Below, one piece after another: positions 1 to 64,000 of a DNA stretch of 64,000 nucleotides. The position numbers were made by a program, and so were the translations under genes. Under the pieces are notes generated by a model. The model was not told the DNA's origin, ran no database searches, and saw nothing but the letters and a program-made list of their open reading frames with translations. Each line of letters opens with the position of its first letter. The first letter of the stretch is position 1. The stretch covers positions 1 through 64,000 of the forward strand of contig CAIJPN010000069.1 of NCBI GenBank assembly GCA_903822545.1. Direction: 5' to 3'. The stretch comes from an uncultured Anaerolineae bacterium. GTDB lineage: Bacteria; Chloroflexota; Anaerolineae; Anaerolineales; Villigracilaceae.

Positions 1-35
1 CCTTGATATGTCAAACTGCCTTTTTGCAAGGAGTT

Positions 36-112
36 CCCTCACCCCGGCCCTCTCCCAAAGGGAGAGGGGGGTAATTCCCTTCCCCCGGCGGGGGAAGGGC
101 CAGGGATGAGGG
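36..112. repeat. Double-hairpin palindromic intergenic repeat, copy 1
   Basis: The outer arms are CCCTCACCCC (from 36) and GGGATGAGGG (to 112). Inside are two hairpins, CTCTCCC/GGGAGAG near 51-66 and CCCTTCCCCC/GGGGGAAGGG near 78-99. A second copy with the same plan lies at 20885-20963. The rest of 1-216 shows no gene. A TACAAT at 170-175 could be a -10 for the next gene, but no good -35 is in place. Confidence 0.75.
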
Positions 113-216
113 CGATTGCGCCAAAGGTAGCAACTTGAGTTTTTTAACACTTCTGCCCTTGCATTAAGCTACAATAATCCAAAGATACCCGCCTTTAGGA
201 GAATTGAGAGAATACC

Positions 217-2976
217 ATGGCAGACCAGTTGTATTTCCAATGGCAAAACGAAAGCCTGCTTAAAACCATTTATCCCCTGCGCGAGAAAAAATTGCGCGAT
301 TTCCTGGTGTATTTTGCAGAAATTGACATTTGGGCGGAATATAAGCTTAAAACAGCCACAGAACTGGCGGAAGATATTCAAGCGTATCATCAGGGACAGG
401 CCAAAATCATCAAGGATGCCTACCAAGATTACGCCGGGCTGCGCGATTATTTCCTGCTGCCAGATGTGCGCTCAAGCTACGCATCCCAAGTTTCCCCGCT
501 GGATGAGGAAGAACTGAAGAAAATCAACCAGCTTCATGCCAATTTTGTGATGTACTTGCCCAAAGCCATGGAAAAGGGCCAGGCGCGCTATCTTGTCAGC
601 ACCCAGGAAGCTGCCTGGGTGACTCACCGCCAGGATGTGCGCAACCTGATCGCGCAGAAAAAGCGCCGGGTCGATGCCATCCTGCCAACGCACCCCAGCC
701 GCCCGCTGGAAATCCAGCAGTTGGAGATGATGGAAAAGGTTCGGCTGGTAATGGTGGAGACGGAACTGCTCAAGCTGCGGGCTTTTATCAAGGCGATAGA
801 AAAGATTGAGCCGAAAGTGCTGTCGAAGGTCAAGGGGCAGGATGAGGCGCGACGGCAAAAAGCATCCATCGAGCAAAAAATACCCATTTTGTTGACCAAT
901 TTCCAGCCGGTGGAGGCCAATCACAAATCCCTGAGTGCTGAAGTTGCCGCACTGAAAAACCCGCCAGACCTGGCGGGCGCGCAGTCCTGGTTCTCCGCGC
1001 CGGATTTGGCGGCGCAAATCCAGGCGCGCTACCCGCTGGCTGATGCGTTGCTGGTGACGAAAACCAAAACCCAGCGCAAGGCTATGCTGGATGAGTTTGG
1101 CAGTATTTACACGCCGACCATCAAGCTCTCCTCGCTGCGCGGGTTCCGGGGAAAGTGGAACTCTGCCTTAACGACGCTGGTGCGCGAGGCTGTCACATTG
1201 GAAACCAGCCTGGCAACCATGCCCGCAGAATCGCCCCAGCGCCCAACGCGCGAGGCGCGCTTGAAGCAGCTGCGCGAGGTCGAAATCCCATTGATGAACG
1301 ATGAAATCAGCCATTTGAGCGATTTTTGCGCGGCATTCGAGGCCAGTATCAGGAGCAAAGATGAACTGGCAAAAATCGTGGCGGCCAAAGAGTTGGAGCT
1401 TTCAAAATCGGCGGCCAGGCTGGCGGCTTTGAAGCAGGAAATGGACGGGTTAAAAGCCAACCTTTCGGCAATAGAAACGACATTGAATATCGATGAGGAA
1501 AAATTCCTGACCAGTTATGTGCCCAGCGGTACGGTGACAGCCAAAAATATCGCCATGTTGAAGGTGGAGCAGCTCGCCGATGCGCTGAACCAGAAAACGC
1601 ATTATGAACTGCTCGAAGAGATTGTCCAGTGCTTCATTCAGAACCCGGCGCGTTTCCCGTTATGGCTGCAATACATGGTGATCCATTTTTCTGGGATGCG
1701 CTACAAGAGCGCGCACGGCTCGTGGGCCGATCCGCGCGATTTCCTGGCACGCTGGCACCAATCCCATGTCGAGAAGGAACTCTCGAAGCTGGATGACCCA
1801 GGCGTGGAAATGCGCTGTAAGGAGAAATCGGCCCAATATCAGGGCTTGGCAGCTCCCAAACTGGCCAAAGCTCTCGATAAAAACTGGCAATTTAAACGCG
1901 ATAACAACCTGCGAGGCATCGCCACCGGCGGGCCAAAAACACGCCGCAGTTCGCTGGCGGCCTTGCTGGGCGATGAATTGCTCTATGATTACATGCAGAT
2001 GAGCGAACAGGAAGTGCTGGATACACTGGTTGCGATGAAAGACCAATTCCCCGGCTGGTTGTGGAAAGAATTGGTGATGTTGACCAATCTGAAAGTCAAC
2101 TTTGTGACTGACCCGGCCTGGGAAAAGCTGACTCTGCAAGAGGAAGCCGAAAAGAATGCCTATGCCAGCAGCGAACTGCGCATGCTGGTCAGCAAGTGGA
2201 AGGAGTACTACACTACCGGCTGGCGCGAGGAGCATGAGCGCCGCCATCGCCTGATCGTCACGCGCGCGGTTTGTAACGAAACCGCCGAGCACTGCCAGCA
2301 TATGCGCGGGCACAATCCGCCGGGCGGGCTGACACCTAAAGCACCCTGGTACATGAAGCAGGAAACCGAGAATAAAATCCCCGGAACCCCGCGCCCGTAT
2401 TTCATCAAACCGCGCAAGCTGGAAGATTTCACACCCGGAGCCAGCATCCTGTGGCTGCGCTTTGTGCGAGACGTGCCTAACCCATGGAGTGTTGCCCACG
2501 CGCTGGTAACGAAGGGTGGCGATACGCTCCTGCCCGCTGAATGGGCAGGCAAAAAGGCCTCCGGCGGCTGGGTCTACCAGATGGGCGACCCCATTTCGCG
2601 CAAACGCACCACCATCGACGCGAACAAGAATAAAGTGGAACAGGAGCAATGGCTGCGCTGGATCCACGAGGCAACCGTGGCTGAAGTTGGCGAAACTGCC
2701 GAGGGGCGGGTGCTGTTGACGTATGAAACTGCCCTGCCTGACGATGACCCAGGCCTATCGGCCATTGGCGTGTTCAAACATTCCGAGTTTTTTGCCCTGT
2801 CAGACGGCGCGGAAGATAATTACAACCGCTCTTTTGTGGGCTTTGTACCAGAAGGACAGTTGCCGGTGGAACACCTGGAAGAAATGCTGGATTGGAATAA
2901 GATCCTGCGCCGTGAAGTGCTGCCGCCCGCCGAGCTGGAAACCTGGCGCAAGAAAAATATCCGCCGCCATTTTTAA
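217..2976 (+). CDS. Large conserved-type protein of unknown function (919 aa)
   Basis: The ATG at 217 follows a GGAG at about 198-201. I do not recognise the family. The protein has no signal peptide or membrane segment and looks cytoplasmic. Residues about 150-430 are rich in Lys, Glu, Arg and Leu with heptad-like spacing (for example around LKQLREVEIPLMNDEI), suggesting long helices or coiled coils. The second half is more globular, with many Trp and His residues (a HFSGMRYKSAHGSWADP stretch near 490 and WREEHERRHRLIV near 670) and a mixed alpha/beta-looking C terminus from about 720. The ratio of aromatic and charged residues and the clean codon use say it is a real gene. It stands alone, convergent with the kinase gene at 3060-4553. 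Function cannot be assigned from sequence by eye. Confidence 0.85.
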   Translation: MADQLYFQWQNESLLKTIYPLREKKLRDFLVYFAEIDIWAEYKLKTATELAEDIQAYHQGQAKIIKDAYQDYAGLRDYFLLPDVRSSYASQVSPLDEEELKKINQLHANFVMYLPKAMEKGQARYLVSTQEAAWVTHRQDVRNLIAQKKRRVDAILPTHPSRPLEIQQLEMMEKVRLVMVETELLKLRAFIKAIEKIEPKVLSKVKGQDEARRQKASIEQKIPILLTNFQPVEANHKSLSAEVAALKNPPDLAGAQSWFSAPDLAAQIQARYPLADALLVTKTKTQRKAMLDEFGSIYTPTIKLSSLRGFRGKWNSALTTLVREAVTLETSLATMPAESPQRPTREARLKQLREVEIPLMNDEISHLSDFCAAFEASIRSKDELAKIVAAKELELSKSAARLAALKQEMDGLKANLSAIETTLNIDEEKFLTSYVPSGTVTAKNIAMLKVEQLADALNQKTHYELLEEIVQCFIQNPARFPLWLQYMVIHFSGMRYKSAHGSWADPRDFLARWHQSHVEKELSKLDDPGVEMRCKEKSAQYQGLAAPKLAKALDKNWQFKRDNNLRGIATGGPKTRRSSLAALLGDELLYDYMQMSEQEVLDTLVAMKDQFPGWLWKELVMLTNLKVNFVTDPAWEKLTLQEEAEKNAYASSELRMLVSKWKEYYTTGWREEHERRHRLIVTRAVCNETAEHCQHMRGHNPPGGLTPKAPWYMKQETENKIPGTPRPYFIKPRKLEDFTPGASILWLRFVRDVPNPWSVAHALVTKGGDTLLPAEWAGKKASGGWVYQMGDPISRKRTTIDANKNKVEQEQWLRWIHEATVAEVGETAEGRVLLTYETALPDDDPGLSAIGVFKHSEFFALSDGAEDNYNRSFVGFVPEGQLPVEHLEEMLDWNKILRREVLPPAELETWRKKNIRRHF

Positions 2977-3059
2977 GGGGGTGGCGATCATGCCCTTATT
3001 GCGGCAGTGATTACTTCCAGCAGCCGGGCCGACCAGGTCAACCGCACAGCCGTCCGCTT

Positions 3060-4553
3060 TTACATGATCCGGCTCAACAAATCTTCTTCGGGCGGAGGGG
3101 CATCGTCATCTTGGCTGATCAGGATCGGGATTTTTAGTTCCACTGCCACGCCCGGCCCCGGCACGCGATTGCTCAGGCGCACATTGCCGCCCACCTGCCA
3201 GATGAGTGTGGCGATCAGCGGAAAACCCAGCCCCATGCCGGGTAGTTCGCCGGTGAAGTCTTTCTCACCCTGGAAGTAGGGCAGCCAGGCCCAGTTCAGC
3301 TGCTCTGGCGAAAGCGTGATGCCATCGTCGGCGAAACGCAGGCGCACAAAGTCATCTTCGGTTTGACCGATGGAGATTTCGATATGTGGCAGGTGGGCCG
3401 GGTGGAATTTTTTCGAGTTTTCGACCAGTTCATCGATGATGAGTTCCAACGCAGCCGGGGTGATTGCCAATCGTTTTTCCTGTAAATCATCGGGGATGCT
3501 CAGTAGTACATCTTTGACATCCAGCGAATCGCACACCCCCGGCAGGATTTCGTACATTTCTTTCAACTGGGCGGGATCCCCGATGTTGAGTGCCAGCGGC
3601 GCGTCGATATACGTCAGCACATCGCGCACTTCACTCACCAGCCGGTCGGTTTCGTGGATTGTGTTTTGGACATAATCGCGGATTTCTTCCAGCTTCATGC
3701 GCGCCAGTTGTTTTTTCATGATGCCCAGGTTGCTGACCATCACCGAAACGGGCGTGCGCAGCTTGTGTGCCACCAGCGTATGGAACTTGCGCACATCATG
3801 GTAAATTGACATGCGTTCGGTGACGTTGTGCAGCCGCACCAGGCGGTGATATTCCAGTTCGGGCGGGGTATCCAGCACATCCAGCACCATCCAGACAGCG
3901 TGGGCGGTGGGGGTTTCAGGGCGCACCAGGTAGAGCGGTTCGGGTTCTTCCAGCCAGTTTTCCCAGGCCTGTTCGGGTTGGGGAATGTATTGGGCGCGCA
4001 CCAGGTCGATGAAATCAGCGCCGGCATAATTTTCAGAAAGGGAAAGCAGCCCCTGGGCGGCGTCATTGGCGTAGCGGATAATCCCCAGATCGCTCATCAC
4101 AATATAGCCATCGGCGTCGTTTTCCAGCATCCATTTGAATCGTTCCACGCTGGAAAACTGCAGCCGGTAACGGTTCAAACGCGTCAGGGCGCGCAGCCGG
4201 GCGCGCAGCTCCAGCCCATCGACAGGGCGATTCAGCACGTCATCTGCCCCAGCTTCGAGTGCTTTGGCCATCATCCCCCGATTTTCATGATCAGCCAGGA
4301 CGATTATTGGCACTTCGACAAGCTGGTCGGCGGTGCGCAGCAGGCGGATGATTTCGTCGCAGGCCATACCCGGCAGGTTGTCATCCACAAGGATGACATC
4401 GGGCGCTTTTTCGTTTGCCATGATGATGCCATCTTCGCCATCCTGGGCAACCCGGATGGCGCTGCCGCTGCCTTCCAGCAGGTTTACTACAGTTTGCAGG
4501 GTGGCAGTATCGTTGACAACCAGTAGGAAAGCGGGGGGGATGGATTGGCTCAT
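3060..4553 (-). CDS. Hybrid sensor: receiver-PAS-histidine kinase (497 aa)
   Basis: Domain order: a receiver domain at about 8-125 with the phosphoacceptor candidate Asp57 in the VDDNLPG loop, a PAS-like domain at about 135-240, a dimerisation helix carrying HKLRTPV, and a HATPase_c domain with N box (ELVENSKKFHP), G1 (FADDGITLSPE) and a GMGLGFPL glycine loop. Two positions are unusual. The residue after the phospho-His is Lys instead of the usual Glu/Asp. The receiver's conserved Lys-Pro is Arg-Pro (LNRPV), with an Asn-Asp acidic pocket in place of two acids. There is no transmembrane segment, so it is cytoplasmic. No partner regulator is adjacent. A TATACT (4565-4560 on the minus strand) ends 6 nt before the ATG, so the mRNA is probably leaderless. 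Confidence 0.85.
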   Translation of the reverse strand: MSQSIPPAFLLVVNDTATLQTVVNLLEGSGSAIRVAQDGEDGIIMANEKAPDVILVDDNLPGMACDEIIRLLRTADQLVEVPIIVLADHENRGMMAKALEAGADDVLNRPVDGLELRARLRALTRLNRYRLQFSSVERFKWMLENDADGYIVMSDLGIIRYANDAAQGLLSLSENYAGADFIDLVRAQYIPQPEQAWENWLEEPEPLYLVRPETPTAHAVWMVLDVLDTPPELEYHRLVRLHNVTERMSIYHDVRKFHTLVAHKLRTPVSVMVSNLGIMKKQLARMKLEEIRDYVQNTIHETDRLVSEVRDVLTYIDAPLALNIGDPAQLKEMYEILPGVCDSLDVKDVLLSIPDDLQEKRLAITPAALELIIDELVENSKKFHPAHLPHIEISIGQTEDDFVRLRFADDGITLSPEQLNWAWLPYFQGEKDFTGELPGMGLGFPLIATLIWQVGGNVRLSNRVPGPGVAVELKIPILISQDDDAPPPEEDLLSRIM

Positions 4554-4620
4554 GCTTCAAGTATACTTTTTTTTGCCCTGAACGTCCGGATAATTTGCGC
4601 GGGTGATATGTAAACGTAAC

Positions 4621-5034
4621 TTAACTGGCGTTGAGTTGTTTCCAGGCCCCGACCCAGGGCCGCCCCAGCCGGTGACCTGCTGGCACCTGGACTTTAGCCA
4701 GCTTTTGGGCTATGACCGGCATGGAAAGCGCCACCGTGGCCCAATCATCGGCCACGACAGCGGTTTTCATCTTTTGGGCATATTGTCCCGTCCACAGCCA
4801 TTCCATGCGGAATTTATCGGCTTTGACCCAGTAGCCGCGCTTTTCCCAGGCAGCCACCGAGATATCGATGCCACCTGAGATTTGCTCCAGCGCCAGGGCG
4901 ATGAAAGCCGCCAGGTCGCGTGTTTCTGGCCCGGGTTCGGTTTGGTGCGCCAGCTCGCGCAGCGCCAGGACGATAGATTTGGTCAGTTGTATGCGTTCTT
5001 TCCCCACCGATTCGGGGTTGATAATGCGTGACAT
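4621..5034 (-). CDS. Small conserved-type protein of unknown function (137 aa)
   Basis: I do not recognise this family. The protein is soluble. A helical N-terminal half (IQLTKSIVLALRELAHQ, then FIALALEQISGGIDISV) is followed by WEKRGYWVKADKFRMEW and a C-terminal helical part. The Trp and Tyr residues are clustered in the centre. It lies 67 nt downstream of the hybrid kinase start on the same strand. A TAAAAT box at 5048-5043 (minus) ends 8 nt before the ATG, fitting a leaderless start, and no Shine-Dalgarno is seen. Function is not inferable. Confidence 0.7.
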   Translation of the reverse strand: MSRIINPESVGKERIQLTKSIVLALRELAHQTEPGPETRDLAAFIALALEQISGGIDISVAAWEKRGYWVKADKFRMEWLWTGQYAQKMKTAVVADDWATVALSMPVIAQKLAKVQVPAGHRLGRPWVGAWKQLNAS

Positions 5035-5097
5035 AACAAAAAATTTTACCTTTGGTTCATAGTGAGATATGGAAATGGGCGGAAATTATACCTGCTA

Positions 5098-5126
5098 TTT
5101 CCAATTTGTCATTTGTAATTTATAAT
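5098..5126 (+). promoter_or_regulatory. Promoter of the tRNA-Leu (and probably tig) transcript
   Basis: TTTCCA (5098-5103), a 17-nt spacer and TATAAT (5121-5126). The tRNA starts 16 nt after the -10 element. No second promoter is visible between the tRNA and the trigger factor gene. Confidence 0.65.
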
Positions 5127-5141
5127 TTCGCCCGCCCCAAT

Positions 5142-5226
5142 GGGGACGTGCTGGAATTGGCAGACAGGCATGACTTAGGATCATGTGTCGAGAGACGTGC
5201 GGGTTCAAGTCCCGCCGTCCCCACCA
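5142..5226 (+). tRNA. tRNA-Leu (anticodon TAG)
   Basis: The acceptor stem GGGGACG (5142-5148) pairs with CGTCCCC (5216-5222). The anticodon arm is CATGA-CTTAGGA-TCATG, giving TAG. A long class II variable arm follows, then the GGTTCAAGTCC T-arm. CCA is encoded at 5224-5226, unlike the tRNA-Gly and tRNA-His in this window. Confidence 0.95.
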
Positions 5227-5260
5227 GGAAAAGATATCTCATCAAGGAAGGATTACTGCA

Positions 5261-6727
5261 TTGAAAATCGAAACAACCCCCCGCGAAGATCACCAGATGG
5301 AAATGGTGGTTGAGCTAGAAACCACCCAGATGGAAAGCGCCAAGCGCCGCGCCGCCCGCAAAATCTCCGAAAAGGCCAAAATCCCGGGTTTCCGCCCCGG
5401 CAAAGCTCCCTACGACATCGTCCTGCGTTACTATGGCGAAGCCAACATCACCGAGGAAGCGGTTGAAATCCTGATCAACGAGAACTATACCAAAGCCCTG
5501 GAAGAAGCCGGCATCAGACCTGCCGCTGCCGGTTCACTGGAAAACATCGAAAGCACCAACCCGCCCAAGTTCAAATTTGTGGTTCCACTGCAGCCAGTGG
5601 TGGAATTGGGCGATTACAAATCGGTGCGCAAGGATTATGACTGGCAGGCCCCTTCTGAAGCCGAACTCGAAGAAACCATCAACAACCTGCGCGGCATGTA
5701 CAGCCGCCCCGAACCGGTTGAGCGTGAATCTATCGCCGGTGATTTCGTCACCGTAGATGTGATCGGCACCAAAGTAGGCGCAGCAGTGGATGAAGAACCC
5801 GCCTTTGACCGCAACAGCTACCCGATTGTGGCTGGCAAGGATGAAAAAGAGTCAGAGTGGCCTATCCCAGGCTTTTCCATGAAGATGGTCAACGTCAAAG
5901 CTGGTGATACACTGGAATTTGACTACACCTTCAGCAGCGACGCCGAGGACGAAACCCTGCGCGACCAGACCTTCAAATTTACGGTAATCGTCAAGACCGT
6001 GCGCAGTTCCAGCCTGCCCGAACTGGATGATGCTTTCGCCCAGAAAACCGGTCTGGGTCAGACAGTGGAAGAATTCCGCCAACGGATGCGCGAAAACATC
6101 GATGAAGAATCCCGCAACAAATACGATGATGAGTATTTTGAAGAACTCATCGACATGATCAAAGCCGGGGCCACCGTCAAATATCCATCCCAGGTGTTGG
6201 AACATGAAACCGAGCATGTGATCGAAGACCTGAAGCGCCGCCTCGAGCAGCAAAATACCGAATTCGATACCTATCTCAAGATGCGCAACACCACGCTGGA
6301 AAAGTTCACCGAAGAAGCCAAACCGGTCGCCCGCAAGCGCCTGGAACGTGGTTTGATCATCGACCAGATTTCCCGCGCCGAAGAAATTAAGCTTGACGAA
6401 GAAGCCCTGCGCCAGGAATTCAGCAAAACCTGGACGGAGATGGCGATGTACGATCCAGATTTCAGCAAGGTTACCAAAGGCGGCACACAGGTTTCCAACG
6501 AACTGGTGGATGCGGTTGCCATGAATACCGCCAACCGCATGATGACCCGCTCAGTGCTTGACCGCATCAAGGCCATCGCTACTGGCACATACGTTGCCGC
6601 TGAAACGGTGGAAGAGCCCAAGGCCGAGGAAGTTGTGGAAGATGCCGCTCCAGCCGCCGAAGAAGCCCCGGCTGCGGCAAAACCCAAAGCCCGCAAATCC
6701 AAAAAATCCGAACAAGCTGCTGAATAA
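5261..6727 (+). CDS. tig: Trigger factor, ribosome-associated chaperone (488 aa)
   Basis: Trigger factor binds ribosomal protein L23 at the tunnel exit and folds nascent chains. The N-terminal ribosome-binding domain carries the signature GFRPGKAP (43-50). A peptidyl-prolyl isomerase-like domain follows at about 150-255, then the helical C-terminal chaperone domain. The last 40 residues form an Ala/Glu/Pro/Lys-rich tail ending in a basic RKSKKS patch, an addition to the usual fold. The start is set at TTG 5261 because an AAGGAAG lies at 5244-5250 and the only upstream in-frame ATG (5183) is inside tRNA-Leu. The gene starts 34 nt after the tRNA CCA end without its own visible promoter, so tRNA and tig are probably one transcript separated by tRNA processing. 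A GTAGGGGC-type hairpin follows the stop. Confidence 0.95.
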   Translation: MKIETTPREDHQMEMVVELETTQMESAKRRAARKISEKAKIPGFRPGKAPYDIVLRYYGEANITEEAVEILINENYTKALEEAGIRPAAAGSLENIESTNPPKFKFVVPLQPVVELGDYKSVRKDYDWQAPSEAELEETINNLRGMYSRPEPVERESIAGDFVTVDVIGTKVGAAVDEEPAFDRNSYPIVAGKDEKESEWPIPGFSMKMVNVKAGDTLEFDYTFSSDAEDETLRDQTFKFTVIVKTVRSSSLPELDDAFAQKTGLGQTVEEFRQRMRENIDEESRNKYDDEYFEELIDMIKAGATVKYPSQVLEHETEHVIEDLKRRLEQQNTEFDTYLKMRNTTLEKFTEEAKPVARKRLERGLIIDQISRAEEIKLDEEALRQEFSKTWTEMAMYDPDFSKVTKGGTQVSNELVDAVAMNTANRMMTRSVLDRIKAIATGTYVAAETVEEPKAEEVVEDAAPAAEEAPAAAKPKARKSKKSEQAAE

Positions 6728-6734
6728 AATCCCC

Positions 6735-6764
6735 GTAGGGGCAGGCTCAAAAACCTGCCCCTAC
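6735..6764. repeat. GTAGGGGCAGG-type intergenic hairpin
   Basis: GTAGGGGCAGG (6735-6745) and CCTGCCCCTAC (6754-6764) form an 11-bp stem with an 8-nt loop. No U-run follows, so it is a weak terminator at best. It resembles the hairpins at 15140-15160, 40269-40293 and 24534-24627. Confidence 0.7.
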
Positions 6765-6838
6765 AGATTTAAACCAAAGATTTAACGCAATTCCAACAAA
6801 AAACAGGTAAGATTGGCCTATCCATTCAGGAGGAACCC

Positions 6839-7447
6839 ATGATTCCGAATTTCAAAAATGTTACCCCATATGTCATCGAATCGTCGAACTATGGCGAGCG
6901 TTCCTATGACGTTTTTACCCGGCTGCTCAAAGAGCGCATCATCTTTCTTGGGACTGGCATCAATGCAGATGTAGCCAACATTGTTGTGGCGCAGCTGCTG
7001 TTTTTGAACCATGAAGACCCCGAAAAAGAAATCCAGATGTATATCAATTCACCTGGCGGCGTTATCTATGCCGGGCTGGCGATTTACGACACCATGCAGA
7101 TGATTTCCAACCCCATCAGCACCGTGGCTGTCGGCATGACCGCCTCGTTTGGCACCGTGCTGCTGACCGCTGGCACCAAGGGCCGCCGCTACGCCTTGCC
7201 CAATGCCACCATCCACATGCACCAGCCGCTAGGCGGCGCAGAAGGCCAGGCCAGCGACATCGTCATCCAGGCCAACCAGATCATGCACCTGAAAAAACTG
7301 CTCAACGGCGTAATGTCAAAACACACCGGCAAATCGCTCGAAACCATCGAGCACGATACCGACCGTGATTTTTACATGACCGCCGCCCAGGCCGTGGAAT
7401 ACGGGCTGGTAGACCAGCTTCTCGAAATCTCTGACAAAGCGGCCTAG
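6839..7447 (+). CDS. clpP: ATP-dependent Clp protease proteolytic subunit (202 aa)
   Basis: This is the serine protease core of the Clp system, which degrades unfolded substrates delivered by ClpX or ClpA/C ATPases. The catalytic triad is visible: Ser103 in GMTASFG, His128 in HMHQPLGG, and the Asp in the DTDRDFYM segment before AVEYGLVD. The oligomer handle helix and MYINSPGGVIYAG are canonical, and the length is typical. Ser is flanked by Thr-Ala and Phe, where most ClpPs have Ala-Ala and Met, but this should still be active. AGGAGG is placed correctly before ATG 6839. It follows tig as in many bacteria (tig-clpP-clpX), but no clpX follows. A strong terminator closes the unit. Confidence 0.95.
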   Translation: MIPNFKNVTPYVIESSNYGERSYDVFTRLLKERIIFLGTGINADVANIVVAQLLFLNHEDPEKEIQMYINSPGGVIYAGLAIYDTMQMISNPISTVAVGMTASFGTVLLTAGTKGRRYALPNATIHMHQPLGGAEGQASDIVIQANQIMHLKKLLNGVMSKHTGKSLETIEHDTDRDFYMTAAQAVEYGLVDQLLEISDKAA

Positions 7448-7461
7448 TTGTTCTCACACCC

Positions 7462-7496
7462 AAAGGGCGGATTTCACAATCCGCCCTTTTTTGTTT
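7462..7496 (+). terminator. Intrinsic terminator after clpP
   Basis: An 11-bp stem (7462-7472 with 7479-7489), loop TTCACA, then a T-rich tail to 7496. Confidence 0.9.
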
Positions 7497-7511
7497 TCCC
7501 GCGCAAACGGT

Positions 7512-7517
7512 TATAAT
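7512..7517 (+). promoter_or_regulatory. -10 element before the HAD gene
   Basis: TATAAT ends 11 nt before ATG 7529, so the predicted 5' leader is only a few nucleotides. The -35 region would overlap the U-tract of the clpP terminator and is poor. Confidence 0.5.
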
Positions 7518-7528
7518 TGCCCCTTGCT

Positions 7529-8323
7529 ATGACACTCTTACCTGTAACAACTCGTGGATTGATCCTTGATATGGATGGCGTTTTATGGCGGGATAAAACC
7601 CCCATTGGGGATCTGGTCGCCATCTTTGAGCGGATCCGGGCGCTGGGCTTGCGCGTCACCCTCGCAACCAACAACTCAAGCCGCAGCGTGCCACAGTACC
7701 TGGAGCGTTTATCTGGCCTGGGCGTGATGCTCGAACCCTGGCAGGTGATTACATCCTCCCTGGCCGTGGCCGGCATGCTTGAACAGCGCTTCCCCGCCGG
7801 GACGCCCATCTTTGCCATCGGCGAGAATGGCGTCCGCGAAGCGCTCACCCAAAAAGGCTTTGAATTACTCACAGTTGAAGATGCCTCGCGCGCCGAAGCG
7901 GTGGTCATGGGTATCGACTGGCACATCACCTTTGAAAAGCTGCGCGAAGCTGCCCTGCTGGTGCGCAGCGGCAAACCCTTCTTTGCCACCAATGCCGATA
8001 AAACCTTCCCCACCCCGCGCGGTGAAATCCCCGGGGCCGGGTCGCTGCTCTCCGTCATCACCACCACCACCAACGTCCAACCAGAAATCGCCGGGAAACC
8101 CTATCCATTTATGATGGAAATGGCTCTCGCCCGTATGGGAACCTCCCGCGAAACGACTTTTGTGGTTGGCGACCGGCTCGAAACCGATATTGCCGGTGGA
8201 CAGAATGCCGGCTGCCCAACCGCGCTGGTCCTGAGTGGCGTATCCACCCGTGCGCAAGGCCAGGCCTGGCTGCCCAAAATTGACATCATCGCCGAGAACC
8301 TGTCTGAGTTGGTGGGCGCATGA
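7529..8323 (+). CDS. HAD-IIA (NagD-like) phosphatase (264 aa)
   Basis: A haloacid dehalogenase-superfamily hydrolase of the NagD / phosphoglycolate phosphatase subfamily, cytoplasmic and probably Mg-dependent. Motif I is ILDMDGVLW (Asp14 nucleophile, Asp16 acid/base), motif II TNNSSRS, motif III the Lys in KPYPFMMEMAL, and motif IV VVGDRLETDIAGG. The C2 cap sits between motifs II and III. Substrate is not determinable; sugar phosphates, phosphoglycolate and nucleotides are all used in this family. ATG 7529 is preferred over an in-frame TTG at 7517 that falls inside the -10 box. The stop overlaps the rlmN start by 4 nt, so the two are translationally coupled. Confidence 0.9.
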   Translation: MTLLPVTTRGLILDMDGVLWRDKTPIGDLVAIFERIRALGLRVTLATNNSSRSVPQYLERLSGLGVMLEPWQVITSSLAVAGMLEQRFPAGTPIFAIGENGVREALTQKGFELLTVEDASRAEAVVMGIDWHITFEKLREAALLVRSGKPFFATNADKTFPTPRGEIPGAGSLLSVITTTTNVQPEIAGKPYPFMMEMALARMGTSRETTFVVGDRLETDIAGGQNAGCPTALVLSGVSTRAQGQAWLPKIDIIAENLSELVGA

Positions 8324-9384
8324 CCAGGCTGGCGTACGATCTCGACCTGCCTGAACTGGCTGAACTGGTCAAATCTTGGAACGAACCCGCATACCGAGCA
8401 AAACAGATCTGGCAGGGGCTCTACCAGCACTTCTGGCAGGACCCCGATGAGTTCACCAGCCTGCCCAAGTCGCTGCGCGACAAAATGAAGGCTGAACTTG
8501 AGTTTTCAGTCCTAAAACCATCCATTGTGCTGGATGCGTCAGACAAGCAAACGCGCAAAATCCTGTTTGAACTACCAGATGGCAAACGCATCGAAGCCGT
8601 GCTGATGCGTTACGACCCCACCACAACCGAATCGGGAAAATCTGGGCGTATTCGCCGCACATTGTGCATCTCCACCCAGGTGGGCTGCGCCATGGGCTGC
8701 ACTTTTTGCGCCACCGGGCAAATGGGTTTTACCCGCCACCTGAGCAGTGGTGAAATTGTGGCACAAATCATGTATTACGCGCGTTATCTTAATAACGTGG
8801 ATGAACGTGTTACCAATATTGTGCTCATGGGCATGGGCGAACCTTTCCACAATTACGATAACACCATGGCGGCCATCGACCGTTTGAACGACCCGGATGG
8901 CTACAATTTTGGTGCGCGACGATTTACCATCTCCACCTCCGGGCTGGTTCCTGCCATCCAGCGCTTTGCCGAAGAAAAGCGGCAGGTCAACCTGGCGGTT
9001 TCGCTCCACGCCAGCGAGAATGAGCGGCGCACAGGCATGATGCCGGTCAACAAGCGCTACAAAATCGAGGAGTTGATCCAGGCCTGTCGAGATTATGTCA
9101 ACGCAACCGGCCGGCGCATCACCTTCGAATGGGCGCTCATCCACGGCATCAACGACACCCCTGAAGAAGCCCGCAAATTGGCCTCCCTGCTCAAAGGGAT
9201 GCTCTGCCACGTTAACGCCATCCCGCTCAACCCCACCACCGGTTATACTGGCCAGGCCACTACACGCGAGCGCGCCGAAATTTTCCGCGCCACGCTGGAG
9301 CAGGCTGGTATCCCCTGCACCATTCGCATGCGGCGTGGGATTGATATCCAGGCTGGCTGTGGCCAGTTGGCTTCACGTGTTTGA
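8320..9384 (+). CDS. rlmN: Dual-specificity 23S rRNA/tRNA adenosine C2-methyltransferase (354 aa)
   Basis: RlmN is a radical SAM enzyme that methylates C2 of A2503 in 23S rRNA and A37 of some tRNAs. The 4Fe-4S motif CxxxCxxC is at Cys123, Cys127 and Cys130 (GCAMGCTFC). The C-terminal Cys347 in IQAGCGQLA is the expected methyl-carrier Cys. The MGMGEPFHNYDN and VSLHASENERR segments are family signatures, and the length is typical. It overlaps the upstream HAD gene by ATGA. Cfr, a resistance paralogue methylating C8, is less likely given the overall match to RlmN motifs and the housekeeping neighbours. Confidence 0.95.
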   Translation: MTRLAYDLDLPELAELVKSWNEPAYRAKQIWQGLYQHFWQDPDEFTSLPKSLRDKMKAELEFSVLKPSIVLDASDKQTRKILFELPDGKRIEAVLMRYDPTTTESGKSGRIRRTLCISTQVGCAMGCTFCATGQMGFTRHLSSGEIVAQIMYYARYLNNVDERVTNIVLMGMGEPFHNYDNTMAAIDRLNDPDGYNFGARRFTISTSGLVPAIQRFAEEKRQVNLAVSLHASENERRTGMMPVNKRYKIEELIQACRDYVNATGRRITFEWALIHGINDTPEEARKLASLLKGMLCHVNAIPLNPTTGYTGQATTRERAEIFRATLEQAGIPCTIRMRRGIDIQAGCGQLASRV

Positions 9385-9417
9385 TTTAGTGTGTAAAAAG
9401 CGGATTTTAAGAATTAA

Positions 9418-9423
9418 TATAAT
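9418..9423 (+). promoter_or_regulatory. -10 element before the glycosyltransferase-NHL gene
   Basis: TATAAT 86 nt before ATG 9509. No convincing -35 is seen. Confidence 0.4.
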
Positions 9424-9508
9424 GGCTACGCGCAGTTTTATAATTTTCCTTGCCATTTTCCTACTGGGAATATAAAATCAAACTCATTCTGTTCACCTGA
9501 GAGAAACT

Positions 9509-12500
9509 ATGACGATCACCGATAACCTGCCCGGACTTAAAAAACTCCCTTCCGATAATAGACCTGACAAAAAAACCGCGCTTCTTGACCACACGCCAAT
9601 CCCTGGCCTGCCCTGGCTAACAACCGAGGTAATGGTCTTTGCCATCATCGTAATTTTGGCGGTTATCAGCCGATTTTACAATCTCGGCGCGCGCGTGATG
9701 AGTCATGATGAAAGCCTGCACACCTATTTTTCATATAACCTATCGCAGGGGTTAGGCTACGAACATAACCCAATGATGCATGGCCCATTGCAATTCCACC
9801 TGATCGCGTTAAGCTACACCATCTTTGGCTCCAGCGATTTCACAGCGCGCATCCCGGCGGCCCTGTTCAGCATAGCAACCGTGGCGCTGGCCTGGCTGTG
9901 GCGGCGCTACCTGGGGCGATTTGGGGCGCTGGCAGCCGGACTGATGGTTTTGATATCGCCTTTCTTGCTCTATTATGGACGCTATACGCGCGAAGACCCA
10001 TACGTTGGCGTTTCGTTGTTCTTGATGCTTTATGCAATCCTGCGCTATTTCGAAACTGGACAGGCCAAATACATTTACCTGATCTCTGGCTCACTGGTTA
10101 TTCATTACCTGACGAAAGAAACTTCGTACATTTACAATGCCCAAATCCTGATCTTCCTGGCACTTTACTTCATCATCCGTGTCATTCGCCGGCCGTGGGA
10201 AGATGACAACCTTTTCCGCGGATTTTTGGTTACACTCATGGTCGGGGCTTTGTTGCTGGGTGCCACTGGCTTCCTGGCAATCAGCACAAAAAGCACAGAT
10301 GAACCGAGCAGCACCCAGGTAGCCGCCCCGGCAGACCCGAATGCAGAAACCCCACTGGCAGCACCCATCAGCAGCGGGATTTCACCCGTGGCAGTGGCAG
10401 CAGGGCTGACAGCTTTGGCAGTAGTGGTAGCCTTGTTTTTCCTGTTTCGCGGTTTTGGCCTGGAAAACATCCGCCAGGAACGTTCCTTTGACCTGTTGAT
10501 CGTTTTTGGGACGCTGGTTTTGCCACACCTGTCGGCGCTGCCGGTTCACCTGATTGGGTGGAATTCGCTTGACTACACCAGCCAGGGATTGATGCGCACA
10601 TCCCTGTTCCTGGTGCCGCTGGCGCTGGTTTCAATTGGCATTGGCATCTGGTGGAATGCCCAGGTCTGGACGCGTATGGCGATCATCTTTTGGGCGCCCT
10701 ACGCACTGCTCTATACCACCATCTTCACCAATGGCGCCGGATTCTTCACCGGCGTGGTGGGATCACTCGGTTACTGGCTGGAGCAGCAGGGCGTTCAGCG
10801 TGGCTCACAGCCCTGGTACTACTATGTGCTCATCACTATTCCCATGTACGAATTCCTGCCAGCGTTGGGAAGCCTGCTCGGGCTGTATTACAGCATCCGG
10901 GGCGCGTTCCAGAAAACGGAAGATGTAGCCGGGGCGTTCGAGGAAAACCCCGGCACATTCAGCACCCGCACCAACATCGTCACCCTGCTCGGGTTTTGGA
11001 GCTTCACCAGCATCCTGGCCCTGACCATTGCCGGGGAAAAAATGCCCTGGTTGACCTTCCACATGGCGTTGCCAATGGCATTGTGGGCCGGATGGGCGCT
11101 CAACGAGGTAATCACACGCGTTAACTGGGAAGATTTTCTCCAGCGCAAACCGCTGGTCGTTTTTGCGGTGGCAGCCGTTTTCGTTTTGAGCATCGCCGGG
11201 GTATTGATCGCGCTGATGGGTGACCCACGCCCATTCCAGGGCAGCGAATTAACGCAGCTCAAAGTCACCACCTCGTTTATCTTCTCTGTGCTGGGGCTGG
11301 GCGCCAGCCTGTGGGCGCTGACCCGGCTCCTGGAAGGCTGGGGATTCAAGCAAGTGATGTATCTCAACCTGCTGGCATTTTTTGGCATCCTGGCAGTGCT
11401 GACAACGCGCGCATCCATCCGCGCCAATTACCTGATGTATGACAGCGGGCAGGAATACCTGGTATATGCCCACGGCTACACCGGTGTTAAAGATGTGCTG
11501 CGACAGGTAAAAGAGCTTTCAGAAAAGACTACCGGCGGCATGGATATTGTGGTGGCCTATGACGATGATGTCTCGTGGCCAATGTCCTGGTATATGCGCG
11601 AATTCCCCAAGGCGCGTTTCTATGGCGCAACTCCCACCCGTGATCTGCGCGAAGTGCCGGCTATCATCGTTGGAGACAATAATTTCGCCAAAATCGAGCC
11701 GATCGTGGGAAATTATTTCTACAGATTCGATTACATCCGCATGGTCTGGCCCAACCAGGATTATTTTGGACTGACCAGTGAACGCTTTATCAACGCCCTC
11801 ATCGACCCGGCTATGCGTGCCGCCATCTTTGACATCTGGCTAAACCGGGACTATTCCAAATATGCCGAGGTCACCGGCAGCCAATCGCTGACCGATGAAA
11901 CCTGGGAGCCATCTGACAAAATGCGGCTCTATGTGCGCAAAGATGTAGCCACCAAGATTTGGAAATACGGCGCTTCGCCGGTCGAGGCCGCCCCGCAGGT
12001 AGACCCTTACGAGAAGGGTAAAATCCAGCTGGCAGCAGACTTGATGGTTAGCAGTGCAGGGGCCGGAGATGGCCAGTTCAACGCCCCGCGCGGAATCGCG
12101 TTTGCGCCAGATGGCAGCTTTTATGTGGCAGATTCTCGCAATCATCGCATCCAACACTTTGACAAGGCTGGCAAATTTATAGGACAGTGGGGCTCTTTTG
12201 CCGATAATAGCCTGCAAAGCGCCCCGGCGGGTGGTCTGAACGAGCCCTGGGGTGTGGCAGTTGGCCCGGATGGCAGTGTGTATGTTACAGACACCTGGAA
12301 TCATCGGGTGCAGAAATTCTCGTCGAATGGCAACCCGCTCAAGATGTGGGGTGTCTTTGGCCTGCCCGACCAGCCTAATGCGCTCTACGGCCCACGCGGG
12401 ATTGCCGTGGACAAGAATGGGCATGTGTATGTGGCCGATACCGGCAACAAACGCATCGTCATCTTTGACCAGGATGGCAATGTGCTCGGACAGTTCGGCA

Positions 12501-12922
12501 GCGAAGGCGCAGAAGCTGGTCAATTCTACGAACCTGTGGATGTAAAACTTGACGGGCAGGGATTCCTGTACGTCACTGACGCATGGAACCAGCGTGTGCA
12601 GGTTTTTGCGCCATCTGAAGATGGCATCACCTTTATGCCCCACATGCAATGGGATGTGGCAGGCTGGTTCAGCCAGTCACTGGATAACAAGCCTTACATC
12701 GCTATTGCCCCCAATGGAAACGTTTTTATCACAGACCCAGAAGGCTATCGTGTGGTTGAGTTTGATAAAGATGGGGATTACATCCAGTCTTGGGGTGATT
12801 ATGGGCAGGAAGATTTTGCCTTTGGACTTCCATCAGGCATCGCTATTGATGCGGGGGGGAAAGTCTGGGTAACGGATGCTGGCAACGGCCGGGTGATGCA
12901 ATTCACAGCGCCGCAAAAGTAA
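9509..12922 (+). CDS. Membrane glycosyltransferase (GT39/Agl23-like) fused to a six-bladed NHL propeller (1137 aa)
   Basis: Residues about 40-620 form a polytopic membrane domain with the layout of GT-C glycosyltransferases (dolichyl-phosphate-mannose transferase / TIGR03663 type). The first external loop carries the expected acidic motif (MSHDESLHTYF, then HNPMMHGPLQFHL) and a YYGRYTREDPYVG segment resembling a second catalytic loop. Ten or more hydrophobic segments follow, plus a Pro/Ala-rich loop near 270-290. Residues about 630-840 are soluble. From about 845 to the end there are six NHL repeats (for example PRGIAFAPDGSFYVADSRNHR, PSGIAIDAGGKVWVTDAGNG), enough for one closed beta-propeller, probably extracytoplasmic. 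It likely transfers a sugar from a polyprenyl-phosphate donor to a protein or lipid acceptor; acceptor recognition by the propeller is inference. It is monocistronic and ends at a terminator. Confidence 0.85.
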   Translation: MTITDNLPGLKKLPSDNRPDKKTALLDHTPIPGLPWLTTEVMVFAIIVILAVISRFYNLGARVMSHDESLHTYFSYNLSQGLGYEHNPMMHGPLQFHLIALSYTIFGSSDFTARIPAALFSIATVALAWLWRRYLGRFGALAAGLMVLISPFLLYYGRYTREDPYVGVSLFLMLYAILRYFETGQAKYIYLISGSLVIHYLTKETSYIYNAQILIFLALYFIIRVIRRPWEDDNLFRGFLVTLMVGALLLGATGFLAISTKSTDEPSSTQVAAPADPNAETPLAAPISSGISPVAVAAGLTALAVVVALFFLFRGFGLENIRQERSFDLLIVFGTLVLPHLSALPVHLIGWNSLDYTSQGLMRTSLFLVPLALVSIGIGIWWNAQVWTRMAIIFWAPYALLYTTIFTNGAGFFTGVVGSLGYWLEQQGVQRGSQPWYYYVLITIPMYEFLPALGSLLGLYYSIRGAFQKTEDVAGAFEENPGTFSTRTNIVTLLGFWSFTSILALTIAGEKMPWLTFHMALPMALWAGWALNEVITRVNWEDFLQRKPLVVFAVAAVFVLSIAGVLIALMGDPRPFQGSELTQLKVTTSFIFSVLGLGASLWALTRLLEGWGFKQVMYLNLLAFFGILAVLTTRASIRANYLMYDSGQEYLVYAHGYTGVKDVLRQVKELSEKTTGGMDIVVAYDDDVSWPMSWYMREFPKARFYGATPTRDLREVPAIIVGDNNFAKIEPIVGNYFYRFDYIRMVWPNQDYFGLTSERFINALIDPAMRAAIFDIWLNRDYSKYAEVTGSQSLTDETWEPSDKMRLYVRKDVATKIWKYGASPVEAAPQVDPYEKGKIQLAADLMVSSAGAGDGQFNAPRGIAFAPDGSFYVADSRNHRIQHFDKAGKFIGQWGSFADNSLQSAPAGGLNEPWGVAVGPDGSVYVTDTWNHRVQKFSSNGNPLKMWGVFGLPDQPNALYGPRGIAVDKNGHVYVADTGNKRIVIFDQDGNVLGQFGSEGAEAGQFYEPVDVKLDGQGFLYVTDAWNQRVQVFAPSEDGITFMPHMQWDVAGWFSQSLDNKPYIAIAPNGNVFITDPEGYRVVEFDKDGDYIQSWGDYGQEDFAFGLPSGIAIDAGGKVWVTDAGNGRVMQFTAPQK

Positions 12923-12940
12923 ATCGGACAGTCGGCAAGC

Positions 12941-12970
12941 GAAGGGGCGGGCGAAACCGCCCCTTCTTCT
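12941..12970 (+). terminator. Intrinsic terminator after the glycosyltransferase gene
   Basis: A 10-bp GC-rich stem (12941-12950 with 12957-12966), loop GCGAAA, and a short T/C-rich tail. Confidence 0.7.
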
Positions 12971-12979
12971 TGCGAGTGG

Positions 12980-12985
12980 TATAAT
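12980..12985 (+). promoter_or_regulatory. -10 element of sucCD
   Basis: TATAAT 50 nt before ATG 13036. The -35 is weak because the region is occupied by the preceding terminator. Confidence 0.55.
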
Positions 12986-13035
12986 CCCCAATTGGCACGA
13001 CTGACACATCTCAGAATATTTCCAGGGAGACCGGA

Positions 13036-14172
<1,137 letters not shown>

Positions 14173-14175
14173 CCC

Positions 14176-15036
14176 ATGAGCATCTTAGTCAACAAAGATA
14201 CGCGCCTGCTGGTGCAGGGCATTACCGGCAGCGAGGGCCTGTTCCACACCCGGCAGATGGTAGCCTATGGCACGAACGTTGTTGCGGGCATGACCCCCGG
14301 CAAAGGCGGCCAGTGGGTCGATGAGAAAATCCCGGTGTTTGACTCGGTTAAAATGGCTGTGGAAGCCACCGAAGCCAATGCCAGCATCATCTTCGTCCCG
14401 GCACGCAACGCAGCCGACTCAATCTTCGAAGCCGCAGATGCCGGCATCCCCTTCATCGTCTGCATCACCGAAGGCGTACCGGTCAGCGATATGATGCGCG
14501 TGCGCAACTACATCGACCAGAAGAAAGTCCGGCTGCTCGGGCCAAACTGCCCCGGCCTGCTGACTCCGGGCGAAGCCAAAGTGGGCATCATCCCCGGCAA
14601 CATCGCCATCCCCGGCAACGTGGGCATCGTCTCACGCTCTGGCACGCTGACCTATGAAGTACTCTACGCGCTCAAACAGGTTGGCATGGGTGCAACCACC
14701 TGCGTTGGCATCGGCGGCGACCCGGTCAACGGCACCAACTTCATCGATGTGCTCTCGCTGTTTGAAGCCGACCCGCACACCGAAAAAGTCGTCATGATCG
14801 GCGAAATCGGAGGCAACGATGAAGAAAAAGCAGCCGAATTCATCGCCACCCGCATGACCAAACCGGTCGTTTCCTTCATCGCCGGGCAAACTGCCCCTCC
14901 CGGAAAGCGTATGGGCCACGCGGGCGCCATCATCGAAGGCGGCACAGGCACAGCAGCCGACAAGATCAAATCCCTGCAATCGGCAGGCGTCAAAGTGGCA
15001 CACCACCCCGAAGAAATCCCATCCCTTCTGGCATAA
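14176..15036 (+). CDS. sucD: Succinate-CoA ligase alpha subunit (286 aa)
   Basis: The alpha subunit carries the CoA-binding Rossmann domain and the phospho-His. Visible signatures are [17 protein letters not shown] at the N terminus, [24 protein letters not shown] and the active-site His in [10 protein letters not shown]. The length is normal for the family. GGAG at 14163-14166 provides the ribosome-binding site inside the end of sucC. A terminator at 15050-15085 closes the operon. Confidence 0.97.
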
Positions 15037-15049
15037 CTCACGCAAACGT

Positions 15050-15085
15050 AACAACCCTCCCATAAAACCGGGAGGGTTGTTTTAT
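15050..15085 (+). terminator. Intrinsic terminator after sucD
   Basis: An 11-bp stem, ACAACCCTCCC (15051-15061) with GGGAGGGTTGT (15070-15080), followed by TTTATT. Confidence 0.9.
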
Positions 15086-15130
15086 TACCAGCACCAATCA
15101 GCCAACAAAAGGCTTGTCAAATCCTATCAA

Positions 15131-15160
15131 AACAACAAAGGGCAGGTCAAAGACCTGCCC
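15131..15160 (-). terminator. Terminator-like hairpin after acpP
   Basis: On the minus strand GGGCAGGTC and GACCTGCCC (15160-15152 and 15148-15140) form a 9-bp stem with a 3-nt loop, followed by TTTGTTGTTTT. It belongs to the same GGGCAGG hairpin family as 6735-6764. Confidence 0.75.
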
Positions 15161-15182
15161 CAGGCATGTATAATCGAAACGA

Positions 15183-15416
15183 TTAGCGATGAGAGTCGAT
15201 ATACTTGACCGCTTCGCCAACGGTGGTGATTTTCTGGGCGTCTTCGTCAGAAATCTCCGCGCCGAATTTATCTTCAAAAGCCATAATCAGTTCAACCAGA
15301 TCGAGCGAATCGGCTTCCAAGTCATCGCGGAAGCTGGCAGTCATCGTCACCTTGCCTTCGTCAACACCGAGCAGGTCAATGATAATTGCCTTGATTTCAG
15401 AATAAGTGTCAGACAT
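15183..15416 (-). CDS. acpP: Acyl carrier protein (77 aa)
   Basis: This is the carrier of growing acyl chains in type II fatty acid synthesis. It is small, acidic and helical, with the phosphopantetheine site Ser37 in the EADSLDLVE motif. Its length is typical. AAGGAGG precedes the ATG. It stands alone, facing sucD convergently and fni divergently, and away from the fabF/fabH genes at 37.9-40.2 kb that would use it. Confidence 0.97.
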
Positions 15417-15507
15417 ACAATCCTCCTTGGATTATTTTTTTTATGGAATTAGGCGATGGCAATTCTACCACCACCTTTGAGAATTCATTAGACAGGAACA
15501 CAGCACA

Positions 15508-16530
15508 ATGTCAAAAGTTGCGCCAATCGAACAAAGAAAAGATGACCACATCAAAATTAATCTAGAAAAAGATGTGCGCTCCGCGCTGACCACCGGGCTG
15601 GAACGCTACCGCTTCACGCACGAAGCCCTGCCCGAGCTGGACCTGGACGCGGTGGAAACCGCCCTGACGCTTTTTGGCAAAAAACTGGCAGCCCCCCTGC
15701 TGGTTTCATCCATGACCGGCGGGACAAAAGATGCCGGGGCAATCAACCTGCGCCTGGCAGAAGCAGCCCAGGCCTGCGGCATCGCCATGGGCGTGGGCAG
15801 CCAGCGTGCCGCGCTGGAACACCCCGAACAGGCCGAATCCTTCCAGGTACGCAAAATTGCCCCGGATATCCTGCTCTTTGCCAACCTGGGCGCAGTCCAA
15901 CTCAACTACGGCTACGGCCCGGATGAGTGCCACCGCGCCGTAGAAATGATCGAAGCTGATGCGCTCTACCTGCACCTGAACCCACTCCAGGAGGCTGTCC
16001 AGCACGGGGGTGATGTCAACTTTGCCGGGCTTGGGAAAAAAATCGAAGAAATCTGCAAAAAACTGCCGGTGCCGGTTATCGCCAAAGAAGTTGGCTGGGG
16101 CATCTCTGAAAAAACTGCCCGGCGGCTGGCTGAGTGTGGCATAGCCGCCATCGACGTGGCCGGGGCAGGCGGCACAAGCTGGTCACAAGTGGAAATGTAC
16201 CGCGCCCCAGACGCCTTCCTGCGCAGCCTGGCAGCCACCTTTGTTGGCTGGGGTATCCCAACCGCAGAATCCATCTTAAACGTTAAGAAATCCGTCCCAG
16301 ATATGACCATCTTCGCCAGTGGCGGCCTGAAAGATGGCCTGGATGTAGCCAAATGCCTGGCCCTGGGCGCCACCCTGGGCGGCATGGCCGGGCCATTCCT
16401 GAAAGCTGCCGCCGTTTCTACCGAAAATACCATCGAAATGATACAACTGACCCAAAAACAGCTCCAGGTGACGATGTTCTGCGCCGGGGCCGGGAATCTT
16501 GCAGGGTTGGAAGGGAAGCTGGTTGTATAA
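15508..16530 (+). CDS. fni: Type 2 isopentenyl-diphosphate delta-isomerase (340 aa)
   Basis: An FMN- and NADPH-dependent enzyme that interconverts isopentenyl and dimethylallyl diphosphate, supplying the allylic primer for the polyprenyl synthase two genes downstream. Signatures are RKDDHI at 10-15, SSMTGG, GVGSQR, HLNPLQE(A)VQHGG and the FMN phosphate-binding [21 protein letters not shown] / GMAGPFL region. TIM-barrel length is normal. AGGA precedes ATG 15508. The stop codon overlaps a TATAAT (16525-16530) that may serve the next gene. Confidence 0.95.
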
Positions 16531-16582
16531 TTTGAACCAAGTAAAACTCAATCTCGAACTGAAAGATTAACAGGGCTATCAG

Positions 16583-17536
16583 ATGGCAATTCCCGATTTT
16601 GAAAGCGTCATGCTTCCTCTACTAAAATATGCAAACAATGGACAACCTCACAAATTCAGTGACGCTTGTGATGCAATCGCAAAGCAATTTGGGGTAACAG
16701 AGCCAGAACTGCGTCTGTTACTGCCGAGTGGAAGGTATCCGATTTTCAGAAGTCGGGTTAGTTGGGCAAAAACCTATCTTGCGAAAGCCCTGCTGCTAGA
16801 AGTGCCCAACAGAGGCACTTTCCAAATAACACAAAGAGGTTTAGATACTCTTAAAGTAAATATTTCAAAAATTGATGTAGAGTATTTACGTCAGTACCCA
16901 GAATTTCTTGAATTTCAACACCGCTCAAAAGCAAATACAGATACCAGCACCAAACCCCAAAAAGGTACAACACCTATTGAGCCTGAAATTAAACCAATAA
17001 TGCAAAAAGAACAAACGCCTGATGAACTTCTGGAAAATGCTTATTGGGAATTACAGACAACGCTGGCACAGGATTTACTAAAGCAGATTGAACAATGTTC
17101 ATCTGGATTTTTTGAAAACGTAGTGGTTGATTTGTTGGTAGCAATGGGATATGGGGGCAGTCGAAAGGATGCTGCTCAAGTTGTTGGCAAAAGCGGAGAC
17201 GGCGGCATCGATGGCATCATCAAAGAAGATCTATTAGGGCTTGATGCTATTTACATTCAAGCAAAAAAATGGAAGAATGGCAGTCCCGTATCTCGTCCCG
17301 AAATTCAAAAGTTCGTTGGCGCTCTCCAGGGACACCATGCTTCTAAAGGCATCTTCATAACCACCGCACGATTCGCTGAAACCGCCAAAGAATATGTAAG
17401 AAACCTTAACAGCAAAGTAATTCTCATTGATGGGGAAGAACTTGCAAAATACATGATTGACTTCAATATTGGGGTTACTTTAAGAGAAACTTACCAGATC
17501 AAGAAAATTGATTTCGATTATTTTATAGAAGAATAA
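16583..17536 (+). CDS. Mrr-type restriction endonuclease (317 aa)
   Basis: Residues about 1-105 resemble the Mrr N-terminal winged-helix DNA-binding domain (PDFESVMLPLLKYANNG, FQITQRGLDTL). Residues about 165-290 form the Mrr_cat PD-(D/E)XK domain: FFENVVVDLLVAMGYGG, then the catalytic GDGGIDGII and IYIQAKKW (D...QxK). Mrr enzymes cleave foreign, usually methylated, DNA. The acidic and basic catalytic residues are all present. The gene is more AT-rich than its neighbours and sits between two isoprenoid genes, suggesting acquisition by transfer. No cognate methyltransferase is nearby, as expected for a modification-dependent (type IV) enzyme. TATAAT at 16525-16530 may be its -10. Confidence 0.9.
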   Translation: MAIPDFESVMLPLLKYANNGQPHKFSDACDAIAKQFGVTEPELRLLLPSGRYPIFRSRVSWAKTYLAKALLLEVPNRGTFQITQRGLDTLKVNISKIDVEYLRQYPEFLEFQHRSKANTDTSTKPQKGTTPIEPEIKPIMQKEQTPDELLENAYWELQTTLAQDLLKQIEQCSSGFFENVVVDLLVAMGYGGSRKDAAQVVGKSGDGGIDGIIKEDLLGLDAIYIQAKKWKNGSPVSRPEIQKFVGALQGHHASKGIFITTARFAETAKEYVRNLNSKVILIDGEELAKYMIDFNIGVTLRETYQIKKIDFDYFIEE

Positions 17537-17564
17537 GTTTACAAGAAACCAGACAGGAAACCCC

Positions 17565-18572
17565 ATGACCGAAATCCTTCAAGACCTACTTCCAGCGATT
17601 GAAAACGAACTGCAATGCCAGGTTGCGCGCCTGAACCAGCCGCGCACGCGCGAATTCCATGAAATGCTCACTTACCACATGGGCTGGACAGGCGAAGGCG
17701 CCGGGCCGGAAGCCACCGGCAAACGCATCCGCCCGCTGCTGGTGCTTTTAACAGCAGCCAGTGCCGGATCAGATTGGAAAACCGCCCTGCCAGCCGCCGC
17801 CGCTGCTGAACTCGTCCACAACTTCTCGTTGGTGCATGATGACATCGAAGACAACTCTGACAAACGACGTGGGCGCGAAACCGTCTGGAAAAAATGGGGC
17901 ACCCCAATGGGCATCAACGCCGGGGATGCGCTATTTGTGCTCTCCAACCAGGCCATGCTCAACCTTTCGGGCAGCTACCCCGCCGAAGATGTGCTGCGCG
18001 CCGCACAGGTGCTGCATGACACCTGTCTCGATCTGACACGCGGCCAATACCTGGATATGTCTTACCAACCCCGCCAAAACCTGGCGGTGGAAGATTACTG
18101 GCCGATGATCAGCGGCAAAACCGCTGCCCTGCTGGCAACGTGCTGCCACATCGGCGCGATCCTGGCTGGAGCAGACTCCCCCACCGAAGACGCCTACCGC
18201 TCATTCGGCCACTATCTCGGCCTGGCCTTCCAGGTACAAGATGACATCCTGGGCATCTGGGGCAACGAAGCCATCACCGGCAAATCCGCCGCATCTGACC
18301 TGCTGGAAGGCAAGAAATCCCTGCCGGTGCTGGTTGGGCTGAGCAAAAAAGGTAGGTTCGCCGCCCGCTGGGCGCAGGGGCCGATCCAACCCGATGAAGT
18401 TGAAGAACTGGCCGAAATCCTGGCCACAGAAGGCGGCTATGGCTACTCGCATGAAATCGCCAGGCAAATGACCGACCTGGCACTTACAAGCCTGCGCGAA
18501 GCCGATCCACAGGGTGAGGCTGGTGAAGCCCTGACCCAACTGGCCGAAAAACTGCTCAAACGCCAGGCTTGA
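17565..18572 (+). CDS. Polyprenyl diphosphate synthase (trans-isoprenyl type, 335 aa)
   Basis: It extends allylic diphosphates with IPP to make C15-C20 or longer polyprenyl diphosphates for quinones, carotenoids or lipid carriers; chain length cannot be read off confidently. The first Asp-rich motif is intact (VHDDIEDNSDKRRGR). The second is QVQDDILGIWGN, i.e. DDxxG with the later Asp replaced by Asn, as in a subset of bacterial enzymes where this motif is relaxed. KRIRPLLVLL is the IPP-binding Lys-Arg segment and TGKSAASDLLEGKKSLP the downstream Lys region. Together with fni it forms an isoprenoid block interrupted by the Mrr gene. The TGA stop lies inside the -35 box of the tRNA-Gly promoter. 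Confidence 0.93.
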   Translation: MTEILQDLLPAIENELQCQVARLNQPRTREFHEMLTYHMGWTGEGAGPEATGKRIRPLLVLLTAASAGSDWKTALPAAAAAELVHNFSLVHDDIEDNSDKRRGRETVWKKWGTPMGINAGDALFVLSNQAMLNLSGSYPAEDVLRAAQVLHDTCLDLTRGQYLDMSYQPRQNLAVEDYWPMISGKTAALLATCCHIGAILAGADSPTEDAYRSFGHYLGLAFQVQDDILGIWGNEAITGKSAASDLLEGKKSLPVLVGLSKKGRFAARWAQGPIQPDEVEELAEILATEGGYGYSHEIARQMTDLALTSLREADPQGEAGEALTQLAEKLLKRQA

Positions 18573-18597
18573 CACACCTCGCCGGGCTGGCTATAAT
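18569..18597 (+). promoter_or_regulatory. Consensus sigma-70-type promoter of tRNA-Gly
   Basis: TTGACA (18569-18574), exactly 17 nt, TATAAT (18592-18597): a perfect match to the housekeeping consensus. The -35 overlaps the stop codon of the upstream gene. Confidence 0.92.
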
Positions 18598-18612
18598 CCG
18601 CTTCGCTCAAGC

Positions 18613-18684
18613 GCGGGCGTAGTTCAGTGGTAGAACGCGTGCTTCCCAAGCACGATATCGTGGGTTCGAATCCCATCGCCCGCT
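18613..18684 (+). tRNA. tRNA-Gly (anticodon CCC)
   Basis: The acceptor GCGGGCG (18613-18619) pairs with CGCCCGC (18677-18683). The anticodon arm is CGTGC-TTCCCAA-GCACG and the T-arm GTGGGTTCGAATCCCAT. CCA is not encoded. Confidence 0.95.
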
Positions 18685-18712
18685 CAAATACAACCTCCAG
18701 ATTAAGCCTATA

Positions 18713-18751
18713 CCTGCGCCCATTTTAGAATGGGCGCAGGCCGTTTTTTTT
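18713..18751 (+). terminator. Intrinsic terminator after tRNA-Gly
   Basis: A perfect 12-bp stem (18713-18724 with 18729-18740), loop TTAG, then an eight-T run (18744-18751). Confidence 0.93.
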
Positions 18752-18794
18752 CGGGCAACTTTTACGAGGGATCATCCCTTTATGCTAAATCATG

Positions 18795-18842
18795 CAAAAC
18801 GCACCCATCCTGCCACTTGATGGGCAGGATGGGTGCGTTTTG
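18795..18842 (-). terminator. 20-bp perfect inverted repeat after tRNA-His (bidirectional terminator)
   Basis: Arms 18795-18814 and 18823-18842 are perfectly complementary with an 8-nt loop. The outer ends are AAAA/TTTT, so a U-run sits in the stem for either direction. It lies between convergent tRNA-Gly and tRNA-His. Confidence 0.8.
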
Positions 18843-18857
18843 GTAACCACGATATAG

Positions 18858-18930
18858 GGCGGCTGATGGGTTTCGAACCCACAACATCTTGATCCACAGT
18901 CAAGTGCTCTGCCATTGAGCTACAGCCGCC
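18858..18930 (-). tRNA. tRNA-His (anticodon GTG)
   Basis: On the minus strand the extra G-1 (18930) is followed by acceptor GCGGCTG pairing with CAGCCGC and C73 (18858). The anticodon arm is CTTGA-CTGTGGA-TCAAG and the T-arm GTGGGTTCGAAACCCAT. CCA is not encoded. Confidence 0.95.
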
Positions 18931-18947
18931 ATATTTAGAGCGCGCGG

Positions 18948-18977
18948 ATTATATCATCGTTCTGCGAAATTGTGCAA
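18948..18977 (-). promoter_or_regulatory. Promoter of tRNA-His
   Basis: On the minus strand, TTGCAC (18977-18972), 18 nt, TATAAT (18953-18948), ending 17 nt before the tRNA. Confidence 0.65.
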
Positions 18978-19090
18978 AAGTTAAAGGAAAATCCAAAACG
19001 AGTACAACAAATGAAAAATAGGGCAAAAACAGTCAGAACTACGGCTGGCTGCGAACACCGCAAATTCCCAAAGAGCCAAGTCAAGATAAC

Positions 19091-19118
19091 TTGTTGCGGC
19101 TGAGATTAGCTATATAAT
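19091..19118 (+). promoter_or_regulatory. Promoter of the peptide-type ABC transporter operon
   Basis: TTGTTG (19091-19096), 16 nt, TATAAT (19113-19118). The leader to ATG 19165 is about 40 nt and contains AAGGAG. I see nothing else in the 230-nt gap after tRNA-His. Confidence 0.65.
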
Positions 19119-19164
19119 ACCCTGTAAAGTTCCCCCATCTTCCCACACTCCAAAGGAGAATTTC

Positions 19165-20856
19165 ATGTTGAAAACCAGAAGTTTATTGAGCCTGTTCGCC
19201 TTGTTAGCGATTGCCAGCCTGGCACTGGCCGCCTGCGGGCAGGCCTCCACGCCCGCCCCTCAACCGCCTGCCGCGACCAAGGCTCCGGCGGCGATTGAAG
19301 CCCCGGCGGCAACGGAAGCACCCGCCGCAACCGCAGCCCCCGACAACTCGGGCGGCGAACTGACCATCGGCGTATCCGTCGAACCGGAAACGCTCGACCC
19401 TGGCGATGCCGTCTACGTCCAGGAACAGTTCATCCTGCAAAGCCTGTTCGATTCGCTGCTCTCGATTTCCGCCGATGGCGAACTGCACCCCGGCCTGGCC
19501 ACCCAATGGGAGCCGAATGCCGATTATTCCGAGTTCACCTTCACCCTGCGTCAGGATGTGACCTTCCACGACGGCACCCCCTTCAAAGCGGATGCGGTTA
19601 AGGCCTCGTTTGACCACATCGTCAGCGATGCGGTGCTTGAATCGGGCGGCAAATCGCTGCTTCAGGATCACCAGTACGTAGAAACCGCGGTGGTGGACGA
19701 TTACACCGTCACGGTCAAATTCGGAGGTTCCTACCCGCTCTTCCTGCGTGACGCATCCCGCCAGTGGCTGGCGATTTCCTCCCCAGCCGCGCTGGAAAAA
19801 TTCGGCGCAGATTATGGCCGCAACCCGGTCGGCACCGGCCCGTTCAAGTTCGTCCAGTGGGATGCCCAATCGCAGATCGTGATTGAGCGCAACCCCGATT
19901 ACAACTGGGCACCCGAATTTGCCGCCCACACCGGCCCGGCCTACCTGGACAAAGTCACCTTCCGCATCCTGCCCGAAGCCGCCACCCGCCTGACCGCCTT
20001 CGAGACCGGCGAAATCCTGCTGGCTGGAGAACCGCCCGCCCTCGATGCGGTTGCGATGGTCGAGGCTGGCAAAGCCGCCCTGGAGAATTTTGCCCAACCC
20101 GGCATCCCCGCCATCCTGATGATCAACACCACCAAGGCCCCCACCGATGACATCAACGTCCGCAAAGCCATGATCCTGGCCATTAACCAGGACGAACTGG
20201 CCACAACCGCCTTCCAGAGCCTCGGCCTGCCCGCCCACAGCGTCATATCTCCCAGCACCTGGGCCTACGACGAAAAAGCCGCCAGCCTGTACCGCTTCAA
20301 TCTAGATGAAGCCAAAGCCCTGCTGGAAACCGCCGGTTGGACCGATTCCAACGGCGACGGCATCCGCGAAAAGAACGGCGAAAAACTGACTATCGACTGG
20401 CCCGACAACCCCGCCTGGTCCGAAGCCTTCAACGAACTGCTGATCGGCTACCTGGCCAATGCCGGCTTCGACGTGCAATACCGCTCCATGGACGATGGCG
20501 CCGCCTACGAAGAACTCCTGGCTGGCAACTACACCCTGGTCTACATGTACTGGACCCGCCCCGACCCCTCCCCGCTGCGCTACCTGTTCCACTCTGAAAA
20601 CGGCAACGGCGGCGGCGCGTGGACAAACTTCGCCAATGCCGACCTGGATGCTGCCCTGGCCGACGCCGATACCAACATCGACGCCGATGCCCGCAAAGCC
20701 GATTACGCCAAGGCCCAGCAAATCATCATGGAAAACGCCCTCGTCCTGCCCATGTTCAGTGTCAATACATCCTACCTCGTCGCCCCCAGCGTCCAGGGCT
20801 TTGCCTTCGACCTGGAAGGGTATCCGCAGTTGTACGATATGATGCTCGCCAAGTAG
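19165..20856 (+). CDS. ABC importer substrate-binding lipoprotein, peptide/nickel family 5 (563 aa)
   Basis: This is the extracytoplasmic solute receptor for the two permeases that follow. It has a lipoprotein signal peptide with lipobox LAAC (Cys24), then a Pro/Ala-rich spacer with repeated APAAT-type units (about 30-60), then an SBP_bac_5 fold starting LTIGVSVEPETLDPG and containing FHDGTPFKADAVKASFDHI and NPVGTGPFKFVQW, both family signatures. Family 5 proteins bind oligopeptides, glutathione, nickel chelates or opines. The downstream amidohydrolase hints at an amide or peptide-like substrate, but that is inference. Its length is typical. It is first in an operon with a clear promoter and AAGGAG ribosome-binding site. 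Confidence 0.93.
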   Translation: MLKTRSLLSLFALLAIASLALAACGQASTPAPQPPAATKAPAAIEAPAATEAPAATAAPDNSGGELTIGVSVEPETLDPGDAVYVQEQFILQSLFDSLLSISADGELHPGLATQWEPNADYSEFTFTLRQDVTFHDGTPFKADAVKASFDHIVSDAVLESGGKSLLQDHQYVETAVVDDYTVTVKFGGSYPLFLRDASRQWLAISSPAALEKFGADYGRNPVGTGPFKFVQWDAQSQIVIERNPDYNWAPEFAAHTGPAYLDKVTFRILPEAATRLTAFETGEILLAGEPPALDAVAMVEAGKAALENFAQPGIPAILMINTTKAPTDDINVRKAMILAINQDELATTAFQSLGLPAHSVISPSTWAYDEKAASLYRFNLDEAKALLETAGWTDSNGDGIREKNGEKLTIDWPDNPAWSEAFNELLIGYLANAGFDVQYRSMDDGAAYEELLAGNYTLVYMYWTRPDPSPLRYLFHSENGNGGGAWTNFANADLDAALADADTNIDADARKADYAKAQQIIMENALVLPMFSVNTSYLVAPSVQGFAFDLEGYPQLYDMMLAK

Positions 20857-20884
20857 TTTTTGGCAGCATAGCAAACCCAAGCCT

Positions 20885-20963
20885 CCCTCACCCCTTGCCC
20901 CTCTCCCGGCAGGAGAGGGGTGAAAGTCCCCTCCCCCTTTTGGGGGAGGGCGGAGGGTGAGGG
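20885..20963. repeat. Double-hairpin palindromic intergenic repeat, copy 2
   Basis: The outer arms are CCCTCACCCC and GGGTGAGGG. The inner hairpins are CCCTCTCC/GGAGAGGGG and CCCCTCCCCC/GGGGGAGGG. It is the same architecture as 36-112. It lies inside the operon between the binding protein and first permease genes, where it may protect or modulate the mRNA. Confidence 0.75.
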
Positions 20964-20984
20964 AGAATTTCTTCCCCATTTCCC

Positions 20985-21911
20985 ATGTTAAACTACCTCG
21001 TCCGTCGCATCTTAACATCCATCCTGGTGCTTTTTGGCGTCTCAGTCATGGTCTTCTCCGTCATCCACCTCGTCCCCGGTGACGTGACCATGGCCATCCT
21101 CGGACGCCAGAAAGTCACCGCCGAAAAAGTGGCCGCCCTGCGCGCCCAGCTTGGCCTGGATGACCCGCTCTATGTCCAGTACGGGCGCTATCTCAACAAC
21201 GCCCTGCACGGTGACCTCGGAAAATCCATCCGCACCAACCTGCCCGTCGCCAAATCCATCGCCGACCAAATGCCCAGCACCTTCGCACTCTCCATGGCCG
21301 CACTGCTGGTGGCCCTGAGCATCGGCGGCCTGCTCGGGATGCTGGCCGCCCTGCGGCATGGCACCTGGTTCGACACCCTGGTGATGGGGCTATCGGTCAG
21401 CGGGCTTTCCATCCCCACTTTTTGGATGGGCCTGCTGCTCATCCTGTTCTTTTCCGTCAACCTGAAGCTTTTCCCCAGCATCTCCAGCGGCAACACCCCC
21501 GCCGAGCTTTTCCTCCCCGCCCTGACGCTGGGCCTGCCCGAAGCCGCCGTCGTCGCCCGCATGGTGCGCGCCAGCATGCTGGATGTGCTCGGACGCGAAT
21601 ACATCACCACCGCCCGCGCCAAAGGCTTATCGCAGAGCACCGTCATCCTGAAACACGCCCTGCGCAACGCCCTCATCCCGGTCGTGACCTTCCTCGGCCT
21701 GCAAATGGCCTACCTGCTGGGCGGCGCAACCATCGTCGAAACCATGTTCGCCCGCCAGGGCATCGGGCGACTGGCAGTGCAATCCATCTTCAACCGCGAC
21801 TATCCGCTGGTGCAGGGCGTCGTCCTCGTCACCGCCACCCTCTACGTGCTCATCAACACCCTCACCGACATCACCTACGTCCTGGTGAATCCAAAGATCC
21901 GGCTCAAATGA
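20985..21911 (+). CDS. ABC importer permease, DppB/OppB type (308 aa)
   Basis: The first inner-membrane subunit of a peptide/nickel-type importer. It has the typical N-terminal MLNYLVRRILTSILVLFGVSVMVFSVIHLVPGD segment, a large periplasmic loop, and five further membrane segments. The coupling (EAA) loop is EYITTARAKGLSQSTVILKHALRNALIPV, which docks onto the ATPase. Its length is typical. Its TGA overlaps the start of the second permease by ATGA. The ATPase partner is not encoded here. Confidence 0.95.
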   Translation: MLNYLVRRILTSILVLFGVSVMVFSVIHLVPGDVTMAILGRQKVTAEKVAALRAQLGLDDPLYVQYGRYLNNALHGDLGKSIRTNLPVAKSIADQMPSTFALSMAALLVALSIGGLLGMLAALRHGTWFDTLVMGLSVSGLSIPTFWMGLLLILFFSVNLKLFPSISSGNTPAELFLPALTLGLPEAAVVARMVRASMLDVLGREYITTARAKGLSQSTVILKHALRNALIPVVTFLGLQMAYLLGGATIVETMFARQGIGRLAVQSIFNRDYPLVQGVVLVTATLYVLINTLTDITYVLVNPKIRLK

Positions 21912-22789
21912 TCGCCAAACTCTCCCCCTTCCAGGCCAATTCCCCCGGCTGGCGCATGATACGGCAAATCCTGCGCAACCGCAGCGCACAGATCGGCGGG
22001 ATTCTGCTCCTGCTGCTGATTTTTGCATCCTACGCCGCCCCGCTCTTCACCGATACTGACCCCAACAAAACCGCCCCGCCGCTGGCTCTCAAAGCCCCCA
22101 GCCTCGACCACCCGATGGGCACCGACGCCATCGGACGCGACAACTTCACCCGCTTCCTCTACGGCGGACAGCTCTCCCTGCGCATCGGCCTGGTCGGCAT
22201 CACCATCGGCGCGATAATCGGCATCACACTCGGGCTGATTTCCGGCTACTTCGGCGGCTGGCTCGATTCGCTGCTCTCCTGGGTTACCGACGTGCTGATG
22301 TCCTTCCCCGACATCCTGCTGGCACTGGCCATCATCGCCATCCTCGGCCCCGGCATTTCCAACGCCATGCTCGCCATCGGGATTTCCTTCGTCCCATCCT
22401 TTATGCGCCTGACACGAGGCAGCGTGCTCTCCCTGCGCGAGATGACCTACATCGAAGCCGCCCGCGCCCTGGGCAGCTCTGATGCCCGGATTTTAATCAG
22501 CCACATCCTGCCCAACTCGGTTCGCACCCTGCTGGTCTTGCTCACCCTCGGGATTGGTTCCTCCATCCTGGCCGGGGCCGCGCTCAACTTCCTTGGCCTG
22601 GGTGCCGAGCCTCCCACCGCCGAATGGGGCGCCATGCTCAACGCCGGGATGAAATACGTCCGCCAGGCCTGGTGGCTGACCGTCTTCCCCGGCGCGGGCA
22701 TCTTCCTGGCCGTGCTCTCCATCAACCTGATCGGCGATGCCGTCAGCGATGCTGTTGCCGGGACAGTCGTATCGGTCGAGAAGAAATAA
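21908..22789 (+). CDS. ABC importer permease, DppC/OppC type (293 aa)
   Basis: The second permease of the importer. It has the N-terminal OppC-type segment (WRMIRQILRNRSAQIGGILLLLLIF), the HPMGTDAIGRDNFTRFLYGG signature, and the EAA coupling loop TYIEAARALGSSDARILISHILPN. There are six predicted membrane spans. The start at ATG 21908 overlaps the stop of the first permease (ATGA), so the pair is translationally coupled; upstream in-frame codons belong to the other frame's gene. No dppD/dppF-like ATPase gene follows. Confidence 0.95.
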   Translation: MIAKLSPFQANSPGWRMIRQILRNRSAQIGGILLLLLIFASYAAPLFTDTDPNKTAPPLALKAPSLDHPMGTDAIGRDNFTRFLYGGQLSLRIGLVGITIGAIIGITLGLISGYFGGWLDSLLSWVTDVLMSFPDILLALAIIAILGPGISNAMLAIGISFVPSFMRLTRGSVLSLREMTYIEAARALGSSDARILISHILPNSVRTLLVLLTLGIGSSILAGAALNFLGLGAEPPTAEWGAMLNAGMKYVRQAWWLTVFPGAGIFLAVLSINLIGDAVSDAVAGTVVSVEKK

Positions 22790-22834
22790 TCCAGCGAGGG
22801 TGCGATGCACCCTTCACTTTTTTTAAAGGTTCCC

Positions 22835-24448
22835 ATGCCCACCCCCGCCCACTTTATCTTTGAAAACGCCCGCGTCTTCACCGCCAACCCGGCCCATCCC
22901 ACCGCCGAAGCGGTCGCCGTAACCCACAACCGCATCACCTTCGTCGGCAGCCGCGCCGAAGCCCTGGCTTTCAAAGGCCCCGGCACGCGCGTTATCGATG
23001 CCAACGGCGGCACGCTCCTACCCGGATTCATCGACAGCCACTTCCATATGCTCTATGGCGCTTTGAATTTGGATGGGATGCAGCTCGAACCGGCCTCCAG
23101 CTACGAGGAACTCTCCCAAATCATCCTGGATTATGCCGCCGAACACCCCGCTGATGCCTGGCTGCCGGGAACCGGACTGCGCTACAACCTCGGGCCGGGA
23201 CACACGCCCCTCAACCGCCACCATCTCGACGCACTGGTCGCCGACCGGCCCATCTACCTGAACGCTTTTGACGGGCACACATCCTGGGCCAACACCCTGG
23301 CCCTGAAAATGGCCGGGATTTTCAACGGCGGCGAGTGCGGCCCCAACAGTGAGAACGTGCTCGACGAGCACGGCGAATCCACCGGCGAACTGCGCGAACC
23401 GGGCGCCTACCAACCCGTCAGCGACCTGGTGCCCAAGCCAGATGCCGTCCGCAAACGCGCCTTGCTGCAAAAAGCCCTGCGTCTGACCGCTTCGCTCGGC
23501 GTAACCAGCGTCCACAACATGGATGGGGACGACCAGCGTGCCGCCACCTACGCCGCGCTCGAAGACCTGGGCGAGCTGACCTGCCGCATTTACCTGCCCT
23601 ATACGGTTTCGCCCGACACCACGCCCGAGACGCTTAAAAAAGATGTCCTGGCGCTGAAAAACACCTACAACAGCGACCTGCTGCGTGCCGGAGCGGTCAA
23701 ATTCTTCATCGATGGCGTTATCGAAGGCTTTACCGGCCTGCTGGTTGACCCTTACGCCGATAACCCCTCCACCTGCGGGGCCGCGAACTATGACCTGGAA
23801 CAGTTCAACCTGCTCGTGGCGGAAGCGGACCGGCTCGGGATGCAAATCTTCACCCACTCGGTCGGCGATATGGGCGTCCGGCGGGTGTTGGATGCCTACC
23901 AGCGTGCCCAAAAGCACAATGGCAGGCGCGATTCAAGGCACCGCATCGAGCACATCGAGCTGGTACATCCACAAGATTTGGCGCGCTTCAAAGAATTGGG
24001 CGTGCTGGCCTCCATGCAACCGCTCCACTCGCCGATGGTGGTGGACAAAAACGATATCTGGCCGGTGCGGGTGGGACGCGAGCGCTGGCCGCTCAGTTTT
24101 GCCTGGCAAACCCTGCGCGAAGCGGGCGCAATGCTCATTTTCGGGTCAGACTGGCCGGTCGTGACGCAAAACCCGCTGCGGGGAGTCTGCAACGCGGTCA
24201 CGCGTTTACCCTGGGAGGAGGGAATGCCCCATCAGCGGCAGACTCTCACCGATACGCTCATCGCCTACACCCGCGACGCGGCCTACGGCGAGTTCCAGGA
24301 GCACCAGAAAGGCCAAATCCGCGCCGGGTATCTCGCCGACCTGGTGCTTTTGCCGCAGGATATTTTTGCCATCCCACCCGCCGAAATCGCCAGCTTGAAA
24401 CCCGCGCTGACCATGGCCGACGGGCGCATTGTGCACGAGGCCCTGTAA
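22835..24448 (+). CDS. YtcJ-like metal-dependent amidohydrolase (Amidohydro_3, 537 aa)
   Basis: A metal-dependent hydrolase of the amidohydrolase superfamily, probably cytoplasmic because it has no signal peptide. The visible metal ligands are His69 and His71 (GFIDSHFHML), a later His (IFTHSVGDMG), the His in RHRIEHIELV and the Asp in IFGSDWPV. The N- and C-terminal beta-sandwich parts are present (ENARVFTANP; KPALTMADGRIVHEA). Its length matches YtcJ proteins, whose substrates are mostly unknown. ATG 22835 is chosen because an AAAGG precedes it and family similarity begins there; an in-frame ATG at 22805 would add ten residues. Its position behind two permease genes suggests it processes the imported compound. 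Confidence 0.9.
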   Translation: MPTPAHFIFENARVFTANPAHPTAEAVAVTHNRITFVGSRAEALAFKGPGTRVIDANGGTLLPGFIDSHFHMLYGALNLDGMQLEPASSYEELSQIILDYAAEHPADAWLPGTGLRYNLGPGHTPLNRHHLDALVADRPIYLNAFDGHTSWANTLALKMAGIFNGGECGPNSENVLDEHGESTGELREPGAYQPVSDLVPKPDAVRKRALLQKALRLTASLGVTSVHNMDGDDQRAATYAALEDLGELTCRIYLPYTVSPDTTPETLKKDVLALKNTYNSDLLRAGAVKFFIDGVIEGFTGLLVDPYADNPSTCGAANYDLEQFNLLVAEADRLGMQIFTHSVGDMGVRRVLDAYQRAQKHNGRRDSRHRIEHIELVHPQDLARFKELGVLASMQPLHSPMVVDKNDIWPVRVGRERWPLSFAWQTLREAGAMLIFGSDWPVVTQNPLRGVCNAVTRLPWEEGMPHQRQTLTDTLIAYTRDAAYGEFQEHQKGQIRAGYLADLVLLPQDIFAIPPAEIASLKPALTMADGRIVHEAL

Positions 24449-24450
24449 CG

Positions 24451-24512
24451 CGGGATAATATCCCGCGCGATGCCTGCTGAAAAACGAAGCAGCGCGGGAT
24501 ACCATCCCGCGC
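24451..24512. repeat. CGCGGGAT palindromes, two in tandem
   Basis: CGCGGGAT-AAT-ATCCCGCG at 24451-24469 and GCGCGGGAT-ACC-ATCCCGCGC at 24492-24512, separated by 22 nt. They may form alternative hairpins between the amidohydrolase and SDR genes. Confidence 0.7.
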
Positions 24513-24533
24513 CACGGCGACTAACGAAGATTC

Positions 24534-24627
24534 GTAAGGGCGACCTGCCAGGGCATAACCACATGCGTTTTTGCAAGAAATCTTTGCAAAAGTGGATACG
24601 TTCTCGCACAGAACGGGTCGCCCCTAC
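24534..24627. repeat. Nested inverted-repeat element with GTAAGGGCGACC / GGTCGCCCCTAC ends
   Basis: The outer arms 24534-24545 and 24616-24627 are complementary but for one bulge or mismatch. An inner palindrome TTTTTGCAA/TTTGCAAAA lies near 24568-24592. The plan resembles a miniature non-coding element with terminal inverted repeats. No ORF is inside. Confidence 0.55.
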
Positions 24628-24671
24628 AGGATTTCACATCAAAAACGCAGAGCCAGAACCAGGAAAAAACA

Positions 24672-25364
24672 GTGAACAAACAAAATTTACATGGCCTGGC
24701 CGCCCTGATCACCGGCGGCAGCACCGAAGTGGCCGGAGCGGTGGCCCTGGCGCTGGCCCGCGAAGGCGTGAACGTTGGCCTGTGCGGCCCCCAGGCCGAT
24801 TTGCTCGAACTGGCCGCCGCAAAAATCAAAGCGATTGGCGGGAACTGCCTGCCCATCGTCTCCGAACTCGACACCCCCGAAGCGGCAGATTCCGCTCGGG
24901 AGCAGGCCCTGGCCGCCTTTGGCCGCCTCGACATCCTGATTTTGGTCTCGCCCTTTTGGGCGGGCGGGCAAATCCACAGCCATTCCGTCAAAACCTGGGA
25001 CCTGGTGCTCAACGCCAACCTGCGCCAGCCCTTCCTGGTGGCACGATCCATCCTGCCGCACTTCCGCGAGCAAAAACGCGGCGAAATCATGGCGATCGGC
25101 TCCGACTCGGCGATGGGCTTTTACCCGCAGGATGGTGCCTACGGCGTCGCCATGCACGCCCTCTCCACGCTGATGGAATTAATTCGGGTCGAAAATGCGG
25201 ATTTCGGCATCCGGACGCATATCCTATCCCCCGGCGTCGCCCTGACCATTGAGACCGGCTCCGACGGCCTCCCCGCCCTGACTGTTTCTCACGTTGCCGA
25301 TTGGGTACTCTGGCTGCTGACTCGTCCCGCCCACCTGCGCGGCAACGGGCCAATCCTTGTGTAA
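24672..25364 (+). CDS. Degenerate short-chain dehydrogenase/reductase-like protein (230 aa)
   Basis: An SDR-type Rossmann fold begins LHGLAALITGGSTEVAGAVALALAREG. The usual TGxxxGxG is present only in part, and the NNAG motif is replaced by LVSPFW. The catalytic Ser (IGSDSA) and Tyr (QDGAYGVAM) are recognisable, but the Lys four residues after the Tyr is Met. Without this Lys, normal SDR oxidoreductase chemistry is doubtful, so the protein may be a binding or structural SDR. The start is GTG 24672 with a purine-rich upstream segment (AGGAAAAAACA). It is last in the transporter-amidohydrolase direction and separated from the hydrolase by 223 nt of palindromic repeats. Confidence 0.8.
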   Translation: MNKQNLHGLAALITGGSTEVAGAVALALAREGVNVGLCGPQADLLELAAAKIKAIGGNCLPIVSELDTPEAADSAREQALAAFGRLDILILVSPFWAGGQIHSHSVKTWDLVLNANLRQPFLVARSILPHFREQKRGEIMAIGSDSAMGFYPQDGAYGVAMHALSTLMELIRVENADFGIRTHILSPGVALTIETGSDGLPALTVSHVADWVLWLLTRPAHLRGNGPILV

Positions 25365-25392
25365 CAATGCCCGTGCAGGCGTTTATAGATGG

Positions 25393-26457
25393 TTATTCCG
25401 TCTTTCGGGTCAACAACCGCACTGGCGGGCGCGCGCGCGTGGCGGGTTCAGTCATCACCATTGGCAGGGTGAAATAGAACAGGCTGCCCTCGCCGGGTTC
25501 ACTCTCCACACCCACCTCGCCACCCAGTTTTTCAATCACACGCGCCACGATTGATAATCCCAACCCATGCCCTTCCGCCCGCACCTGATCAAGCCGGGTA
25601 AATTGGCTGAAAAGCTGCGCTTGATCCGACTTGGCGATACCGCTGCCATTATCACGCACCCAGAAACGCGCCATATTGCGCCCGGCCTCTGTTTGTTTAT
25701 AATCAGCATCTGCGCCCAATTCAATGCGCGCCGGGCTGCCGCCATACTTAATGGCGTTACTGATGTAATTAATCCAAACTTCTTCCACCCAACCCGCATA
25801 ACCAATCACTTTTGGCCAGGTGGCCGCATCAGGAACAATCAGTTGCGCTCCGCTGTCTGAAATAACACCCCACAGACGCTGCCTGGCCGCACCCACAATC
25901 CCGCCCATTTGGATCGGCCCAGTTTTGACCGTGGCCTGACGCACCGCCGCCAGCAACAGTAACTCCTGGATAATGTTATTCATCTTCAGACTGGTCTTAA
26001 CAATCGTTTGCAAAGCTTCTTTCTGTTGCGCGGGCGGAATACGAGCCTGATTATCTGCCAGCATCGTAGCAAACCCCAGGATGGTTGTGAGTGGGGTCTT
26101 CAGATCGTGCGCCACAGTTTGGGCAAACGAGTTCAAGTCACGGATCAACTGATCTTTTTCTGTGCCATCTTTCCCACTGCTCATCTTCTTCAAATATTCC
26201 ACCTGCGATTCCTTGCGAATGATATCCACCTCAATCTCGCCAAACTCACGCAGCAATATCATTACCAGGTAAGACAACGGAAGCCCCACGATCAGGGCCA
26301 CGGCAACCGCCGAAAGGAAAAAACCTGCATCAAATGTCATGCCACCAGCGATAAATACCAACCCTGCAACCGCCAGCGCTGCCACGACTGCCAACCCCGA
26401 AAGCAGGCCCATTCCACTCCCAATGCCAAGTTTTTGTAACCAGCGGATCAAACCCAT
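25393..26457 (-). CDS. Membrane histidine kinase (354 aa)
   Basis: Two transmembrane helices (about 14-40 and 45-70) with almost no loop between them are followed by a short helical linker and a HisKA domain with His117 in VAHDLKTPLTTILGF. HATPase_c follows with an N box (ISNAIKYGG), G1 (VRDNGSGI) and G2 (GHGLGLSIV). The lack of an external domain suggests it senses through the membrane or via the linker. ATG 26457 is preferred over 26526, which would add a 23-residue non-conserved-looking leader. A GAGG lies 8 nt upstream of 26457. No response regulator is adjacent, so it is an orphan kinase. Confidence 0.9.
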   Translation of the reverse strand: MGLIRWLQKLGIGSGMGLLSGLAVVAALAVAGLVFIAGGMTFDAGFFLSAVAVALIVGLPLSYLVMILLREFGEIEVDIIRKESQVEYLKKMSSGKDGTEKDQLIRDLNSFAQTVAHDLKTPLTTILGFATMLADNQARIPPAQQKEALQTIVKTSLKMNNIIQELLLLAAVRQATVKTGPIQMGGIVGAARQRLWGVISDSGAQLIVPDAATWPKVIGYAGWVEEVWINYISNAIKYGGSPARIELGADADYKQTEAGRNMARFWVRDNGSGIAKSDQAQLFSQFTRLDQVRAEGHGLGLSIVARVIEKLGGEVGVESEPGEGSLFYFTLPMVMTEPATRARPPVRLLTRKTE

Positions 26458-26597
26458 TGTTTTTGCCTCGCTATCACAAATATGCGCCGTCTTGCCTGCC
26501 CAACGGGAACGGCATATCCCGGTCAAAAATTATAGCACCTACTTGCATAAAATTCTCGCTATGAAATCGATTTGAAGTCAAAGGAGCCAAACCATTC

Positions 26598-28244
26598 TCA
26601 AGAACAATCCACATAATCACTATACCCGCCAACAAACTCGCGAATTTTGCTACCTTTCAGCTCCAAAATCCGGTTGACGGTGCGATCGAGGAAATAACGG
26701 TCGTGCGAGATCACCAGCACCGTGCCATTGAAATCGGCCAGGGCATTTTCCAGCACTTCAGCGGCGGCGATGTCGATGTTGTTGGTAGGCTCATCCAGCA
26801 GCAAGAAGTTAGCATCCGAGAGCACCAGCAGGAGCAATTGCAGGCGGCTGCGTTCCCCACCCGAGAGCGTGGAAATCTTCTGCGTGGCCTGCTGGTAAGA
26901 AAACAGATAACGGATCAGCAGCGCCACCGCATTTGACTCGCTCATATTGCCCACTTTGCGCACGGTTTCAAGCAGGGTCTGGTTAAAGTCCAGCGTTTCA
27001 TGCTCCTGAGCGTAATAACCAACCTTCACGCTCGGCCCGATCTTGATTTCGCCCAAATCGGGTGTCTCGCGCCCCAGCACCAGCCGCAGCAGCACCGACT
27101 TCCCAGCCCCATTGGCTCCCACCAACCCCACCCGCTCCCCATGTCGGATCATTAAGTTTATATTCTGTAAAACAACCCTGCGCTTTACATTTTCCGCGGC
27201 AGATGGGTTTTCGAATGATTTTGAGACTCCCACCAGCTCAAGCACCTGGTTCGAGCCGCGCCAGCCGTTCAACTCCAGTCCCATTTTGCGCCGTTCCAAC
27301 TCGGGGCGATCCAGCTTTTCCACCTTCTCCAGGCGCGTTTGCATCGAGCGCACCCGGCTGGCAAACTTATCGCTGACTTGCACCCACAATTGATAGCGCT
27401 TAAGCGCCATCTCCATACGCGCAATCGCCCGCTGCTGTATCTGGAACAACTCCTCAGCCTTTGCCAGCCGCTGTTCCTTATCCACAATAAATTCGGTGTA
27501 ATTGCCCACAAACGTGGTCAACCTCCCATTCTCAATCTCAGCAATGTACGACACCGATGCATCCAGCAGGTAGCGGTCGTGCGAGATCAGCACCACCGCC
27601 CCGGGATAATCACCAATCAGTTTCTCAAGGAAAGCCTTGCCGGGGATGTCAAGATGGTTATCCGGCTCATCCAGCAGCAAAACAGATGGCCGCAGCAGCA
27701 AAAGCCGCGCCAGCCCAATCAGCTTTTTCTGCCCGCCGCTCAATAATTTCACCGGTTTATGGAGGTCGCTATCGGGAAGTCCCAGCCCGCCGAGCATTTC
27801 CCGCACTCGCGCCGGGTACCCCGCTCCCCCAATCGACTCATACTCCTCCAGCAGCTTTTGTTGCGCTTCCAGGGCTTTATCCAACGCTTTGGGGTTATTG
27901 TAAATTTCCGGCAAGCCGAGTCTCGTCTCTACAGACTCCAACTCTCGCTCCAACGCTGCCACACGCGGATTTCCCTCCAGCGCCAGATCCAGCGCCGATC
28001 GTTGCGGGTCAAACTCCGGGTGCTGGGGCAGGTATCCCACACTGACGCCCTTCGCGCGCACCACGCCGCCACCCGGCTCAGGGCTGTATTCACCCACAAT
28101 CAGCTTCAACAAAGAAGATTTCCCAGCCCCATTTGGCCCGATCAAACCGATTTTCTGATCATGCTGGATCTCCCAGCTTAAATTCCGAAACAGCGCCCGC
28201 GCGCCGAGAATCAAAGTGACACTAGAAAGACTGATAGAAATCAT
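26598..28244 (-). CDS. ABC-F family ATPase (548 aa)
   Basis: ABC-F proteins bind the ribosomal E site and either regulate translation (EttA-like) or confer resistance to ribosome antibiotics. Two ABC domains are complete. Domain 1 has Walker A GPNGAGKSS, signature LSGGQKKL and Walker B LLLLDEPDNHLD. Domain 2 has Walker A GANGAGKSV, signature LSGGERSRL and Walker B LLLDEPTNNID. They are joined by a charged helical linker (about 235-325) that reaches the ribosome core in this family. There is no membrane domain. GGAG lies 6 nt before the ATG. Upstream on the same strand lie a short ORF and an intrinsic terminator (28286-28443), a layout typical of attenuated antibiotic-resistance ABC-F genes. 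Confidence 0.93.
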   Translation of the reverse strand: MISISLSSVTLILGARALFRNLSWEIQHDQKIGLIGPNGAGKSSLLKLIVGEYSPEPGGGVVRAKGVSVGYLPQHPEFDPQRSALDLALEGNPRVAALERELESVETRLGLPEIYNNPKALDKALEAQQKLLEEYESIGGAGYPARVREMLGGLGLPDSDLHKPVKLLSGGQKKLIGLARLLLLRPSVLLLDEPDNHLDIPGKAFLEKLIGDYPGAVVLISHDRYLLDASVSYIAEIENGRLTTFVGNYTEFIVDKEQRLAKAEELFQIQQRAIARMEMALKRYQLWVQVSDKFASRVRSMQTRLEKVEKLDRPELERRKMGLELNGWRGSNQVLELVGVSKSFENPSAAENVKRRVVLQNINLMIRHGERVGLVGANGAGKSVLLRLVLGRETPDLGEIKIGPSVKVGYYAQEHETLDFNQTLLETVRKVGNMSESNAVALLIRYLFSYQQATQKISTLSGGERSRLQLLLLVLSDANFLLLDEPTNNIDIAAAEVLENALADFNGTVLVISHDRYFLDRTVNRILELKGSKIREFVGGYSDYVDCS

Positions 28245-28263
28245 AAAAGCTCCGTATCATGGC

Positions 28264-28280
28264 GCGATTTGTTAAATCGC
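28264..28280 (-). promoter_or_regulatory. Small hairpin just upstream of the ABC-F ribosome-binding site
   Basis: GCGATTT-GTT-AAATCGC, a 7-bp perfect stem lying between the leader terminator and the GGAG of the ABC-F gene. Confidence 0.5.
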
Positions 28281-28285
28281 ACTGC

Positions 28286-28319
28286 AACAAAAAGCGCCGC
28301 AAGTCAAAGCCTGCGGCGC
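28286..28319 (-). terminator. Intrinsic terminator in the leader of the ABC-F gene (candidate attenuator)
   Basis: On the minus strand GCGCCGCA (28319-28312) pairs with TGCGGCGC (28301-28294), loop of 10 nt, followed directly by TTTTTGTT. It sits 22 nt after the stop of a 33-codon ORF and 41 nt before the ABC-F start, so it must be read through for the ABC-F gene to be expressed from the promoter at 28451. Confidence 0.8.
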
Positions 28320-28341
28320 GGGAAAATCAACAAAAAGCGGA

Positions 28342-28443
28342 TTATCTCCGGGGTACAGGCGCAATACGACAAGGAACGTCGCAAATAAAGCCACGCACAC
28401 CGATGCACAAGATGGAATGCTCACCAGAAATTTCGTAACGCAT
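28342..28443 (-). CDS. Short leader ORF upstream of the ABC-F gene (33 aa)
   Basis: On the minus strand an ATG at 28443 opens 33 codons ending in TAA (28344-28342). The peptide begins MRYEISGEHS, has three Cys in the middle and ends APVPRR. It has no Shine-Dalgarno. Instead an extended -10 (TGTTATAAT) ends 7 nt before the ATG, so transcription should start at or next to the start codon. The position before a terminator and an ABC-F gene fits a regulatory leader peptide; a free-standing small protein is the alternative. No homology is claimed. Confidence 0.5.
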   Translation of the reverse strand: MRYEISGEHSILCIGVRGFICDVPCRIAPVPRR

Positions 28444-28450
28444 GGCCGCG

Positions 28451-28459
28451 ATTATAACA
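28451..28459 (-). promoter_or_regulatory. Extended -10 promoter for the ABC-F leader
   Basis: TGTTATAAT on the minus strand (28459-28451): TG, one base, then a perfect TATAAT. The divergent hemolysin III gene starts 156 nt away. The remainder of 28460-28614 holds only a degenerate GGGATTTTCCC-type repeat. Confidence 0.65.
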
Positions 28460-28614
28460 TGCTCAAAACCTGTGGCTAACTATTAGCTGGATGATAGGTT
28501 GGAATGATGCCCGCCGGGTATCATCTAAATTACAAACCCCAACACAGCCTGCTTTGGGTGATGGCAAAATATTGCCGGGAAAATCCCGCGCTACCTGATT
28601 GAAAAGGAATTCTC

Positions 28615-29256
28615 ATGCTTTCAAAACTTCGCGAACCTGTCAGCGGATTGACACACCTTGGCGGCGCAGTGGCTGCCGTCATCGGGCAAATTGCCCTTTT
28701 GGCAATGGGCCTGAATGGCGTCGAAAAAACTATCTCGATTTTCGTGTATGGCATCAGCCTGATCGCCCTGTTTTCGGCCAGCGCCACCTATCATCTCGTC
28801 AATGCCGGGCCAAAAGTCAGCTCAATTCTGCGCAAAATTGACCATTCAGCCATCTACCTGCTGATAGCGGGAACTTATACCCCATTCTGTCTCAACGCTT
28901 TCACTGGATTCTTCCGCTGGGGCCTGCTCACCATCGTTTGGAGCATTGCCATCATCGGGATTTTGGTCAAAGTCTTTTACATGGGTGCGCCGCGCTGGCT
29001 GACCGCAGGTGTCTATGTGCTGATGGGCTGGCTGTGCCTGAGCGCCATCGGCCAGATTACCACTGCCCTGACACCCTTCACCCTGGCCTGGATGGTGGTT
29101 GGCGGCCTGGCTTATACCTTTGGCGCAGTGGTCTACGCCACAAAAATTTTCGATTTTGTGCCCGGAAAATTCGGCTTCCACGAAGTCTGGCACATCTTTG
29201 TTTTGGTTGGCGCAGCCGCGCATTTCATCTCGGTGGTGGGTGTTGTCACAATGTAA
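28615..29256 (+). CDS. Hemolysin III / PAQR family membrane protein (213 aa)
   Basis: A seven-transmembrane protein of the HlyIII (YqfA/TrhA-like) family, in the CREST superfamily of putative metal-dependent membrane hydrolases. Family motifs are SATYHL with the first metal-type His, KIDHSAIYLLIAGTYTP, and the C-terminal HEVWHIFVLVGAAAHF with two further His residues. The N-terminal EPVSGLTHLGG is typical. In bacteria members affect membrane energetics and lipid homeostasis; the hemolysin name is historical. AAAGG precedes ATG 28615. It is probably monocistronic. Confidence 0.92.
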   Translation: MLSKLREPVSGLTHLGGAVAAVIGQIALLAMGLNGVEKTISIFVYGISLIALFSASATYHLVNAGPKVSSILRKIDHSAIYLLIAGTYTPFCLNAFTGFFRWGLLTIVWSIAIIGILVKVFYMGAPRWLTAGVYVLMGWLCLSAIGQITTALTPFTLAWMVVGGLAYTFGAVVYATKIFDFVPGKFGFHEVWHIFVLVGAAAHFISVVGVVTM

Positions 29257-29375
29257 CTTGGATGGAAACCATCCTCTTCCATTTATCTCCAAATTGCGGA
29301 TAATTGATGAAAGCGAAATTCATTTCCACGAATGAATAGGCTTAATATTCGCTATCTCAATTCCCAGGAGACAAA

Positions 29376-30044
29376 ATGAGCACCCAATTACAACTTAACG
29401 GTATTCCCGGCCACCTGGCCTGCCCCGCCGGAGATGGCCCCTGGCCGGGGCTGATTGTCATCCAGGAATGGTGGGGGCTGGACGCCCAGACCATTTCCAT
29501 CGCGGACAGGTTTGCCAGCATAGGCTACCTGGCTTTTGCGCCGGATGTCTATCATGGCGAACTGGCCCAGCCTGGTGATGGCGAAAAAGCCATGTCGCTG
29601 GTGCAAAAATACGGCCCCGGCGCGCCCGCAGAACTGGAAAAAGTCTTCGACGGGTTGAAAAGTCATCCCGATTGCACCGGCAAGGTCGGCAGCGTGGGCT
29701 TTTGTTTCGGCGGACGCATGTCACTGACTCTGGGGCTTTCACGCCCACTCGATGCAGTCTGCACCTTCTACGGCGGCGGAATGCAGCAGATTTTTGATCG
29801 CATGGGCGCGCTCAAAACCCCGGTGCTGGGCCTGTTCGGCGATGCGGATGTTTCCATCCCGGTGGGAACCATCCAGGAATTTGAGAAAATCCTGGAAAAA
29901 CTGGGGCTTGAGCATACCATTGTGATCTATCCCAACTCAGGCCACGCCTTTTTCCGCGACAGCGATCCAAAAGTATATAAACCCGAAGCATCCCAGGATG
30001 CCTGGCAGCGGGTGACAACCTTTTTCGGCAAATATTTGCGATAA
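29376..30044 (+). CDS. Dienelactone hydrolase family protein (222 aa)
   Basis: An alpha/beta-hydrolase of the DLH family. The triad is visible: Cys110 in GFCFGG (the nucleophile elbow with Cys, as in true dienelactone hydrolases), Asp158 in FGDADVSIP and His190 in SGHAFF. Glu31 in VIQEWWGLD matches the Glu that holds the Cys in true DLHs. Classical DLH acts on dienelactones from chlorocatechol breakdown, but most genomic homologues have unknown ester or lactone substrates and no catabolic neighbours are present here. AGGAG lies before ATG 29376. The 119-nt gap upstream holds no other feature I can support. Confidence 0.92.
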   Translation: MSTQLQLNGIPGHLACPAGDGPWPGLIVIQEWWGLDAQTISIADRFASIGYLAFAPDVYHGELAQPGDGEKAMSLVQKYGPGAPAELEKVFDGLKSHPDCTGKVGSVGFCFGGRMSLTLGLSRPLDAVCTFYGGGMQQIFDRMGALKTPVLGLFGDADVSIPVGTIQEFEKILEKLGLEHTIVIYPNSGHAFFRDSDPKVYKPEASQDAWQRVTTFFGKYLR

Positions 30045-30104
30045 AAAGCGTTCAATACAAAATCCGCGTACGAAATGAGCCAGTTTATCGTCGCATGCTG
30101 GAGA

Positions 30105-30133
30105 TTGACAAAACCACGCGCATCCTGTACGCT
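30105..30133 (+). promoter_or_regulatory. Promoter of the helicase gene (leaderless arrangement)
   Basis: A perfect TTGACA (30105-30110), 17 nt, then a weak TACGCT (30128-30133) whose end is 6 nt before ATG 30140. Transcription would start at the start codon. Confidence 0.55.
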
Positions 30134-30139
30134 TGACTC

Positions 30140-32242
30140 ATGTTGAGCGAAAACCAACTTCACGTTATCGAATCCCCTGTTAACTCAAAAATCTTCCTGT
30201 CCGGCCCGGCGGGCTGCGGAAAAACCAGCGCAGGCGTTGAACGTATGCGCGCCCTGCTCAAAGCGGGTGTGCCCGGCGAATCGATCCTGATGCTGACGCC
30301 GCAGCGCACGCTGCAGGAACCATACATAAGCCTGCTCAACAGCCCAGAGCGCGGCGCAGGCGGCGACGCGACCCCCGCCACCCTGGGAGGCATTGCACGG
30401 CGCATGGTCGATCTTTTCTGGCCATTGTGTGCCGAAGCCGCCGGTTTTGCCCACCCCGACCAACCACCAGTTTTCCTGACGCTCGAAACCGCCCAATACT
30501 ACATGGCGCACATCGTCCGCCCGCTGCTGGATGAGGGCTATTTCGAATCGGTCACCATCGAGCGCAACCGGCTGTACAGCCAAATCATCGACAACCTGAA
30601 CAAAGCCGCCATCGTCGGCTTCCCACACACCGACATCGGCTCCCGGCTCGATGCAGCCTACTTCGGCGAACCAGCCCAGCGCCGCGTCTACGCCGATGCC
30701 CAGGACTGCGCCAACCGTTTCCGCGCCCACTGCCTGCAAAACAACCTGCTCGATTTTTCGCTCCAGCTCGAAGTTTTCTGGACGCACCTGTGGCCCGACC
30801 CGGTCGTGCGCCAGTACCTGCGCCGCAGCTACCGCCATCTCATCTACGACAACATCGAAGAAGACGGCGCACGCGCCCACGACCTAATACGCGAATGGCT
30901 GTCCGATTTCGACTCAGCGCTGCTGATCTTCGACGAGGGCGGCGGCTACCGGCGATTCCTCGGCGCAGACATGGATACCGGCTGGGCGCTGCGCGAACTG
31001 TGTGATGAACACATCACGCTCAACGAAAGTTTTGTCATCTCAGCAGGAATTTCCAGGTTGAATTCCGCTCTACAGGCTGTTCTCCTGCCCGAAAAAACTG
31101 CATCCGTCCGCCCTGAAGCTGACTCCAACGAAAACTGGCTGGATGCCACCCTAAAAATCATCCAGACCCGTTTCTACCCAGAGCTTCTGGATTCTATCGC
31201 CACTGAGACACGCCGCCTGCTGAATGAGGGCCTTGCCCCTGCCGAAATCGTCATCCTCGCCCCCTACCTGTCAGACGCGCTGCGCTTCTCACTGATGAAC
31301 CGGCTGGAAGCCCGGGGCATTCCCACCCGCTCGCACCGTCCTTCGCGCTCTCTCCACGACGAACCCGCCAGCCGCACACTGCTCACCCTGGCCGCGCTTG
31401 CCCACCCAACCTGGAAAATCATCCCACCCAAATTTGATGTAGCCTACGCCTTCATGCAGTCCATCGAAGGCCTCGACCTCGTCCGCGCCCAGCTGCTGAC
31501 CGAAATTGTTTACCGTCCGCGTGATTTCAGCCTGGGTTCTTTTGAGAATCTCCAGAGCGCGGCCCAGGAACGCATCACCTACAGCCTGGGCAGCCGCTAC
31601 GAAACACTGCGCACCTGGCTGAACGAATATCGCGCCACCGAGCCACTGCCGCTCGATCACTTCCTGCGCAAACTCTTTGGCGAGGTACTCTCCCAACCCA
31701 GATTCGGCTTCCATAGCAATTTTGACTCCGTCAGGGTGGCGTCCAGCCTGGTTGAATCGGTCAAAAAGTTCCGGCTGAATCTGGCCGAGCAGGAAAATGC
31801 CCCAGATTTGGGCAAAGAATACATTTCCATGTTAGAAGATGGCGTAATTGCCGCTCAATACCTCACCGGTTGGCAAGAAAACCCAAATTCAGTGCTGGTG
31901 GCCCCGGCAACCACCTTCCTGATGATGAACCGCCCCGTAACGGCGCAGTTCTGGCTGGATGCGGGCGCCAGCGGCTGGTATGAACGCCTGGCCCAACCGC
32001 TCACCCATCCCTATGTGCTCTCCCGTGGCTGGGACGCATCCTCCGGCCGCACCTGGTCCGACGCTGACGATGTTGCCGCCAACCGCGATGCCCTGGCGCG
32101 CCTCGTCACCGGGCTGCTGCGACGCTGCCGCCAGCGCATCTACCTCGGCCTGCCCGAACTGGGTGAAAGCGGCTACGAACAGCGCGGAGACTTGCTCAAA
32201 GCCTTCAACCAGGCCCTGATGGCAGAGTCTAATAACACCTGA
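30140..32242 (+). CDS. UvrD/AddB-like superfamily 1 helicase-type ATPase (700 aa)
   Basis: Walker A is GPAGCGKTS (about 22-30) in a motif I context typical of UvrD/Rep/AddB. LMLTPQRTLQEPY is the motif Ia region, and YRHLIYDNIEEDGARAHDLI is the Walker B (motif II) region, with Asp-Asn-Ile-Glu-Glu in place of the usual DEFQD. Later LNESFVISAGI and a C-terminal RRCRQRIYLGL strand match the helicase 2A end. Classical motif V/VI arginines (VALTRA) are not obvious, as in AddB where helicase activity is lost. There is no nuclease domain in this chain. A separate Fe-S nuclease gene lies 1.46 kb downstream, suggesting a split AddB-like repair enzyme. It starts without a Shine-Dalgarno and is probably leaderless. 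Confidence 0.8.
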   Translation: MLSENQLHVIESPVNSKIFLSGPAGCGKTSAGVERMRALLKAGVPGESILMLTPQRTLQEPYISLLNSPERGAGGDATPATLGGIARRMVDLFWPLCAEAAGFAHPDQPPVFLTLETAQYYMAHIVRPLLDEGYFESVTIERNRLYSQIIDNLNKAAIVGFPHTDIGSRLDAAYFGEPAQRRVYADAQDCANRFRAHCLQNNLLDFSLQLEVFWTHLWPDPVVRQYLRRSYRHLIYDNIEEDGARAHDLIREWLSDFDSALLIFDEGGGYRRFLGADMDTGWALRELCDEHITLNESFVISAGISRLNSALQAVLLPEKTASVRPEADSNENWLDATLKIIQTRFYPELLDSIATETRRLLNEGLAPAEIVILAPYLSDALRFSLMNRLEARGIPTRSHRPSRSLHDEPASRTLLTLAALAHPTWKIIPPKFDVAYAFMQSIEGLDLVRAQLLTEIVYRPRDFSLGSFENLQSAAQERITYSLGSRYETLRTWLNEYRATEPLPLDHFLRKLFGEVLSQPRFGFHSNFDSVRVASSLVESVKKFRLNLAEQENAPDLGKEYISMLEDGVIAAQYLTGWQENPNSVLVAPATTFLMMNRPVTAQFWLDAGASGWYERLAQPLTHPYVLSRGWDASSGRTWSDADDVAANRDALARLVTGLLRRCRQRIYLGLPELGESGYEQRGDLLKAFNQALMAESNNT

Positions 32243-32342
32243 AGCCTAAATTGGGCAAAAGTTGTCATACAACTACCGACATCCCTGATTGACTCATTCT
32301 CTCCGATGTAATAGACGATTAATCATTCATTGGCCCATCTGA

Positions 32343-33083
32343 ATGAAAAAAATTATCACCACCTTCCTTTTTTTTGCTATTTTGATTTTATCCGGCTGCC
32401 AGAATAGCCAGTTTATTATCATCCTGACCCCCACACTGGAAATTCCGTCCCCCGCATGTGAATGGCCCTGCACCAAAGAAGATCGCCAAACCGCCCAGGC
32501 AATGCGCGCCACCATCGAAGCATCTGCCACACTGACAATCCCACCCACCATCCCCACCGATACACCAACCCATCCGCCAATCACCCCCCTGCCGCCATCC
32601 AACACCCCTCCCGCCGGGAACACCTACACCCTTATGCCCGGCGACCTGGGCTGGGGCAGCGTCTATGGCACCGTGACCGACGAAACCAGCGGATTACCCA
32701 TCTCGGGCGCAGCCATCACCTGTGAGCATCATTCCTACACATCCCCAACCCTGTGCACAGGCATCACCTGGACAAACGACAGCGGGATTTTCGCCTTCGT
32801 CCCGGTATTCTTCCACGATACCGACCGCATTATCATCCGTGTGGAAGTGCCGGGTTACCAAAACGGGATATTCTGGCAAGATTCATTTACCTTTGCCGCG
32901 CTCAAAGCCGACATTTCACTTAAAAAACTACCCACCCCCAACCCCAACGCATCCCCCACATTCTCCCCGGTCTGCACGGCCCCAGTTTGCCCCGCCGGGC
33001 AAGGACGCCTGGCCTGTGGACTTCCCGAAGGCTGCCCCGGTGGCTGCGGCACCATCTGCGCCACACTGACACCCACACCATAG
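32343..33083 (+). CDS. Secreted lipoprotein with a carboxypeptidase-regulatory-like domain (246 aa)
   Basis: A lipoprotein signal peptide with lipobox LSGC (Cys19) is followed by a Thr/Pro-rich linker (about 60-95). A beta-sandwich like CarboxypepD_reg follows (about 103-195: GSVYGTVTDETSGLPISGAAITC, TNDSGIFAFVP, VEVPGYQ). The tail is Pro-rich and Cys-rich (eight Cys between about 213 and 241), probably disulphide-bonded outside the cell. Its function is unknown; such domains serve as adhesion or assembly modules on surface proteins. No Shine-Dalgarno is apparent. It lies between the helicase and nuclease genes and ends at a bidirectional terminator. Confidence 0.8.
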   Translation: MKKIITTFLFFAILILSGCQNSQFIIILTPTLEIPSPACEWPCTKEDRQTAQAMRATIEASATLTIPPTIPTDTPTHPPITPLPPSNTPPAGNTYTLMPGDLGWGSVYGTVTDETSGLPISGAAITCEHHSYTSPTLCTGITWTNDSGIFAFVPVFFHDTDRIIIRVEVPGYQNGIFWQDSFTFAALKADISLKKLPTPNPNASPTFSPVCTAPVCPAGQGRLACGLPEGCPGGCGTICATLTPTP

Positions 33084-33114
33084 CCCCAGCGATTGACACA
33101 ATCCCCCCAAAAAA

Positions 33115-33150
33115 ACAAAAAACTCGGAGAATTCACCCCGAGTTTTTTGT
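33115..33150. terminator. Bidirectional intrinsic terminator
   Basis: A 13-bp perfect stem (33115-33127 with 33138-33150), 10-nt loop, with A6 and T6 at the outer ends. It serves the lipoprotein gene (plus) and the frameshifted gene (minus) that converge here. Confidence 0.9.
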
Positions 33151-33170
33151 TTCCAAATAACTGCCAGCAA

Positions 33171-33583
33171 CTACGGTGCAACCACATTTACCGAGAATTC
33201 AAACTGCTGCGAAACGGTATATCCACCCGGGTAGCGCACACCCACCACCACAAGCGCAATATCGGTAGCAGGCTGCTTATCCGGGCGGCTAACCAGCAGC
33301 GACTTGGCAGTAAACATCACCGTAAGTGTGGCACTCGTCCCAGCCCCAGCCGCTCGCAACCACCCCCCGCCCCAGGAAAGGGTCTGAAGGCATTGCAATC
33401 ACCGAAGTAAACGGAACATTACTGCTAACAGCCACAACCACCGGATAGCTTTCGCCGATATTCATCGTCGCTGGCAGCCCACTGACAACAGCGATGGTTG
33501 TCACAGGCAGTGGCGCAGCATCGCTCAATCCCAACACCAGCACAATTTGCCAGCACCAACATTCCAACAACTCTCTTGCTCAT
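33171..33583 (-). pseudogene. Frameshifted small secreted protein gene
   Basis: The minus-strand ATG at 33583 has a good AAGGAG and begins a signal peptide (MSKRVVGMLVLA). The sensible continuation (IVLVLGLSDAAPLPVTT through PFLGRGVVA) is in the +1 frame from about 33548. It changes frame again near 33345 into AGAGTSATLTVMFTAKS, which runs to the stop at 33171 (FEFSVNVVAP). One extra base at each point would explain both shifts. Joined, the product is about 137 residues, an exported Ig-like or beta-rich domain. Either the gene is decaying or there are two sequence errors. I do not recognise the family. Confidence 0.7.
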
Positions 33584-33693
33584 AAAATCTCCTTGAATAG
33601 CTCGATGTGAATAAGACTATTCTACGCCAAATACTACAATTTAATTCTAAAGAATTTCTGTATAGCCAAACAACCAGCCCAGACAGATTGACG

Positions 33694-33699
33694 TATAAT
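33694..33699 (+). promoter_or_regulatory. -10 element of the nuclease-recJ operon (leaderless arrangement)
   Basis: TATAAT ends 6 nt before ATG 33706, so the transcript should begin at the start codon. No strong -35 is seen at the expected distance. Confidence 0.55.
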
Positions 33700-33705
33700 C
33701 TGATT

Positions 33706-34515
33706 ATGCCCCTGCCCGTCCCCTTCACCTTCTCCCAGGCCAGCCTGCAAGACCATCAAGACTGCCCCCGGCGCTTCCAACTGCGTTACATCGAGCGACT
33801 GAGCTACCCGGCCATCGAAAGCGAGCCCACGCTCGAAAACGAACGCCACCAGCAGGAAGGCGAAACCTTCCACCGGCTCATCCAGCAATACTTACTTGGG
33901 ATTCCAGCCGAAAAAGTGAGCAAACTCGCCAACAGCACCAACTTGGAACGCTGGTGGATGAACTTTCTCGCCAGCTTCAACTTTGACCGTCAAACCGACC
34001 TGCTCTACCCCGAAATGACCCTATCCGCCCCGCTGGCTGGCTCCCGTTTAATGGCCAAATACGACCTGGTGACAGGCAGCCCCGAGAATGGCTTCACCAT
34101 CTACGACTGGAAAACCTACCGCAAACGCCCCCGCAACGAATTCCTGGTCACCCGCCTGCAAACGCGCGTCTACCGCGCCCTGCTGGCCCGCGCCGGAGCA
34201 CACCTTAACAGTGGCCAGCCCATCACCCCCGAACGCATCGAAATGATCTACTGGTTTGCCGATTTCCCCAACGAACCAGCGCGCTTCCGCTACGATCCAT
34301 CCCAAGACAAACGCGACTGGGACAGCCTGGAAAAAACCGCAAAAGAAATCACCGCCCAGGCCAGCTTCCCACCCACCGACGAAACACGTCAGTGCGCCTA
34401 CTGCACCTACCGCTCCTACTGTGACCGCGGCATCCGCGCCGGGGGTGGCGATACCATCGAAAGCGAACTGACACTGGACATCACGCTCGAACAGGTGCCG
34501 GAAATAGAGCTGTAA
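33706..34515 (+). CDS. Fe-S cluster PD-(D/E)XK nuclease, AddB/RecB/Cas4-like (269 aa)
   Basis: An exonuclease-type domain of the PDDEXK_1 family. The Fe-S Cys set is Cys20 (HQDCPRRFQLRY) and Cys230, Cys233, Cys239 (CAYCTYRSYC), the C...CxxCx5C arrangement of AddB and Cas4. The nuclease core has the His in GETFHRLIQQ, Asp in MAKYDLVTGS, DWK in IYDWKTYRK and the QxxxY-type motif LQTRVYRALL. Such domains degrade DNA ends during recombinational repair. It probably works with the helicase-like protein encoded at 30140-32242. Start ATG 33706 is chosen because the family similarity starts there and a TATAAT lies 6 nt upstream; an in-frame ATG at 33607 lies upstream of that promoter. recJ follows after 12 nt. 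Confidence 0.88.
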   Translation: MPLPVPFTFSQASLQDHQDCPRRFQLRYIERLSYPAIESEPTLENERHQQEGETFHRLIQQYLLGIPAEKVSKLANSTNLERWWMNFLASFNFDRQTDLLYPEMTLSAPLAGSRLMAKYDLVTGSPENGFTIYDWKTYRKRPRNEFLVTRLQTRVYRALLARAGAHLNSGQPITPERIEMIYWFADFPNEPARFRYDPSQDKRDWDSLEKTAKEITAQASFPPTDETRQCAYCTYRSYCDRGIRAGGGDTIESELTLDITLEQVPEIEL

Positions 34516-34527
34516 CCACAATCTTCC

Positions 34528-36807
34528 ATGCGCTGGATAGATACCCCCTCTCACCCTGATCCATCCCCGTTGCCTGACCTGCATCCTCTGGTCGGGCATA
34601 CTCTAATCCGGCGCGGAATCTTGACTCCTGCGGCTGCCAGGGCCTTCCTGAACCCCGACTTATACCAGCCCGCGCCAGCCTCCCAACTCCCAGGCATGGA
34701 TGCGGCGGCTGAAAGAGTGCTACGCGCCATCGCCGCCCGCGAACCCATCTGCATCTGGGGCGATTTTGATGTGGACGGGCAAACCGCCACCTCGCTGTTG
34801 GTGCAAACCCTGCAAGCCCTCGGCGCAGATGTGAGCTACTACATCCCGGTGCGCGCGCGCGAAACGCATGGCGTACACATCCCCAGCCTGGAAAAAATCA
34901 TCGCCAGCGGCACAAAACTGATCATCACCTGCGATACCGGCATCACCGCCCACGAAGCTGTCGATTACGCCAATTCGCGCGGCGTGGATGTGGTCATCAC
35001 CGACCACCACGATCTGGACGACAGACTGCCCAACGCTGTAGCCGCCACAAACCCCAAACTTTTACCACTCGATCATCCGCTCGCAAACCTACCCGGTGTA
35101 GGCGTAGCCTATAAACTCGCCGAGCTACTGATTGCATCGCACCAGCCCGCAACTTTCCTATCATCCAACCTGCTGGATTTGGTGGCCCTGGGCACGGTGG
35201 CCGACCTGGCGCTTTTGCACAACGACACACGCTATCTCGTCCAAAAAGGGCTGGAAGCGCTGCGCAAAACCGAACGGCTCGGCCTGAAAACCATCATGGA
35301 AATGGCCGAGATCAAACCGGAAAATATCACCGAAAACCACATCGGTTTTGCGTTTGGGCCGCGCCTGAACGCCCTGGGGCGGCTGGACGATGCCAACCCG
35401 GCGGTGGAACTGCTAACCACCAGCGATCCATCCCGTGCGCGAGTGCTGGTTACACAAATCGAGGGGCTGAATGCTCAGCGCAAACTGCTGTGCGACCAGG
35501 TGACACAGGCGGCCGAAGCCCAACTCAAGGCAGATCCGGCCCTGCTGGCCCAACCCATCATCATCCTGGGACATGAAACCTGGCCAGGCGGCGTGGTGGG
35601 CATCGTGGCTTCGCGGATTTCTGAACGCTACGGCAAACCAGCCATCCTGATGTCGCTTGGCGCGGATGGGATTGCGCGCGGTTCGGCCCGCTCTATCGAT
35701 GGGCTGCATATCACCGAAGCCATCAGCGCACAGAAAGATTTGCTGCGCAACTATGGCGGGCACCCCATGGCCGCCGGATTGGGGCTGGAACTGGAAAAGC
35801 TGCCCGAATTCCGCAAACGCATGGGCAAAACGGTTGAAAAGATGCTGACAGAAGCGCAGGTGGAAGAAGCCGTGCTCAACCTGGATGGCTGGATCAACCT
35901 GCCGGAAATCTCGCTGGAATTGGCCGGGCAGATTGAGCAACTGGCCCCTTTTGGGCCTGGAAACGAAAAACTCATATTGGCTACCCGCAACCTGACGCTT
36001 AAAAACGCATCCCCGGTGGGACGCGGGGCTGAGCATGTGCGTTTGACGGTGGCTGATTCAGATGGCAATACACAGACGGTGTTGTGGTGGGGTGGCGGGA
36101 GCGAGGAACTGCCAGCTGAGCAGTTTGACCTGGCGTACACCATCCGCAGCAATGACTATAAGGGGCAGAAACAGGTCACGGTGGAATTTGTAGACTTCCG
36201 GGCGGTGGAAGGCGAGAAGATAACGGTAAAAAGCAAAAGGCTTGAGATTGAAGATTTGCGCGGGGCGAGGGTGGAAAGTGGAAAGTGGGAAGCGGGAAGC
36301 GTGATGGTGTGGGCGGAGGGCGAGCACAAGAAGCGGGTGGATGGCAAAGGGAGATACGAACTATCAGCGGCGGAAACGCTGGTGGTGTGGACTGCGCCTG
36401 CGTCACCGGAAATCCTGCGGGCAGCACTGGAGCGAGTGAAACCGAAAAAAGTCATCCTGGTGGGAGAAAATCCAGGGCTGGATGATGCCAGGGCTTTTTT
36501 GGAGCGGCTGGCAGGGTTGGTGAAGTTTGTTATCAATAAGAAAAACGGGCTGACAAGCCTAACCGAGCTTGCAACGGCGCTGGCAGGACGCGAAACGGCG
36601 ATCAGATTGGGGGTAGAGTGGCTGGTGAAACGAGGGCAGGTGTCGGCGCGGTTTGAATCGGGCGGGGAGGTTGTTCTTCGCCTGGATCCTGCCGGGGTGG
36701 ATGAATCCGCATCCAGCCAGATTGAATCCCAAATTCGCAATATTTTGAGTGAGTGCGCGGCTTATCGCGATTATTTCATCAAAGCTGAAAAGGATGCGCT
36801 GTTATGA
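34528..36807 (+). CDS. recJ: Single-stranded-DNA-specific 5'-3' exonuclease RecJ (759 aa)
   Basis: RecJ resects 5' ends for the RecFOR pathway and in base excision and mismatch repair. Conserved DHH-family motifs are GDFDVDG (78-84), the ICDTGIT-like ITCDTGIT, and Asp159-His160-His161 in VVITDHHDLDD. The DHHA1 domain follows with YGGHPMAAGLGLE, then an OB-like domain (LTVADSDGNTQTVLWWGG). At 759 aa it is about 190 longer than E. coli RecJ. The extra C-terminal part contains a KVILVGENPGLDDARAFLE region and a helical end, an extension seen in several phyla. The stretch at about 36240-36330 is strongly purine-biased. It overlaps the thioesterase gene by ATGA and starts 12 nt after the nuclease gene. 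Confidence 0.95.
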   Translation: MRWIDTPSHPDPSPLPDLHPLVGHTLIRRGILTPAAARAFLNPDLYQPAPASQLPGMDAAAERVLRAIAAREPICIWGDFDVDGQTATSLLVQTLQALGADVSYYIPVRARETHGVHIPSLEKIIASGTKLIITCDTGITAHEAVDYANSRGVDVVITDHHDLDDRLPNAVAATNPKLLPLDHPLANLPGVGVAYKLAELLIASHQPATFLSSNLLDLVALGTVADLALLHNDTRYLVQKGLEALRKTERLGLKTIMEMAEIKPENITENHIGFAFGPRLNALGRLDDANPAVELLTTSDPSRARVLVTQIEGLNAQRKLLCDQVTQAAEAQLKADPALLAQPIIILGHETWPGGVVGIVASRISERYGKPAILMSLGADGIARGSARSIDGLHITEAISAQKDLLRNYGGHPMAAGLGLELEKLPEFRKRMGKTVEKMLTEAQVEEAVLNLDGWINLPEISLELAGQIEQLAPFGPGNEKLILATRNLTLKNASPVGRGAEHVRLTVADSDGNTQTVLWWGGGSEELPAEQFDLAYTIRSNDYKGQKQVTVEFVDFRAVEGEKITVKSKRLEIEDLRGARVESGKWEAGSVMVWAEGEHKKRVDGKGRYELSAAETLVVWTAPASPEILRAALERVKPKKVILVGENPGLDDARAFLERLAGLVKFVINKKNGLTSLTELATALAGRETAIRLGVEWLVKRGQVSARFESGGEVVLRLDPAGVDESASSQIESQIRNILSECAAYRDYFIKAEKDALL

Positions 36808-37235
36808 AGAAGTTGCCTGAGCATGGTTGGTGTTTTGTGTGCGGAACGGAAAACCCGCGCAGCCTGGGAATTACCTGGTTTCTCAACGATGAAAATGTGA
36901 TCGTGGCAGAGTATGTGTTTGACCTTGGGCAACAGGGGCCACCAGGGCATGTGCATGGCGGCGCATCGGCAGCGGTGCTGGATGAGGCGATGGGCGCGGC
37001 GGTCTGGCGCGCCGGGCACAGCGTGGCGGCAGCCAACCTGGAAATTAATTATAAGAAGCCGCTGCCACTGGGCCAGAGAATTACGATATTGGCACGTGTG
37101 AGCGAGGTGCATCCGCGCAAAATTTATACAACCGGGGAAATGCTGCTGCCAGATGGCTCGGTGGCGGTGACGGGACGCGGGGTTTATGTGCATGCGCCCC
37201 ATTTGTTCGAGACGGCCAGTTTTGGGTACGGATAA
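36804..37235 (+). CDS. Hotdog-fold thioesterase, PaaI-like (143 aa)
   Basis: A hotdog acyl-CoA thioesterase. The family motif GHVHGGASAAVLDEAMG contains the catalytic acidic residue on the long helix, and AAANLEINYKKPLPLG is the typical central strand. The N-terminal WCFVCGTENPRSLGI with two Cys is common in the PaaI/4HBT subset. The substrate is unknown; members hydrolyse medium-chain or aromatic acyl-CoAs. Its start overlaps the recJ stop by 4 nt, so it is cotranslated with repair genes without an obvious functional link. Confidence 0.9.
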   Translation: MKKLPEHGWCFVCGTENPRSLGITWFLNDENVIVAEYVFDLGQQGPPGHVHGGASAAVLDEAMGAAVWRAGHSVAAANLEINYKKPLPLGQRITILARVSEVHPRKIYTTGEMLLPDGSVAVTGRGVYVHAPHLFETASFGYG

Positions 37236-37313
37236 GGGAAACGGCTTTGGTTTTGGGGAACTTTTTGGGTGCGAACGGCGTTTGGGGGAAAATATCACCC
37301 GGAGGTTGTGAAA

Positions 37314-37790
37314 ATGTCCCGATTAATGTTGATTTCCCTGATTTTTGTTTTTTTGGCGGGTTGCGTACCCGTGGCGATAAGTGTGACGCCCACTGAAAAT
37401 CCTGATGCTGTGGTGGTTTCACCGCCGGGGAACGAGGAACCCGTGCCAGCCGGCCCTGGCTATGGCCCACAACCAGGCGATGAGAAACTTGAGCGCGGGA
37501 ATGTTTTTCCAAACTCAATGGAACTCCTGACGCTGGAAAGTTATCCCCCACAATTTGTGTTGGCTCTGAGCGGTTCGCTGCCCACGCCCTGCCACAACCT
37601 GCGGGTGGCGGTGGCTGAGCCGGTGGATGGCAAAATTAACGTAGATGTATATTCGCTGGTTGACCCAAATATGATGTGCGCGCAGGTTCTGGAAGAATTC
37701 CAGGTGAACGTACCGCTCGGCAGCCCTCCAGCCGGAAAGTATGAGGTGCTGGTAAACGGCGTGAAAGCCGGGGAGATTGAGTGGAAGTGA
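37314..37790 (+). CDS. Small lipoprotein of unknown function (158 aa)
   Basis: A lipoprotein signal peptide with lipobox LAGC (Cys18). ATG 37314 is chosen because GGAGG lies just upstream and the signal peptide starts there; an in-frame codon at 37269 would bury the signal. A Pro-rich spacer (VVVSPPGNEEPVPAGPGYGP) precedes a compact beta-rich domain with two Cys (LPTPCHNLRV, DPNMMCAQVLEEF) ending YEVLVNGVKAGEIEWK. The domain looks like an inhibitor-type or Ig-like fold, but I cannot name the family. Confidence 0.8.
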   Translation: MSRLMLISLIFVFLAGCVPVAISVTPTENPDAVVVSPPGNEEPVPAGPGYGPQPGDEKLERGNVFPNSMELLTLESYPPQFVLALSGSLPTPCHNLRVAVAEPVDGKINVDVYSLVDPNMMCAQVLEEFQVNVPLGSPPAGKYEVLVNGVKAGEIEWK

Positions 37791-37832
37791 AAAACCCTAC
37801 CTTGAGGGCAGCGAGGGTATAACATCCTGGCG

Positions 37833-37875
37833 AAAAAAATGGGCGGATGCTGGCTTGCTGTGCCAGCATCCGCCC
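37833..37875 (-). terminator. Intrinsic terminator after fabH
   Basis: A 14-bp perfect stem (37841-37854 with 37862-37875), 7-nt loop, then on the minus strand a seven-T run (37839-37833). Confidence 0.93.
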
Positions 37876-37883
37876 GGTTATTT

Positions 37884-38987
37884 TCAGGCGTTGCGGCCCC
37901 ACAGGATACCTTCGATGATGCGCCCGATGCGCCGGTAAATAGAGCGGGAACGCGCCCACAGGTAGTTCTGCTTCAGGTTGACTTTGCGATCAGTTGGCAG
38001 CGGGCCAGTCCATTGGACGGCCAGCGCACCCCAGGTCAGGCCGGCGCCAAAACCGACAAACACGAGTTTATCGCCAGGTTTGATGCGGCCGCCTTCCACC
38101 GCTTCAACAGTCGCCAGCGGGATGGAGGCTGTGGATGTGTTGCCGTAGCGATCCAGGTTGATGATCATTTTATCCAGCGGCATTTTCAGGCCGCGCGCCG
38201 CAGCGTCGATGATGCGCAGGTTGGCCTGGTGCGGCACTACCAGGTCGATCTCTTCCGGTTTCCAGCCAGATGCTTCGGCGGCATCCAGCGTAGCTTTGGC
38301 CATAACCCGCGTGGCAAACCGGAAAACCTCCTTACCGTTCATCCTGATAAAGTGCATTCCAGTGTGGACAGTCAGGTCTGATGCGGGATGTTTGCTGCCA
38401 CCCGCCGGGAGCAAAAGCGAATCACCGCCGGAACCGTCAGAGTGCATCACGCCGCCGAAAATCCCGCCGGGCTGCTCGCTGGCCTGCACCACAAAAGCCC
38501 CGGCCCCATCTCCAAACAGGATGCAGGTGCTGCGGTCTTTCCAATCCACAAAACGGGAGAGGGTTTCGGTGCCGATCACCAGCACAGTTTTGGCCGACCC
38601 GCTTTTAATGGCTTGCGCGGCCATGTTCAAGCCATAGATAAATCCCGAACAGGCTGCCAGCAGGTCAAACGCCCCGGCTTTGCTGGCTCCCAGTTGATCC
38701 TGGATCAGGCAGGCCGTGGCCGGGAAGAGATATTCTGGCGTGGATGTGGAGCAAATAATCAGGTCCACATCATCGGGAGAGACATTGGCCACGGTCAAGG
38801 CCTTGAGAGCGGCATCTGCCCCCAGCGTGGAAGTGGTTTCATTTTCCGCCGCAATGCGCCGCTCACGGATGCCGGTCATCTCGCGAATCCAGGCATCGTT
38901 TGTATCAACCATCTTACTCAGGTCGTCATTGGTCAGAACATGGGCGGGGACAGACATGCCCCAGCCAGTAATGTGTGCGTATGGCAT
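37884..38987 (-). CDS. fabH: Beta-ketoacyl-ACP synthase III (367 aa)
   Basis: FabH condenses acetyl-CoA with malonyl-ACP to start fatty acid synthesis. The catalytic triad is Cys113 (LAACSGFIYG), His253 (VPHQAN) and Asn283 (RYGNTS). GDGAGAFVV and the C-terminal FVGFGAGLTWGALAVQW are canonical. The chain carries about 35 extra residues after this end, basic and aromatic (SRSIYRRIGRIIEGILWGRNA), possibly an amphipathic membrane-touching helix. ATG 38987 with GGAGA five nucleotides upstream is preferred over GTG 39008, which would overlap fabF. It is second in a fabF-fabH operon. Confidence 0.95.
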   Translation of the reverse strand: MPYAHITGWGMSVPAHVLTNDDLSKMVDTNDAWIREMTGIRERRIAAENETTSTLGADAALKALTVANVSPDDVDLIICSTSTPEYLFPATACLIQDQLGASKAGAFDLLAACSGFIYGLNMAAQAIKSGSAKTVLVIGTETLSRFVDWKDRSTCILFGDGAGAFVVQASEQPGGIFGGVMHSDGSGGDSLLLPAGGSKHPASDLTVHTGMHFIRMNGKEVFRFATRVMAKATLDAAEASGWKPEEIDLVVPHQANLRIIDAAARGLKMPLDKMIINLDRYGNTSTASIPLATVEAVEGGRIKPGDKLVFVGFGAGLTWGALAVQWTGPLPTDRKVNLKQNYLWARSRSIYRRIGRIIEGILWGRNA

Positions 38988-39004
38988 AAAATTCTCCGTT
39001 TGTG

Positions 39005-40246
39005 TCACCCGTTGAAGCGGCTAAAGGCCAGGGTGGCATTGTGCCCGCCAAACCCAAACGAATTGGACAGGATGTGATTAGGGGCAGCTTTGCGGGGGGT
39101 ATTGGGAACGTAATCCAGGTCACAATCCGGGTCGGGAGTCTGGTAATTGATGGTGGCGGGCAGGATGTTTTCTTGCAAAACCTGCACACACACCGCAGCT
39201 TCGAGCGCGCCAGATGCCCCCAGCAGGTGGCCAGTCATCGATTTGATGGATGAAATCGCCACCGTTTGAGCGGATTCGCCAAAAACGGATTTGATGGCGG
39301 CTGTTTCAGATTTATCGTTTAGGTGGGTGGATGTGCCGTGCGCATTGATATATCCGATATCTGCGGGTTTGATCCCCGCATCGGCAATCGCCAGCCGCAT
39401 CGAAAGCGCCGCCCCGGCGCCGTTCTCGGCAGGAGCGGAAATGTGGTGCGCATCGTCAGATGTGCCATACCCTGAAATTTCACACAAAATGGCAGCGCCG
39501 CGTGCCCTGGCATGTTCCAGCGATTCTAAAACCAGCACGCCTGCGCCTTCACCCATTAAGAAGCCATCCCGGTCTTTATCAAAAGGCCGCGAGGCGCGCT
39601 GCGGGTCATCATTGCGGGTGGATAATGCGCCCATTACGTTCATCCCGGCCATGGCAATGGCACAAATGGAGGCTTCGGCGGCCCCGGCCAGCATCACATC
39701 TGCTGCGCCGCGCCGGATCATCTCAACGGCTTCGCCAATGGCGTTCGATCCAGAAGCGCAGGCGGTAGCCAACGCCATGTTAGGGCCGCGCGCACCCACC
39801 CGGATGGCAATTGCGCCCGAGGCCCCGTCCGAGATCATCATGGGGATCAGAAAGGGGCTGACACGATCTGGCCCTTTCTGACGCATCACTTCAAATTGCT
39901 CAGTAAGAGTCATGATCCCGCCAATGCCAGAGCCGATCAGCACGCCCACCCGGTCACGGTTGCTGTCATCGATCACCAGGTTGGCCTGGCGCATGGCTTC
40001 CAGCGTGGCAACCATGGCGAACTGGGCAAAACGATCCAGCTTGCGGGCTTCGCGATGCCCCAACAAAACCGCAGGCTCAAATCCCTTCACTTCTGAAGCA
40101 AAGTGGGTTTTGTGGTGGCTCGCATCAAATAAAGTGATTGGCCCGGCCCCAGATTTACCAGATAAAAGTGCCTGCCAGGTTTCAGGCATGCTATTGCCGA
40201 TAGGGCTGACTGCGCCCAAACCGGTCACCACAACGCGATTTCTCAT
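39005..40246 (-). CDS. fabF: Beta-ketoacyl-ACP synthase II (413 aa)
   Basis: FabF elongates acyl-ACP in type II fatty acid synthesis. The catalytic triad is Cys163 (TACASGSNAIGEA), His303 (NAHGTSTHLND) and His340 (SMTGHLLGASGALEA). The length is typical. ATG 40246 follows AGGAG with a 6-nt spacer; an in-frame TTG at 40252 lies inside that spacer. It is the first gene of a two-gene operon with fabH. No fabD, fabG or acpP is adjacent; acpP is at 15.2-15.4 kb. Confidence 0.96.
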   Translation of the reverse strand: MRNRVVVTGLGAVSPIGNSMPETWQALLSGKSGAGPITLFDASHHKTHFASEVKGFEPAVLLGHREARKLDRFAQFAMVATLEAMRQANLVIDDSNRDRVGVLIGSGIGGIMTLTEQFEVMRQKGPDRVSPFLIPMMISDGASGAIAIRVGARGPNMALATACASGSNAIGEAVEMIRRGAADVMLAGAAEASICAIAMAGMNVMGALSTRNDDPQRASRPFDKDRDGFLMGEGAGVLVLESLEHARARGAAILCEISGYGTSDDAHHISAPAENGAGAALSMRLAIADAGIKPADIGYINAHGTSTHLNDKSETAAIKSVFGESAQTVAISSIKSMTGHLLGASGALEAAVCVQVLQENILPATINYQTPDPDCDLDYVPNTPRKAAPNHILSNSFGFGGHNATLAFSRFNG

Positions 40247-40268
40247 GTGCAACTCCTGTTAAAAACGT

Positions 40269-40293
40269 GTAGGGCAAGATCTGCTTGCCCTAC
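40269..40293. repeat. GTAGGGCAAG intergenic hairpin
   Basis: GTAGGGCAAG (40269-40278) and CTTGCCCTAC (40284-40293), a 10-bp perfect stem with a 5-nt loop. It is related to the GTAGGGGC hairpins elsewhere in the window. Nothing else is seen in 40294-40417. Confidence 0.65.
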
Positions 40294-40417
40294 CTTCTGC
40301 GAGATATAACACAACTTCTGGTGTAGCGATACGAGTTTATTTCGGTATTTACTTGCACCCACCCCGAGTGTGCGATGCACATCACACCAGGAAAGCCCTG
40401 GGTTGGCTGTGGGTCAG

Positions 40418-41617
40418 TCAGGTTGTTGGCAGCAGCGCGAAGGCTTCGCGAGCATGCGCGCGGTCATGCTCCACCATAAAGTTAACCAATTCGCGCAGGG
40501 TGGTGGGCCCAAAAATGGTGTGGCGGGCTGTGCGCTGCCAGGCTTCAGGCGGCAGGCTGGATAAGGTTTCGAGCAGTTTCAGGCGCGCGGCCACAAATCC
40601 ACGGAAGGCCAACGGGCCATCTTGCAGGTTGTACTCGCGCTCTTCCGCCCAGGGATCGGTCACCTGCCCGGCGATGAAGGGGTTTTCTTCTTTCAGCACG
40701 GCAGTGATACGCGGCAGGTTGACTTCGGCATCAACATCACGCAGGTGGCAGATGATTTCGGTCAGGCTCCAGCGGTCGTTGGCCGGGCGGTTTACCCAGG
40801 AGTCAGGTTGAAGTGCCATGGAGACTCCATGCACCAGGGCCGGGGTGGCGCGCAGCCAGGCCAGCAGGGCGGCGGGGGTGCTGAAATCGGCTTTGAGTGT
40901 GGCAGGATCAACCGCAGCGAGATATTTTTTCAAGTCTTCCAGGCTGCCCTGGGGCAGGCCAGCAGCATTCGGGTCAGTCTGACCTTCGGTTTTTAACCAA
41001 AAAGCCGGGATTCCGGCTTTGCGGGCGGGGATGATGTCGCGCTCGATAGAATCGCCGATCATGATGAGCGAGTCATCATCTTGCCAGCCAGAGCGAACGA
41101 GGAATTCGGGGAAGTAGGCCACACTCGCTTTGGCAAAGTGGAAATGCTCAAAGTCTGAGATGAGGGTAAATGGGTATTCTTCAGGGGCAAGGCCAGCCCA
41201 GCGCAAGCGGTGGAGGATGGCCTTGCGCGGGAAAAGCGGGTCAGTGGCGATGGAGATTTTCCAGCCCTGGGCAAAGGCCCATTTAACGAGATCAACGGCC
41301 ACAGGGCGGGGGTTTGTCACCCCATTTAGGCGGGGGAATTCTTCATCGTAGAATTTCTCAAGATCAGCGGCCAGTTCAGGCTGGGTTTTGCCAAAATGAT
41401 GGTAGAAGTTGGCGCTAAAAACCTGTTCAAGGGTCTGGTCAACACGGTCGCTGGCGTACATAAAACCGGTAGCTATCATGAGCGTGTGAATGAATTGTTC
41501 CGGCAGAACGTGCGCGGCCATAAATGCGGACAATTTTTTGAAGTAAACAGGGATAAAGGCATCGATGTTGGTGTCGATGAGGGTGTCGTCGAGGTCGAAG
41601 AGCAGGTGGAGTGTCAT
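40418..41617 (-). CDS. HAD hydrolase fused to a DinB-like domain (399 aa)
   Basis: Residues 1-235 are a HAD phosphatase: motif I LFDLDDTLID (Asp8, Asp10), motif II the ISIATDPLFPRK segment, motif IV MIGDSIERDIIPARKAG, with a helical cap between. Residues about 255-399 are a DinB/YfiT-type four-helix domain with the putative metal His residues (EIICHLRDVDAEV, VEHDRAHARE). DinB-like proteins act as metal-dependent thiol transferases or of unknown role. I know of no standard HAD-DinB fusion, so the combined role is unassigned. Its ATG overlaps the stop of the Cys-rich gene at 41614 by 4 nt, so the two are cotranslated. Confidence 0.85.
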   Translation of the reverse strand: MTLHLLFDLDDTLIDTNIDAFIPVYFKKLSAFMAAHVLPEQFIHTLMIATGFMYASDRVDQTLEQVFSANFYHHFGKTQPELAADLEKFYDEEFPRLNGVTNPRPVAVDLVKWAFAQGWKISIATDPLFPRKAILHRLRWAGLAPEEYPFTLISDFEHFHFAKASVAYFPEFLVRSGWQDDDSLIMIGDSIERDIIPARKAGIPAFWLKTEGQTDPNAAGLPQGSLEDLKKYLAAVDPATLKADFSTPAALLAWLRATPALVHGVSMALQPDSWVNRPANDRWSLTEIICHLRDVDAEVNLPRITAVLKEENPFIAGQVTDPWAEEREYNLQDGPLAFRGFVAARLKLLETLSSLPPEAWQRTARHTIFGPTTLRELVNFMVEHDRAHAREAFALLPTT

Positions 41618-41943
41618 TTTTTCACTTCGAAGATGGGTGGGATGGGGTGGCAGTCACCACAGCCGATGTAGGGTTCGCTGACGGGACGCTGGTTTTTCTC
41701 GCAGTAGGCATAAACCTGTACGCGACGCTGGAAAATGGCACTGAGCGGGCGGCTTGTGCGGGCGCGCAGACTCAGGTTTTCGCAAGAGTTGGCGCGGGCA
41801 ATGCCCGGGACGGGGCAGGTTTTGCACAGGTCAGGTGTCCAGCGTTCGCTGGCAGCCTGGAGCAGGCGACATTCTTCGTTGGAGCGCCCGCGAAAGTAGT
41901 CGCCGTAGAAGTATTTGCATTCGATTCCGGATGGGGTGCGCAT
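41614..41943 (-). CDS. Cysteine-rich small protein of unknown function (109 aa)
   Basis: Eight Cys in 109 residues, including CKTC (about 40-43) and CGDC (about 95-98), with further single Cys and His positions (ECKYFYGDYF, EECRLL, NSCENL, YAYCEKN). The pattern suggests zinc or Fe-S binding. It has no signal peptide. It is first in an operon with the HAD-DinB gene, which it overlaps by 4 nt. TATAAT on the minus strand at 41995-41990 may be its -10. No ribosome-binding site is clear. I do not recognise the family. Confidence 0.7.
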   Translation of the reverse strand: MRTPSGIECKYFYGDYFRGRSNEECRLLQAASERWTPDLCKTCPVPGIARANSCENLSLRARTSRPLSAIFQRRVQVYAYCEKNQRPVSEPYIGCGDCHPIPPIFEVKK

Positions 41944-42010
41944 GGAAAATTTGTAAAAAGGAGGATGGGTAAGGACGAGTTATGAGAGAATTATAACCTG
42001 TGCGGGAAAA

Positions 42011-42046
42011 CAAAAACGGGCTGGATGCAATTTGCTCCAGCCCGTT
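42011..42046 (-). terminator. Intrinsic terminator after efp
   Basis: An 11-bp stem (42015-42025 with 42036-42046), then on the minus strand TTTTG and further T residues. Confidence 0.88.
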
Positions 42047-42060
42047 CGGGTGCTTATCAA

Positions 42061-42618
42061 TTAAACACGGGTGACGTATTCACCAGTGCGGGTATCTACG
42101 CGGATGGTGTCGCCTTCTTTGACGAAGTTGGGAACCTGCACTTCTACGCCGGTTTCAGTGCGAACTTTTTTGGTGACGCCGGTGGCGGTATCGCCGCGCA
42201 CGGCGTTTTCGGCGTATTCAACCTTCAGGTCAACGGTGAGGGGCATTTCGACATCGAGCGCTTCGCCTTTGTAGAAGGTGATTTTGCAATCCATGCCTTC
42301 TTTGAGGAAGATGGCGGAATCTCCAAGCACGTCACCTTTGATGGCAGGCTGTTCGAAGGTTTCGTTATCCATGAAATAAAAGAAATCGCCATCGCTGTAA
42401 AGATAAGAAACGTTGTGAAAATCGAGGTTGGCTTCGGGGATGCGGTCACCAGATTGGAAGGTTTTTTCAATATTGGCGCCGGTGCGCAGGTTGCGGGCTT
42501 TGATGCGGATGCTGGCGTTGCCACGGCCAGATTTGTTGTGGCTATAATCAAGGACACGGAAGAGTTGTCCATCGAGTTCGAATGTGACGCCTTTGCGAAG
42601 ATCGTTTACATCAATCAT
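42061..42618 (-). CDS. efp: Elongation factor P (185 aa)
   Basis: EF-P binds between the P and E sites and relieves ribosome stalling at polyproline. The three-domain family layout and usual length are present (KOW-like N domain, then two OB domains ending DTIRVDTRTGEYVTRV). The tip residue of domain I is Arg32 (SGRGNA), where E. coli has the beta-lysylated Lys34 (PGKGQA). Arg-type tips are known from EF-Ps rhamnosylated by EarP, but no earP or epmA/B gene is in this window, so the modification, if any, is unknown. AAGGA precedes the ATG on the minus strand. A terminator follows. Confidence 0.95.
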   Translation of the reverse strand: MIDVNDLRKGVTFELDGQLFRVLDYSHNKSGRGNASIRIKARNLRTGANIEKTFQSGDRIPEANLDFHNVSYLYSDGDFFYFMDNETFEQPAIKGDVLGDSAIFLKEGMDCKITFYKGEALDVEMPLTVDLKVEYAENAVRGDTATGVTKKVRTETGVEVQVPNFVKEGDTIRVDTRTGEYVTRV

Positions 42619-42758
42619 GCTTGCTTTCCTTTTTATAAATTCAAGTGCGGTTGTTTTTGAGCCGAGGGATTATACTATTTGCGCCAGTTGCTGGCAAGGT
42701 GATATTCGTGGTAATTTTCATGGCTCTCCCAGGGCAGGCTAGGCGGCTGGTTTTAATC

Positions 42759-42974
42759 CAGGTAGCCGAACCGGTCGCGTTTTTTGGTCTAATTGATGAA
42801 ACGAACGAACGCTGGGAAGAGCGTGCATTCACCAACCCGCATTGCCCGCCGTTTATGGAGATTTTGGAGGGGCTGAAAGCCATGGTTTGTCGCCACAACC
42901 AAACCACATTTATTGGGGCACATGTGGGTTGTTACGGGGAAACCCTGGGCTGGGTGGCCGGGATGCTGGAAGCA
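42759..42974 (+). pseudogene. Remnant of an amidohydrolase_2 family gene
   Basis: In frame, the translation AEPVAFFGLIDETNERWEE followed by FMEILEGLKAMVCRHNQTTF and IGAHVGCYGETLGWVAGMLE matches, from memory of the family, an internal segment of metal-dependent hydrolases of the Amidohydro_2 (PF04909) type, around the strand carrying the IGAHxG metal His. The N-terminal barrel with HxH and the C-terminal Asp segment are missing on both sides, and a block that normally contains a HPDW-type segment is shortened. The fragment lies between efp and the GGDEF gene, both on the other strand. An intact in-frame run remains, so decay is by truncation. Confidence 0.6.
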
Positions 42975-43004
42975 TCTTCCTGTCTGGTGATGTGCATAAG
43001 AAGT

Positions 43005-45872
43005 CTATTCTCCGATGATGATGCAGTTTCGCCCTGCTTGCTTGGCAGCATAAAGGGCTTTATCCACGCGCGCGATTAAATCCATCAGGTTGGGCGTGTC
43101 TGGTGTCAGCAAAACAACCCCCTGGCTGACAGTCACCTGGATGGTATGAGAATCGCCAGCTTGTTCAGGCCCAATCTGCACCTGCATGGCGAAGACGGCC
43201 TGGCGCAACCGCTCTGCCACCTGGATAGCCTCGGGAAGATCGATCTCTGGGAGCAGCAAGATAAACTCCTCGCCGCCGTAGCGCGCCACGATATCCACAT
43301 TGCGGACGTGTGCGCGGCAATGCTCGGCCAGGGCGCGCAAGACCTGGTCGCCTGCCGGGTGGCCGTAGGTGTCATTGACGCGTTTGAAAAAGTCGATATC
43401 GAGCATGATGATGGAGAGCGGCCGATAAAAGCGCAAGGCGCGTTCCACTTCACGTTCGCCCAGGTCGAACAGTCCGTGGCGGTTGAAAACGCCGGTCAGG
43501 GCATCGGTAACAGCCAGTTTTTGCACTTCTTCATAAAGCTGGGCGTTTTCGATCGCCACGGCAGCCTGGTCTGCAAATGCGCGCAGGTGTTCTGCATCGA
43601 GTGATGTAAACGCATTGGGCGTGGTGCTGTTCAGGAGCAGGAATCCGATAACCTTGCCCTTGATCGTTACCGGGACGCCCAGGTTGGCACGGATCCAACT
43701 GGTAGATGATGTGGCGATCCAGCCATCATAAGATTGCGTATCCGTGATGATGATTGGCGAGCCAGTTGCCTGGATTTCGCGCAGGTTGCGCGCCTGACTG
43801 ACTGAAAACGGGAGGGCCTGTACTTCTGCAGGGTATTCAACACCGCTGGTGTGGCGATGACGCACCACATGGGCATTCCCACTCCCAGGGTCGAGCAGGA
43901 TGATATCCACAGAGTCGGCTTCGTGCAGCAGTACCCTTTCAACATTTTCGAGAATACGGTCGAGCACATCGCTGAATTTAAGTGTGCTGTTTAGTACCGC
44001 CGCCGTGTCACGCAAGGCCTCTGCCAGGATGCGCTGTTCGCGTTCGGCGGCTTCAATGCGTTTGCGCTCGGTGATGTCGCGCGCCGCAGCAAAAATGCCA
44101 ATTACCTTCCCGGCACTGTCGCGGTATAAACTGGCATTGTATACAACCGCAAAAATACGTCCATCACGATGGCGAATCTCGAGGGCATAATCACGCACGG
44201 AGCCTTCACGAAAAACCTGCTGGTATCCGGCGCGCGCCAGCTGCGGTTCGGTAAAGTAGGCAGAAAAATCGGTGCCAATCAGGCGGTCACGGGGGTAACC
44301 AGTAACGCGTTCAGTGGCAGCATTTACATCCGTGATCTTTCCATCCGGGCCAATAGTGACAAGCGGGTCAAGGCTGGCTTCGATCAGGCTGCGATTATAC
44401 TCATTGGCAACCCGTAAGATTTCTTCCGCATGCTTCCGCCTGGTAATGTCGATTTGGACACCATACCAGATGGTGAAGCCATCCCGCCGGCGATAGGGCG
44501 TGGCGCGAATCAGCGCCCAAAAGATTTTCCGGGTTTGGGCATGACGCAAGCAAACTTCCAATTCCAAACGGGTCAAGTTTTTGCGCGAATTGATCTCTGC
44601 ATCTGCCAGCTTTTGGCGATACTCTGGCAAAAGAACACTGCGCAATGCTACAGGATCTTTAATGGCATCTGCCGCGCTGATTCCGGTCAGATGCTCTATG
44701 CTGGATCCCATGTACTCATAATAGGAACGGTCGTTGGTATCATACACGTACACAAACAGGGCAGCATCCGTCAGATTATCGCTGATGGCCCGCAAGCGCG
44801 TCTCGCTTTCGCGCAGCGCCATTTCAGCGATCTTGCTTTTGGTAATATCCATGATATTGCCAAAAACCCGCACAACCCTCCCGTTTTTCCGCTCAGCTTG
44901 CGCGATGGTTCTAACCCATTTATGTGTTTTTCGGGCGCTGATAAATTCCAATTCCAGGTCATACGGTTCGCCCAGTTCAACCGCCCGTTGGAACGCCCGG
45001 TTGATAATTTCCTGGTCTGAAGGCGCATAAAAACCAACCACCTGGCCTACATCACTGGTGTTGTAGTTATTGCCCACTTCATAGATTCGGTAAACCTCAT
45101 CAGTCCAAGATATTTTCCCCGTGGCGGTATCATACTCCCAGCCCCCTACCTGGGTAATTTCCTGGGTTTGCTTCAAGAATGATTCGCTTTTGTGTAAGGC
45201 ATCTTCCGCGCGGCCACGGTCTTGCAGGGATTGAATCCACTGCTGCAAACGCGCTTCCGGGCGATTGCTCAGGAATACATCTGGTGGGATAAAATAAAAA
45301 TTATCATATCGCTGCGTGCCGATAATCACAATCGGATGGGTATGGATCACATCCTGCAAAAGCGCGGGGTCGAACTTCCGCCGGTCATACTGGCAAATTG
45401 CCAGGCAGCGACTGCCAGGGAAAAACTGATTGAGCTTCGCCTCGTACTCGATCAGTCTTCCAGAACCTGGCAGGCCACGCAAAGCCCAGGTCATTTCTCC
45501 GGTAACACGCAGGGCTGAATAGCCATCCGCCAGGGCCTGCTCAGTGGTAGTTCGTAAAAACTGGATCATTGCATCGGGATCAAAAACACCATTCTGCAAG
45601 TAAGTATCTGCATGAAAGGCTATGCTCAATTGCCCCCGCAACAAATAATCATCAACAGCCAACCCATCATCACGTAGATAGCCCAAGACAGTATCAGCTG
45701 TGTGAGTATCAACAATATAGATGACTTTTTCGCCTTGGGCCAGGCCCTGGCGCACATACCCCGTCACCATTGCACGATGTTCTGACTCGGTTTCATAGAT
45801 ACAGCAAAGATGATCACCCATCTTTAAGTTAGCAAACGGATCTGCGTTGTGCGAAATTTCATCGTTCTGCAT
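43005..45872 (-). CDS. Multi-sensor diguanylate cyclase: MEDS-PAS(x3)-GAF-GGDEF (955 aa)
   Basis: Residues about 15-190 match the MEDS domain (DPFANLKMGDHLCCIYE, then GEKVIYIVD, TGEMTWALRG), a sensory module found in methanogen/dichloromethane regulators. Three PAS domains follow (about 245-345, 360-475, 495-605; for example WEYDTATGKISWTDEVYRIYE), then a GAF domain (about 640-785) and a GGDEF domain with an intact ARYGGEEF active site near 866. Upstream RNVD is positioned as an inhibitory c-di-GMP I-site. It should synthesise c-di-GMP in response to cytoplasmic signals. There is no membrane segment. A promoter on the minus strand is TTGTTC (45927-45922), 17 nt, TATAAT (45904-45899). Confidence 0.92.
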   Translation of the reverse strand: MQNDEISHNADPFANLKMGDHLCCIYETESEHRAMVTGYVRQGLAQGEKVIYIVDTHTADTVLGYLRDDGLAVDDYLLRGQLSIAFHADTYLQNGVFDPDAMIQFLRTTTEQALADGYSALRVTGEMTWALRGLPGSGRLIEYEAKLNQFFPGSRCLAICQYDRRKFDPALLQDVIHTHPIVIIGTQRYDNFYFIPPDVFLSNRPEARLQQWIQSLQDRGRAEDALHKSESFLKQTQEITQVGGWEYDTATGKISWTDEVYRIYEVGNNYNTSDVGQVVGFYAPSDQEIINRAFQRAVELGEPYDLELEFISARKTHKWVRTIAQAERKNGRVVRVFGNIMDITKSKIAEMALRESETRLRAISDNLTDAALFVYVYDTNDRSYYEYMGSSIEHLTGISAADAIKDPVALRSVLLPEYRQKLADAEINSRKNLTRLELEVCLRHAQTRKIFWALIRATPYRRRDGFTIWYGVQIDITRRKHAEEILRVANEYNRSLIEASLDPLVTIGPDGKITDVNAATERVTGYPRDRLIGTDFSAYFTEPQLARAGYQQVFREGSVRDYALEIRHRDGRIFAVVYNASLYRDSAGKVIGIFAAARDITERKRIEAAEREQRILAEALRDTAAVLNSTLKFSDVLDRILENVERVLLHEADSVDIILLDPGSGNAHVVRHRHTSGVEYPAEVQALPFSVSQARNLREIQATGSPIIITDTQSYDGWIATSSTSWIRANLGVPVTIKGKVIGFLLLNSTTPNAFTSLDAEHLRAFADQAAVAIENAQLYEEVQKLAVTDALTGVFNRHGLFDLGEREVERALRFYRPLSIIMLDIDFFKRVNDTYGHPAGDQVLRALAEHCRAHVRNVDIVARYGGEEFILLLPEIDLPEAIQVAERLRQAVFAMQVQIGPEQAGDSHTIQVTVSQGVVLLTPDTPNLMDLIARVDKALYAAKQAGRNCIIIGE

Positions 45873-45898
45873 AGAATCTCTTTAAAGTTGATACTTTT

Positions 45899-45927
45899 AT
45901 TATACAAACAGGCTCTACGCTGAACAA
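45899..45927 (-). promoter_or_regulatory. Promoter of the diguanylate cyclase gene
   Basis: TTGTTC, 17 nt, TATAAT on the minus strand, 26 nt before the ATG. Confidence 0.6.
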
Positions 45928-46010
45928 GAAAACTGACAGTTTTGCCTGTATTACTGTGCAAATCATCACATATGAGCAGAAGTTTGCCACAATGGCCGGT
46001 TTTGTTAAGG

Positions 46011-46016
46011 TATAAT
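46011..46016 (+). promoter_or_regulatory. -10 element of the 46068-48090 operon
   Basis: TATAAT 51 nt before ATG 46068. No clear -35. It is divergent from the cyclase promoter, about 110 nt away. Confidence 0.5.
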
Positions 46017-46067
46017 ATTCTAATCCCCAATCTGACGGGCAATTTTTGATTCTGTAGGCGACCCAAG

Positions 46068-47651
46068 ATGACAATTTCTCTAAATATTACGGCTGAATAC
46101 TGGCATAGCCTGACGGTGACCCAGCGCGACATTGACTTTCTACAAAACCACCTGTTCGAAACTGAAATCCCGCTCAATATTCACCAATTGAGCTCTGTAC
46201 TGGTGGCGGAACGTATCCGGCTCGAACGTGAATCTCAAGCGCTCCAGCAAAAATCGGCAGGTGACCTTTACCTTCCCAAGAACTATTACAAAAAGGGGCA
46301 AAAATTAATCTTCCCTGCGCTGGGAATGCGCAAAGGCCAGGTCACATCCATCCGCGAGGGTAAAAACCCTGAGCTGGGTGAATTCCAGGTGCTCGAAGTG
46401 GCCCTGGAAGATGGTTCCAGCAAATCCTTCGCTGCCGGGCTGGCCGAACACAAACTAAATGCCCCCATAGAGGAGAAAATCTCCCCTGAAGCTGATCCCG
46501 ATACCATCATTGCCAATTACGGGCCTGCACTTGAAAAGAAGCTCGAGCTGGCGCTCGGCGCAGATGGAAACCTGGTTAAAATCGCAGCACATTGGTTCCC
46601 GGCAGCGCTGCTGGTAGATATCAACAAAGGCCATCTCAATCTCACCGAAGCTTTGCTCGAAATGGCTGGAGGAGAACCACTCCAAACCGCCAAGTTAATG
46701 GATCAGGTGGATATCAAAGCTGGCAGCAACCCCCGTTTGCTGGAGTTTTCGTTCAACTACGCCCTGCAAGAAGACGGCCGTTTCGACGAAGTTGGCCCGG
46801 CAGGAGAAGTGCTCTGGTGCCTGCGCCGCCTGGAGCCAGAAGAAGTGCAACGCGCCCCGGCCCGTTTACAATATCACCTGATCGAATATGATCGCGCTGT
46901 GCTGAGCAGCCAAATGCTGGCGCTGGAATCTGAATTGGATGATGAACTCAGCGAGACTCAATTCAAACACCCCAATGCTAACGAAGTAACCCTGGTGTTG
47001 AGCTACCCGCACTGGCGTTCGGGCACGCTGCCCATTTCCAGCCGCGCCCGCAGCTTTTTCCCCACTGCATTTGAATCGCCGCGCATCTGCTTCACCCTGG
47101 TGGATGGCAAAAGCGGGCTAAAATTCCCGGCCTGGGTTGTGCGCGAAAATGGATATGTGTTTGGTTTGAAAGCCTGGTTCGATGCCAATAAATTAATCCC
47201 CGGTGGCAAAATCACCTTGCGCCGTTCCAAAAACCTGGGAGAAGTGATCATCGAAGCAAAAACCAAACGCCCAGCCAAAGATTGGGTGCGCACCGTGCTG
47301 GTTGGATCAGATGGCGGATTGGTGTTCTCTGTCTTGCGACAAGAAGTAGCCTGCGAATACGATGACCGAATGGTTGTTTTTGTGCCCAATGTGACAGCAG
47401 TGGATATTGCCTTCGACCAAATGTCCCGTTCACGCAAACCATTTGAAAGAGTGCTAAAAGATATGCTGCGCGAACTCTCCAAGCTTACCCCACAGGGGCA
47501 CGTGCATGCCGAGGAACTCTATTCAGCCATCAACATCCTGCGACGCGTTCCGCCTGCGCCCATGCTTGCTACCCTTGTAACGAACAACGATTTCAGCCAT
47601 GTCGGCGACCTGCACTATAGGCTAACCGAAATGATGCTCGAGGAAGAATAA
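46068..47651 (+). CDS. Conserved-type protein of unknown function (527 aa)
   Basis: I do not recognise the family. The protein is soluble and has three visible parts. A helical N terminus (1-75) ends in LERESQALQQKSAGDLYLPKNYYKKGQ. A beta-rich segment (about 76-130: GQKLIFPALGMRKGQVTSIREG, FQVLEVALEDGSS) looks like an OB or SH3-like barrel. Then comes a long mixed domain with SYPHWRSGTLPISSRARSFFP, an ICFTLVDGKSGLKFPAWVVRENGYVFGLKAWFD segment and a helical end. The barrel followed by helices would suit nucleic-acid or transcription-complex binding, but that is a guess. The next gene starts 1 nt after its stop, so they form an operon. Confidence 0.8.
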   Translation: MTISLNITAEYWHSLTVTQRDIDFLQNHLFETEIPLNIHQLSSVLVAERIRLERESQALQQKSAGDLYLPKNYYKKGQKLIFPALGMRKGQVTSIREGKNPELGEFQVLEVALEDGSSKSFAAGLAEHKLNAPIEEKISPEADPDTIIANYGPALEKKLELALGADGNLVKIAAHWFPAALLVDINKGHLNLTEALLEMAGGEPLQTAKLMDQVDIKAGSNPRLLEFSFNYALQEDGRFDEVGPAGEVLWCLRRLEPEEVQRAPARLQYHLIEYDRAVLSSQMLALESELDDELSETQFKHPNANEVTLVLSYPHWRSGTLPISSRARSFFPTAFESPRICFTLVDGKSGLKFPAWVVRENGYVFGLKAWFDANKLIPGGKITLRRSKNLGEVIIEAKTKRPAKDWVRTVLVGSDGGLVFSVLRQEVACEYDDRMVVFVPNVTAVDIAFDQMSRSRKPFERVLKDMLRELSKLTPQGHVHAEELYSAINILRRVPPAPMLATLVTNNDFSHVGDLHYRLTEMMLEEE

Positions 47652-47652
47652 A

Positions 47653-48090
47653 ATGACAGATGCCGCCCCCCGCTCCAGCTTAATCAAACCCAGCCTGCAA
47701 ACCCACTTTCATATCGACTTTGCATGGTGGCAGCAAAATGAGCGCGATTGGCACGTTCATATGCGCAACTTGCTATGCGCAGAACACCAGGAATCTTTTG
47801 CCCAATTTGCCAGCGGAGAGATGATCGACTTTATTGACCCGGAAACCGCTGAAGTTCGCCCGATGGATGGCATCCAGCAGGTGATTTTATCTCACTGCGC
47901 CCGCCAGCCCGAGTGGGTAACCACACAAACAGCCCTGGTGGAAGCCGTTTTTCGCATTTTCCTATCGAACGGAAACAGCCCGCTCTCGCCACAAGACCTT
48001 TCGGAACGGTTGGGCCGCCCCGCCAATGTTATCCTGCAAACCCTGGCCGGGCCGCGTGTCTACAAAGGTATCCGCCCCATCCTGGATTAA
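47653..48090 (+). CDS. Conserved-type protein with a possible winged-helix C terminus (145 aa)
   Basis: No family is recognised. The N-terminal half has HFHIDFAWWQQNERDWHVHMRNLLCAEHQ, rich in His and Trp. Then come IDFIDPETAEVRPMDGIQQVI and a C-terminal segment (ALVEAVFRIFL, SPQDLSERLGRPANVILQTL, RVYKGIRPI) with the rhythm of a winged helix. It follows the 527-aa gene by 1 nt, and both end at the 18-bp terminator, so they probably act together. Confidence 0.75.
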   Translation: MTDAAPRSSLIKPSLQTHFHIDFAWWQQNERDWHVHMRNLLCAEHQESFAQFASGEMIDFIDPETAEVRPMDGIQQVILSHCARQPEWVTTQTALVEAVFRIFLSNGNSPLSPQDLSERLGRPANVILQTLAGPRVYKGIRPILD

Positions 48091-48262
48091 TGCCACGATG
48101 AGGGTAAACAGGTGGCAAAATGCGCGAGGCAGATGACATGACAGTGCTTGGTGTTTGAACACGAGCTGCGGGCGAGGTGGCTGTCCTGGTTGTAATTGAT
48201 TTTGACTTGAAGGCGGGCGAACTGCGCTTTTATCGCCCGAAGGTGGATAAGATATACGCCCC

Positions 48263-48307
48263 AGAAAGCAAACCCGCCCCGGTATATCTGGGGCGGGTTT
48301 GCTTTCT
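48263..48307. terminator. 18-bp perfect inverted repeat, bidirectional terminator
   Basis: Arms 48263-48280 and 48290-48307 are perfectly complementary with a 9-nt loop. It separates convergent genes (plus to 48090, minus from 48365). The flanks are T-poor, so termination strength is uncertain. The 48091-48262 stretch shows no gene. Confidence 0.75.
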
Positions 48308-48319
48308 ATTTGCGTGTTA

Positions 48320-48357
48320 TTACATATCGCCTGCTCTACCAGCTGGGCTATGGTGGC
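48320..48357 (-). pseudogene. 5' half of a tRNA-Thr(TGT)-like gene
   Basis: On the minus strand from 48357: GCCACCA, TA, then GCCC-AGCTGGTA-GAGC (a D-arm with one mismatch) and an anticodon loop TATGTAA reading TGT. The 3' anticodon strand, T-arm and acceptor partner are missing; the sequence runs into the inverted repeat at 48263-48307. It begins 7 nt after the stop of the upstream minus-strand gene. Confidence 0.6.
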
Positions 48358-48364
48358 TAGACTT

Positions 48365-49693
48365 TCAGCGGGCAGGATTATGCAGGATTTGGTCAAATAG
48401 GGCACCGCCAAACATCCATAGCGCGCCCAGACCCAGCAGCGCACCCAGCAGGTTGACCAGCCAGCCGATAAAGGGTAAAGCTGCCAGGGCGGCAAAGATG
48501 ATTACACCAAAAAGCATCGGCCAGAATTTGTGTTCGGCCAGGTCAGGCTGCAGACGCGACAAGATCATTTTCCCACCCAAAAAGCTGATTACAAGCTGCG
48601 CAATGAAAGAACTGGACAGGATAAAGCCAAAGATCAGAACAAACATCCCCAAAATACCCATCCAGGTCACCACACCGGTGATACTACCCAGGGTGAGCAC
48701 TCCAAAGATGATGGCAGCGATCACGGTGACGGCAACCAGTACCAGGATAGCAAAGAAGAATGCCCCCCAGGCTACCACACCCCAGCCAAGCGCGGGCAGC
48801 GGAGACTGGCGCAAATGGTCAGAAGCGCCCTTGATAAAAGCCGGGAAGAGCCAGACCAGCAGCAGCCCAAACAGTGCCAGGGTCACCATGCGCCGCAGGG
48901 CATCAAAGATGCCGGTTATGATCTGCTCAGAGAGGGTGGGCGTTTTGACAATATCTTCGGGTGCAACCACCGGCTCGATGCGCTGGATTCCGCCAACCAC
49001 TACGCCGGCAGGCAGGCTGAGTTCTTTGCTGCTGGTATAAACCAGCTTGCCGCCAACCTGAGATTCAGGATTAATCGTCAGGCCGGGTGGAACTGTCGGC
49101 ATAGAAATTGTTACTTCTGGAAGATAAAGGGACGGGTGGGGAGAAGTGCTATCGCTGTCGCCAACTTCGACATTCATGTTACCACCCACGTTGCCGCGCA
49201 ATTCCACACTTCCAGAAAAAACTTGCAGGTTGCGGCCAATTTCACCGGCCAGCAGCGACTGCCCGCCCATGAAAAGCACATCCTTCTGATTAACGGCGCC
49301 CTTGCGCATCTCCAGGCTGGCGCCAAAGGCGATCACATCCCCGTCGATTTTGGCATTTTCACCCAGCAGCAATGCCCCACCAGCGATACGAACACTGCCG
49401 CTGACGGCACCGTTAACGATAATGGTTTGCCCGGCAGCCATCACATCCCCGTCGACGGTGCCGTTAATGGTCAAGGTGTTGCCACTGGCAACCAGGTCGC
49501 CATTAACTGTGCCGTTCATGGTGAAAGTTCGCGCGCCAATGTAGAGATCATCATTAATAACTTCATCTGCGGCAATGATGACGGTATCGCCGCCGCGGCC
49601 ATCGAAAGCGCGCGCGGGGCTGGCAAGCGTCAGGCTGAGAACAGCCAGCAGCAAAAGACTGACAAAAATTTGAGCTTTGGATTTTGAAAACAT
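48365..49693 (-). CDS. Exported bactofilin-like beta-helix domain with C-terminal membrane helices (442 aa)
   Basis: An N-terminal signal peptide (1-30, ending SPARA) is followed by a polymer-forming, bactofilin-like right-handed beta-helix of short repeats (about 35-170: GARTFTMNGTVNGDLVASG, TINGTVDGDVMAAGQTI, VNGAVSGSVRIAGGAL). A Pro-rich linker follows, then four or so transmembrane helices (about 270-435). Classical bactofilins are cytoplasmic and lack membrane helices, so here the beta-helix is probably outside and anchored by the C-terminal bundle. ATG 49693 follows AGGAG with good spacing; an in-frame codon at 49717 lies upstream of this site. Confidence 0.85.
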   Translation of the reverse strand: MFSKSKAQIFVSLLLLAVLSLTLASPARAFDGRGGDTVIIAADEVINDDLYIGARTFTMNGTVNGDLVASGNTLTINGTVDGDVMAAGQTIIVNGAVSGSVRIAGGALLLGENAKIDGDVIAFGASLEMRKGAVNQKDVLFMGGQSLLAGEIGRNLQVFSGSVELRGNVGGNMNVEVGDSDSTSPHPSLYLPEVTISMPTVPPGLTINPESQVGGKLVYTSSKELSLPAGVVVGGIQRIEPVVAPEDIVKTPTLSEQIITGIFDALRRMVTLALFGLLLVWLFPAFIKGASDHLRQSPLPALGWGVVAWGAFFFAILVLVAVTVIAAIIFGVLTLGSITGVVTWMGILGMFVLIFGFILSSSFIAQLVISFLGGKMILSRLQPDLAEHKFWPMLFGVIIFAALAALPFIGWLVNLLGALLGLGALWMFGGALFDQILHNPAR

Positions 49694-49925
49694 AAAATTC
49701 TCCTGCGAGATGAACATTTGGATAAATAAAGTATACGTGATTATGCCGCAAAAGTTTTAGAAACCACCCCAAACCCGGTGAGCATAATTCGCTCGAGGTT
49801 CTTTGCATATTCAAATCGGCAACCTTTGCCATAAAATTCCGTAAGTACCCGAGTACACAAACGGTAAAAATACCAGTCAGTTATGCTATATTTGTTATTG
49901 AAACTGTTTGGAGCGACCATCCGCA

Positions 49926-51884
49926 ATGCCGACCAATCCCAGCACCACCCAAACATCCCTGCAAAACCACCCCACCTTACGTTGGGGGCTGGTGGCTGCC
50001 TGGGTTGCCACCGTAATCTACATCCTGGTGGTAATGGGCTCTGCTATCTACCCACAGATCCACGCCGCAATCAACACAAACCTGATCCAGGCCATTTTGA
50101 ACATCCCGGCCCTGCTCAAACTGGGGTTCGATTACGGCTCCGATCTTCTCCTCGTGGTTGGTTTTTCGCTACTCGGCGCGCTACTGGTGGCGCGCCGCTC
50201 CGATGACTGGTTTGCCATCTTCACATCGACTTTCCTGATCACCTTCGGATGGCGCATCACCAACATCGCCAACACCGTGGCAGCCCAGCCTGGCTACGAA
50301 GCCGCCGCCGGGCTGATCCTGGCGATGGGAGATATTGGCATCGTCTTCTTCCCACTGCTCTTCCCGGATGGGAAATTTTCACCACGCTGGCTGAAATTTA
50401 TCGCCCCAATGCTGGCCCTCATTTTACTGGGCATCTACACCCTGCCATTTGCGCCCTTTTTTTGGGGTAAACTCAACCAGCAAACCTACCTGACCATCAT
50501 CGGCGCCTGCTACACCGTCAGCATCCTGTCCAGCATTTACCGCTACCGTCACACCAGCACCAGCCTGGCGCAAAAACGCCAGATCCGCTGGACCTTTCTC
50601 GGGACGATGGGACCACTGCTGTGGTTCATCTTGTTCATGGTGCTGCCGATCTTCATCCCGGCCTTCAGCGGGGAAACGCTCATCGCCACCATCTTTACAG
50701 TTTTATCGCGGATTTTGGGCATCTTCCTGTTCCTGATGCTGCCACTATGCGTGATGATCTCCATCGTTCGCAACAAGCTATTCGACATCGACCTGATCAT
50801 CAACCGCTCACTGGTCTATGGCATCATGACCATCGCCCTGGGGCTGGCTTTCGCGCTCATGCTGGGATTCATCTCATTCATCTTCAAAAATTTCCAGCAG
50901 AGCGACCAATCACTGCTGGTGGCAACCATCTGCTCAGTGGCCGCCGGAGCACTCTTCCAGCCGGCGCGCAAAAAGTTGCAGCGCTTTGTAGACCGGGTCT
51001 TCTACCGCATCCACATCGACTACCAGAAAACCCCGGTCAAAATACCCACATCCTCAGAACCGGCAGTCTCAGGCACCACCCTGTCATCCTATCGCGGGCT
51101 GAAGCTGATTGGGCGCGGCGGCATGGCCGAAGTTTACAGCGGCACCAGCCCCACCAATGGCAGGATGGTAGCCATCAAAGTGCTGCCCGCCGCCCTGGCC
51201 AGCGACGAGCAATTCCGCAAACGCTTCACACGCGAGGCCCAAATCATCGCAAGGCTGGAACACCCCAACATTGTGCGCGTGCTCGATTTCGGACACGAAG
51301 AAGGCTCTTACTACATTGTCATGGAATACCTCCCCGGGCCTGACCTAAGCGCCCTGCTCAAAGAGCGGAAACAACTGCCCTTACCCGAAACCATCAGTGT
51401 GCTGCGCGGCATAGCCAGCGCACTCGATTACGCTCACCAGCAGGGCTTGGTTCACCGCGACATCAAGCCATCCAATGTCATGCTCGATGGCTCACAAGAA
51501 CCCATGCGCGCCGTGCTGACCGATTTCGGCATCGCCAAAATCACCGATGCCCACACACGCATCACAGCCACCGGCGTGCTAGGCACCTTCGATTACATCG
51601 CCCCCGAACAGATCCAGGCATCTGCAGACGTGGATGGCCGTGCGGATGTATACTCACTGGGCGTGATGACCTACCAACTCCTGACCGGGCGCCTGCCCTT
51701 TGAGCGTCCCAACCCCGGAGCTTTGCTACTGGCCCATCTCACCGCCCCCGCGCCTGATGCCCGCGACTTGCTACCTGACCTGCCCCGTCACGCTTCATAC
51801 GCCCTACAGCGCGCCATGTCCAAAAAACCGGCAGACCGCTATGCCAGTGCCAGCGAACTGCTCGAGGCGCTCGAAAGCGCCTGA
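49926..51884 (+). CDS. Ser/Thr protein kinase with an N-terminal multi-pass membrane domain (652 aa)
   Basis: Residues about 20-330 contain some eight transmembrane helices (WGLVAAWVATVIYILVVMGS onward) with the layout of membrane sensor N-domains otherwise seen on histidine kinases. A short linker leads to a PknB-type kinase (about 388-650): the Gly loop LIGRGGMAEVYSG, the Lys in MVAIKVLP, HRDIKPSNVML, DFG in LTDFGIAK, and APE in YIAPEQI, all intact. This is the reverse of most bacterial PknB proteins, where the kinase is N-terminal. Start choice is uncertain (ATG 49926 or TTG 49908). It is the first gene of the signalling island and transcribed in its direction. Confidence 0.88.
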   Translation: MPTNPSTTQTSLQNHPTLRWGLVAAWVATVIYILVVMGSAIYPQIHAAINTNLIQAILNIPALLKLGFDYGSDLLLVVGFSLLGALLVARRSDDWFAIFTSTFLITFGWRITNIANTVAAQPGYEAAAGLILAMGDIGIVFFPLLFPDGKFSPRWLKFIAPMLALILLGIYTLPFAPFFWGKLNQQTYLTIIGACYTVSILSSIYRYRHTSTSLAQKRQIRWTFLGTMGPLLWFILFMVLPIFIPAFSGETLIATIFTVLSRILGIFLFLMLPLCVMISIVRNKLFDIDLIINRSLVYGIMTIALGLAFALMLGFISFIFKNFQQSDQSLLVATICSVAAGALFQPARKKLQRFVDRVFYRIHIDYQKTPVKIPTSSEPAVSGTTLSSYRGLKLIGRGGMAEVYSGTSPTNGRMVAIKVLPAALASDEQFRKRFTREAQIIARLEHPNIVRVLDFGHEEGSYYIVMEYLPGPDLSALLKERKQLPLPETISVLRGIASALDYAHQQGLVHRDIKPSNVMLDGSQEPMRAVLTDFGIAKITDAHTRITATGVLGTFDYIAPEQIQASADVDGRADVYSLGVMTYQLLTGRLPFERPNPGALLLAHLTAPAPDARDLLPDLPRHASYALQRAMSKKPADRYASASELLEALESA

Positions 51885-51988
51885 AATTCCCGCAAAAATA
51901 TTACAAATTTGGCAGAGGGTTTAATCAGCCAGGAAATACGTATTTACAAGATAAAATTCAAAATCTGTACTAAAATAATAAGAGCGAA

Positions 51989-52022
51989 CTGCAAGGTTGC
52001 TGTTATGACAGCACAACTGCAG
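51989..52022. promoter_or_regulatory. Imperfect inverted repeat before the receiver genes
   Basis: CTGCAAGGTTGCTGT (51989-52003) and ACAGCACAACTGCAG (52008-52022) are complementary at 11 of 15 positions around TATG. It lies 37 nt before ATG 52060 and could be an operator or an mRNA hairpin. Confidence 0.45.
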
Positions 52023-52059
52023 ACGCACTTAAAATAAGCGCATGGAGGTCAGCGATTAT

Positions 52060-52455
52060 ATGTTCAATGATTTCAATGATGGTGAAAGTCGCGGCACAAT
52101 TTTGTACGTGGAAGACAACCCAGACAACCGCAACTTACTGCGGCGAATTTTGATGGCCGAAGGGTTCGAAATCACCCTGGCAGAAACTGCCGATCGGGCC
52201 TTCAAAATTCTCGAATCGTTCCATCCCGACATCATCCTGACAGATATCAATATGCCCGATATGGATGGATATACCCTGACTGCAAAAATCCGGGCAATGC
52301 CAAACATGACTGGCATCCCAATCGTGGCGCTCACCGCAAATGTAATGAAAGGTGACAAAGAAAAGTCATTGGAAGCCGGATGTGATGGCTACATTCAGAA
52401 ACCAATCGATATCGACACAATCGCCGCCCAGGTAGAAAAGTTCATCAAGAGATAA
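52060..52455 (+). CDS. Stand-alone response regulator receiver, CheY-like (131 aa)
   Basis: A single receiver domain. The acidic pocket is Glu18-Asp19 (YVEDNPDN), the phosphoacceptor Asp62 (ILTDINMPDMDGY), the Thr in VALTANV and the Lys in GYIQKPID. No output domain. The sequence is of the DivK type, which signals by protein contact. ATG 52060 is chosen because GGAGG lies at 52044-52048; an in-frame ATG at 52042 has no ribosome-binding site. The second receiver gene follows after 5 nt. Confidence 0.92.
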   Translation: MFNDFNDGESRGTILYVEDNPDNRNLLRRILMAEGFEITLAETADRAFKILESFHPDIILTDINMPDMDGYTLTAKIRAMPNMTGIPIVALTANVMKGDKEKSLEAGCDGYIQKPIDIDTIAAQVEKFIKR

Positions 52456-52460
52456 CCATC

Positions 52461-52928
52461 ATGAACGATCAGGATACTGCACGACCCACTGGATCATCCG
52501 ATGGCCGCCGAGGCGGCATCCCCAAGGATGCAACTGTCCTTGTTGTTGAAGACAATGTTTCCAACTTTGTGCTGATCGCCCGCATGTTGGGATTTCTCAA
52601 CATTCACTGCGAGTGGAAAACATCCGGCTATGAAGTGGTAGAGTACGCTGACACCCTGCCCCGTCTGGATTTGATATTGATGGACATTCGCTTGCCCTAT
52701 GAAGATGGATATGGCGCGATGAAAAAAATCCGGGCATCTGATCGGCTGAAAAACGTGCCAATCGTGGCGGTGACAGCCGAGGCCAGCCAGGAGCAAATGG
52801 ACAAGGCGCGCACATCAGGCTTCGATGGCTTCCTGGGAAAACCCCTCGACCCGGATAAATTCCCAGACCAAATCCGCCGGATATTGAGCGGAGAACCAGT
52901 CTGGGAGATCCCATACGAAGAGAGATAG
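52461..52928 (+). CDS. Stand-alone response regulator receiver (155 aa)
   Basis: A second single receiver domain with about 22 extra N-terminal residues (Gly/Arg/Asp-rich). It has the acidic pocket VVEDN, Asp75 (LILMDIRLPYEDGY), the Thr in VAVTAEA and the Lys in FLGKPLDPDKF. The tail after the receiver (EPVWEIPYEER) is short. It is cotranscribed with the preceding receiver gene and ends at an intrinsic terminator before the GAF operon. The partner kinase is not adjacent; the two receivers may be linked through a phosphotransfer from an orphan kinase elsewhere. Confidence 0.92.
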   Translation: MNDQDTARPTGSSDGRRGGIPKDATVLVVEDNVSNFVLIARMLGFLNIHCEWKTSGYEVVEYADTLPRLDLILMDIRLPYEDGYGAMKKIRASDRLKNVPIVAVTAEASQEQMDKARTSGFDGFLGKPLDPDKFPDQIRRILSGEPVWEIPYEER

Positions 52929-52933
52929 TCCTT

Positions 52934-52972
52934 ACGAGGGATTCTCTCCAGAGGAGAGAGCCCTCGTTTTTG
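52934..52972 (+). terminator. Intrinsic terminator between receiver genes and GAF operon
   Basis: A 15-bp near-perfect stem (52934 to 52967, one mismatch), then a five-T run. Confidence 0.85.
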
Positions 52973-52996
52973 TTGATTTTTGGAACCCCTACCTTT

Positions 52997-55192
52997 ATGA
53001 GCGATTTGCAGGCAGCTACCACAGATCCCCAAACCATTCTAAAAATGCACCAGGCCAATTATGGCATCTTCCAGGCGCGCACAGAGCGGGAGGTGATTAA
53101 CGCCATTGGAGAGGCCTTGCGGGCGTCCCCATTTGCTTGTGTATACTACAACATCAATGATAGTGGCCTGGAACTTGTTCACAATATCAACCCACACAAT
53201 CGGGGGAAAAAACTGGATGCGCCCTCGCAAATTGCGCTTTCAGCGGCGGGTGTGGCTCAATATTTTTCTGAAGAACTGGTTATTGCGCAAACGACCGAGG
53301 CCAGATTCCCCGACGAACTGGTTAAGATATTTTTTGATGGGCAGTGTGAGCAGATAGCTGTCATTCCAATCATCCAGGATGTTTTAACGCTGGGTGTGCT
53401 GGCGCTTGGCGCGCCGGCCGAAGTAACCATCAACAACGAAAACATTGATCCGCTGATCCGGTTGGCGAGTATCATTCCGGTGGCGCTGAACAATGTCAAA
53501 GCAGCGCGCGCCACTCAACAACGCTTACGCGAACTGGAGGCGATTTCGGAAACCAGCCAGGGCATCACCTCGGCCAGCGACCTGAACGCTATCTTCGAGG
53601 TGGTACACCGGCAGGTGCGCGCCACCATTGGCGAAGTCAGTCTGTCGATTGCACTCTTTCGACGCGAAACCCAGACCATCGAAACGCCTTATCACTATGA
53701 AAACGGCAAAATTTCAAAGATTGAGCCGGTGCTAATTGGCGAGGGGCTGGTATCAATCTTGTTGCGCACGCGCCAGCCCTTGATGCTGGTCGAAGACACC
53801 GAACGACGCAGCCGCGCCCTGGGAGCAAAGTATATCGGTAACCCGGCAAAATCCTGGCTGGGTTGCCCGCTCATTGCGGGTGGTGAAGCAATTGGAGCCA
53901 TCGTGATCCAGGATTCGGAGCAGGAGCAACGCTTCACCCAGGATGATTTGCGCTTCATTATTGCCCTTTCGGCCCAGGTTTCCGGGGCAATTGATAATGT
54001 GCGCTTGCTGGATGAAACCCGGCGCCGCGCACTGCAACTCCAAACGGTAGCTGAAATCTCGCGTGAAGTTTCCAGTTCTTTGATTGTAGACAACTTGCTG
54101 CGTGAAGCAGTCAACCTGGTTCGTGAACGATTCAATTTTTACCACGCATCCATTTTTTTGATGGATGCGAATGGTGAGTATGCCGTTATCCGCGAATCTA
54201 CGGGAAATGCCGGGTTGCAATTGAAGCGCGCAGGGCATAAGCTGGCGGTAGGCTCAAAATCCATCGTAGGATATGTCAGCAAAAACCGCGAGCCGCTGAT
54301 CGTGAACGAAACCAACAAAGACCCCAATTATTACGCCAACCCACTGCTGCCCGATACGCGAGCCGAGGCTGCGCTACCGCTAGTGGTGGCCGACAGGTTG
54401 CTGGGCGTGCTGGATGTGCAAAGCACCCAGCCTTATGTTTTCACGGATGAGAATGTCAAAATCCTGCAAATCCTGATCGATCAGTTGGCAGTAGCAGTGG
54501 TCAATTCAGAGTTGTTTGCAGAAGCACAGGAACGCCTGTCGCAGCACCGCTTGTTGCACCACGTGACTACCGCCGCAGCTTCCAGCACCACCATCGAAGA
54601 AGCGCTCAATAGTGCGGTGCAAGGTTTACAGGTGACGATGGGGGGTGACCAGATTGCGATTTTGCTGGCAGATAAGGAACAAAAAATCCTGGAAGTGAAA
54701 TCTTCTGTTGGGTATCCAAATGAAGAGTCTGCGCGGCTGAGAATTCCATTTGGGGTGGGTATTACGGGTTGGGTGGCAATCCGTCGCATTTCACAACGCG
54801 TGGATGATATCAGCAAAGATTCACGCTATATCTCGGTTAACCCGAAAGTACGCTCAGAGCTGGCAATCCCGTTAATTTACCGGAACGAGGTTTTGGGCGT
54901 TCTAAATATTGAAAGCCCGCGTATTGCCGCTTATTCTGAAAATGACGAGGAGATGCTGGGAACGCTGGCCGGAAGCCTGGCTGCCATCATCTCGCACTCG
55001 CGCCTGCTGGAACAGTTCCGCACCCAGGTAGAGCGTGAACGCCAACTGTATGAGATCACCAACCGCATCCGCCGCACGACCAGCCCTGAAAAAATACTGG
55101 CCATTACTGCAGAAGAGATCAGCCGGACTCTCAATACTACCCGCACCCGTGTCAAAATCGCGCTGGAAGCACAAGATGAACCAAAACGTTAA
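52997..55192 (+). CDS. Cytoplasmic multi-GAF protein, member 1 of the GAF operon (731 aa)
   Basis: Four GAF domains in series (about 15-165, 175-345, 355-510, 520-680). The third has the motif shared with the other members (NPLLPDTRAEAALPL, then LLGVLDVQST). It is soluble throughout. The last ~45 residues (from RERQLYEITNRIRRTTSPEKIL) look like the first helix and strand of another GAF that stops short. This tail is repeated at the ends of the four following proteins. There is no kinase, cyclase, MCP or DNA-binding output. GAF domains bind small molecules or haem-like ligands and dimerise. ATG 52997 is chosen over TTG 52970, which is in the terminator tail. The next gene starts 12 nt after the stop. 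Confidence 0.85.
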   Translation: MSDLQAATTDPQTILKMHQANYGIFQARTEREVINAIGEALRASPFACVYYNINDSGLELVHNINPHNRGKKLDAPSQIALSAAGVAQYFSEELVIAQTTEARFPDELVKIFFDGQCEQIAVIPIIQDVLTLGVLALGAPAEVTINNENIDPLIRLASIIPVALNNVKAARATQQRLRELEAISETSQGITSASDLNAIFEVVHRQVRATIGEVSLSIALFRRETQTIETPYHYENGKISKIEPVLIGEGLVSILLRTRQPLMLVEDTERRSRALGAKYIGNPAKSWLGCPLIAGGEAIGAIVIQDSEQEQRFTQDDLRFIIALSAQVSGAIDNVRLLDETRRRALQLQTVAEISREVSSSLIVDNLLREAVNLVRERFNFYHASIFLMDANGEYAVIRESTGNAGLQLKRAGHKLAVGSKSIVGYVSKNREPLIVNETNKDPNYYANPLLPDTRAEAALPLVVADRLLGVLDVQSTQPYVFTDENVKILQILIDQLAVAVVNSELFAEAQERLSQHRLLHHVTTAAASSTTIEEALNSAVQGLQVTMGGDQIAILLADKEQKILEVKSSVGYPNEESARLRIPFGVGITGWVAIRRISQRVDDISKDSRYISVNPKVRSELAIPLIYRNEVLGVLNIESPRIAAYSENDEEMLGTLAGSLAAIISHSRLLEQFRTQVERERQLYEITNRIRRTTSPEKILAITAEEISRTLNTTRTRVKIALEAQDEPKR

Positions 55193-55204
55193 CCAGGAGC
55201 CGAA

Positions 55205-56776
55205 ATGTATAAAAGGCTTTTCAGTGATGCACCAACAGAAAATACGGAACGCGACCGCCGGTTGATTTTAGGAATCTTACTGATAACGAGCATTATCTTA
55301 TTTGCGCTGCCAACCTTTGGCCTGATCTCTGTTGAAGATCGACTGCCAGTGCTGGTTGCGGCGATAATCTCAACCGTTACAATGCTCATCAGCTACAGGG
55401 GAAATACCAATTTTGGACGCATCATCATCCCGTTATTATTAAACGGCGCGATCGGGTATTTTGTATATAATGGCGGTTTACGCGACATCTCTTTATTAGG
55501 GATTGCGGGTGTCATCACCATTTCCAGCATCCTGATGGGGCAAACCGGAACGCTGTTTTCAGGAATCTCCATGACATGCGTTATTATCGCAACCGGGCTT
55601 GGAGAAGTGAGTGGGCAACACACAACCTATCTCGGCCAGTATACGCAACGATCAGATATTGCGAGCCTGGCAATCCTGGTTATGGGTACAGCTTTGTTGC
55701 AATACCTTCTGCTGAACCGGTTAAACCAGGCCGTAAAAAACGCCAAGGAAAGCCTGTTCAGTCAAACGGATGCTAACCGGGAGCTGCGTACCATGCAATT
55801 GGAACTGGAGCAGCGTGTGGCAGAGCGGACAGCGCAATTGCGGGCATCGAATGCGGTGGGGCAGGTTGCCAGTTCAATTTTGGACCCAGATGAATTAATT
55901 AACAAAGTTGTCAATCTCATTACCGAACAGTTTGAATATTATTACGCGGCAATCTTTATTATTGAAGATAACAGCAGATGGGCGGTGTTGCGTGATGCCA
56001 CAGGTTCAGCGGGGCAGGTGCTCAAGTCGCGGCGACACCGGCTACAGATTGGCAGCGGCAGCATGGTTGGGATGGCGATCAACACCAAAGAAGCCCGTGT
56101 TGCCCTGGATGTAGGTGAATCTGCTCAACGGTTTAACAACCCGCTGCTGCCCAATACGCGTTCAGAAATCGCCCTGCCGTTGATCGTTGGCGAGCGAGTG
56201 ATCGGCGCGCTGGATGTGCAATCGGTACGGGAAGCAGATTTTAAGCAGGAAGATATTGATACTTTGCAGAGTATGGCCAACCAGGTGGCAATTGCTATGG
56301 AAAATGCGCGCCTGTTTTCTCAAATGGACGAAGCCTTGCGGGAAATCAGCCGCAGCAACCGTGATACCCTGGTATCGGCCTGGACGGACAGGAGCCGCGC
56401 CAATACGCTGGAGCATGTTGTCAACCTGCCGCCAACATCCAGCAACCCGGAATTCAAAGAAATCGAACTGCCTTTAACCTTGCGCGAACACAGCATCGGT
56501 CACATCAATATCCAAACCGAGAATGATTGGACGAGTGAAGATCAATCTTGGGCCGAATCGCTGGCAACCCAGGTTGCTGTCTCAATCGAAAATGCGCGTC
56601 TGTTCGAAGAAAGCCAGCAAGCAGCCCTACGCGAACACATTTCGGCGGCCATCATCCAGAAAATCTGGTCGGCTGGGAGTATCGATGCCATTATGCAAAC
56701 AACCATTCGGGAACTCAGCCGGTCATTGGGCGCTTCTGAAGCATCGATTGAACTCAAGCTTAAGGCGGACGAGTGA
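55205..56776 (+). CDS. Membrane GAF sensor, member 2 of the GAF operon (523 aa)
   Basis: Five or six transmembrane helices in 1-175 (LILGILLITSIILFALPTFG onward) with no extracellular domain of size. A coiled-coil linker of phosphorelay-protein style follows (LRTMQLELEQRVAERTAQL), then a full GAF (about 218-370, with NNPLLPNTRSEIALPL and VIGALDVQS). A shorter second GAF-like unit covers about 375-480, and the C-terminal tail runs from LREHISAAIIQKIW. No catalytic output. The start has AGGAG (55195-55199). The stop overlaps the start of the next gene by one base (TGATG). Confidence 0.85.
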   Translation: MYKRLFSDAPTENTERDRRLILGILLITSIILFALPTFGLISVEDRLPVLVAAIISTVTMLISYRGNTNFGRIIIPLLLNGAIGYFVYNGGLRDISLLGIAGVITISSILMGQTGTLFSGISMTCVIIATGLGEVSGQHTTYLGQYTQRSDIASLAILVMGTALLQYLLLNRLNQAVKNAKESLFSQTDANRELRTMQLELEQRVAERTAQLRASNAVGQVASSILDPDELINKVVNLITEQFEYYYAAIFIIEDNSRWAVLRDATGSAGQVLKSRRHRLQIGSGSMVGMAINTKEARVALDVGESAQRFNNPLLPNTRSEIALPLIVGERVIGALDVQSVREADFKQEDIDTLQSMANQVAIAMENARLFSQMDEALREISRSNRDTLVSAWTDRSRANTLEHVVNLPPTSSNPEFKEIELPLTLREHSIGHINIQTENDWTSEDQSWAESLATQVAVSIENARLFEESQQAALREHISAAIIQKIWSAGSIDAIMQTTIRELSRSLGASEASIELKLKADE

Positions 56777-58455
56777 TGAATACCAAGTCAACGATTTCTA
56801 CAAGTGAGAAACCATCGGGATTTTTTAGCCAGCTAAGCTGGCTAACCGCCCCACATTCATCTATAAAAGACTCTGCTAGCCGCCAAAAGGCTGAACTGTC
56901 TGCCCGGTTTACACTGGTTATGTTCTTGCTCAGTGTTATCGGGTATCTCGCTGCCATCCCGAGCAACGGCCTGGAGGAATCTTTCCTGAATTTTGGCGTT
57001 AGCATGGTAATGGGCCTGATTGCGTATGTAATGAGTCGATCACCATACTATACACTTGGGGCATTCATCCTTTCATTGAGTTTCCTCATCAGCCCATTCG
57101 TGATCGCAGTCAATACGACAACAACTCGCGATACGCAGGCGCTGATTATTGAATTCCACGCCTTGGGGTTGATCATCGCCAGCGCGCTAACAAACTCCTG
57201 GGCAACCTGGCTGCTTACCGGCCTATCTGTGGCGGGCGTCTTTTCGATGACATTCATTGGGCTGCCGCTTCCCACCAATATCGGCGGGTTAACTGGCATC
57301 CTGACCACCATGGGGCTGGTGCTGGTGATCTTGAATAACTTCAGGAACAAAGTGGAATATACCCGTCTGGCCGAGTTGGAAATTGTCAACCGGGAACTAT
57401 CAAGCATCCGCGACTCGCTGGAGATGCGCATCCAGGAACGCACCGAAGAAATCAACCGGCGTTCAATTCAATTGGAAGCATCTGCCATGGTGGCCCGCAC
57501 CGCAGCGGAATTCCGCAACCTGGAGGATGTTATCAACCACGTTGTGGATCAAATCACCGACCGGTTTGGATACTACCATGCTGGGGTTTTCCTGGCTGAA
57601 AGTTCCCGGCAATTTGTCACACTCCAGGCAGCCTCTTCGCCTGGCGGAAAAAGAATGGTTGAACGTGGTCACAGGCTGGAAGTGGGCCGCCAGGGTATCG
57701 TGGGCTACGCCGCCTACCAGAAAAAGCCGCGCATTGCCCAGGACGTGGGCGCTGATGCCGTCTTTTTCAACAACCCATACCTGCCTGAAACCCATTCTGA
57801 AATTGCACTGCCCCTGGTGGTGCAAAACCGCCTGATCGGCGTGCTGGATATTCAATCCAAAGATATCAACGCTTTTGGGCAGGAAGATGTTTACACCCTA
57901 CAAACAATGGCAGACCAGGTAGCCCTGGCAATTGAAAACGCCCGCCTGCTGGCAGAGAGCCAATCGGCTTTGGATGAATTGCAGAGGATCACATCGCGTG
58001 GCACGCTGATGGCCTGGAAAGAGAAGTTCTCGCACGAAGAACGCTCGTATACTTACAATGCTTTCGGCCTTGCCAAGAGCAATAAAGACATCAGCAAAGA
58101 ACCCGCATCAGAACACAATCTAAAAATACCAATTCGCTTGCGCGGCTACCAGGTGGGCACCTTACTGCTCAAACGCAAGGAAGCCGAAGAACAATGGAGC
58201 AGCAAAGAACAGGAATTGGCCGAAAAAGTTGCCGACCAGGTGGCCCTGGCAATCGACAATGCCCGCCTGCTGGATGATTCCCAGCGCCGCGCCAAACGCG
58301 AAGAAACCATCAACGAATTCACGAGCCGGTTTAACCGCTCACTGAATGTAGATACCCTGCTGCAAAACGCAGCCCGCGAACTGCACAGTCTCCCGCAGGT
58401 CATTGAAGTATCTGTGCTGCTGAAACCATCCGAAATCACCCAGGAAGTCAAATAA
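56776..58455 (+). CDS. Membrane GAF sensor, member 3 of the GAF operon (559 aa)
   Basis: The soluble N terminus (1-40) is followed by about six transmembrane helices (45-195) and a coiled-coil linker (NRELSSIRDSLEMRIQERT). A full GAF lies at about 235-390 (VFFNNPYLPETHSEIALPL, LIGVLDIQSK), then a linker with a Trp (GTLMAWKEKFS), a half-length GAF unit (about 440-505) and the shared tail from KREETINEFTSRF. There is no output domain. ATG 56776 overlaps the previous TGA by one base, a coupled start; GTG 56773 is an alternative. The architecture is parallel to members 2, 4 and 5. Confidence 0.85.
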   Translation: MNTKSTISTSEKPSGFFSQLSWLTAPHSSIKDSASRQKAELSARFTLVMFLLSVIGYLAAIPSNGLEESFLNFGVSMVMGLIAYVMSRSPYYTLGAFILSLSFLISPFVIAVNTTTTRDTQALIIEFHALGLIIASALTNSWATWLLTGLSVAGVFSMTFIGLPLPTNIGGLTGILTTMGLVLVILNNFRNKVEYTRLAELEIVNRELSSIRDSLEMRIQERTEEINRRSIQLEASAMVARTAAEFRNLEDVINHVVDQITDRFGYYHAGVFLAESSRQFVTLQAASSPGGKRMVERGHRLEVGRQGIVGYAAYQKKPRIAQDVGADAVFFNNPYLPETHSEIALPLVVQNRLIGVLDIQSKDINAFGQEDVYTLQTMADQVALAIENARLLAESQSALDELQRITSRGTLMAWKEKFSHEERSYTYNAFGLAKSNKDISKEPASEHNLKIPIRLRGYQVGTLLLKRKEAEEQWSSKEQELAEKVADQVALAIDNARLLDDSQRRAKREETINEFTSRFNRSLNVDTLLQNAARELHSLPQVIEVSVLLKPSEITQEVK

Positions 58456-58477
58456 ACCGCATGGTGGCTGGTAAACG

Positions 58478-61240
58478 ATGAAAAAGTTCTTCCTGTTATT
58501 CACCCCGCCTGACGAACAAAAAATCGCTGCTGAAGAAAAGCGCGATCTCTATAGCGCGCTCTATTCCACCCTGCTGTATTCCCCGCTGACCATGGGTTTC
58601 AACCTGGCAGGGCACGCCATTATTTTTGTGCTGGCATATTTCCAAATGCTGGAAACCACCACCAGCGAATTGTTGATTTTCCCGGTCATCCTGCTGACAA
58701 TCTCGATCCTGCAATTTCCCCTGATTAATTTGCTAAACGAGACCCGCCTGACAAGGGTGGCAATCGCCTTCACCATTATCAGCTCGTTAGGGATGGCATC
58801 ACAGGTATTCTTCTGGGCCAACATCCCCCTTTTCATCACCCTGTTCAGCCTGCTCACCCCCCTGGCTTTTGTGTTGATGCGCGGCCCGTCAGTGCCGATG
58901 AAAGTTTTCATCATAATCTACAGCGCAGCATTAAGCTGGGCCCTTTACCAGGTTGACGCACTGCTGACCCTGGAACGCATACACCTGGCATCACTCACGG
59001 CCATGGCGGGAATGACCGTCTACGCCACAGTGCTGCTGACACTGATCATCCTGATCATCTCCACCACTGCCACACCCTTCAAAACAATTGTGGCACGACT
59101 GGTAACGACTTTTGCATTTATCACAACCCTTTCTGCGGTCACAACCCTGTTAATCGGTGCACTGACCAGCTTTTACTACGATCGCCAAAACACGTTCGAG
59201 CAAATCCAAACAATCACCAGTTTAAAAAATGAACAAATCCTGACCTTGCTGGGCGATCTTGAATCGGACGCAAGCAATGCGCTGAATGATACCAACCTGG
59301 CACCGCGCATCCTCTACCTGCTACGCAACCGTCCCGGCTCTGCGCTCTACCAATACAACTACGACCTGATCAAAGCCTATCTGACAAAAATCCAGAACCA
59401 GTCGGAGCGATATGATGAATTGCTGTTACTAGATGGCACCGGCAAAGTAATCCTATCCACCCTCCGCCAAAATGAAAACCAGAATTTCTCGCAGCAACCC
59501 TTTTTCCAGGGCGCGATGGAAAATCAGAGTTATGTAGTGGAAAGCAGTTATCCAGGGACAGTTGGGAACAGCATCGTTTTTGTGCGCTCCATAACACGTG
59601 AAGGCTTGATGCTGGGCGTACTGGCTGCTCGAGGAAACTTCAACACTGTTACGCGCATAGTGGAAACCAAAACCGATCCCAACCAGACGCTGGAAACGTA
59701 CCTGGTCAGCAACCGGCTGGCCCCCTTGACCAAAACCCTTTACCCGGTAGATGAAGTTCGCACAGAAGCAACCTCCCAAGTTATCACCTTCCGCTACAAT
59801 CATGGCCAGGGGATTTATGAAAATTACCAGGCAGACTCGGTACTGGGGTATTACGTTTGGATCCCACAGCTTGAAGCGGCCCTGATCACAGAAATTTCAC
59901 AGGCTGAAGTGGTGCAAGATACCATCCAGCTACTGCTAACCAATCTTTCGGTCGGGTTTTTCACCACGCTAATGGCTTTCGCCATTGTATTGGTTACATC
60001 CCGCTCCATCAGCGCCCCGGTAGTGGCTCTGGCCGAAAAAGCCAAAGCCCTGGCTGGTGGTAACTTCGCGGTGCGAATTGCCATCGCCAACCAGGATGAA
60101 ATCGGCAGCATGGCACAGGCATTCAACACAATGGCCGAGGAACTCCAAAACCTGGTGCAAAACCTGGAACAGAAGGTGGATGAACGCACCAGGGATATCC
60201 AAAAACAGGCCAGCCGCCTGCGCCTGGCATCAGAAGTAGCACGAGACGCAACCACATCAGACAACCTCGACTCACTGCTTAACCGCTCAGCTCAGATTTT
60301 ACAAGAACGTTTTGGGTTCTACTACACGGGCATCTTCCTGATCGACAGCACCCGGGAATATGCAGTTCTGCGCGCCTCACCCACCGAAGCCGGGAAAGCG
60401 CTGCTCGAACGCAGCTATCGCATCCCGATCGGCAAAGCCGGCATCATCAGCACAGTTGCAAATACGGGCGAGTCGCGTATCGCACTCGACACAGACAAAG
60501 ATATTATCTTTGTACAGAACCCCCTGCTGCCCAATACACGCTCCGAAATTTCCACCCCGCTAAAAGTCAACAACGTAGTCATCGGCGTGCTGGATGTGCA
60601 AAGCGACCAACCTTCAGCTTTTTCTCAGGAAGATATTTCGGTACTGCAAATTGTGGCAGACCAGCTAGCCCTGGCAATCCAACGCGCCCAACTGGTGGAA
60701 CAACTCGCCAGCAACCTGAGCGAAATTGAACGCACCTACCAGCAGCTGACGACAACATCATGGGAAACTGTTGCCAGCGCCCGCTCACAGCCAGGATACC
60801 ACTACGATGGGCTGAGCATCACCCCGCTGCGCAGCTATCCACCTGAAAGCCGCCAGGTTTTACAGCAAGGGAAACCAGTCATCGTGGAAAGCAAGGGGGA
60901 TGAACTCCAAAAAAACAAAGTGCTGGCAATGCCGATTAAATTACGCGAACAGGTGATCGGGGTGCTGACCATCAAATTTGCATCGGAACGAGTAGCCCCA
61001 GACACCATAGCCCTGATTGAAGAAACTGCCAACCGGCTGGGCCTGGCCCTAGAGAACGCCCGCCTTTACGCTGAGACTCAAAAACGAGCCGAGCGCGACC
61101 GCCTGCTGGGAGACATATCCACCCGCATCGGCGCATCCTTCAACATCGATAACATCTTGCGCTATACGGCCGAAGAGTTTGGAAAGATTTTGCCCGAAGC
61201 CGAAGTTGTGATTGAGCTGGAAAAACATAAGGAAGGCTAA
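58478..61240 (+). CDS. Cache-HAMP-GAF receptor, member 4 of the GAF operon (920 aa)
   Basis: About seven transmembrane helices (25-225) precede an extracytoplasmic dCache-like domain (about 230-480: RYDELLLLDGTGKVILST, FFQGAMENQSYVVES, LGYYVWIPQLEAALITEI), another membrane helix (about 485-508) and a HAMP domain (510-562, SISAPVVALAEKAKALAGG). A coiled coil follows, then a full GAF (about 605-750, FVQNPLLPNTRSEI), a half-length GAF with a Trp/Tyr linker (TTSWETVASARSQPGYHYDG) and the shared tail (RDRLLGDISTRIGASFNI). It is built like a chemoreceptor but has no methyl-accepting signalling domain. It starts 22 nt after the previous gene. Confidence 0.85.
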   Translation: MKKFFLLFTPPDEQKIAAEEKRDLYSALYSTLLYSPLTMGFNLAGHAIIFVLAYFQMLETTTSELLIFPVILLTISILQFPLINLLNETRLTRVAIAFTIISSLGMASQVFFWANIPLFITLFSLLTPLAFVLMRGPSVPMKVFIIIYSAALSWALYQVDALLTLERIHLASLTAMAGMTVYATVLLTLIILIISTTATPFKTIVARLVTTFAFITTLSAVTTLLIGALTSFYYDRQNTFEQIQTITSLKNEQILTLLGDLESDASNALNDTNLAPRILYLLRNRPGSALYQYNYDLIKAYLTKIQNQSERYDELLLLDGTGKVILSTLRQNENQNFSQQPFFQGAMENQSYVVESSYPGTVGNSIVFVRSITREGLMLGVLAARGNFNTVTRIVETKTDPNQTLETYLVSNRLAPLTKTLYPVDEVRTEATSQVITFRYNHGQGIYENYQADSVLGYYVWIPQLEAALITEISQAEVVQDTIQLLLTNLSVGFFTTLMAFAIVLVTSRSISAPVVALAEKAKALAGGNFAVRIAIANQDEIGSMAQAFNTMAEELQNLVQNLEQKVDERTRDIQKQASRLRLASEVARDATTSDNLDSLLNRSAQILQERFGFYYTGIFLIDSTREYAVLRASPTEAGKALLERSYRIPIGKAGIISTVANTGESRIALDTDKDIIFVQNPLLPNTRSEISTPLKVNNVVIGVLDVQSDQPSAFSQEDISVLQIVADQLALAIQRAQLVEQLASNLSEIERTYQQLTTTSWETVASARSQPGYHYDGLSITPLRSYPPESRQVLQQGKPVIVESKGDELQKNKVLAMPIKLREQVIGVLTIKFASERVAPDTIALIEETANRLGLALENARLYAETQKRAERDRLLGDISTRIGASFNIDNILRYTAEEFGKILPEAEVVIELEKHKEG

Positions 61241-61244
61241 GAGC

Positions 61245-64000
61245 ATGGCCTTTGATAAGATACCATTCCTGAAACACCCCAACACATCGGAGGCCCAAAG
61301 CGCCTCCTATTTCACTCTGGCCGGAACAATCAGCTCATGGATTGGCGCAGCCAGCTTTTTCATCGCGGGTGCTCAAACTTCAACCTGGCAATTCATCGCG
61401 ATGGGCAGCACGGGGAGTATCCTGGGGCTGGTTTTGCTTATCGCAAACATCTTAAACAACACCGGGCGCACCCGGTTAGCCACCTGGGTATCGATCATCG
61501 CTTCGGCATTATGTTTCACAATATTTGCAATGCTGACCAGCAACATGAGTGTGGTGCTGGCTTTCCTGATGGTTACGCTGGCCGTTAATGTTTCCATACA
61601 GATATTCCACGATTCAACAGAAAGCACTCTGGGGGTTATCGCCAGTATTCTCTGCTCGATATTGATTGTGCTCACAGGCAGTGCCGACTTTGGAATTGAA
61701 CGCATCGAAATGGCGGCCTGGTTGCAAGAAGTATTCATCACGATCTGCGGCCTGGTAGGAATGCTGCTCTCGATCAACACACTGCGGCGCTTCGAATTTA
61801 GCTCGTTGCGCTCCCAAATTGTGGCAGCTTTCCTGATCATGTCCATCATCCCAATCATTCTCATCCAGGCTTCGCAATACATCAACATCCAAAACTCGCT
61901 ACGCGACCAGGGCAACCAGGATCTGAAAGAGAATGCCTGGAACATCGCCAACGGGGTGGAACGGGCGCTCACAGATATCCAACGTGATGTGAGCACAACC
62001 GCAAAACTACCCGTGCTCAAACAGCTCCTTACCGGCAGCGATGATGTGGTGCCAAATGCCCTGGCCACCCTCGACGCTATTCGCTCACAGAACAAATACA
62101 TCATCTCTTTTGGCGTGCTGGATATCAACGGGCTGAACATCCTCGATACACAGCTCAACCTGAAAGGCGCAAACGAGAGTTTTTCTTCTTACTTCCTGGC
62201 CAGCAGCACCAGCAGCCAGGCTTACATTACCGATTGCTATTACGACACTATTGGAGACAAATCGTACCTGTTTATCAGCTTGCCCATCATTGATCTGGAT
62301 GAAAACAGCACCATCGGCATTTTGCGTGCCAAGGTGGATGGTCAGATTCTGCAGGATACCATCGTCAGCCTGGCACCCAGCATCGGGGCAGACCATGCCA
62401 TTATGCTCGTCACCGACCAACAGGTTATCCTGGGACACAGCCTTGATTCCAGCCTGAACTTTAAGACTCTCAGTTTGCTGCGTGACAGCATCGTCAAAAG
62501 CCTGAAGAACAGCAAGCAAATCCCTGAAAATGCAACTCCCGAATCATTGAATATCAACCTGGTGCGCATCGCTGACGCGCTCAAAACACTCAACCAGAAA
62601 CCCTTCTTCGAAACCAATATCATACCCGGACAGCCCATAGATCAGATGGCGACCGGCGTTTGGATGACCGAAAAACCCTGGATGGTGGTGGTGACGCGCG
62701 ATTTGGATGCCATCACCGCACCCATCAATGCCCAGGTGATAAATACCAGCATCATTGTGTTTGTGGTCATCCTGGCAGTCATCGGTGGGGCAAGTATTAC
62801 AGCATCATTCATCACATCGCCCATCAATGAGCTGGTCAGCACCACCAAACTGTTTGGCGAAGGCTCCATCGGGCTGCGCATCCGTTCGAATCGCAAAGAC
62901 GAGATTGGCACGCTGGCAGATACTTTCGACAATACCACCGGGCAGATCGAAAGGCTGCTCACCAGCCTGGAAGACCGGGTGAACGAGCGCACGCGTGAGT
63001 TGACTGATATGAACCAGGGTAATGAAAAACGCGCCCATCAATTGCGGGCAGTGGCCGAAGTTGCCCAAGCTGTCACCACCCTGCAAGACCTGGAAGAGTT
63101 GCTGCCACTCATCTGCGAACGAATCAGTGACACATTCGGGTTCTACCATGTTGGTATTTTCTTGATCGACCAAAGCGGGGTTTTTGCCATTTTGCAGGCT
63201 TCAAACAGCGAGGGTGGACGCAAGATGCTCGAACGGCGACACCGCTTACGGGTTGGACAGGTGGGCATCGTCGGGTATGTGACCAGTACCGGTCATCCAC
63301 GCATCGCCCTGGATGTTGGTGATGATGCCATCTACTTCAATAACCCAGACCTGCCACTGACCCGCTCTGAAATGGCGCTGCCGCTAAAAATTGGCGAAAA
63401 AGTGATTGGCGCATTGGATGTGCAAAGCACCGAAGCCGCCGCGTTTACCGAAAATGACATTAATATTTTGAGCCTGCTCTCAGACCAGATCAGCGTGGCG
63501 ATCCAAAATGCCCAATTGTTTGATGAAACCCGCCAGGCGCTGGCCGAAACTCGCGCGCTGTACTCGGCATCCGTCAAAGAAGGCTGGAAGATTATCACCC
63601 AGGCCAGGGCCAGCGGGTATCGCTATGCAAATGGCAAGGTGGATGCCGCTTTTGGTAAATTGCCCAGCCCCAGCTTCAGCGGTGAGACTCTCGAAATCCC
63701 GGTGACAAGCCGCGGCGAGACATTTGGCCGTATAAAAATACGCATGCCAGCCAACCTGGCAGAATCCACCAGCGAAGAAGAACTCCAACTTTATGAGTCA
63801 ATCGCCGAAAGGCTGGCGCTGGCATTGGATAATGCCCGACTGGTGGAAGAATCGCAACGCCGCGCCGATTTGGAACGCGCCATTGCTCGCATGTCTGGTG
63901 AAATCGGCGCATCGACCAATATAGACGGAATTCTCCAGACTACGGTGGAACAAATCGGTCAATTGGTGAAAAATGCCGAAGTCATCATCCAGATTAGCCC
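61245..64000 (+). CDS. Cache-HAMP-GAF receptor, member 5 of the GAF operon, cut by the window edge (918+ aa)
   Basis: The reading frame from ATG 61245 stays open to the end of the window. Several transmembrane helices lie in 1-210, then a Cache-like extracytoplasmic domain (about 215-485, with YIISFGVLDINGLNILDTQ), a membrane helix (about 503-525) and HAMP (SPINELVSTTKLFGEGSIG). The coiled coil SLEDRVNERTRELTDMNQG leads to a full GAF (about 595-750, YFNNPDLPLTRSEMALPL), a half GAF with a Trp/Tyr linker (KEGWKIITQARASGYRYANG) and the shared tail (RADLERAIARMSGEIGASTNI), which is nearly complete at 64000. GGAAGG is at 61231-61236, 4 nt after the previous stop region, so it is cotranscribed. Confidence 0.85.
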   Translation, partial: MAFDKIPFLKHPNTSEAQSASYFTLAGTISSWIGAASFFIAGAQTSTWQFIAMGSTGSILGLVLLIANILNNTGRTRLATWVSIIASALCFTIFAMLTSNMSVVLAFLMVTLAVNVSIQIFHDSTESTLGVIASILCSILIVLTGSADFGIERIEMAAWLQEVFITICGLVGMLLSINTLRRFEFSSLRSQIVAAFLIMSIIPIILIQASQYINIQNSLRDQGNQDLKENAWNIANGVERALTDIQRDVSTTAKLPVLKQLLTGSDDVVPNALATLDAIRSQNKYIISFGVLDINGLNILDTQLNLKGANESFSSYFLASSTSSQAYITDCYYDTIGDKSYLFISLPIIDLDENSTIGILRAKVDGQILQDTIVSLAPSIGADHAIMLVTDQQVILGHSLDSSLNFKTLSLLRDSIVKSLKNSKQIPENATPESLNINLVRIADALKTLNQKPFFETNIIPGQPIDQMATGVWMTEKPWMVVVTRDLDAITAPINAQVINTSIIVFVVILAVIGGASITASFITSPINELVSTTKLFGEGSIGLRIRSNRKDEIGTLADTFDNTTGQIERLLTSLEDRVNERTRELTDMNQGNEKRAHQLRAVAEVAQAVTTLQDLEELLPLICERISDTFGFYHVGIFLIDQSGVFAILQASNSEGGRKMLERRHRLRVGQVGIVGYVTSTGHPRIALDVGDDAIYFNNPDLPLTRSEMALPLKIGEKVIGALDVQSTEAAAFTENDINILSLLSDQISVAIQNAQLFDETRQALAETRALYSASVKEGWKIITQARASGYRYANGKVDAAFGKLPSPSFSGETLEIPVTSRGETFGRIKIRMPANLAESTSEEELQLYESIAERLALALDNARLVEESQRRADLERAIARMSGEIGASTNIDGILQTTVEQIGQLVKNAEVIIQIS

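Follow-up and report, generated by a model that had tools for sequence, protein, structure and literature searches.

In AddB, the ligands of the iron-sulphur (Fe-S) cluster follow the pattern C...CxxCx5C. In one survey, RecBCD, AddAB or AdnAB was reported from 88% of the bacterial genomes (PMC6452273). The same paper gives AdnAB as reported from Actinobacteria only. Its subunits, AdnA and AdnB, each combine a motor domain with a nuclease domain (PMC13309787). Section 8 of PMC5704561 describes an unfused operon form of UvrD and a Cas4-like protein from several bacteria, mostly Clostridiales, and places UvrD-Cas4-like fusions in R-M or Dcm contexts. Here, a locus of an uncultured Anaerolineae bacterium was compared with these systems, starting from a 64,000-nucleotide stretch (positions 1 to 64,000 of contig CAIJPN010000069.1, assembly GCA_903822545.1), referred to as the window.

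The AddB-like genes of the window

An initial annotation had proposed that an AddB-like protein is split here into a helicase-like gene (HEL) and an Fe-S nuclease gene (NUC), about 1.46 kb apart on the same strand with a lipoprotein gene between them, and this layout holds (1463 bp from the HEL stop to the NUC ATG):

30105..30133, + strand: candidate HEL promoter, TTGACA-17-TACGCT (consensus match by eye)
30140..32242, + strand: HEL, inactivated UvrD/AddB-like helicase subunit, 700 aa
32343..33083, + strand: lipoprotein-like gene between HEL and NUC, 246 aa
33694..33699, + strand: candidate NUC -10 box, TATAAT (consensus match by eye)
33706..34515, + strand: NUC, stand-alone Fe-S PD-(D/E)XK nuclease, 269 aa
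34528..36807, + strand: recJ (RecJ, 759 aa), starting 12 nt downstream of NUC

What had been called an opposing broken gene amounts to no more than an ORF of 93 aa on the minus strand (33289-33570). The lipoprotein-like gene occupies the place held in relatives by a third gene (MOTOR, below) and probably does not belong to the system. The NUC frame is also open from an upstream GTG at 33607, which would give 302 aa instead of the 269 aa from the ATG at 33706. Both the recJ beside NUC and the motor elsewhere in the genome had been overlooked. Leaderless mRNAs for HEL and NUC are plausible from the upstream sequences, as the candidate HEL promoter pair ends 6 nt before its ATG, the candidate NUC TATAAT lies 6 nt before its own, and a Shine-Dalgarno-like core occurs upstream in 2 of 39 HEL and 11 of 42 NUC regions (raw counts, with no chance level).

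HEL has the features first ascribed to it, namely an AddB/UvrD-type Walker A (kept as GPAGCGKT), an altered motif II (D237-N238-x-E240-E241, with Asn where the Walker B Glu is expected) and, by Pfam domain search, no nuclease domain. Residues G27, K28, N238, E240 and E241 are invariant across 30/30 homologues, and with N238 in every one the Walker B (DE) of UvrD/REP SF1A helicases is absent. Motif V/VI is degenerate and there is no conserved arginine finger, its position being occupied by R (n = 13), H (n = 9) or Y (n = 4) among the 30; HEL can probably still bind ATP. The predicted fold is a full UvrD-type, for which UvrD/PcrA structures were the best by Z (up to 30.0), ahead of AddB (Z 21.8, rmsd 5.9, 601 aligned), with AdnB (Z 25.1, rmsd 4.4, 620 aligned) and AdnA (Z 22.2, rmsd 5.0, 564 aligned) also matched. 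When HEL and NUC were compared with PDB sequences by phmmer, only chance matches came back. The loss of catalytic motifs might suggest that HEL is a decaying UvrD paralogue that lies beside a generic nuclease by chance, but conservation argues strongly against this: the Walker A G-K and more than 100 columns are invariant in 30/30 homologues, the altered motif II is identical throughout, and in six families the frame stays open over at least ~700 aa. We regard such a leftover as highly improbable.

NUC resembles the C-terminal nuclease domain of AdnA/AddB and matched Pfam PDDEXK_1 (PF12705; E=8.7e-29, 101.6 bits vs a gathering score of 22). The C...CxxCx5C set and nuclease core reported for the 269-aa protein are confirmed as putative ligands C20...C230-x2-C233-x5-C239 and predicted catalytic residues D120, D134 and K136, all invariant in 34/34 homologues. 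Most homologues also keep a C-terminal tail EQIxEIEF (here EQVPEIEL). By fold, NUC is nearest to AdnA 785-1039 (Z 18.5, rmsd 2.8, 222 aligned), followed by AddB 782-1137 (Z 15.5, rmsd 3.7, 234 aligned), with the RecB nuclease less close (Z about 11). Scores against Cas4 models fell below the curated cut-offs (PF01930, 20.4/22.7 bits; TIGR00372, 21/65 bits).

Profile alignments by hhalign, using AddA and AddB sequences from relatives, placed HEL 20-597 on AddB 19-595 (E 6.5e-10, prob 96.6) and NUC 5-243 on AddB 763-1034 (E 1.7e-6, prob 90.0), such that by profile and predicted fold the two proteins tile AddB (and AdnA) collinearly. The N-terminal half of HEL aligned as well with a UvrD-PDDEXK fusion (E 4.5e-12) as with AddB, and NUC aligned slightly better with the nuclease of that fusion (E 3e-8) than with that of AddB. 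A 984-989 aa UvrD-PDDEXK_1 fusion (family f39) was rejected as a fused ancestor, its helicase part being closer to MOTOR than to HEL and its UvrD domains intact. As for relatives having the pair adjacent or fused, clusters occur in some (below) and no HEL-NUC fusion was found among 80 GTDB loci checked; the pair may have split from a fused ancestor or may never have been fused.

A motor gene and the distribution of the trio

The window has no AddA-type motor, as had been noted, with zero MOTOR-family ORFs. A third gene, MOTOR, is encoded on another contig of the source genome (G000:C12, L125:5478-7826:-; 783 aa). Its SF1A motifs I-VI are intact in 30/30 homologues and it resembles AddA without the nuclease: residues 3-728 align with AddA 54-894 of 1167 (E 9.1e-31), the AddA nuclease part is unmatched, and Pfam gives helicase/ATPase domains only. 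The earlier reading of an AddB-like helicase part and an Fe-S nuclease part on two genes thus stands, but not as a motorless two-gene system, because an AddA-like MOTOR belongs to it. No complete AddAB or RecBCD, either of which had been named, together with the lack of a predicted interface, as evidence against the pair, was found in the genome: PF12705 matched only NUC and a 245-aa frame, with no AddA, AddB or RecB-type nuclease protein found elsewhere by this model, nor any long PDDEXK_1 protein. The large UvrD ORFs of the source genome (L002, L005, L006, L008 and L272) were read as candidate AddA and none was AddA-like; L272 carries an OST-HTH domain, and from their sequences we take L002 to bear LRR repeats, L005 and L006 to be HelD-like and L008 to be a RecD2-like fragment.

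In a sample of 400 Chloroflexota genomes, strong HEL matches occurred in 45 after dropping 13 weaker, UvrD-type matches. Such weak matches from outside the class (13/58 genomes, E 1e-5 to 1e-9; 2/45 in another scan, E about 1e-4) were removed on the basis of E-value, and nine of the 13 loci by HMMs and three by Pfam look UvrD-type. MOTOR was present in exactly the same 45 genomes, and NUC, at the cut-offs used, in 41 of these and in 0/355 others; the four genomes in which NUC had no match at E<=1e-10 all belong to one family (f16). In the window's own family, HEL was detected at E<=1e-9 in 35/37 genomes and NUC in 36/37. MOTOR lay on the HEL strand at all 29 loci that had it in the flank (38 loci fetched) and downstream at 28, and the order HEL-MOTOR-NUC-recJ was found in distant relatives (L076, L078, L081, L083). 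In the source genome, MOTOR has moved away from the HEL/NUC cluster, and the trio is likewise kept with the genes far apart in G419, G385 and G164. Other phyla were covered through plasmids, phages, viral contigs and a capped contig scan that kept 80 of 310 loci. A plasmid of Salinibacter ruber M8 (Rhodothermota), pSR56, carries the whole HEL-MOTOR-NUC-recJ cluster next to an XRE regulator, and the four products are 43, 46, 43 and 41% identical to the query proteins. On this plasmid, as in some relatives, recJ takes fourth place in the cluster. Mirror-tree correlations (0.82-0.89, 31 genomes) were set aside as evidence because shared descent alone gives such values.

RecJ fell within the fetched flank at 15/42 NUC loci and was often not beside NUC, and NUC genes that have left the HEL-MOTOR cluster frequently retain RecJ as a neighbour. 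The latter observation, the weak scores of NUC with Cas4 models and the f16 genomes with HEL and MOTOR in which NUC was not found would fit a scheme in which HEL acts as an ATP-binding regulator, perhaps only of MOTOR, NUC is a Cas4-like partner of RecJ, and co-occurrence reflects cluster inheritance without a complex. We consider this improbable, since HEL plus NUC is collinear with AddB and AdnA, a cluster of the same genes occurs in a second phylum, and the genes come and go jointly within families f6, f10 and f19, each of which has a sampled genome with both HEL and MOTOR and a sampled genome lacking the two.

AddAB of the classic type, recognised by long AddB and AddA ORFs, was found in 8/43 strong-HEL genomes (G007, G008, G016, G029, G030, G034, G045, G056), and therefore the trio is not simply an AddAB replacement. 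Among the 18 other genomes (of 61), an AddAB pair occurs in G046 and parts, maybe a pair, in G038 and G059, so the presence of AddAB and of the trio looks independent; most of the genomes without the trio show neither. Within these families, classic AddAB thus stands as a system of its own with sporadic occurrence. The eight genomes with both, the plasmid location and adjoining XRE regulator in S. ruber, the scores of MOTOR with many GajB (Gabija) profiles and the occurrence of UvrD-Cas4 fusions in defence loci (PMC5704561, section 8) all suit one complex devoted to accessory degradation (e.g., anti-phage or plasmid-directed), like those fusions, and not to housekeeping repair. The PADLOC GajB matches reflect the shared UvrD fold and were not accepted as Gabija membership. 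Against an accessory role stand the near-universal occurrence in the window's own family, the retention of genes even when far apart, the clustering with recJ and the lack of hits both in viral contigs and in a set of 50,697 phage records, and we hold it to be unlikely, if slightly less so than separate functions for HEL and NUC.

A proposed three-polypeptide helicase-nuclease

HEL, NUC and MOTOR are probably the three polypeptides of one helicase-nuclease akin to AddAB and AdnAB. From motif content, predicted folds, collinearity, gene order, co-occurrence and the cluster in a second phylum, we infer that the trio forms a complex, as well as its activity, polarity, strand choice and role in break repair. 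MOTOR would travel in the 3' to 5' direction, unwinding the broken DNA end. Its non-translocating partner would be HEL, which, like the N-terminal domain of AddB, would guide and perhaps scan the 3' strand. Cutting of the 5'-terminated strand would fall to NUC, which corresponds to the nuclease domain of AddB/AdnA (strand roles in AddAB as in PMC4824097), and RecJ, the product of the next-door gene, could extend 5'-strand degradation. As nothing in the trio corresponds to the 3'-strand nuclease of AddA, the machine would produce 3' overhangs directly usable by RecA and would need no Chi-dependent switch. We know of no Chi for these organisms. Against this reading are the UvrD/PcrA folds as best by Z for HEL, the profile matches of HEL and NUC to the UvrD-PDDEXK fusion, the coexistence with classic AddAB, the NUC gaps in f16, the relocation of MOTOR and the frequent lack of an adjoining RecJ.

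More tentatively, and with rather more doubt than belief, the trio might represent a fourth class of bacterial end resection beside RecBCD, AddAB and AdnAB, with motor, inactive scanner/clamp and 5'-strand Fe-S nuclease as separate subunits and recJ co-encoded; its resection would be Chi-free and functionally nearer to eukaryotic BLM-DNA2 than to AddAB, the cluster would move between phyla, and the NUC tail would dock on partners. No three-gene system of such kind was found among titles and the starts of abstracts in the open-access literature. If the proposal is true, a single-nuclease machine would help to show whether it is the presence of two nucleases that makes Chi control necessary, separate subunits would allow each function to be removed or added in vitro, and a gene set that is core to many Anaerolineae but unannotated would receive a name.

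Comparison with described systems

RecBCD likewise pairs an active 3'-5' motor, RecB, with a scanner of inactivated helicase type, RecC (PMC4824097), but the Fe-S nuclease of the trio is a subunit of its own with a fold less near to RecB, and no RecD-like gene in the cluster or RecB with a fused nuclease was found. UvrD-Cas4-like fusions and unfused operons (pfam12705) also combine an SF1 helicase with a Cas4-like Fe-S nuclease, though section 8 of PMC5704561 mentions no pseudo-helicase subunit for them. AdnAB of mycobacteria supplies the closest fold to NUC in the AdnA nuclease, and HEL spans the AdnA/AdnB motor domains; however, the trio has three genes and one nuclease in place of two motor-plus-nuclease subunits. 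Unlike B. subtilis-type AddAB, the trio comprises three polypeptides and not two, its helicase-like domain and Fe-S nuclease lie on two genes instead of one polypeptide (AddB), and MOTOR is about 780 aa vs about 1150, with no C-terminal AddA-type nuclease found. The likeness to AddAB lies in the composition: one SF1A motor of apparently active type with motifs I-VI, an inactivated helicase-like part with an N-terminal Walker A, and one RecB-type nuclease with its predicted Fe-S ligands and catalytic residues, where HEL and NUC tile AddB and MOTOR tiles the AddA helicase.

Gene composition of the locus

The window (G000:C69:1-64000) comes from a 5.53 Mb genome assembled into 237 contigs. The coordinates, sizes and 1.46 kb spacing given in the initial annotation for HEL (inactivated UvrD/AddB-like helicase subunit, 700 aa) and NUC (stand-alone Fe-S PD-(D/E)XK nuclease, 269 aa) were correct:

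30140-32242, + strand, HEL
32343-33083, + strand, lipoprotein-like gene
33706-34515, + strand, NUC
34528-36807, + strand, recJ

RecJ (759 aa) continues for about 200 residues past its OB domain, which ends at 554, and this extension is also alignable with the RecJ of plasmid pSR56. Among the 80 loci retained of 310 confirmed, those encoding the closest HEL proteins were mostly in Anaerolineales/Anaerolineae- or Chloroflexi-labelled assemblies.

HEL and NUC had been read as a split AddB. In four distant loci with the same gene order (L076, L078, L081, L083), a third gene of ~740–760 aa lies between them, with recJ after NUC. This gene, MOTOR, encodes an SF1A helicase with motifs conserved among 30 aligned proteins and only helicase/ATPase domains, alignable with the helicase part of AddA and not with its nuclease part. 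The window's genome encodes MOTOR on contig C12 (L125:5478-7826:-, 783 aa).

Predicted properties of HEL and NUC

Pfam detected just a marginal UvrD N-terminus in HEL (24.6 bits against a threshold of 23), a match shared by 29 of 30 homologues at E ≤ 0.001, and the AlphaFold model (pLDDT 87.9, pTM 0.84) covers a whole UvrD-type fold. HEL and MOTOR matched in a profile-profile comparison (E = 8.4e-9). Walker A residues G27 and K28 are invariant in 30 homologues, motif II reads D-N-x-E-E compared to D-E-A-Q-D in MOTOR, and the arginine-finger position, placed through the motif VI alignment, is variable (R, 13/30; H, 9/30; Y, 4/30); HEL therefore looks, from its sequence, competent for ATP binding but not for helicase activity. 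The N-terminal domain of AddB is likewise described as an inactivated SF1 fold (PMC4824097).

NUC is a PDDEXK_1 protein (101.6 bits) in which C20, C230, C233, C239, D120, D134 and K136 are invariant (34/34). Its predicted structure (pLDDT 85.5) best matched the AdnA nuclease domain (Z = 18.5, rmsd 2.8, 222 aligned), with Cas4-like ACE1 and the nuclease of AddB next (Z = 15.7 and 15.5, respectively). The final 28 residues are predicted to be disordered (pLDDT < 50), yet the terminal sequence is EQIxEIEF or EQIxEIAF in most homologues and DDVEEIEF in the Salinibacter protein, likely because this peptide is a docking motif.

Distribution and linkage of the trio

Among the window's genome and 60 relatives, counted by hand from tables, HEL occurred in 43 of 61 genomes at E ≤ 1e-9 (two of the 45 matches, near E 1e-4, were discarded), NUC in 43 and MOTOR in 41 (E < 1e-79). 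HEL lacked MOTOR in G012, G021 and G024 and MOTOR lacked HEL in G022; in all of these except G021, the contig breaks off at the HEL or MOTOR piece. Across 400 Chloroflexota genomes, HEL and MOTOR occupied an identical set of 45, all from the window's class, with NUC in 41 of these and none of the other 355. The four genomes with HEL and MOTOR where NUC was not found (G203, G311, G353, G373) all belong to family f16, and G203, G353 and G373 may rely on another nuclease. In each of families f6, f10 and f19, HEL and MOTOR are both present in one sampled genome and both absent from another (G041/G054, G045/G058, G187/G429), so that presence and absence go together in at least two parts of the tree.

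MOTOR flanked 29 of 38 HEL loci fetched from relatives, always on the HEL strand (29/29) and almost always downstream (28/29), and 44 of 80 GTDB loci, again on the HEL strand (44/44). Contiguous HEL-MOTOR-NUC arrangements also occur in other families (L252, L254, L257, L258, L259). The near-complete genomes G419, G385 and G164 show that the genes can lie far apart with all retained.

Outside the phylum, tblastn of HEL against 72,556 plasmids matched a single record, the Salinibacter ruber M8 (Rhodothermota) plasmid pSR56, with 43.0% identity over 96% of the query; 50,697 phage records and viral contigs gave no matches. On one strand and in this order, pSR56 carries HEL, an ‘ATP-dependent helicase’, a ‘PD-(D/E)XK nuclease family protein’ and recJ (HMM scores: HEL, 822; MOTOR, 925; NUC, 308 bits). 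From this cluster, the four genes have moved or stayed together across phyla, and RecJ is tied to the trio despite occurring near NUC in just 15 of 42 NUC loci. An XRE regulator, possibly of this cluster, and a small hypothetical protein lie directly upstream on the same strand (L290 7008-8877).

Relationship to known resection systems

A complete AddAB elsewhere in the window's genome was not detected: PF12705, which does pick up the long AddB and AddA proteins encoded by relatives, matched only NUC and one 245-aa frame there, and the trio is the only machine of its kind found in this genome. Classic AddAB ORF pairs accompany the trio in eight genomes (G007, G008, G016, G029, G030, G034, G045, G056) and occur without it in G046, with possible AddAB parts in G038 and G059. 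Hence the trio does not simply substitute for AddAB, and it looks like an independent system.

Other helicases were also observed. In family f39, of another Chloroflexota class, a UvrD-PDDEXK_1 fusion (L241 8507-11473 and L242 8388-11339, 984–989 aa; also L246), beside genes we take to be dnaA, dnaN and recF, is a possible one-chain helicase-nuclease. The window's genome encodes a UvrD helicase frame of about 1500 aa (L002, contig C20), presumably with leucine-rich repeats and a DUF559/Vsr-like stretch, and a 932-aa UvrD helicase with a C-terminal OST-HTH/LOTUS domain (L272 265-3063, contig C190), an unusual combination.

In AddAB each nuclease has its own strand: that of AddA cuts the 3'-terminated one and that of AddB the 5'-terminated one, while Chi bound in the AddB helicase-like domain shields the 3' strand from the AddA nuclease (PMC4824097). 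If the parts of the trio correspond to those of AddAB, the trio would retain the motor, scanner and 5'-strand nuclease without a 3'-strand nuclease, so that it would produce 3' overhangs without Chi. A search of the open-access literature found no paper on the three-gene form; UvrD-Cas4-like fusions and unfused UvrD/Cas4-like operons are reported, mostly from Clostridiales, in a section that mentions no pseudo-helicase subunit (PMC5704561). Because its motor carries no nuclease and its AddB equivalent is not a single chain, and both features define AddAB, the trio is classed here as a variant of the AddAB/AdnAB kind rather than a member.

Follow-up and report, generated by a model that had tools for sequence, protein, structure and literature searches.

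A conserved Chloroflexota operon of receptors ending in half a GAF domain, proposed as a multi-receptor, one-kinase sensory complex with ParA positioning

An operon of an uncultured Anaerolineae bacterium, running from position 52042 to about 96630 of contig C69 (190 kb), appears to encode a sensory complex in which many receptors dock through a common C-terminal tail, share a single hybrid histidine kinase and are positioned by a ParA ATPase. The probability of this explanation as a whole is put at about 0.6. The window, that is, the whole stretch of DNA analysed, is the first 64 kb of the contig, and the operon runs on past position 64000 to 96630 with intergenic gaps of at most 68 nt. Fifteen of its proteins terminate in the shared tail (about 14 receptors, plus g18). 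Also encoded are a ParA ATPase, two solitary binding lipoproteins, a PAS/GAF hybrid kinase that carries two receivers, and an enzyme of threonine-synthase-like type with a receiver (REC) fused to it. The gene order is REC, REC, g01 to g06, an NMT1-type lipoprotein, g08 to g13, an ABC_sub_bind lipoprotein, g15, g16, ParA, g18, g19 and g20.

Gene content and conserved layout

The genes within the window, their tails and the principal later genes are as follows.

52042..52455, + strand: stand-alone receiver (REC), first of a conserved REC-REC pair (Pfam PF00072, E 8e-29)
52461..52928, + strand: stand-alone receiver (REC), second of the pair (Pfam PF00072, E 4.8e-19)
52997..55192, + strand: g01, soluble multi-GAF receptor with half-GAF tail (GAF_2, E 2e-56, three stretches)
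55205..56776, + strand: g02, multi-TM GAF receptor with tail (ORF, Pfam GAF)
56776..58455, + strand: g03, multi-TM GAF receptor with tail (ORF, Pfam GAF, AF2 model)
58478..61240, + strand: g04, TM-HAMP-GAF receptor with tail (HAMP E 8e-15, GAF E 3e-23)
61245..64022, + strand, crossing the window edge at 64000: g05, TM-HAMP-GAF receptor with tail (ORF, Pfam)
55010..55174, + strand: half-GAF tail of g01 (tail profile E 2.4e-17)
56606..56770, + strand: half-GAF tail of g02 (tail profile E 3.6e-19)
58273..58434, + strand: half-GAF tail of g03, holding the invariant Glu (A3 position 326; tail profile E 5.2e-20)
61073..61234, + strand: half-GAF tail of g04 (tail profile E 3.4e-24)
63846..64010, + strand, crossing the window edge at 64000: half-GAF tail of g05 (tail profile E 6e-22)
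C69 65777-66739: lone NMT1-type binding lipoprotein
C69 79336-80331: lone ABC_sub_bind lipoprotein
C69 85025-85822: g17, ParA ATPase (AAA_31 E 1.7e-49, deviant Walker A KGGVAKT)
C69 85785-89033: g18, five GAFs and tail
C69 89030-94972: g19, PAS and GAF repeats, HisKA, HATPase_c and two receivers
C69 94975-96630 (L014:12975-14630): g20, threonine-synthase-like PALP domain and receiver

The five consecutive reading frames g01 to g05 and their spacings of 12, -1, 22 and 4 nt, described in an earlier note made from the window alone, were verified, and Pfam GAF domains were found in each. The NNPxLPxTRSExALPL-type core on which that note relied is readable in all five but also occurs in other GAFs of the genome. 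Three of the four GAFs that it assigned to g01 are significant in Pfam, the N-terminal fourth being too divergent; in g04 and g05 its HAMP assignment was verified, but Pfam at E 0.01 gave no Cache match. Clear dCache domains are present in later operon genes (Pfam). Overall, receptor inputs vary between soluble GAF, multi-TM, 7TM and Cache/HAMP types, and the receptors carry a full GAF, mostly also a mini-GAF, ahead of the tail. The statement that no output is recognisable is true inside the window only, because the window edge cuts the operon. When the operon was followed past 64000, it continued to a hybrid histidine kinase, g19 (HisKA E 3e-21, HATPase_c E 5.5e-29, two receivers E 4e-38), and to the REC-fused enzyme.

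The lone lipoproteins (NMT1-like and ABC_sub_bind), which come without permease or ATPase, adjoin Cache or HAMP receptors here and in some relatives; they are probably ligand presenters for the receptors. Two genes precede the operon. One (window 48365-49717, - strand) encodes a secreted or membrane protein that has hydrophobic repeats of bactofilin-like type (GTVNGDLVASGNTLTINGTVDGDV...) and TM segments towards its C terminus; the other, just ahead of the operon (window 49908-51884), encodes a TM protein whose C-terminal domain is a Ser/Thr kinase (PF00069). Just downstream (C69 97658-101699, - strand), after an EamA-like transporter, is a divergent two-component trio of response regulator, REC-kinase and kinase, which recurs at the equivalent place in several relatives.

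Ten clusters of the same family contain a REC-REC pair (8/10), at least seven tail receptors, ParA, the hybrid kinase and the PALP-REC enzyme, in that order; in three of them the ParA ORF was masked by overlapping spurious ORFs and was then recovered. The present genome departs from the family order in having g18 between ParA and the kinase. Scanning the kinase N-terminus against 84,980 species genomes gave 80 loci, labelled Anaerolineales, Anaerolineae or Chloroflexi except for two with other labels. ParA lies directly upstream of the kinase in 77 of these 80, tails lie upstream in all except two that contig ends cut short, and downstream in none, and the PALP enzyme follows the kinase in most. 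As judged from gene order, the layout is kept across Anaerolineales. The earlier note had looked for partners of the receptors among the upstream genes. Here the REC pair stood, as it recurs in relatives, but no counterpart of the Ser/Thr kinase turned up ahead of the other clusters, and it was dropped as a conserved partner. The best fit is that the tail's partner is primarily the operon's own hybrid histidine kinase rather than the upstream Ser/Thr kinase.

A second cluster occurs in the same genome at C2 23123-36427 (L114, L115) and comprises a lone lipoprotein (C2 35456-36427), three tail receptors, a 629-aa kinase, a PALP-REC enzyme (C2 23517-25157) and a REC. Its kinase bears a KRLKKLF peptide (MAPPDQFQKRLKKLF) and a GAF without a head similar to those described below. 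ParA was not found in the 40 kb fetched around this cluster, which may use the ParA of the main operon in trans. In most clusters the gene right after the hybrid kinase is that of the threonine-synthase-like enzyme with its C-terminal receiver; a metabolic enzyme of this kind is a possible two-component output.

Identity and conservation of the tail

The common C-terminal segment seen in the five window genes is confirmed in all of them and comprises roughly 56 residues. Chance is ruled out by the profile E-values, because the 15 operon copies score E <=2.4e-17 on the own genome and nothing outside the two clusters is better than 2e-6 (profile of 15 tails); the three copies of the second cluster on C2 lie between 4e-15 and 6e-11. 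Searching with the tail alone across genomes, as the earlier note had proposed, revealed a segment that is conserved across a class and almost exclusively C-terminal. Of 41 relatives' genomes 39 contain it, with as many as 15 copies in one genome within the same family. At class level, with E 1e-8 as the threshold, 83 of 249 genomes have it, and so do 30 of 301 sampled from the phylum, most of these from the own family, order or class. The DNA fetched contained 513 C-terminal tails with a median of 59 bits, all terminating within 60 residues of the same point, and four internal matches above 30 bits.

Profile-profile comparison aligned the tail with the heads of the first GAF (GAF_a) of the same proteins over 66 columns (E 3e-5), and hhalign with 94 sequences gave 53 columns in register (E 2e-7). 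The tail model also matches the heads of complete GAFs along its whole length. The two tail segments tested gave no Pfam GAF match. Sliding-window hhalign (94 sequences) gave no full-length match to any other segment, and an ordinary coiled coil was ruled out, as the only full-length match is at the GAF_a head. The AF2 model of g03 (pLDDT 90) contains a full GAF, followed by a mini-GAF of four strands and, last, the tail; a structural comparison that addressed chiefly the first GAF gave this domain a best PDB match of Z 22. In this model the tail shows the same kinked pair of helices as that GAF, its beta1 has no strand partner, and the chain stops after beta1, short of a complete GAF fold with a full sheet. 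The profile comparisons identify the tail as the start of a GAF domain (signalling or entry helix, alpha1 and beta1), cut there but specialised.

Signs of specialisation are seen in the residues that the tails retain. Across 94 diverse receptors, tail position E326 is kept in 94, A297 in 92 and E300 in 91, and a Glu in the tail is the sole invariant residue of the 350-residue C-terminal part. The GAF_a position aligned to E326 is mostly Leu or Val in the same proteins. The suspicion that the tail is only an ordinary GAF N-terminal helix is thus half borne out: it is a GAF head, but its conservation far exceeds that of an ordinary GAF start. It may also be asked whether ancestral sensor kinases that shed their C-terminal GAF and kinase domains left the tail behind as an inert stump. 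Homology to the GAF start and the stop after beta1 would suit such an origin, but a stump would drift, whereas 513 copies end within 60 residues of the same point with an invariant Glu and an Ala and a Glu conserved above 90%. The invariant Glu (94/94) rules out a drifting remnant, and the inert-stump explanation is considered very improbable. As for function, the docking or assembly module for several receptors proposed in the earlier note is the best fit to the class-wide conservation, C-terminal position and own invariant polar residues of the tail.

Signalling helix (S-helix) linkers are a described family (PMC1592074) that resembles the tail in that a helix of about 40 residues emerges from a sensor domain. 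The S-helix joins two domains, whereas the tail ends the protein and runs on into GAF alpha1 and beta1, and the count of 513 C-terminal copies to four strong internal ones differs from that of a helical linker between two signalling domains. Three loci (L194, L157, L181) encode chains with two tails each, in the order tail, linker, C-terminal GAF half, second tail; these may be gene fusions by deletion or natural composite GAFs. A search for chains joining a tail to a headless GAF also found a tail-like head inside a complete GAF in one genome (G096). As natural joins of tail and half GAF, these four cases are suggestive only.

Kinase N-termini, adaptor g18 and the ParA partner peptide

ParA/MinD positioning ATPases are defined by the deviant Walker A motif KGGxxK[ST] (PMC9178275), which in g17 reads KGGVAKT. 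In the family, the gene after ParA begins M-P/S-K-K-x-K-I-x-K-R-L-D-K-L-F, followed by a Pro-rich stretch. AF2 models of the kinase or adaptor N-terminus show a basic helix (4-19), a disordered region (20-72) and then a confident hairpin and helix; averaged over 79 kinase N-termini, residues 1 to 15 have a net charge of +3.9. The basic KRLDKLF-type peptide with its Pro-rich linker is present in all 19 tail-found clusters with a sequenced gene after ParA. Over all loci it is present in 95 of 97 ORFs after ParA (the two misses are LDKFF variants), although that count derives mostly from loci which the search with the kinase N-terminus had supplied, and only the 19 are independent of it. Elsewhere the peptide occurs in 3 of the remaining 507 tail receptors and in 6 of 2135 further ORFs. 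The host of the peptide varies, being the kinase in most Anaerolineales, adaptor g18 in the own genome, and a transmembrane tail receptor in four relatives (G084, G116, G159 and G049; such as MESFRRSLEELFSDF plus a Pro-rich stretch).

Activators of ParA/MinD ATPases are unrelated proteins with a common short basic N-terminal extension and an unstructured stretch (PMC7993993, PMC10241942). The N-termini found here resemble those of ParB/Spo0J, SopB, MinE, PomX, McdB and TlpT, in which a basic peptide and then disorder likewise precede unrelated architectures; the difference is that the carrier here is a histidine kinase, GAF adaptor or transmembrane receptor. Because known activators share such an N-terminus, the predicted activation of the operon's ParA by the peptide is well supported by analogy. 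ParA and its partner peptide, which lay beyond the view of the earlier note, are the strongest evidence for a positioned array.

Behind peptide and linker, the family kinases and g18 have a beta hairpin and a long helix (alpha5), that is, the closing portion of a GAF whose head is missing. The helix of this headless GAF carries invariant Gln112 and Gln116 and Lys/Arg111, none of which is found in the receptors' mini-GAF helix, similar though that is in other respects. In the Anaerolineales kinases examined, the peptide is followed by a GAF without head; in G031 and G475, from other families of the order, the headless piece lies behind an inserted PAS domain. The own g19 has neither peptide nor headless GAF, both being on g18, the two ends of which are kept apart by rigid GAF helices. 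In four class-level relatives (G084, G116, G292, G243) tails are present and the large kinase has no N-terminal headless GAF.

Proposed mechanism, alternatives and comparison with known systems

In the mechanism proposed here, about 14 receptors with different inputs, helped by the two lone lipoproteins, would feed one complex. The receptors would dock via the half-GAF tail on the hybrid histidine kinase or on g18, which in the own genome would stand in for the kinase N-terminus; the chances of this tail-mediated binding seem about even. Receptor tail and headless GAF of the partner (beta hairpin and alpha5) would complete one GAF between two proteins, an arrangement that we propose tentatively for the Anaerolineales members. 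Split-GAF complementation is downgraded as a universal mechanism: because the kinases of G084, G116, G292 and G243 lack an N-terminal headless GAF, either the composite GAF is not the general docking mode or docking in these clusters makes use of internal GAFs. The pooled receptor signal would set how phosphate flows from the kinase: to the two receivers within it, to the separate REC pair and to the receiver on the threonine-synthase-like enzyme; flow to the latter two is rather probable. ParA, activated by the basic N-terminal peptide of kinase or adaptor, would position or segregate the assembly, which is the likeliest of these steps.

Two further explanations place the docking elsewhere or dispense with assembly. 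Tails may mainly bind each other as homotypic or heterotypic dimers or oligomers, forming mixed receptor patches which the kinase joins via its own GAFs, without split-GAF completion. Tail-tail binding accords with the common occurrence of dimeric coiled coils among GAF entry helices, with the independent conservation of the tail and with its persistence in the four class-level relatives just named. It leaves unexplained, however, the headless GAF with invariant Gln and Lys in kinase N-termini of several Anaerolineales families, as well as the unpaired beta1, unless beta1 pairs between tails, and we regard it as a minority possibility. It is a good deal less plausible that each receptor has its own partner (stand-alone receivers or other kinases) in an operon that is co-regulated without assembly, with ParA positioning the kinase only or being unrelated. 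This view draws on the abundance of GAF receptors in other parts of the genome (150 GAF hits). Against it stand the one common tail on receptors with unrelated inputs, the order of receptors, ParA, kinase and enzyme fixed across Anaerolineales, and the ParA-partner peptide on kinase, adaptor or receptor, as expected if any member tethers the whole. The single complex of docked receptors, shared kinase and ParA remains the preferred explanation.

This complex may be compared with GAF-containing hybrid histidine kinases, as g19 and its homologues have the order PAS/GAF-HisKA-HATPase-REC-REC. Here, however, most sensing has moved to a dozen separate receptors, and the Anaerolineales homologues examined begin with a headless GAF. 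GacS with RetS and LadS is a kinase network with extra sensors in trans, and in both systems several sensors tune one hybrid kinase; RetS and LadS bear kinase or receiver domains, whereas the receptors here have one common tail and no transmitter. The operon makes it testable how such transmitter-less receptors reach a kinase.

Chemoreceptor arrays, which rest on MCP, CheA and CheW, are the textbook case of many receptors per kinase. Those of Rhodobacter sphaeroides (PpfA/TlpT) and Vibrio (ParC/ParP) resemble the present system in having many receptors, one kinase and a ParA-family ATPase in the operon. TlpT is the suggested partner of PpfA, which positions the cytoplasmic chemoreceptor cluster of Rhodobacter, and in both systems a member of the assembly bears a basic N-terminal ParA-partner segment (PMC7993993, PMC5706961). 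No significant MCP domain (PF00015) was found in the operon proteins (only a sub-threshold match in g12, E 0.009), the genome-wide hits being on other contigs, and neither CheW nor CheA was found in the operon, C69 having no PF01584 hit. Among the 16 family genomes searched, CheW is present in 1 and MCP in 2; none of the 15 other than the own has PF01584. The own genome, unlike most of these, also carries CheW and MCP genes (contigs C73, C114, C159), and its PF01584 hits are on the same three contigs.

In contrast to the ParA-positioned chemosensory arrays, the receptors here end in half a GAF, the kinase is a PAS/GAF hybrid histidine kinase, and the output would include a receiver-tagged PLP enzyme. 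The system appears to work like such an array, yet is not a member of the MCP/CheA/CheW arrays, because the operon has no MCP signalling domain, CheA or CheW. A literature search, with most subscription journals outside its reach, found no description of a system with these parts; two-component sensing and ParA positioning are both known, and their arrangement is new. Unrelated parts thus appear to do the job of a chemoreceptor array in a mostly uncultured Chloroflexota lineage. A histidine kinase bears a clear candidate for a ParA partner peptide, and a two-component output acting on a PLP-dependent enzyme is suggested. The system may represent an MCP/CheA/CheW-independent class of array, in which receptors with orphan GAF heads meet a kinase with a headless GAF, a domain is completed between proteins, and ParA spreads the assembly by way of a peptide that may sit on any member.
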